A stretch of DNA of 20,947 nt from Tangfeifania sp. (GTDB lineage Bacteria; Bacteroidota; Bacteroidia; Bacteroidales; Prolixibacteraceae). The stretch is from contig JAGYMR010000019.1 in the NCBI GenBank assembly GCA_018400515.1, forward strand, positions 1-20,947, in the 5' to 3' direction. Position numbers and translations under genes: made by a program. The notes below the pieces were generated by a model. The model worked only from the letters and a program-made list of their open reading frames with translations. It did no database searches and had not been told where the DNA came from. Below, in pieces: positions 1 through 20,947 of the stretch. Numbering within the stretch: the stretch's first letter is position 1; the number at the start of each line of letters is the position of its first letter.

Positions 1-92
1 ACACCGAAAAGTATAAAAAGGAGTATGAAATATTTGTTTGTCATGTTAATTCTTTTAGATTTTAGCAAATATAACAAATAATAACAGGGTAT

Positions 93-104
93 TATAACGT
101 TATA
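93..104. repeat. 12-bp perfect palindrome upstream of the CarboxypepD_reg gene
   Basis: TATAACGTTATA is a perfect dyad centred between 98 and 99, in an AT-rich leader 127 bp before the chosen start codon. It could be an operator, but AT-rich palindromes of this size arise by chance. The rest of 1-230 shows no convincing gene or promoter; a short 18-codon frame at 25-81 is discussed under rejected items. Confidence 0.2.
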
Positions 105-230
105 TGTGATGTGAATGGTATAGAATTATTACTTTTATTCAAAATAATGGAAAAGTTTTTGCTTATGAAACGAAGTGGCCGGAACACTTTTAAAATCCGG
201 TCCAATGCGGAAGGACAAAAATATATACGA

Positions 231-1346
231 ATGAACAAACTACTTTTAGTATCCATCCTGATGGCCATGGGTTTTGCCGTCGGGGCTCAACCCGGACCGG
301 AGCCGATAAAGGCTGTGAAGGGGAAAGTCATCAACCGGGTCACGAATGAGGCAGTGGCATTTACCAACATCAGCATAGAAGATACGTTTCATGGCACCGC
401 CAGCGATGAAGAGGGGAATTTTGAATTAAAAATTCCAAAGGAGATGGAGGAAGCAGACATCCAGTTTTCGGCGGTAGGTTTTAAGATAAAGAAATTTCCG
501 GTGGAAACGTTGTTTCAGGAAGCGTTCGCCATCATCAAACTGGAGCCAAAGTCTTACGACATTGAGAATGTAGACATTGCCGCCCGTTCCAGGGTTCTCG
601 TCCGGATTTTACGGATGGCTGCGGAGAATACCCGTTACAACTACCTCGGCGGTCCTTTTAACCTCCTTTGCCGTTATCAGGATAAAAAAGTCATTGATGA
701 CACCACCCGTATCAACCAGCAGGCAAAAATTGTGATCTATGACAAAACAGGATATGCTGAACCTTCCCGGCTCGATGCCTTCCGGATGCGCAAGTATAAG
801 ATCAACCCCTCAGAGCCTCCCTACCGGTTTTCCGGCGGCATTCTGCCCGTTGATGAACTCCTGAAAATGGATTGGGTGCGGTCCGGGGCTTCCGTGTTAA
901 ATTCCTCGCTGCTGGATAATTTTGAGTTACAACTGGAAGAAGAGGCAGACGTCGGGGGACAACCTTCCTGGATCATCTCCTTCAGGCAACTCACCCCCAC
1001 TCCGGAGGGATCGCTGGATTTCCATGCCACTTCATTTGAGGGGAGGATCACCATTGCAAAAAAAGATTATTCGGTCCTGAGGATCGAAGGCTCAGCAACG
1101 TCTGAAAAACACCACCGGCAGGGAAAATCCCTGGCGGTGGGTGATTCCAATACCGATTTCTACCAGGATGTATCCTACAAATTTCTGGTCACTTATTCTC
1201 AACTCAAACCCGGGGAAATATCCATAAATAAAAGCTACAGCTATAAAGGGAAAAAGGTGGAGGAACAGTTGCGGTTAACAGTGGAAAAGGTCCGGCTGAC
1301 CGATGTGGAAACGCTGAGTGCGCGTGACTACTTTCCCGAAAAATAG
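231..1346 (+). CDS. Secreted CarboxypepD_reg-like domain protein
   Basis: A 371-residue protein of the Bacteroidota cell envelope; exact role unknown. The ATG at 231 is chosen because it opens a clean signal peptide (MNKLLLVSILMAMGFAVGAQ). The frame is open upstream to a GTG at 111, but those 40 residues are basic and do not look like an export signal. Residues about 27-105 (GKVINRVTNEAVAFTNISIE ... DEEGNFELKIP ... FSAVGFK) form a carboxypeptidase regulatory-like beta-sandwich, the domain also found at the N-terminus of SusC-type receptors and DUF5686 proteins. The next stretch, with RVLVRILRMAAENTRYNY then FNLLCRYQDK, resembles the segment after this domain in DUF5686 proteins. The protein then ends without the C-terminal barrel those proteins carry. 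Monocistronic and convergent with aspartate kinase. The domain call is firm; function is not assigned. Confidence 0.85.
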   Translation: MNKLLLVSILMAMGFAVGAQPGPEPIKAVKGKVINRVTNEAVAFTNISIEDTFHGTASDEEGNFELKIPKEMEEADIQFSAVGFKIKKFPVETLFQEAFAIIKLEPKSYDIENVDIAARSRVLVRILRMAAENTRYNYLGGPFNLLCRYQDKKVIDDTTRINQQAKIVIYDKTGYAEPSRLDAFRMRKYKINPSEPPYRFSGGILPVDELLKMDWVRSGASVLNSSLLDNFELQLEEEADVGGQPSWIISFRQLTPTPEGSLDFHATSFEGRITIAKKDYSVLRIEGSATSEKHHRQGKSLAVGDSNTDFYQDVSYKFLVTYSQLKPGEISINKSYSYKGKKVEEQLRLTVEKVRLTDVETLSARDYFPEK

Positions 1347-1369
1347 TGCGGGTTTTCCCACCGGGGATT

Positions 1370-1409
1370 GCCGGCATCGGAAGCGTATCTGCCCGGCCGG
1401 CGCTTTTTT
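1370..1409 (+). terminator. Possible terminator between convergent genes
   Basis: GCCGGC at 1370-1375 can pair with GCCGGC at 1396-1401, and AAGCG (1381-1385) alternatively pairs with CGCTT (1401-1405). Either hairpin is followed by a T run at 1404-1409. It lies 24 nt after the stop of the upstream plus-strand gene. The stems are short and the competing pairings make this only a candidate. Confidence 0.35.
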
Positions 1410-1462
1410 CCTGAGGACCATACCCCCCAAAAAGCGAGCCGGCGAAAAAGCAGGCAACTGCC

Positions 1463-2716
1463 TTACGCCTCCCGCACCAGGATACGCGCCGTAAGCCGGC
1501 TGTGCTGTTCCAGGAAAATATCCCTCCCTTTTACGATCCGGTCCAGTGTTTCCTCCGTATAATGCCGGATGGTAATAAGCGTCAGGCCGGTATTGTAAAG
1601 CACGGAATAATGGGAATGCCATTCATTCGTCAGCCAGTAAAAATCCACCTCCCCGGCATCGAGTACCAGATTCAAGTCAATGGCCGACTGCTGCATCAGG
1701 GTCACCTTTATCCGGTTCTTCATCAAAAAGTTCACAACGCGGTCGATATCTTCAATGCTGATAAAAGAGAAATCTTTGGGAGACAGCGTAATCAGTGCCA
1801 AATTTTCTTTCAGAATAAAAATGGGTGGCAGCTCAATTTTATGGTCCAGTTCCCGTATCACCGTCCCTTCATCCTGTGGTGACAGGAAAGACTTCACATA
1901 CAAAGGAATGCCTTTATTGTGCAAAGGTTTTATGGTTTTGGGATGGATGATCTTTGCTCCCGAGTGCGTCATTTCCACCGCTTCCCGGTAAGAGAGGGCA
2001 TTGATTATTCCGGTGGTTTCCATCTTTTTGGGGTCGGCACTCAGCACACCGGGAACATCTTTCCAGAAAGAGACACTTTCGGCATTTAAAACATTTCCAA
2101 GAATGGCGGCGGAAAAATCGGAACCTTCCCGTCCGAGAGAAGTGTTAAGATTGGACAGAGTGGACCCAATGAATCCCTGGGTAAGGTACAATCCGGTATC
2201 CCTGAAAGTAAACAAGTCTTTCGACAAACTTTCCGTAAGTTCCCAGTCGACCGAGGCATCGCGGAAGACATCGTCGGTGCGAATGCAGCTCCGCGCGTCC
2301 ACCCACTCATTTTTCATGCCGGTGCGGTATAAATAAATGCTGACAATCCGTGTGGAAACCAATTCGCCGTAACAGATGATCTGATCATATTCAAAATTAT
2401 AATCGAGTGAAGGATTTTTATTTAATTTCTCTTCCAGTTCATCAAAAAGAGCCAGCACCTCATCCGGTGTAGCACCGGCACCAAAAAGCGATTCACAAAT
2501 TTCCGTATGATATTTTTCAAACTGCTCCAGAATTCTCCATTTGTGTTCCCCTTTTTCAAAATAGGCCCGCACAAGGGTTTCCAGCAGGTTGGTGGTTTTT
2601 CCCATAGCCGAAATGACCACGATCAGGTTCTCTTCGTTTTTGTGGAGGATCCGGCCAATATTGCGCACGGCATCCGCACTCTTTACTGATGCTCCTCCAA
2701 ACTTATAAACTATCAT
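1463..2716 (-). CDS. lysC: Aspartate kinase (monofunctional)
   Basis: Phosphorylates L-aspartate with ATP, the first step toward lysine/diaminopimelate, threonine and methionine; cytosolic. The protein has 417 residues. The N-terminus carries the kinase signature KFGGAS (5-10). The ATP/substrate loop GREGSDFSA (195-203) and the FWKDVPGVLSADP segment (217-229) follow, typical of the amino-acid kinase fold. Residues from about 300 to the end form the regulatory ACT region (ALITLSPKDFSFISIEDIDR...), where end-product feedback usually binds. Length fits a monofunctional enzyme; no homoserine dehydrogenase domain is attached. The ATG at 2716 places the first beta strand directly at the N-terminus, as is usual. 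It stands alone, 293 nt downstream of the transporter gene, with a long leader holding a 10-bp inverted repeat. Confidence 0.95.
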   Translation of the reverse strand: MIVYKFGGASVKSADAVRNIGRILHKNEENLIVVISAMGKTTNLLETLVRAYFEKGEHKWRILEQFEKYHTEICESLFGAGATPDEVLALFDELEEKLNKNPSLDYNFEYDQIICYGELVSTRIVSIYLYRTGMKNEWVDARSCIRTDDVFRDASVDWELTESLSKDLFTFRDTGLYLTQGFIGSTLSNLNTSLGREGSDFSAAILGNVLNAESVSFWKDVPGVLSADPKKMETTGIINALSYREAVEMTHSGAKIIHPKTIKPLHNKGIPLYVKSFLSPQDEGTVIRELDHKIELPPIFILKENLALITLSPKDFSFISIEDIDRVVNFLMKNRIKVTLMQQSAIDLNLVLDAGEVDFYWLTNEWHSHYSVLYNTGLTLITIRHYTEETLDRIVKGRDIFLEQHSRLTARILVREA

Positions 2717-2844
2717 CCGTTAAATATTTTATCATTATCCGCAAACAAGTTCATTAAGCATTGATGAACAGATGCTTTCACTCTGTTCCCTCATAAAAAT
2801 AACAATCCTGCTCCAGCCTGTGAGAATATTTTCATGCCCATTTC

Positions 2845-2874
2845 ATTCTTTAGAAAGCAACAAATCTAAAGAAT
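2845..2874 (-). promoter_or_regulatory. 10-bp inverted repeat with promoter-like box in the lysC leader
   Basis: ATTCTTTAGA (2845-2854) and TCTAAAGAAT (2865-2874) are perfect inverted copies around a 10-nt spacer. On the minus strand, TAGATTTG at 2861-2868 matches the Bacteroidota -7 box TAnnTTTG and overlaps one arm and part of the spacer. Transcription from here would give a leader of roughly 140 nt before lysC. No well-spaced TTTG -33 box was found, so promoter function is tentative. Elsewhere in 2717-3009 no gene is seen. Confidence 0.4.
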
Positions 2875-3009
2875 TATTGCAAATCCGGTTCCCAACAAGG
2901 AACAAAACAGGAATAATCACTCAACCTCCCCGGGAAAAATAATACTCCCTTGTCAGCTTTCCGGGTACCCATCCAGCCGCGCATCTCCCGGCAAAAAGCG
3001 GTTCTCCTG

Positions 3010-3714
3010 TCAATCAAACCAATAACGATCCTTTTTAAAAATCCACTTTCCCCAATAAACAAAGGGCGTATCGGCGGCGGCAACAATCCATTTCAGAAAG
3101 TAGGTAGTGATAAAAATTTCCAACAAGACCTTTGCATCATATACCCCCCAAAAAGCGATCAAAACAAAAATGGCACTGTCGATCAATTGCGATACCATGG
3201 TGCTGAGGTTATTGCGCAGCCAGATCTGACGGTCTTTTGAGAAGCGTTTCCTCCAGAAATGATACGCCCAGACATCATGGCGCTGGGAAAAGAGGTAAGC
3301 CGTAAGGCTGGCCAGGGCAATGCGGGGCATCAGTTTAAAAATGGTTCCGGTCGCTTTGTGGGTAACAAATGAAAAATCATCGCCCGCCAGGGGTGAAAAT
3401 TCCAGGGAAAGGTTCATCAGCAAAGTCATCGATATCAGGCTGAAGAAACCGATCCAGACCGCTTTTTTGGCATCCTCCTTCCCGTAATTTTCCGAAAGAA
3501 TATCGGTAACCAGGAAAGAAGAGGCATAGACGATGTTCCCGAGGGTAGCCGCCATACCAAACAACCGGATGGTCTGGATCACCTGAATATTCGCCACGAT
3601 TCCTGAAACAGGGATCCAGATAATCAATCCCCATTTACCAAACAATTTATAGGCAAGAATAATAAGCAGGAAGTTTGCCAGTAGCATGGCCAGCCATAGC
3701 AATTCGTTAGACAT
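3010..3714 (-). CDS. yhhQ: VUT-family queuosine precursor transporter
   Basis: An inner-membrane protein of 234 residues predicted to import 7-deazaguanine precursors (preQ0/preQ1) for queuosine tRNA modification. It has about six hydrophobic segments. The family signature TDILSENYGKEDAKKA (70-85) lies after the second or third segment, and the C-terminal part contains the conserved QLIDSAIFVLIAF stretch. Length matches the YhhQ/DUF165 family. The start is the first ATG (MSNELLWLAM), immediately after an A-rich tract and a strong hairpin that could control translation. It sits between the methylglyoxal synthase remnant and lysC on the same strand. Family membership is secure; which precursor is carried cannot be read from the sequence. 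Confidence 0.9.
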   Translation of the reverse strand: MSNELLWLAMLLANFLLIILAYKLFGKWGLIIWIPVSGIVANIQVIQTIRLFGMAATLGNIVYASSFLVTDILSENYGKEDAKKAVWIGFFSLISMTLLMNLSLEFSPLAGDDFSFVTHKATGTIFKLMPRIALASLTAYLFSQRHDVWAYHFWRKRFSKDRQIWLRNNLSTMVSQLIDSAIFVLIAFWGVYDAKVLLEIFITTYFLKWIVAAADTPFVYWGKWIFKKDRYWFD

Positions 3715-3751
3715 TTTTTTTATTTTTACCGCAGGGTGATGGAACCTGCGG
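3712..3751 (-). promoter_or_regulatory. Hairpin plus A-rich tail at the transporter start: candidate preQ1-I-like riboswitch
   Basis: Read on the minus strand, CCGCAGG (3751-3745) pairs perfectly with CCTGCGG (3735-3729), closing a 9-nt loop TTCCATCAC. An A-rich linker (TAAAAATAAAAAAA, 3728-3715) follows and runs straight into the ATG at 3714-3712. PreQ1-I aptamers have one short stem, a loop starting with U and ending with C, then an A-rich strand, with loop bases pairing to the downstream end as a pseudoknot. Here CAU in the loop could pair with the AUG itself. The downstream gene is a queuosine-precursor transporter, the expected target. The 14-nt linker is longer than usual, though the 7-bp stem is too. 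It has A rather than T after the stem, so it is not a terminator. Confidence 0.45.
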
Positions 3752-3799
3752 GCGGTTTATGAAAATACAGGCTATCCGATTATCCGGAACGGAAAAAAA

Positions 3800-3946
3800 T
3801 TACCCCAGATCCAGATCCCGTGAGATGTACGACTGATAATTTTTTATTGCCGGTTTATAATGTGCGTGGAACAAGTCGGAAGAGATGATAAAGTCTTTTT
3901 TCCGGTGGTCATGGGCCACGATGGCGATATTCTTTTTCCGTTTCAT
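3800..3946 (-). pseudogene. mgsA: Methylglyoxal synthase remnant, large in-frame internal deletion
   Basis: A 48-codon frame that joins both ends of methylglyoxal synthase and lacks the middle. Residues 6-17 (NIAIVAHDHRKK) match the enzyme's conserved N-terminal strand, IALVAHDH in E. coli. Residues 18-46 (DFIISSDLFHAHY ... NYQSYISRDL) match its C-terminus, ADFIIQSPHF...IPDYQRYLADRL. About 100 residues are missing, including the phosphate-binding ATGTTG segment, the catalytic GGDQQ aspartate and the FFWDPL...PHD region, so methylglyoxal cannot be made by it. The junction falls at a D-[F/L]-I codon string that probably existed in both halves, suggesting deletion between short repeats. It lies 31 nt after the mutase stop. 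An assembly artefact is possible but would need to keep frame. Confidence 0.8.
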
Positions 3947-3977
3947 TGGGATAAAATATAAAATTAATATAAGAAGT

Positions 3978-5366
3978 TCATCTTCCTTTTACCTGTTCAA
4001 TTTCGCGCATTATTTGACGGGCAAGGTCTTTTGCCTGTCCTTCGGAAGGAGCTTCCGAATAGATCCGGATAATGGGTTCGGTATTGGATTTGCGCAGGTG
4101 GACCCAGGAATCGGCAAAATCGATCTTCACTCCGTCGGTTGTATTCACCTTTTCGTGCACATATTTTTCTTTCATGCGCTGCAGAATAGCGTCGACGTCG
4201 GTATCCGGGGTTAATTCAATCTTATTTTTGGAGATGGAATAATCCGGATATTTTCCCCGCAATTCAGAGCACTTCATCCCGCTTTTTGCCAGGTGGGTAA
4301 GGAAAAGGGCAGCCCCGACCAGGGCATCACGACCATAATGGCTTACCGGATAAATAACCCCGCCATTCCCTTCACCGCCGATAACAGCGTTTATTTCTTT
4401 CATTTTTGCCACCACATTCACTTCCCCCACCGCCGAGGCAGCATGGGAGCCCCCATGTTTTTCAGTGACATCGCGCAAAGCCCGGCTCGAGGACATATTG
4501 GAGACGGTATTTCCGGGGGTCCGGCTCAGCACATAATCCGCCACGGCCACCAGGGTATACTCTTCGTTAAAGAAGGATCCATCTTCGTTGATAATGACCA
4601 GGCGATCGACATCCGGATCCACCACAAACCCCACATGGACGTTGTTTTGGGCGATGCTTCGGGATGTACCGGCCAGGTTTTCCGGAATGGGTTCAGGGGT
4701 ATGGGCAAAATGCCCCGTAGGTTCACAATTGATCTCCACCACCTTTTTTACTCCGAGGGCTTTCAGCAATGCGGGCATAGCGATCCCTCCCACCGAATTA
4801 ACGGCATCAACCGCCACCGTAAGGTCTGCTGCTTCAATGGCAGCGGGGTCGACCAGGTCAAGCTCCACTACTTTCTGAACATGCAGGGAGGTATAATCTT
4901 TTTTCACCACCGTTCCCAGGGCATCCACCTCCGCAAAGGAGAAAGTTTCCGACGCTGCCAGTTCCAGGACCTTTGCCCCTTCGTCCGCGTTCAGAAACTC
5001 CCCCCGTGAATTAAGGAGCTTCAGGGCATTCCACTGTTCCGGATTGTGGCTTGCCGTCAGGATCAGCCCCCCCTGTGCTTTTTCTTCGGTAACGGCTATT
5101 TCGGTGGTGGGGGTGGTTGCAAGCCCGATATCCACCACATGAATGCCCATCCCGTTTAATGTGGCGACCACCAGGGTGGCGACCATCTCTCCTGAAATCC
5201 GGGCATCGCGGCCCACAACGATCTTCAGCCTTCCCGGTTCCGAATTTTGTTGAACCCATGCGGCATACGCCGATGTGAATTTTACAACATCCAGGGGGCT
5301 CAGGCCTTCCCCCGGCTTTCCGCCAATGGTTCCCCGGATTCCTGAAATTGACTTTATTAATGTCAT
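3978..5366 (-). CDS. glmM: Phosphoglucosamine mutase / phosphomannomutase family
   Basis: Alpha-D-phosphohexomutase of 462 residues, most likely converting glucosamine-6-phosphate to glucosamine-1-phosphate for peptidoglycan and LPS precursors; cytosolic. The catalytic phosphoserine loop is TASHNP (104-109, Ser106). The Mg-binding loop is DPDVDR (250-255), the sugar-specificity loop GGEGNGG (330-336), and the C-terminal phosphate-binding loop RKSNTEP (425-431). The ATG at 5366 is preferred because MTLIKSISGIRGT is the usual N-terminus; an in-frame ATG at 5402 would add 12 residues not expected in the family. The Bacteroidota form can be hard to separate from phosphomannomutase by motif alone, so substrate preference is inferred. 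Monocistronic or leading into the downstream remnant and transporter. Confidence 0.9.
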   Translation of the reverse strand: MTLIKSISGIRGTIGGKPGEGLSPLDVVKFTSAYAAWVQQNSEPGRLKIVVGRDARISGEMVATLVVATLNGMGIHVVDIGLATTPTTEIAVTEEKAQGGLILTASHNPEQWNALKLLNSRGEFLNADEGAKVLELAASETFSFAEVDALGTVVKKDYTSLHVQKVVELDLVDPAAIEAADLTVAVDAVNSVGGIAMPALLKALGVKKVVEINCEPTGHFAHTPEPIPENLAGTSRSIAQNNVHVGFVVDPDVDRLVIINEDGSFFNEEYTLVAVADYVLSRTPGNTVSNMSSSRALRDVTEKHGGSHAASAVGEVNVVAKMKEINAVIGGEGNGGVIYPVSHYGRDALVGAALFLTHLAKSGMKCSELRGKYPDYSISKNKIELTPDTDVDAILQRMKEKYVHEKVNTTDGVKIDFADSWVHLRKSNTEPIIRIYSEAPSEGQAKDLARQIMREIEQVKGR

Positions 5367-5464
5367 TTTATTAAATGTTATCTTTCCTTTTGCTCTCCGC
5401 ATTCGCTTTTCTTCCGGTGCGGCAAAACCGTCCCGGAGGGAAAGCGCTCTTACCTTTTCCGCAA

Positions 5465-5494
5465 AAATAAAAAAGCTTCCCCAGAATAGGGGAA
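5465..5494 (-). terminator. Rho-independent terminator after the sigma/anti-sigma operon
   Basis: On the minus strand, TTCCCC and GGGGAA pair around a six-base loop (5494-5477). They are followed by GC and TTTTTTATTTTT (5474-5463). It begins 14 nt past the stop of the membrane-protein gene, exactly where the operon should end. Confidence 0.75.
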
Positions 5495-5507
5495 TCCATC
5501 CAGAAAA

Positions 5508-6194
5508 TTATTCCTCCATCCCCTCCTCCTCCAGTTCCCGGAGGGTCTGTTTCAGTTTGTGGATATAATTCCCGTAAAGCCGGCGAAATCCCCAGCGCAG
5601 GAAAAAGAAGAGGCCGCCGACGATAATCCCCAGCACGCTGAGGCCTGTGCCAATGACCAGTGCTAACCTGCCTGCCGGAATCTCCTCCAGCAAAAGGCCC
5701 TGACCATTCAGGCTCTCCGTCATGCCCGCAACCATTCCGGTAATAAATGAGATGGCCACCGCCACAAAAAGCACCGTCAGTGCAAGGTAAAACAGCCGCT
5801 GATAGATCCGGAGGGTCCGGATTATTTTCACCAGGGTATCGCGCAAATGGCTGTTAATAGCACCCTTCCTCTTTACATGATAATATTGAACGGTAAAAAA
5901 CAGGAAGGTGATAAGCAGGAAAGCATTGCAGAAAATGCTCAGGAATGTCAGCCATCCGGGGATCTCAAGGCCGGTGCCCAGTTTATCCAGTAAAAGGGGT
6001 GAAAAAACAAAATCATCCAGGATAAAAAGGGTGATCAGCAAAAAAAGGACTACAAAACCAATGCGGATATTCCGGTCGATCCGCCCGATCAGGTGCCCGG
6101 CTTTTTTGTGCACCATCCCGCTTATTTGACTCTCATCAAGCGGATTGCCGGCTGGCACCCTGTCCCATGTTTTTTTCAATTCTTTAATATCCAT
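5508..6194 (-). CDS. Four-TM membrane protein, putative anti-sigma partner of the ECF factor
   Basis: A 228-residue inner-membrane protein with no named catalytic motif. The cytosolic N-terminus (about 1-42; ELKKTWDRVP ... RIDRNIRIG) is followed by four hydrophobic segments near 44-62, 80-103, 136-157 and 178-200. A charged, basic-to-acidic C-terminal helix (KLKQTLRELEEEGMEE) ends the protein. It starts 2 nt after the sigma factor stop, so the two are translationally linked, and a terminator follows directly. Such gene pairs in Bacteroidota usually encode a sigma factor and a membrane protein that restrains it; that role is inferred from position. Alternatively it is a target of the sigma factor rather than its inhibitor. 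Confidence 0.75.
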   Translation of the reverse strand: MDIKELKKTWDRVPAGNPLDESQISGMVHKKAGHLIGRIDRNIRIGFVVLFLLITLFILDDFVFSPLLLDKLGTGLEIPGWLTFLSIFCNAFLLITFLFFTVQYYHVKRKGAINSHLRDTLVKIIRTLRIYQRLFYLALTVLFVAVAISFITGMVAGMTESLNGQGLLLEEIPAGRLALVIGTGLSVLGIIVGGLFFFLRWGFRRLYGNYIHKLKQTLRELEEEGMEE

Positions 6195-6196
6195 AA

Positions 6197-6688
6197 CTAT
6201 CCTCCCTGTTTTTCCATCTGCTTCCGCAACTTCTTTTTTATCCGGTTCATTTTTACCCGCACATAGTTTTGGGTAATGCCGGTAATTTCAGCGATCTCTT
6301 CATATTTTTTATTTTCAAAAAACAGAAGAATGATCGACTTTTCAATCCCTGTAAGGCTGGAAACGGACGCATGAAGCCGTTTAATATTTTCTTCGGTTTC
6401 AAAATCGTACAGATCCTCAGCCACTTCAAAATTTTCGGTTGACAGTTGGCTTTTATCCGGCCGGCGTTTGCTCTTTTTAAAGGAAGTAATGGCCGTATTG
6501 AGTGCCACCCGGTACATCCACGTCGACACTTTTGCTTCATTCCGGAAGGAAGGGAAGGATTTCCAAAGTTGGACAACAATCTCCTGAAAAAGATCATCCC
6601 GATCCTCCCGGGTATCGCAATACATATTGCAAACCTTTTGAATAATACCCTGATTCTTTTGAATTATTTGCAGAAAATCCTGTTCCAA
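6197..6688 (-). CDS. ECF-family RNA polymerase sigma factor
   Basis: A 163-residue sigma-70 factor of the extracytoplasmic-function type, directing RNA polymerase to a small regulon. Region sigma-2 spans about 10-75, with the core-binding DLFQEIVVQLWKSFPSF helix and the STWMYRVALNTAITSFKK promoter-melting segment. Region sigma-4 spans about 105-157, with the helix-turn-helix KYEEIAEITGITQNYVRVKMNRIKKKL. No ATG lies in frame near the start. The usual N-terminus (xEQDFLQIIQ) is reached from a TTG at 6688-6686; an ATT seven codons upstream is the only other option that keeps family-like residues. It follows rluB by 42 nt and is followed 2 nt later by the membrane partner. Signal and regulon are unknown. 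Confidence 0.92.
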   Translation of the reverse strand: MEQDFLQIIQKNQGIIQKVCNMYCDTREDRDDLFQEIVVQLWKSFPSFRNEAKVSTWMYRVALNTAITSFKKSKRRPDKSQLSTENFEVAEDLYDFETEENIKRLHASVSSLTGIEKSIILLFFENKKYEEIAEITGITQNYVRVKMNRIKKKLRKQMEKQGG

Positions 6689-6699
6689 ATCCAGTTTAT

Positions 6700-6727
6700 T
6701 AGTAATGGGATGGCAAAAAAAATTACA
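6700..6727 (-). promoter_or_regulatory. Possible ECF-type (autoregulatory) promoter upstream of the sigma gene
   Basis: In the short space between rluB and the sigma gene the minus strand reads TGTAAT (6727-6722), a T-rich spacer, then TACTAATAA. TGTAA(C/T) is a common -35 element of ECF-dependent promoters in this phylum. The predicted transcript would start only a few nucleotides before the TTG start, which weakens the call; the gene may instead simply follow rluB. Confidence 0.25.
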
Positions 6728-6730
6728 CCC

Positions 6731-7627
6731 TTATTTCATCTTCAAAAACTGCACCTCCTTTTCCGAAAGCATCCGGTATTTTCCCCGGGGCAGGTTTTTC
6801 TTGGTCAGTCCGGCAAAAAAAACGCGGTCGAGTTTTTTGACACGATAACCAAGGTGTTCAAAAATACGGCGCACGATCCGGTTCCGTCCGGAGTGAATCT
6901 CAAGTCCCAACTCGGTTTTATCGGCCGGGTCGATCACCCGTACAGCATCCGCGGCGATGAAGCCATCTTCCAGTTCAATGCCCTCTGCGATGCTCACCAT
7001 GTGGTTTTTGGTCACCGGCTTATCGAGCGATACCTGGTAAATCTTTTGGACACGGTGGCGTGGGTGGGTTAAGCGATTCGAAAGCTCCCCATCGTTTGTA
7101 AGGAGCAACACGCCCGTGGTATTTTTATCGAGACGCCCTACCGGGTATATACGTTCGCTGCAGGCCTCTTTCACCAGGTCCATCACTGTTTTATCAGCAT
7201 GCGGGTCGTCGGTAGTAGTCATGAACCCCCGGGGTTTATTCAACAGGAGATACACCTTTTTTTCGGCATTCAGTTTCCGCCCGTCAAAACGCACGTCGTC
7301 GGCCATTTTTACCTGTACCCCCATTTCGGTGACTGTCTTGCCATTCACCGTTACCAATCCGGCGGCAATGTACTTATCGGCTTCCCGCCGCGAACAAACC
7401 CCGGCATGAGCTAAAAAGCGGTTCAGCCGCATCTCTCCGGTTGTGGCCGTCCGTTCGGGAGGCTTCTTCTGATGCCCGGAGGCTTTAGCCCCCTTTCCAC
7501 GAGGCTGTTTTTGCCCCCCGGGCCGCTTATTGCCGGAAGCCCTCCTCCGGTCGACGGAGACCTCTTTTCCACTCCTGTTTTTTTTGCGGTGTTGTTCTCC
7601 GGGGCGATTTTTCTCTTTTCGGCTCAT
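6731..7627 (-). CDS. rluB: 23S rRNA pseudouridine synthase, RluB/RsuA family
   Basis: Converts a specific uridine of ribosomal RNA to pseudouridine; by similarity the RluB position of 23S rRNA. The protein has 298 residues. Residues 1-65 are an extension rich in Lys, Arg, Gly and Gln, probably disordered and RNA-binding, as is common in Bacteroidota homologues. An S4 RNA-binding domain follows (67-110, MRLNRFLAHAGVCSRREADK). The catalytic domain starts at VYLLLNKPRG and contains the signature GRLDKNTTG (164-172) with catalytic Asp167. The conserved IHSGRNRIVRRIFEHLGYRV segment lies near the C-terminus. The RsuA/RluB/RluE/RluF group is clear; RluB rather than a paralogue rests on the S4 domain and overall length. 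Divergent from the AIM24 gene. Confidence 0.92.
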   Translation of the reverse strand: MSRKEKNRPGEQHRKKNRSGKEVSVDRRRASGNKRPGGQKQPRGKGAKASGHQKKPPERTATTGEMRLNRFLAHAGVCSRREADKYIAAGLVTVNGKTVTEMGVQVKMADDVRFDGRKLNAEKKVYLLLNKPRGFMTTTDDPHADKTVMDLVKEACSERIYPVGRLDKNTTGVLLLTNDGELSNRLTHPRHRVQKIYQVSLDKPVTKNHMVSIAEGIELEDGFIAADAVRVIDPADKTELGLEIHSGRNRIVRRIFEHLGYRVKKLDRVFFAGLTKKNLPRGKYRMLSEKEVQFLKMK

Positions 7628-7698
7628 TCAAAATAAATTTTTGCAAATGTCGGAAAAAAATGGCACTTTCTCCTATATTCAGGAAATTTCAAAATCGT

Positions 7699-7706
7699 TA
7701 TCTTTA
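7699..7706 (+). promoter_or_regulatory. Promoter -7 box for the AIM24 gene
   Basis: TATCTTTA is one mismatch from the Bacteroidota -7 consensus TAnnTTTG and lies 23 nt before the ATG at 7730, in the short divergent space. No clear -33 box was found. Confidence 0.4.
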
Positions 7707-7729
7707 GCTCGAAATCAAAATCGAATCAC

Positions 7730-8500
7730 ATGCAATCACACGAAATCGATTACAAAATCACAGGTTACGATGTCCAGTCGCTGGAAGTTGAACTTGACCC
7801 GGGAGAAACCGTCATTGCCGAAGCCGGTGCCATGCTCTATATGGACGACGGAATAAGCTATCAGGCCCGCATGGGGGACGGGTCAAATCCGCAGGCAGGA
7901 TTTTTCGATAAATTGTTTTCAGCGGGTTCAAGGCTCCTCACGGGTGAATCCCTGTTTCTCACGCATTTTACCAATGAGGGGGCAGGGAAAAAGCACGTAG
8001 CTTTTGCAGCCCCCTATCCGGGAACCATTATCCCCTTGCAGCTCAAGGAGCTGGGAGGCTCTGTGATTGTTCAGCGGGATGCTTTCTTATGTGCCGCTTT
8101 GGGGACCGGAATATCCATCACTTTCAGCCGGAAGCTGGGAGCGGGGTTTTTCGGAGGAGAAGGTTTTGTACTTCAAAAATTGCAGGGCGACGGAAATGCG
8201 TTTGTCCATGCGGGCGGCACGATCATTGAAAAAGAGCTGAACAATGAAACCCTAAAGGTGGATACCGGCTGCATCGTCGGGTTCCAGCCCGGCATTGATT
8301 ACAGCATTGAAAAAGCCGGGGGATTGCGCTCCATGCTCTTTGGCGGGGAAGGTATTTTCCTGGCGACCCTGCGCGGCACGGGAAAAGTATGGCTGCAAAG
8401 CATGCCCATCTCCAAACTAATCCGGGAGCTTTCCCCCCGCGGAGGAAATACCGGGAAAGAATCCCGCGGCGGTCTTCTGAACAATTTACTGGAGGGATAA
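7730..8500 (+). CDS. TIGR00266 / AIM24 family protein
   Basis: A 256-residue protein of the AIM24 family, which folds as a double beta-helix and whose bacterial function is not established. The hallmarks are the N-terminal [20 protein letters not shown], the EAGAMLYMD strand (about 37-45), and the Gly-rich repeats [19 protein letters not shown] (about 139-157) and [20 protein letters not shown] (about 201-220). The latter resemble each other as the two halves of the fold. The C-terminal tail is Gly/Arg-rich. There is no signal peptide or membrane segment, so it is probably cytosolic. It is monocistronic, divergent from rluB and convergent with dgt, with only 7 nt between the stop codons. Confidence 0.9.
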
Positions 8501-8507
8501 AACTTTT

Positions 8508-9842
8508 TTAAACCACCTCCGGCAAACTGATGCCCTTGATCTTCCGGTAAAGGTCAAGGGCATAAATGTCGGTCATTCCGGAGATAAAATCCACGGCCGA
8601 CTGGATCTTATGGTATACCCGCCCGCTCTGGGGTTCATACTGTTCAGGGAGCAACGACAAGATTTTTCTGGAATAAGCCTCTTCCGGATAAATGACAGCG
8701 CCGACAAATTCTTCGAGGAGCGCCCCGATGATTTTATAACCGGCAATTTCAATTTCCACCACGGAACGGTGGTTATAGACCTCTGCAAAAGAGACCTCCT
8801 TAACCGCTTTCATGGCCTCCTCCTGTTTCGGGGGCAGGGAGCCAACCAGGCTTTTTGAAAAACTTCCATTCATGATGGACTCCCGGTTGGCCTCAAAGAC
8901 CTGCATGCAAACACGAACCAGTTTTCCAATCACACCGGCACGCAGGTAGCTGATCTGCTCATTCTTGTCGGTGACCCGTTCCAGGGTTTTTTTGATGCTT
9001 TTCAGCGACTTTTTATCCGCTTCCGGATCATAAAAATCCAGAAAAAGGCTTTGCACCTGTTCATGGCTTAAAATACCCAGTTTGCAGGCATCCTCCAGAT
9101 CCATGATCTGATAACAGATATCATCGGCAGCCTCCACCAGGTAAACCAGGGGGTGGCGCATGTACTCCCCGGGCCGGTCGTTAAGTTTCGGAAGGTGCAT
9201 TTCGGCTGCAATTTTTTCATAGTCTTCCTTTTCCGACTGAAAAAAACCGAACTTCGACCGGGTAGCTTTCTCCGATGCATAGGGATACTTTACGATGCCG
9301 GCCAGCGTTGAATAGGTCAGGGCAAATCCCCCCGGACGTTTTCCCCTGAACTGATGGGTTAAAATACGAAAGGCATTGGCATTCCCGTCAAAATGGGTAA
9401 AATCTTTCCACTCCCCTTCGGTCAATTGGTTTTTAAAGATTTTCCCTGCGTTATTCAGGAAAAACCGGGAAATGGCGGATTCGCCTGAATGGCCGAATGG
9501 CGGGTTGCCCAGATCGTGTGTCAGGCAGGCCGCCGAAACAATGGTCCCGATTTCAGGAACCAGCCGGTTTTCAGGATTCTCGCGACCAATTTTCTCGGCC
9601 AGCAAATTCCCCAGCGAACGGCCCACACTGGCAACTTCAAGGCTGTGGGTCAGCCGGTTATGGACAAAGATGTGTTCAGGAAGCGGAAAAACCTGGGTTT
9701 TATTTTGCATTCTCCGGAAAGGGGAAGAAAAAATGATGCGGTCGTAATCCCGCTGGAACTGTGTCCGGTCCTCACTCCTGGCGGTAGGTTTCCAGTCCTC
9801 CATTCCCAGCCGTTTTGCTGAAAGTAATTTGTTCCAGTCCAT
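8508..9842 (-). CDS. dgt: Deoxyguanosinetriphosphate triphosphohydrolase (dGTPase)
   Basis: Hydrolyses dGTP (and often other dNTPs) to deoxynucleoside and triphosphate, adjusting nucleotide pools; cytosolic HD-domain metalloenzyme of 444 residues. Metal ligands are visible: His66 in NRLTHSLEV, the His109-Asp110 pair in CLTHDLGNPPFGHSGE, and the late Asp in VEAADDICYQIMDLED (Asp240/Asp241). RTQFQRDYDRIIFSSPFRRM near residues 26-45 is the family's N-terminal signature. Length fits the long (E. coli-like/type 1) branch. The ATG at 9842 lies 3 nt after the stop of the zinc-peptidase gene, so the two are probably one operon. Confidence 0.95.
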   Translation of the reverse strand: MDWNKLLSAKRLGMEDWKPTARSEDRTQFQRDYDRIIFSSPFRRMQNKTQVFPLPEHIFVHNRLTHSLEVASVGRSLGNLLAEKIGRENPENRLVPEIGTIVSAACLTHDLGNPPFGHSGESAISRFFLNNAGKIFKNQLTEGEWKDFTHFDGNANAFRILTHQFRGKRPGGFALTYSTLAGIVKYPYASEKATRSKFGFFQSEKEDYEKIAAEMHLPKLNDRPGEYMRHPLVYLVEAADDICYQIMDLEDACKLGILSHEQVQSLFLDFYDPEADKKSLKSIKKTLERVTDKNEQISYLRAGVIGKLVRVCMQVFEANRESIMNGSFSKSLVGSLPPKQEEAMKAVKEVSFAEVYNHRSVVEIEIAGYKIIGALLEEFVGAVIYPEEAYSRKILSLLPEQYEPQSGRVYHKIQSAVDFISGMTDIYALDLYRKIKGISLPEVV

Positions 9843-9845
9843 TCG

Positions 9846-10556
9846 TTAAACAGTGTATGTTGAAAATTTCTTTACTTCCCCGGCCAGCTTGCGGGCCCGC
9901 TGACCGGTAAGTCCGTTCAGTCTTTCCCAGAAAGCCGGGCTGTGGTTTTTGATCTCCGTATGCACCAGCTCATGCAGCAATATGTAGTCGATCAGTTCAT
10001 CGGGCAACTTCATCATCTGAAGGTTCAGGCTGATATTGTTGCGGGAGGAACAACTGCCCCAATTCCGGCGGTTGTTGCGGATAGTCACCTTCTGATACCG
10101 GAAACCATGCTGCCGGGCAAGTTCCTGTAACCGGGGAGGCAGCAGCATCCGTGCTTCCAGCCGGTATACAGCCGTCAGGACCTGATCAATATAACGGAGC
10201 GATGCTTCTGAATCAAAATCCTCCACATACAAGGCAATAAACGAACCATCGGGTTCTGCCCTGTTGGAGGAACCCCGGCGGATTTCAAGGGAATGCTTTT
10301 TAGTATTCAGAACCATCCCTTCCGAATAAACGGTTTTCTTCCGGTCGATCTTTTCCTGTTGCCTGCAAATCCAGGCTTCGTTTTTTGAAAGAAAAGCCAG
10401 TACCTCCTCTTCCGAAACAAAAAAAGGAAAGGAAACAAGTACCGACTTATCGGGTTTAACACTAATTTTCAGGTTCCTCGATCGTTTGTTCCGGGAAAAA
10501 GTAACCGCTCCAATGCTTTTAAAACAGATTCTTTTTTGAGCCATTGCCTCTGTCAT
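9846..10556 (-). CDS. YgjP-like (DUF45/M48-type) zinc metallopeptidase
   Basis: A 236-residue predicted zinc peptidase of the YgjP/SprT-like group. The catalytic motif is HELVHTEIKNHSPAFW (195-210): His195 and His199 bind zinc with Glu196 as catalytic base, and His205 is the likely third ligand. The preceding WGSCSSRNNISLNL block (167-180) is the family's other fingerprint. The N-terminal half is a beta-rich domain (NLKISVKPDKSVLVSFPFF). There is no signal peptide, so it is cytosolic. An ATG four codons further in (10544) is an equally good start. Substrate is unknown in this family. It is the first gene of a two-gene unit with dgt. Confidence 0.88.
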   Translation of the reverse strand: MTEAMAQKRICFKSIGAVTFSRNKRSRNLKISVKPDKSVLVSFPFFVSEEEVLAFLSKNEAWICRQQEKIDRKKTVYSEGMVLNTKKHSLEIRRGSSNRAEPDGSFIALYVEDFDSEASLRYIDQVLTAVYRLEARMLLPPRLQELARQHGFRYQKVTIRNNRRNWGSCSSRNNISLNLQMMKLPDELIDYILLHELVHTEIKNHSPAFWERLNGLTGQRARKLAGEVKKFSTYTV

Positions 10557-10567
10557 TCAAAGAGAAT

Positions 10568-10575
10568 CAAAGATA
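10568..10575 (-). promoter_or_regulatory. Promoter -7 box for the peptidase-dgt operon
   Basis: On the minus strand TATCTTTG fits TAnnTTTG exactly, 11 nt upstream of the peptidase ATG. The sequence upstream is T-rich without a clean TTTG at the usual spacing. It is divergent from the adaptor promoter about 40 bp away. Confidence 0.5.
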
Positions 10576-10606
10576 CCACAATATGAAAAAATAAAAAAGG
10601 TTTTAT

Positions 10607-10614
10607 TAACTTTG
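10607..10614 (+). promoter_or_regulatory. Promoter -7 box for the adaptor-TolC operon
   Basis: TAACTTTG matches the Bacteroidota -7 consensus TAnnTTTG exactly, about 76 nt before the preferred start codon at 10691 and 13 nt before the less likely ATG at 10628. Confidence 0.55.
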
Positions 10615-10690
10615 CACCCGCGTAAGAATGGATACTTCGAGGGGTACCTCTTTCTTCAGCATTAATAATCAATACATCCAACACAAAAAC

Positions 10691-11914
10691 ATGACGAACA
10701 AGAAAAAATTATCGTTCATTCTCCTTGTTTTCCTGTTGCTAGTTACGGTGGCGGCAGTTTTATATTATTCAGGAATATTGCTGCCCAACACCCTTAAACC
10801 GGGGAACTACACAACAGCAACGGTTGACAGGGGGCAGGTTCTTTCAGCGATCAATGCCACGGGGGTGGTGGAATCAGAAAGCGAAGTCCTTGTATTAAGT
10901 CCGGGGGCGGGAATTATTGAATCCATTTTGGCGGAACCCGGCATTCGTGTGAAAGAGGGGGACCTCATTCTCGAGCTGAACAAAGAGAATGTCAGGAACC
11001 AGATTGAAGACATCAAAGATCAACTGGAAGTCCGGCGCAACAACCTGGAGCGTACCCGGTTAAATGCCCAGAGCACGCGGCTTGATCTGGACTACAGCGA
11101 AGAGGTCAAAAAGCTGAGGATTACTTCGCTGAAATCGCAGCTGGCTGACCAGAAGCAATTGCTCGAAGTGGGCGGGATCTCGCCCGCCAAGATTGGCCAG
11201 ACCGAACAGGAGATTACGTTAGCCGAAAAAGACCTGAAAACACTGACCGAGAAAAATTCCATCCGGCTGAAACAGCTCCGGATGGAGGAGAAAGGCCTTT
11301 TGCTGCAGATACAGATGCAGGAAAAATTGTTGAAAGAGAAAGAGCGGCTGCTCCGGGAAATGAGTATCCGGGCCCCCTCTTCCGGCATTATCCTTTCAGT
11401 AAACGGTCATGAAGGGGAAAAGGTGGGCGCCGACCAGCTACTGGTCCGGATGTCCAACCTCTCGTCGTTCAAGATCAGTGGTTCGGTCGAGGAGAAATTT
11501 GCCAAACAGTTAAAAACCGGGAACAAAGTACTGGTCAAACTGGAGGATGAACAGCTGGAAGGAACGGTTGGGACCATAACCCCGCTGGTGGAAAACAACA
11601 AAATCCAGTTCAATGTCCATCTGAAAGAGAGCAGCCATCCCAAACTCATCGCCAACCAGCAGGTGGAGATACAGATCATTAATAACCTGAAAGAAAACAC
11701 CTTAAGAATAAAAAAACAGCCCGGCTTTGAAACCGATAAAACACAAACGGTTTTTGTGTTACAAGGCAATAAAGCCGTCAAAAAAGAGATAACCCTCGGG
11801 ATCACCGGGAACAATTTTTGCGAAATTTTGTCCGGTCTCAATGAAGGAGACGTCATTATCACCGATGGTCTGGGGGCATTCAGGCACCTCGATGAAATTG
11901 AAATTCAAAAATAG
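10691..11914 (+). CDS. HlyD/MFP-family periplasmic adaptor protein
   Basis: A 407-residue adaptor that would bridge an inner-membrane exporter and a TolC channel. The ATG at 10691 is chosen because it gives MTNKKKLSFI followed at once by one transmembrane anchor (about 8-28). An ATG at 10628 would add 21 unconvincing residues. Order of parts: anchor; first lipoyl half-motif (about 67-100, GAGIIESILAEPGIRVKEGD); a long coiled-coil hairpin (about 100-225, rich in Leu, Glu, Lys and Gln); second lipoyl half (about 227-255, RAPSSGIILSVNGHEGEKV); beta-barrel and membrane-proximal domains to the end. The TolC gene starts 11 nt downstream. No ABC or RND pump subunit lies in the same unit, so the partner must be elsewhere. 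Confidence 0.9.
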   Translation: MTNKKKLSFILLVFLLLVTVAAVLYYSGILLPNTLKPGNYTTATVDRGQVLSAINATGVVESESEVLVLSPGAGIIESILAEPGIRVKEGDLILELNKENVRNQIEDIKDQLEVRRNNLERTRLNAQSTRLDLDYSEEVKKLRITSLKSQLADQKQLLEVGGISPAKIGQTEQEITLAEKDLKTLTEKNSIRLKQLRMEEKGLLLQIQMQEKLLKEKERLLREMSIRAPSSGIILSVNGHEGEKVGADQLLVRMSNLSSFKISGSVEEKFAKQLKTGNKVLVKLEDEQLEGTVGTITPLVENNKIQFNVHLKESSHPKLIANQQVEIQIINNLKENTLRIKKQPGFETDKTQTVFVLQGNKAVKKEITLGITGNNFCEILSGLNEGDVIITDGLGAFRHLDEIEIQK

Positions 11915-11924
11915 CCCCGGAAAA

Positions 11925-13430
11925 ATGAGAAAGGCAATTTTTTTCTTCCTGACGGGTTTTGTACTGCTTGTCAATCCGTCATTCGGCCAAAATGATTCAC
12001 TTCAGTTCCAACTGACCCTCGATGGCATCATTGACCTTGCGATCTCGCAATCGCCCTCATCCAAATACATCCAGAACCGTGATGTCAATTATTACTGGCG
12101 GTACCGGAACTTTAAGACACGCTTCCGTCCGCAGTTGACCCTGGCGGGCGATCTTCCCAATTATACCCATTCCACCCAGCCGATTACCCAGCCTGACGGG
12201 AGTATCGAATTCAAACAGGTCTCCAACCTGGCCGCCTCAGCTTATTTATCGCTGAGCCAGTCAATTCCCCAACTGGGGACCACCATCTATGCGAGTACTT
12301 CGGCCTACGGCATCCAGAACCTGAACAAAAATGAGATCAGTTTTTCAGGAAGCCCTTTTGTGATTGGTTTTACCCAGCCCCTCTTTGCTTATAACTGGAT
12401 GAAATGGTACCGGAAAACTGAGCCCATGGTATATGATGAAGCCCAGAAGCGCTTTATTGAGGATATTGAAGAGATTGCACTGAATTCTACTTACCGGTTT
12501 TTCAACTATTTAATGGTTCAGACGAATTACAAACTGGCCAAAAGCAACCTGGAAAACAGCAAAGACAACCTGCGGATCTCGGAAACAAAAAAAGCGCTGG
12601 GAAAGATCTCGGAAAATGAGTTTTCCCGGATTGAACTTTCGGTTTTAAATGCACAAAAAGCATTGAACCAGGCAAGCATGGACCTTAAAAATACCGACTT
12701 TGAGTTAAAAAGGTATGTGGGGTTGGAACAATCCAGGGAGGTTGATCTGAAAATTCCCCTCGACTTTCCCCTTTTTGAGATCGACCCGGAAAAAGCATTG
12801 GCCAAGGCAAAGGAGAACCGCCTGGAAACCACCCTTTACAAAAGGCGGTTGATAAATGCCGATCGTGAGCTTGCCCAGGCGAAAAACAGTACCGGACTCA
12901 ACGCCACGCTCCGGGGAAGTTTCGGTCTTTCAAACAGTGCCGAGGAGTTTTTGGACATTTACGATCAGCCCGAAAAGGACCGGATGCTTCGCATCTCCCT
13001 GAGCATTCCCATTCTTGACTGGGGCCGTTCCGCATCCACCGTAAAACTGGCCGAATCGGAACGGGAGCTGACCATTTATGATGTCAACAAAGACATGGAA
13101 GAGTTTGACCGCCAGGTAATCGTTCAGGTTGAGCAGTTCAGCCTTCTGAAAGACCAGCTCCGAACAGCCGAAGAGGCCGACAAAGTTGCGGAAAACGGGT
13201 ACCAGATCGCACTCAAAAAATTTCAAAACGGGGAACTCAGCATCAATGACCTGAACATTGCCCTTCAGGAGCGTGAAAAAGCTAAGCGGGACTACATCAA
13301 TTCCATTCGCAGCTACTGGGTGGCTTATTACAGGCTCCGCATCCTCACCCTTTACGATTTCGAGAAGGACCAAAACATCACCTATGGAAATCCCATGCTT
13401 GAGGAGGAGGTAGACCGCCTGTTGTTTTAG
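11925..13430 (+). CDS. TolC-family outer-membrane efflux protein
   Basis: A 501-residue outer-membrane channel component for tripartite export. The ATG at 11925 opens a typical signal peptide (MRKAIFFFLTGFVLLVNPSFG); the frame is open further upstream inside the adaptor gene, but that part has no export signal. Long amphipathic helices follow the TolC pattern. One set lies around residues 170-260 (EEIALNSTYRFFNYLMVQTN, NLENSKDNLRISETKKALG). The repeat set in the second half includes LSIPILDWGRSASTVKLAES and the FQNGELSINDLNIALQEREK helix, where the (G)xxSxxDLxxA pattern is characteristic. Two beta-strand segments lie between. It is co-transcribed with the adaptor and ends 5 nt before a convergent gene. 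Confidence 0.92.
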   Translation: MRKAIFFFLTGFVLLVNPSFGQNDSLQFQLTLDGIIDLAISQSPSSKYIQNRDVNYYWRYRNFKTRFRPQLTLAGDLPNYTHSTQPITQPDGSIEFKQVSNLAASAYLSLSQSIPQLGTTIYASTSAYGIQNLNKNEISFSGSPFVIGFTQPLFAYNWMKWYRKTEPMVYDEAQKRFIEDIEEIALNSTYRFFNYLMVQTNYKLAKSNLENSKDNLRISETKKALGKISENEFSRIELSVLNAQKALNQASMDLKNTDFELKRYVGLEQSREVDLKIPLDFPLFEIDPEKALAKAKENRLETTLYKRRLINADRELAQAKNSTGLNATLRGSFGLSNSAEEFLDIYDQPEKDRMLRISLSIPILDWGRSASTVKLAESERELTIYDVNKDMEEFDRQVIVQVEQFSLLKDQLRTAEEADKVAENGYQIALKKFQNGELSINDLNIALQEREKAKRDYINSIRSYWVAYYRLRILTLYDFEKDQNITYGNPMLEEEVDRLLF

Positions 13431-13435
13431 GCTGC

Positions 13436-15760
13436 TTATTCCCCAAAGCGCAATTCAAGTGTCTGCGGCCGGTCCATTTTTGCATTTACCCAAAGGGTTT
13501 TCCCATCCCAGGCATATTTTTCAGCAGGCAGGGAGTTCCCCTCCAGCTTCACCCCATGAAGTTTGCCCGGAGCATTCTTCAGTTCAAACACGGGATTCAC
13601 ACACCAGTTATCAGGACGGATAGTGATGCGGACATTTTTATTTTCCACAATCAGGCACAAAGCCCGCCGTTCGGGGACATAAACATCCACATCTTCCCTG
13701 GCCCCTTTTAATTCGAGGGCAGGCATCCGGGCATAACTTTCCGCCCACTGCAGCAGGCTTTCATCGCCGGCATCACTCATCCCGATCAGCCAGGCCCAGG
13801 TATCTTTTTTCATCGGTTTTGTAACCCCCAGGGCATCTTCCGTTTCCGTTATCACGCTTTTTAGTGGCCAGGGCCGGTTGTCAGCCCAGGTCACCAAACT
13901 GTTACTCGAAGGGCCGGAAAGGATGGATTCATGGATCTGTGTCATGGTTTTAAACCCACGGCTCAGGGGAAAATGACCGCCCCAGTATGCCGGTGTCACC
14001 AGGAGTCCGTCCTCATCGTAAAAGGGGATGTAAACCCTTGGTTTTGTAAACAAATAGGGACTGAAATTAATGGCCGCCAGGGGCTCCTTTTTGTGCAGCC
14101 GGATGCGGTAAAGCACCGGGTCCGGGACCGATTTCCAGGAGGGAGCCCTGTCAGGCAAGCCAATCGTTTTCTTTTCTCCTGTTTCCACCGAAAGGAGATC
14201 GATTGGCCGGGAAGGAAGGAAATCGAGGGGAAACGCCGCCTGCGGGGCAAGGGTTAGGAACTCCGATACTTCGTATTGCGATTCGGGGACGGAAGCCAGA
14301 TGAAGTACCCGTGTTCCGAAGCCATCGGGATAAAAGTAATAATCTTCCACGGCATAATCCCCGTTCACCTTGTAGTTGAAGTCACATGACTGGTAGCTCC
14401 ACCGAACGTGTACCCGGGCGGCAGACGACTCCAGAATTTCCACGTTTGCAAAGCGCAGTTCTTTATCCATCAAAGGTTCCGGACAATCAACAAACTCATC
14501 CCTCGGAGAGATTATCTCGGCCCATTCATAGGTAAAAATCGTGTTGTATTGCCCCGCCCAGAAAGGAACGTAACTGGATCCCCGCCAGAATACAAACCGG
14601 GAACCATTCGGAAGGGCCACAACCAGGTCCTTAAATTCAGGCTCCCATAATTCACCGTAATCAAGCGGTTGATTTACATAATTGACCATATTGATCACAG
14701 GAGGATCATAGCGCAACCGGGTAAAAACCGCTCCAAACTCAGGAAGATCGGGAGGATCAGGTACGATCATCACCGTGACCTCTTTATGCCATAACGCTTT
14801 TCCCCCTCCATCTGCGATCGAAACATGCAGCACATCCTTTTTCAGTTTTCCGGAACAGGGAGGAAGGGGCAACACTTTCTGGCACTTTTTGGCACGCTTC
14901 ATGGCAAAAGGCTCCTCCACCACATTATGGGGGGCAGATTCGTACCATGCTTTGACCCGTGCTTCCGGAATACCAGCCGTCCGGGATAAAGCAGCCACCG
15001 TAACGAAGGCTTTTTGTCCCCCTGCCAGCCGCAGCCAGTCGGCAGGAACCAATATAGCCCCCAGATCCACCGGATTGATCACCTCATCGGGCCGCACCCG
15101 GGCTTCTGCTTCAAAATGTTTTAAGTGGACCTTCTGCCGGTCCAGTTCAACAGGATTTATGCTCTTCCCCAAAAAGAAAAGGGCCAGCTCATCCAGATCC
15201 GCGGCCAGGAAAGGTCTTCCCCAAAAAACAAGCCCTTTTGCTTCAGGTTTGCTAACAATATAAAAAGAGTCCCTGCCGGCAACGGCTTCTCCGGCCATTC
15301 TCCCTGAAACGGGAGGCCTGAAAACCAACGAAATATCCAGACGGAACACCTCCTTCCCCCCGGAATAACCCACCAGTTGGTAGGCTCTTGCCGGAATATT
15401 TTCCGATTCAAAAGAGACGATCACACCGGCTGACCGGCCCACCCGCTCCGGACCAAATGGGGGTCGCCAGGCATGCCCGGGGGTCTTCACCCGCAGCTGC
15501 ACATTGGTTGGATTGATTTGGGCCTGCAAGGGTTGCAGCCCGCCGGAAAAAAGAAACAAGAATAGAAAGAACCGGGTAAGATACCCCGGGTTAAAATTCC
15601 CAGTGCTGCGAAAAAAACAGAAGCCATTCCAACCGGCGGGAACCGGTCCGGCATTCCTCCGGCTTCCGGGAAAGAAAAAATTTAAATCAGGAAACTTCCG
15701 GCGCTTACCTTTGTAAGAAAACCGTTGAAGTAAGGCGGACAATCGAAGTTTTTGATTCAT
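13436..15760 (-). CDS. Large secreted protein of unknown family
   Basis: Not recognised. From the ATG at 15760 it has 774 residues; an in-frame ATG at 15889 would overlap the upstream aldolase gene and is rejected. A hydrophobic stretch (LTRFFLFLFLFSGG, 61-74) with a plausible cleavage after Ala80 is an export signal. It is preceded by an unusual 60-residue extension rich in Arg and Phe with no other Met. The mature part is beta-rich and full of aromatic residues. Striking blocks are RYDPPVINMVNYVNQPLDYG (350-369), FVFWRGSSYVPFW (389-401) and VEDYYFYPDGFGTR (471-484). The C-terminal 70 residues form a compact beta domain ending in DGKTLWVNAKMDRPQTLELRF. Together with neighbouring GH20 and aldolase genes this suggests glycan binding or breakdown, but no catalytic residues can be named. 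Confidence 0.8.
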   Translation of the reverse strand: MNQKLRLSALLQRFSYKGKRRKFPDLNFFFPGSRRNAGPVPAGWNGFCFFRSTGNFNPGYLTRFFLFLFLFSGGLQPLQAQINPTNVQLRVKTPGHAWRPPFGPERVGRSAGVIVSFESENIPARAYQLVGYSGGKEVFRLDISLVFRPPVSGRMAGEAVAGRDSFYIVSKPEAKGLVFWGRPFLAADLDELALFFLGKSINPVELDRQKVHLKHFEAEARVRPDEVINPVDLGAILVPADWLRLAGGQKAFVTVAALSRTAGIPEARVKAWYESAPHNVVEEPFAMKRAKKCQKVLPLPPCSGKLKKDVLHVSIADGGGKALWHKEVTVMIVPDPPDLPEFGAVFTRLRYDPPVINMVNYVNQPLDYGELWEPEFKDLVVALPNGSRFVFWRGSSYVPFWAGQYNTIFTYEWAEIISPRDEFVDCPEPLMDKELRFANVEILESSAARVHVRWSYQSCDFNYKVNGDYAVEDYYFYPDGFGTRVLHLASVPESQYEVSEFLTLAPQAAFPLDFLPSRPIDLLSVETGEKKTIGLPDRAPSWKSVPDPVLYRIRLHKKEPLAAINFSPYLFTKPRVYIPFYDEDGLLVTPAYWGGHFPLSRGFKTMTQIHESILSGPSSNSLVTWADNRPWPLKSVITETEDALGVTKPMKKDTWAWLIGMSDAGDESLLQWAESYARMPALELKGAREDVDVYVPERRALCLIVENKNVRITIRPDNWCVNPVFELKNAPGKLHGVKLEGNSLPAEKYAWDGKTLWVNAKMDRPQTLELRFGE

Positions 15761-15834
15761 GGTTATCAGGTTTTTATGGTTCAGGATTTTCCAGACCCGG
15801 GACAATCTGTCCGAATGGTTCAGAAAATCAACAA

Positions 15835-16473
15835 TTATCCTCCAAAAGGTCCCGGCGCAGTGTTCCGGAACTCCAGATAAAACTTCCACAATGTTTCGCC
15901 GGCTTCCTGCAGCGATGTTCCCCAGGCGATCAGTCCCTCTTCATGGCCCCCCATAACGATAACAGGATCTTTCCCGGGATCCATTGCCAAAGCCACCCTT
16001 TTTACCTCCTTGGCCATTTCGGGAGTACCATAAAGCGCTTCAGGGGAGGTAACCGGAAGCTGACCGGTAAACTGATCCCACATCCCCTTGTGGTGAATAT
16101 GAATAACCGCCCCTGCATCAGGGATGGCTTCATAAATGGCGGCATGGGTTAATGATTCCGCCGAAGCATTGACCGCCCCGGAACAGGTCACCCGGTTATC
16201 CTCGTGCGACCAGCCGGTAACCAAAGAAATGTGTTTCTTCTCCAGTTCTTTCATCCCTCCCGTTCCGGAGCCGGTAATAAAAAATGAATCCGGGGCTTTC
16301 CGGATGGAAATATTTCCATAACCAATGCCATCGGGGTAGGCGCCGATCAATTGTGCATCAAACATTTTCCGGCGCCATTTGCAGAGCAACCGGAACTGTT
16401 CATTGAGCATCCGCACCGGTGATTCCGTGCGGATACACCTGAATTTTATGGTTCCTTCGTCATTCATTTTCAT
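15835..16473 (-). CDS. Class II aldolase/adducin family protein
   Basis: A 212-residue cytosolic protein of the zinc-dependent aldolase/epimerase/adducin fold. Family members include L-fuculose-phosphate and L-rhamnulose aldolases, ribulose-5-phosphate 4-epimerase and methylthioribulose dehydratase. Substrate contacts expected in the fold are present: GNIS (53-56), TGSGTGG (67-73), and SAESLTHAAIY (104-114) with a candidate catalytic Glu106. Zinc ligands are His125, His127 and His177 (HIHHKG and GGHEEG). The family is clear and the active site looks intact; the substrate is not. The start at 16473 overlaps by 14 nt the end of a remnant frame from a paralogue of the downstream 774-aa gene. That downstream gene starts 74 nt after this one stops, so they are probably co-transcribed. 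Confidence 0.85.
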   Translation of the reverse strand: MKMNDEGTIKFRCIRTESPVRMLNEQFRLLCKWRRKMFDAQLIGAYPDGIGYGNISIRKAPDSFFITGSGTGGMKELEKKHISLVTGWSHEDNRVTCSGAVNASAESLTHAAIYEAIPDAGAVIHIHHKGMWDQFTGQLPVTSPEALYGTPEMAKEVKRVALAMDPGKDPVIVMGGHEEGLIAWGTSLQEAGETLWKFYLEFRNTAPGPFGG

Positions 16474-16543
16474 TCACAAAAATCGCTTCGATCACTGCCG
16501 GCCGGTTCATTTTCACGTTTCCCCAGAGGGTATCCATAAGCAT
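16460..16543 (-). pseudogene. C-terminal remnant of a second copy of the 774-aa protein
   Basis: A 27-codon frame running into the aldolase start. Its residues 4-15 (DTLWGNVKMNRP) align with GKTLWVNAKMDRP at the extreme C-terminus of the 774-aa protein encoded downstream. T, L, W, N, K, M, R and P are identical, and both frames end shortly after an aliphatic strand. A TGA sits in frame immediately upstream, so only the tail survives. Its stop overlaps the aldolase start by 14 nt, the sort of overlap expected between genes of one operon. Simplest reading: a paralogue once preceded the aldolase and was deleted up to its last codons. Confidence 0.6.
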
Positions 16544-16819
16544 TCAAAAGAAGGAAAGGCCGGAAACAGATACGCTCAATGAGCCAAGGATTCGAAAGCT
16601 TTCCGATTGCCTTCGTTTATTATGAAAACCCTTCTGAACTACCAACTAAGATATTAATTTTTATCAATAAAAAAATGGAAGAGCTTCAATAAATGCCCTC
16701 ATGAAATCATACTCCCCTGCCGTTGGCAAAACCTGGGGCATCGTCAGCTGATTCGGTCAGTCAGGTTTTCCCGGGAAAAGTGATTCCATGAATTCCGGGA
16801 GCATGGATTCCATTCCCTT
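16544..16819 (-). other. Non-coding gap with degraded sequence and palindromes
   Basis: No complete gene is visible. A 25-codon minus-strand frame at 16741-16664 (starts MPQVLPTAGEYDF) has a stop directly before it and no recognised relatives; it may be debris from the deleted paralogue or chance. A short dyad TCCATG/CATGGA (16785-16790 and 16802-16807), followed by T4 on the minus strand, could be a weak terminator for the GH20 gene. Confidence 0.4.
16766..16779. repeat. 14-bp perfect palindrome downstream of GH20
   Basis: TTTTCCCGGGAAAA is a perfect dyad about 40 nt past the GH20 stop. It could be the stem of a terminator on either strand (C3G3 core with flanking A/T runs) or a protein-binding site; there is too little loop for a good hairpin. 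Confidence 0.3.
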
Positions 16820-19066
16820 TTATTTATAATACGCCGGACCGGGACGCTCAAAACCAAACCCCACTTCCTCGCGAGGCAAATGCTGGCCCTCGTTGGATCC
16901 CGCATGGCGAATGTCTTTCAGAATCCGTTCGTACATATCCTCCCAGCCCATCAGCAACCGCATGTACCGCATTTCAATCAGGTCCCGGTGGAATGGCCGG
17001 TTCTCCTTATTCCACTGGTCCTCGTGGAACATTTTGAGCTCTTTGGTCACATCCCTGAGAGAGCCCAGTCTGCTTGCATAAGGCATAATTAAATCGTATT
17101 GGGGGGTATTGACTCCCAGGCTAATATCCTCATTCCGGACAAAAGAATCAAAAAGTTGCGACATCTGGCTGGCCAGGATGGATTTATGAAAAATAAACTC
17201 CATTCGCCTGGCGCCCAGAAGCAGTGCATCAATGGTCTCTTTGTGGATTTCAGCTTGCTTCCCGGATTGCTTAAAGACGGTATAAGCATCTTCGCATTGA
17301 AGACGCATGGAAGGAGCTTTGCCGCTTTCCTGGATACGGTTCTGCAAAGCAGTGCCGGCTTCCACAAAAGGATTGCTGTATATCATTTCGGTATTTACGC
17401 GCCCAATAACAGGATCCATAGTATCATTCACAGCGGCCAGCATTTCAATGGCCCGGGCCACCCGGTTGCCCTCCGGTATGCGGTAAAATGCCCAGTCATA
17501 AGCATCCCTGAATTTTATAAGGTCACTCTCCCCTTCCTGCCAGGAAGCTGCTGCTGAAAAAATAATCCCATACCAACCCATTCCAAAAATGTCTTCTCCC
17601 AAGTCATCCCAGGTGGTATTCAACATGCCTTCGGCTCCGTATTTCTGCCCGTCCCTCACAAAATTCCGGATATTGATTAACCGGGCACTAAAATCAGGAA
17701 AAGGTCGCCCTCCAAAAAAAGCACTCGGTGCAACGATGGTTTTCATGTTCCGGTCGGCATAGGGTTGGACATAGGTCTTATAGCTGTCCATTGGCAGGTA
17801 TTGCCATGGAACGGGGATGACATTCCCGGGCAACTCATCCAGTTTTTCCGGATGCTTCAGGGCGATCTCCCCCCAGAACAATAATTTTTTCCCCTGAAGT
17901 GCCGGGGAAGCAGCCACTCTCCTCAAATGGTCCAGGTACACGTCAATAAATGAGCTTCGCTCAACCATGCCTTTACTTTTCCCCAGCCCCAGTTCAAATG
18001 TTTCATCACAGCCGATATGGAAAAAACCGGAGGAGAACATGGGGACGATCTCTCCAAGATAGTCATCAATAAATTGATAGGATCCCTCTTCTGCGGGACT
18101 CAATATCTGGCTTCCCCGGCGTTCACCCAGAGGTGCCAGCTGCTCCTGCCGGAGCACATAATGCAAATGGCCAAAAGTTTGCTGTTGCGGAATAATTTCC
18201 ACGTGATGCTTTTTCCCGAAGGCAATAAGTTCTGCCATCTCATCAGATTTAATGGTGCCCCCGTAAGGATTAACCGTTGGGTACAACTCCGACTGAAACA
18301 GATTCTCCGAATAGATCATGTACCCGTTCAGTTTATACTCTGAAAGAATCCGGACCTGTTCCTTTGCATACGCCAGTTTGGGAATAGGGCCGCGATTCCA
18401 GTCATCCTGTATCCAGCGGTACCGCATTTCCGGCCAATCCCTGATTTTCACCCCGGGCACCCGGAAGATTCCTGAATTCCTGTGAATCAACTGCTTCAGG
18501 GTTTGAACCCCGTAAAAGATCCCGGTGGCGCTGTTGGCCGCAACAAGGATATTGCTGCCGTTGACAAGAAGCACATATCCCTCTTCGTGGAAGTCCTTTG
18601 CGATTTCCAGGTTCTCCCCCGATAACCACCGGTCCATTTTCTCATTCAATCCGGGGCGGGTCAGTACAATGGAATTAGCGATGTCCGCCCCCCCATTCTG
18701 AACCGTTAACTCCATTCCGGTGATCTGCCTGATCCCGCCGGTTAAATCTTCTGCTGCAAAAAGATCCTCTTGCTCATTGCTTAAGACGTGGATCCCTGTT
18801 CCCGGTTGTATCCGGAAGTATTGATCAGTTCTCCGGATTTCCCTGGGATAAGGGATCAGGGGAAGCGTCCCGTCCTCTCTGGAAAAATTTGATCTCTCCT
18901 GTTCCTTTTTCCCTTTTTCATCCGGCCGGGAAACGCCCTCACTTTTCCCCGGTCCTCCCGGTTCCGGTATTTTGGGATAAGGCCCCCATACCGCAAATGC
19001 ATCGAGGCAAAGGAAAAAAAATAAACAAATGATTGCCGGTCTTTTGAAATTTTGTCGCATCTTCAT
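16820..19066 (-). CDS. Glycoside hydrolase family 20 beta-N-acetylhexosaminidase, secreted
   Basis: Expected to remove terminal GlcNAc or GalNAc from glycans by substrate-assisted catalysis. The protein has 748 residues. The signal peptide ends near Ala25 (LFFFLCLDAFA). A Pro/Gly/Lys/Glu-rich linker (about 30-66) follows. The GH20 N-terminal alpha/beta domain covers about 68-205 (LIPYPREIR ... GYVLLVNGSNILVAANSATGIFYGVQTLKQLI). The catalytic barrel starts at VKIRDWPEMRYRW. The catalytic pair is Asp354-Glu355 in FFHIGCDETFELG; the usual HxGxDE is kept with Cys before the Asp. Substrate-pocket aromatic residues such as the Trp in WGEIALKHPE and TTWDD are also present. About 190 C-terminal residues form an extra helical region. 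It is alone on its transcript, judging from 250-nt gaps on both sides. Linkage and substrate cannot be deduced. Confidence 0.92.
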   Translation of the reverse strand: MKMRQNFKRPAIICLFFFLCLDAFAVWGPYPKIPEPGGPGKSEGVSRPDEKGKKEQERSNFSREDGTLPLIPYPREIRRTDQYFRIQPGTGIHVLSNEQEDLFAAEDLTGGIRQITGMELTVQNGGADIANSIVLTRPGLNEKMDRWLSGENLEIAKDFHEEGYVLLVNGSNILVAANSATGIFYGVQTLKQLIHRNSGIFRVPGVKIRDWPEMRYRWIQDDWNRGPIPKLAYAKEQVRILSEYKLNGYMIYSENLFQSELYPTVNPYGGTIKSDEMAELIAFGKKHHVEIIPQQQTFGHLHYVLRQEQLAPLGERRGSQILSPAEEGSYQFIDDYLGEIVPMFSSGFFHIGCDETFELGLGKSKGMVERSSFIDVYLDHLRRVAASPALQGKKLLFWGEIALKHPEKLDELPGNVIPVPWQYLPMDSYKTYVQPYADRNMKTIVAPSAFFGGRPFPDFSARLINIRNFVRDGQKYGAEGMLNTTWDDLGEDIFGMGWYGIIFSAAASWQEGESDLIKFRDAYDWAFYRIPEGNRVARAIEMLAAVNDTMDPVIGRVNTEMIYSNPFVEAGTALQNRIQESGKAPSMRLQCEDAYTVFKQSGKQAEIHKETIDALLLGARRMEFIFHKSILASQMSQLFDSFVRNEDISLGVNTPQYDLIMPYASRLGSLRDVTKELKMFHEDQWNKENRPFHRDLIEMRYMRLLMGWEDMYERILKDIRHAGSNEGQHLPREEVGFGFERPGPAYYK

Positions 19067-19160
19067 TTATGGAGAATATTTTCTAAAAGTTAAATTTTCG
19101 AGAACATTGCAGAGTAATAAGCCTATATTTCCTTTTGGTTCCACGGGAATAATCCAGGAT

Positions 19161-19168
19161 CAAAGATA
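19161..19168 (-). promoter_or_regulatory. Promoter -7 box for the GH20 gene
   Basis: On the minus strand TATCTTTG matches TAnnTTTG exactly, about 95 nt upstream of the GH20 ATG. A weaker TAACTTTT lies nearer the gene. The gap 19067-19316 otherwise holds no gene; GTGCCCC occurs twice (19232-19262 region) without forming a clear structure. Confidence 0.45.
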
Positions 19169-19316
19169 CTATTTAAGAAACAAAAACACTGAAAAGCTGA
19201 CCTTCAACTTAGTCAGAATGTACAACATATTGGGTGCCCCATTTTGGGTGGAGTGCCCCGCATTGACCTTCCTCCAACAAAACGGAGCCGGGCTGTTTGC
19301 AGAACAAATCACTGGT

Positions 19317-20639
19317 TTATTGTTCACTGTGGAACCGGATTCTTATAAACCGGGGCCGGTATAAATCCGGATTTTTGTTGATCTCATTTAAAAAATCGAA
19401 AGCGTTCACATTGTAACTAATCAGCAACTCGTTGGGCTGGGAAAGGGCCGGATGTGCTTTGGCATTGTATACAAAAATATTCTCTTGCTGCGGCTCCTCA
19501 CATTCCCAAACATCCAATTGGGGGCCGAACGGACCATTCGGGGTGGCTCCTACCCGGAGTCCTATGGTTGATCCCATTCCCCCTTCCTGGTATACAAGCA
19601 CATACCTTCCATCCGGCAGGGGGGTAACGCTCAACTCATTGGAGACCCTCTCCGCCACAGGAAACGATCTGGACATGTCGGCATTCCAGCCATTGCCATC
19701 CCAGAAACGCCAGGCATCAAAATTTTCAACATCCCGGGGCAAAACCCGGGCAACCAGAAGCTTTTTGGCCTTTCCCCTCACGCCGTAAACATAAATATAC
19801 CCATCGGGATTTTCCACCCCGGCGTCCGTTGTATTCACGAGGATGCCGGCCCCAAACGATCCCTTTCCCTTTGCACCGGAGGCATCGAAATAAAAAGGCG
19901 TTTCCATCTGCCGTTGATCATTAAACGGCGGCTTACTCCCTTCAGGTAAAACAATTAACACATTGCCCATTTCAGAAAAACTCCATGCCTCATTGCTAAG
20001 GTTCCGCATCCTGTAGGCAAAGAGGTAGGTGTTGTTATTGTGAGCTGCGTTTACAAAACCATCGCCGAGCCAATAATAATCGCCTTCTTCCGCTGATGGT
20101 GTTTCCGGAACAAAAAGAGAATGTGGTTGGCCGTTTTCGCCGGTATCCCAGAAAAACCGGATACGGTCTTTCCGGGGGTCAGCCCCCTGCAGGTAAGCCA
20201 CGGTATTATTCACCATGGTCCAGCCGGATTGCAATTGCCCCCCTTTTATTTCACCAATCATGCTATCACTGAAAAGAAGGAGCGTGCTGCCGCTGTCGCG
20301 CGCTTTATCCACTCCGCTTACCGGGAGGGAAAAGATCCCGTCGGCTCCAAACCAGCCGGTAGTTTGCCGAAACAACGCCGTCCAGCCGGGGGCTTCCTCC
20401 ACGGTAAAATCAAGATCGAAATTCTCCGCAGAACTCCCATCCGTTTTTTCATTGCAGGCAAATCCTTTAAAGGATGTCCCCTCACCCACATTCCTGGAAG
20501 AACTGCGCTCAAGCAACAAGTTGCCCTCTTTGTTATTGTACACTGCTGCTTTATGTTCCTTTTCCTCCTCTGGAGAAGCGGAACAGAATAAAACCATTAT
20601 TATTGCGGCCAGAAGATAGTTCATATACCGGATTTTCAT
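19317..20639 (-). CDS. Putative lipoprotein, DUF4185/DUF5005-like beta-propeller
   Basis: A 440-residue exported protein. The ATG at 20639 is preferred: MKIRYMNYLLAAIIMVLFCS is a short basic, then hydrophobic, signal. Cys19 followed by SASPEEEKE could be a lipidation site with an acidic surface-export motif, although Phe just before the Cys is unusual for a lipobox. An in-frame ATG at 20696 would add 19 residues. The body repeats short beta strands: TTGWFGADGIFSLPV with TLLLFSDSMIG (about 93-130), GDYYWLGDGFV, NVLIVLPEG, GYIYVYGV, LLVARVLPRDVENFDAWRFW, NELSVTPLPDGRYVLVYQ and NELLISYNVN. This layout resembles the five-bladed propellers of GH43/GH32-like and DUF4185/DUF5005 proteins. Function is unproven; a role in glycan handling alongside GH20 is an inference from position. 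Confidence 0.75.
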   Translation of the reverse strand: MKIRYMNYLLAAIIMVLFCSASPEEEKEHKAAVYNNKEGNLLLERSSSRNVGEGTSFKGFACNEKTDGSSAENFDLDFTVEEAPGWTALFRQTTGWFGADGIFSLPVSGVDKARDSGSTLLLFSDSMIGEIKGGQLQSGWTMVNNTVAYLQGADPRKDRIRFFWDTGENGQPHSLFVPETPSAEEGDYYWLGDGFVNAAHNNNTYLFAYRMRNLSNEAWSFSEMGNVLIVLPEGSKPPFNDQRQMETPFYFDASGAKGKGSFGAGILVNTTDAGVENPDGYIYVYGVRGKAKKLLVARVLPRDVENFDAWRFWDGNGWNADMSRSFPVAERVSNELSVTPLPDGRYVLVYQEGGMGSTIGLRVGATPNGPFGPQLDVWECEEPQQENIFVYNAKAHPALSQPNELLISYNVNAFDFLNEINKNPDLYRPRFIRIRFHSEQ

Positions 20640-20947
20640 TTGAAGCAGCCATTGGTTAAGGCCATTTTTGAAACTGCTGATTCTCTTACAGGGCATAATT
20701 ACAAATTATTTGCATCTTACGCACCCCAAGATAAAAATTTAATTCATTAGAATAAAATTAAATTAAACATTTGTAATTCAATCAAATATAAATTAATGGT
20801 ATCTTTCGTTTACAAGGCCCATGGAACTCGCTTGTATTTTTATTTATCTCATTCAGTCGTTTACTTTAAAGGTATTCGATAGAATGCTTTCGCATTTCAT
20901 CACCTTTTGTGATGTTTGCATCATGCTCGTTTCACCCCCCTCCCTTT
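20640..20947. other. AT-rich upstream region at the window edge
   Basis: No gene can be supported here. On the plus strand an ATG at 20821 opens a 42-codon frame that runs off the window, preceded by a promoter-like TATCTTTC at 20800-20807. The residues do not suggest a known protein. A 6-bp hairpin CATCAC/GTGATG with loop CTTTT lies at 20898-20914. The sequence just upstream of the lipoprotein gene is AT-rich and could hold its promoter, but no clean TAnnTTTG box was found. Confidence 0.4.

Follow-up and report, generated by a model that had tools for sequence, protein, structure and literature searches.

A putative preQ1 class I riboswitch that would bury the start codon of a queuosine-precursor transporter gene in Bacteroidota

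In a stretch of 20,947 nucleotides from Tangfeifania sp. (hereafter the window), a queuosine-precursor transporter gene begins directly behind a short hairpin and an A-rich strand, and the question addressed here is whether this leader is a preQ1 riboswitch and, if so, how it would act on the start codon in which it ends. The gene matched the profiles TIGR00697 ("queuosine precursor transporter") at 214.9 bits (cut-off 50.95) and Vut_1 at 180.2 bits (cut-off 27.2), in agreement with the VUT/YhhQ target named in the initial annotation; its nearest relative in the tree was found in Tangfeifania diversioriginum (L001; 84% identical), and a search of solved structures gave no match for the transporter. 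The perfect 7-bp stem, 9-nt loop and 14-nt A-rich strand running into AUG, previously described from the letters, were confirmed on the minus strand (Table 1). The 40-nt element folded at -11.8 kcal/mol, compared with -3.29 +/- 1.75 kcal/mol for shuffled sequences (z = -4.86), and none of 200 shuffles reached as low a value.

Table 1. Coordinates of the element, its parts and its target gene in the window, and loci of the paralogue leaders
Feature	Position	Strand	Basis or remark
Whole element	3751-3712	minus	CCGCAGG-UUCCAUCAC-CCUGCGG, then 14 nt A-rich, then AUG of transporter
P1 5' strand CCGCAGG (core GCAGG, 3749-3745)	3745..3751	minus	sequence and folding
Loop UUCCAUCAC, 9 nt	3736..3744	minus	U6 to C14 in E. 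coli type III numbering
Loop bases U6, U7, C8, C12, A13	3744, 3743, 3742, 3738, 3737	minus	E. coli type III numbering
C9-A10-U11	3741-3739	minus	proposed strand facing AUG
C14	3736	minus	proposed preQ1 specificity base
P1 3' strand CCUGCGG	3729..3735	minus	7 Watson-Crick pairs with 5' strand
L3, A-rich 14-nt strand UAAAAAUAAAAAAA	3715..3728	minus	last A (3715) matches E. coli type III A27
AUG start codon, proposed P2 3' strand	3712..3714	minus	A3714-U3739, U3713-A3740, G3712-C3741
Queuosine-precursor transporter, YhhQ/VUT family, 234 aa	3010..3714	minus	family profiles
Paralogue leaders with type II-like element	loci L184-L191, L197-L199, L217-L222

Homologues were found at 60 loci and 56 of their leaders were examined, L040 contributing just 30 nt. 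The hairpin, again with an A-tract and AUG behind it, recurred in 22 of the 56, all of them Bacteroidota loci, and the window hairpin is for this reason taken to be more than chance; the leaders of Spirochaete and Bacillota homologues carried, by eye, classical-looking preQ1-I letters instead. A covariance model (R1) built from 20 hairpin sequences gave one strong match each in 17 of 21 genomes of those loci (31.3-38 bits); the best match in the other four was at most 18.6 bits, and every second match in the set was at most 22.8 bits. When the 140 genomes of the D. orientale family were searched, 46 had one strong match each (at least 29.8 bits; 12 of these 46 had contributed sequences to the model) and seven further matches were found at 21.8-23.7 bits. 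All 46 strong matches lay within 150 nt upstream of a transporter orthologue on the same strand, compared with none of the seven weak ones. At E < 1e-100, 52 genes like that of the window were found in these 140 genomes; the element was present in 46 of these orthologues and absent in six. Orthologues without hairpin and A-tract, whether lost or never possessed, were L019 (one gene with L178), L173 and L174-L177.

A strong match was found in 5 of 56 genomes of the family of Labilibaculum filiforme (L012), in 3 of 295 genomes drawn evenly from the order and in 1 of 395 drawn evenly from the phylum, the last being D. orientale itself; searches covering more than 40 genomes ran stricter filters, which lose weak matches. 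On the strength of these counts, taken with the 46 of 140, the element has a narrow distribution and is linked to the transporter gene. Use of the hairpin elsewhere was considered and rejected: the second matches in the 21 genomes and the seven weak ones of the D. orientale family, given above, were discarded, as were the weak R1 matches of the order draw (up to 26.9 bits), the L. filiforme family (24.6 bits) and the phylum draw (up to 26.5 bits); the letters inspected, which came from all of these sets but the D. orientale family, were without A-tract and AUG. A type III-plus-AUG pattern gave seven matches in the 395 phylum genomes and three in the reversed control, none of the seven having more than 3 consecutive P1 pairs, and no element remnants were found near the start in 12 loci without the element.

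Fifty-three distinct elements, including that of the window, were compared, of which 45 are compact; in the other eight, P1 and AUG lie 70-78 nt apart. Loop positions U6, C9, U11 and C14 were identical in all 53, and position 10 was A in 52 and G in one. Position 7 was G in 36 and U in 17, position 8 was G in 36 and C in 17, position 12 was C in 48 and A in five, and position 13 was A in 45 and U in eight; the loop accordingly starts with UG (36) or UU (17) and ends with AC (45) or UC (8). The core pairs of P1 (G-C, C-G, A-U, G-C and G-C) hold in 53, 51, 53, 53 and 53 elements, respectively, with the top two pairs G-C in 53/53. A comparison of homologue leaders, with covariation in the stem as its object, had been advised in the initial annotation; the hairpin was present in most orthologues, as given above, and six lack it, while the core stem is nearly invariant and pairing support, which is partial, comes from the outer pairs. 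Pairs -1 and -2 are each formed in 28 of the 45 compact elements, against 19.5 and 18.5 in shuffles, and 28 was reached in 0 and 6 of 5000 shuffles, respectively, which ignore kinship; pair -3, at 7 of 45, does not exceed the shuffles.

AAAAAA stands directly before AUG in 52 of the 53 elements versus 0 of 10 orthologues that lack the hairpin, and the core-to-AUG linker measures 15-20 nt in the compact elements. The eight long elements form one clade (support 100/100; L010, L012, L014, L018, L020, L022, L122 and L123), in which P1 and the A-tract are parted by 70-78 nt, mostly a second hairpin, and A-tract and AUG are still joined; folding of six of them placed a second helix between P1 and A-tract in five. 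The Bacteroidota promoter box TAnnTTTG was found within 80 nt upstream in 46 of the 53 (278 of 4600 random stretches), in 41 of these at 22-32 nt before the core and typically at about 27 nt; in its exact form it was absent from the 80 nt upstream of the window element. With the box so close upstream, the hairpin would lie near the mRNA 5' end and the leader would be short. As the aptamer would moreover end in the start codon, control would be at the level of translation, and for that last reason no terminator role is proposed.

The window loop was compared with that of the yhhQ leader of E. coli K-12, a type III element of known structure (PDB 8fza; PMC11625349, cited here, like PMC10622847, from excerpts), which reads UUGGG-UUCCCUCAC-CCCAA-UGGUUAAUCAAAAAGG. 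Between UUCCAUCAC in the window and UUCCCUCAC in E. coli, 8 of 9 letters are the same and the sole difference is C10 to A10; by our own arithmetic, the odds that a random 9-nt loop is as similar to a given loop are roughly 1 in 9,000. In the E. coli element (loop U6, U7, C8, C9, C10, U11, C12, A13, C14) the pairs are U11-A28, C10-G29 and C9-G30, and A27 and A28 are the first Shine-Dalgarno letters (PMC10622847). In the window the pairs would become U11-A, A10-U and C9-G, the AGG of the tail being replaced by AUG; C10 to A10 is the change needed for pairing with U instead of G, and the pairing would thus be retained, now with the start codon. Going by the aligned letters, the A that immediately precedes AUG corresponds to A27 in E. 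coli numbering and the first base of AUG to A28. In E. coli A27 contacts preQ1, A28 lies in the pocket ceiling and U7 takes part in the pocket, and changes of U, C and A at the matching positions lower preQ1 affinity more than 35,000-fold (PMC10622847).

The designation of the element as preQ1-I type, made in the initial annotation, stood as regards the class I plan: a short P1 with a top G-C pair, a loop with U first and C last, an A-rich L3 and a queuosine-pathway target gene are present, and the structural plan is conserved in relatives. What it fits within that class is type III, as in E. coli yhhQ, and not the type behind the RF00522 consensus. It shares with type III the target gene family, the translational setting, a 9-nt pyrimidine-rich loop with U first (UU start) and AC before the 3' strand, a three-nt L2 and an A-tract directly before the P2 strand (PMC10622847). 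The longer linker had been taken for the main departure, and this did not hold, since the type III tail is itself A-rich, longer and variable in length (PMC10622847); the distance from the 5-bp core to the A28 position is 13 nt in E. coli and 16 nt in the window. The differences are that the P2 strand is AUG where E. coli has the Shine-Dalgarno AAGG, that position 10 is A where E. coli has C, that most relatives have G7-G8 (36/53) where type III has U7-C8, and that the host belongs to the Bacteroidota: types I and II are listed for this phylum, and type III is described as almost exclusively from Pseudomonadota (PMC11625349, excerpt). Given the majority of G7-G8 loops, the pocket cannot be identical in all elements. 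Because the AAGG strand is absent, with AUG in its place, the element is not a plain type III member and, judged by its letters, is best classed as a start-codon variant of the class I type III preQ1 riboswitch.

The hairpin model R1 gave the E. coli element 4.6 bits (rank 13 among 19 matches over 6 kb) and fails to recognise it because stem letters dominate the model. Type II elements (T. tengcongensis, B. subtilis) have in common with the window the H-type plan, AC before the P1 3' strand and an A-rich L3, and differ in having P2 upstream of AUG. Type II loops are also longer, at 10-12 nt. Type I (C. antarcticum) likewise shares the H-type plan, its UC before the 3' strand occurring in 8 of the 53 relatives, and differs in a larger loop which takes two ligands (PMC11625349).

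A scan with RF00522 (PreQ1; gathering cut-off 39 bits), which had been proposed as a check, decided nothing. With E values of up to 10 allowed, neither 76 bases of the window nor the yhhQ leader of E. coli K-12 (L200, 4677-4711), which contains the proven type III element, gave a match; since that element is missed as well, the silence on the window is no evidence against a riboswitch. The intended function of the model is the same, yet it misses both, and such elements are thereby shown to escape it. One match was obtained in 10 element-bearing loci (L009, 22.3 bits) and one in L036 of the Spirochaete/Bacillota homologue set (35.1 bits), both below the cut-off, and none at E up to 1 in 11 VUT-paralogue loci. 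An Rfam scan of the whole window returned five matches, all far below cut-off and none at the site of the element, where no Rfam preQ1 family, preQ1-II and preQ1-III included, was found.

The queuosine pathway was surveyed in 16 element-bearing genomes. Tgt and QueA were found in all 16 and QueF in eight; QueC was found at E < 1e-70 in the same eight, the other eight having only weak QueC-family matches (best 3.6e-6). If Tgt and QueA act as their families do, the presence of QueA and absence of QueF would imply that the eight QueF-less genomes, which may be incomplete, obtain queuosine only from an imported base, which should be preQ1. In 7 of the 8 QueF-bearing genomes a distant transporter paralogue adjoins QueC and QueF. 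The leader of this paralogue carries a type II-like preQ1 class I element in 13 genomes (17 of the 28 scanned loci, of which some coincide), with the form ACGUG-UUCUUGAUAAC-CACGU-AAAAAACAAG or near it and a P2 (CUUG/CAAG) situated 2-4 nt before AUG.

The complementarity of loop CAU to AUG, pointed out earlier for the window, was kept in 53 of 53 elements, in one of them via G-U: the single exception at position 10 (L018) has G, which still pairs with U, and this element also has a mismatched P1 pair. As AUG hardly varies, classical covariation is unobtainable here, and there is no true double change within the group. The letter at +4 was counted where M.N[EA] or M...N[EA] followed AUG (the first of two in-frame AUGs being taken in L001). 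Loop UGGCAU meets AUGC in 36/36 elements and loop UUCCAU in 7/17, the +4 letters of the UUC loops being C in seven, A in seven and U in three; this link between loop type and +4 is significant if kinship is left uncorrected (Fisher test, P = 1e-6). On a protein tree made without the first six residues, +4 changed seven times among UUC rows and not once among UGG rows, and loop type changed six times; a kinship-aware independent-pairs test had three usable pairs, too few to reach significance. As a pattern in the letters, the link lends indirect support to P2 pairing; the protein sequence may also constrain codon 2.

Taken together, the element is probably a preQ1-sensing translational riboswitch of class I type III build in which the start codon replaces the Shine-Dalgarno sequence; we infer the binding of preQ1. 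When plentiful, preQ1 would stack on the top G-C pair of P1, with C14 reading its guanine-like face and U6 and the adenines before AUG contacting its other edges. C9-A10-U11 would then pair with AUG, the start codon would be buried in P2 and translation would stop; in UGG loops a fourth pair, between G8 and the C at +4, would lengthen P2. Without preQ1 the weak P2 of 3-4 bp would open to leave an unstructured A-rich stretch before AUG, which would suit initiation in Bacteroidota. The net effect would be feedback, sufficient preQ1 shutting off its own importer. Bacteroidota make little use of Shine-Dalgarno pairing, and a start codon serving as the hidden strand fits bacteria in which a ribosome-binding sequence is little used. 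The balance of the evidence tilts towards an expression platform that has moved onto AUG itself, which would form the P2 3' strand and whose A would be the ceiling of the preQ1 pocket, so that ligand and initiator tRNA would compete for the same three bases and, in one branch, codon 2 would supply a fourth pair.

It is conceivable, though unlikely, that the element is a preQ1 class I aptamer in which pairing of the loop with AUG is unimportant and the ligand acts by tying up the A-rich strand, an indirect occlusion as proposed for type I. There the pseudoknot outweighs Shine-Dalgarno sequestration, and regulation persists with the Shine-Dalgarno moved by up to 10 nt (PMC11625349, excerpt). P2 has only three pairs in UUC loops, and the P2 of the paralogue element lies ahead of its AUG, so direct burial of the start codon is not needed at that gene. 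Against such a reading stand the exchange of C10 for A10 together with that of AGG for AUG, the zero distance from A-tract to AUG, and the link between loop and +4, all of which favour direct pairing with the start codon.

A different ligand on the same scaffold (preQ0, queuine or another deazapurine) is decidedly improbable. YhhQ imports preQ0 or preQ1 (PMC11625349), type II elements bind both according to the excerpted literature, and pocket positions 7 and 8 vary in the present set; however, in the half of the surveyed genomes without QueF, preQ0 could not feed queuosine, with QueA in 16/16 the import of preQ1, and not of queuine, is to be expected, and E. coli type III prefers preQ1 over preQ0 by 133-fold (PMC10622847).

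Still less credit is given to the possibility that there is no riboswitch, and that the hairpin serves as a protein-binding site, protects the 5' end of the mRNA or is a spacer to a translation-promoting A-rich start. P1 does lie near the 5' end, about 27 nt past the TAnnTTTG box in many relatives, and adenines before AUG help initiation in Bacteroidota, where A-rich starts are usual (PMC6847099, excerpt). However, the loop has eight of the nine letters of a proven aptamer, the conserved letters are those that contact the ligand, and strong model matches occur only at this importer. A chance hairpin, which the shortness of the element might suggest, is practically untenable in view of the z of -4.86 and conservation in 52 further distinct copies, by which it is refuted.

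No preQ1 riboswitch pairing with a start codon was found in a literature search which left most subscription papers outside (including the McCown 2014 type III alignment), nor in the excerpts of PMC12519234, PMC10907184, PMC3766115 and PMC2258182. Riboswitches in mRNAs without a Shine-Dalgarno sequence are named as a future challenge in a 2024 review, which adds that searches tuned to that sequence will miss them (PMC11625349, excerpt). The present locus offers a concrete and small case that is open to testing: an aptamer of known structure is nearly copied, and the strand that pairs with the Shine-Dalgarno there would here pair with the start codon; if this is true, salvage-only members of the group would have a preQ1 sensor.

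A further reading frame of 48 amino acids was noted in the vicinity of the transporter gene (window 3800-3946, minus strand). Over residues 1-20 it resembles the N-terminal end of methylglyoxal synthase (19.7 bits to NCBIfam NF003559; cut-off 84), and the sequence that matches its later part is found in the relatives L001 and L002 some 300 nt farther along. From its sequence the frame looks like an mgsA gene minus its middle, or an assembly fault.
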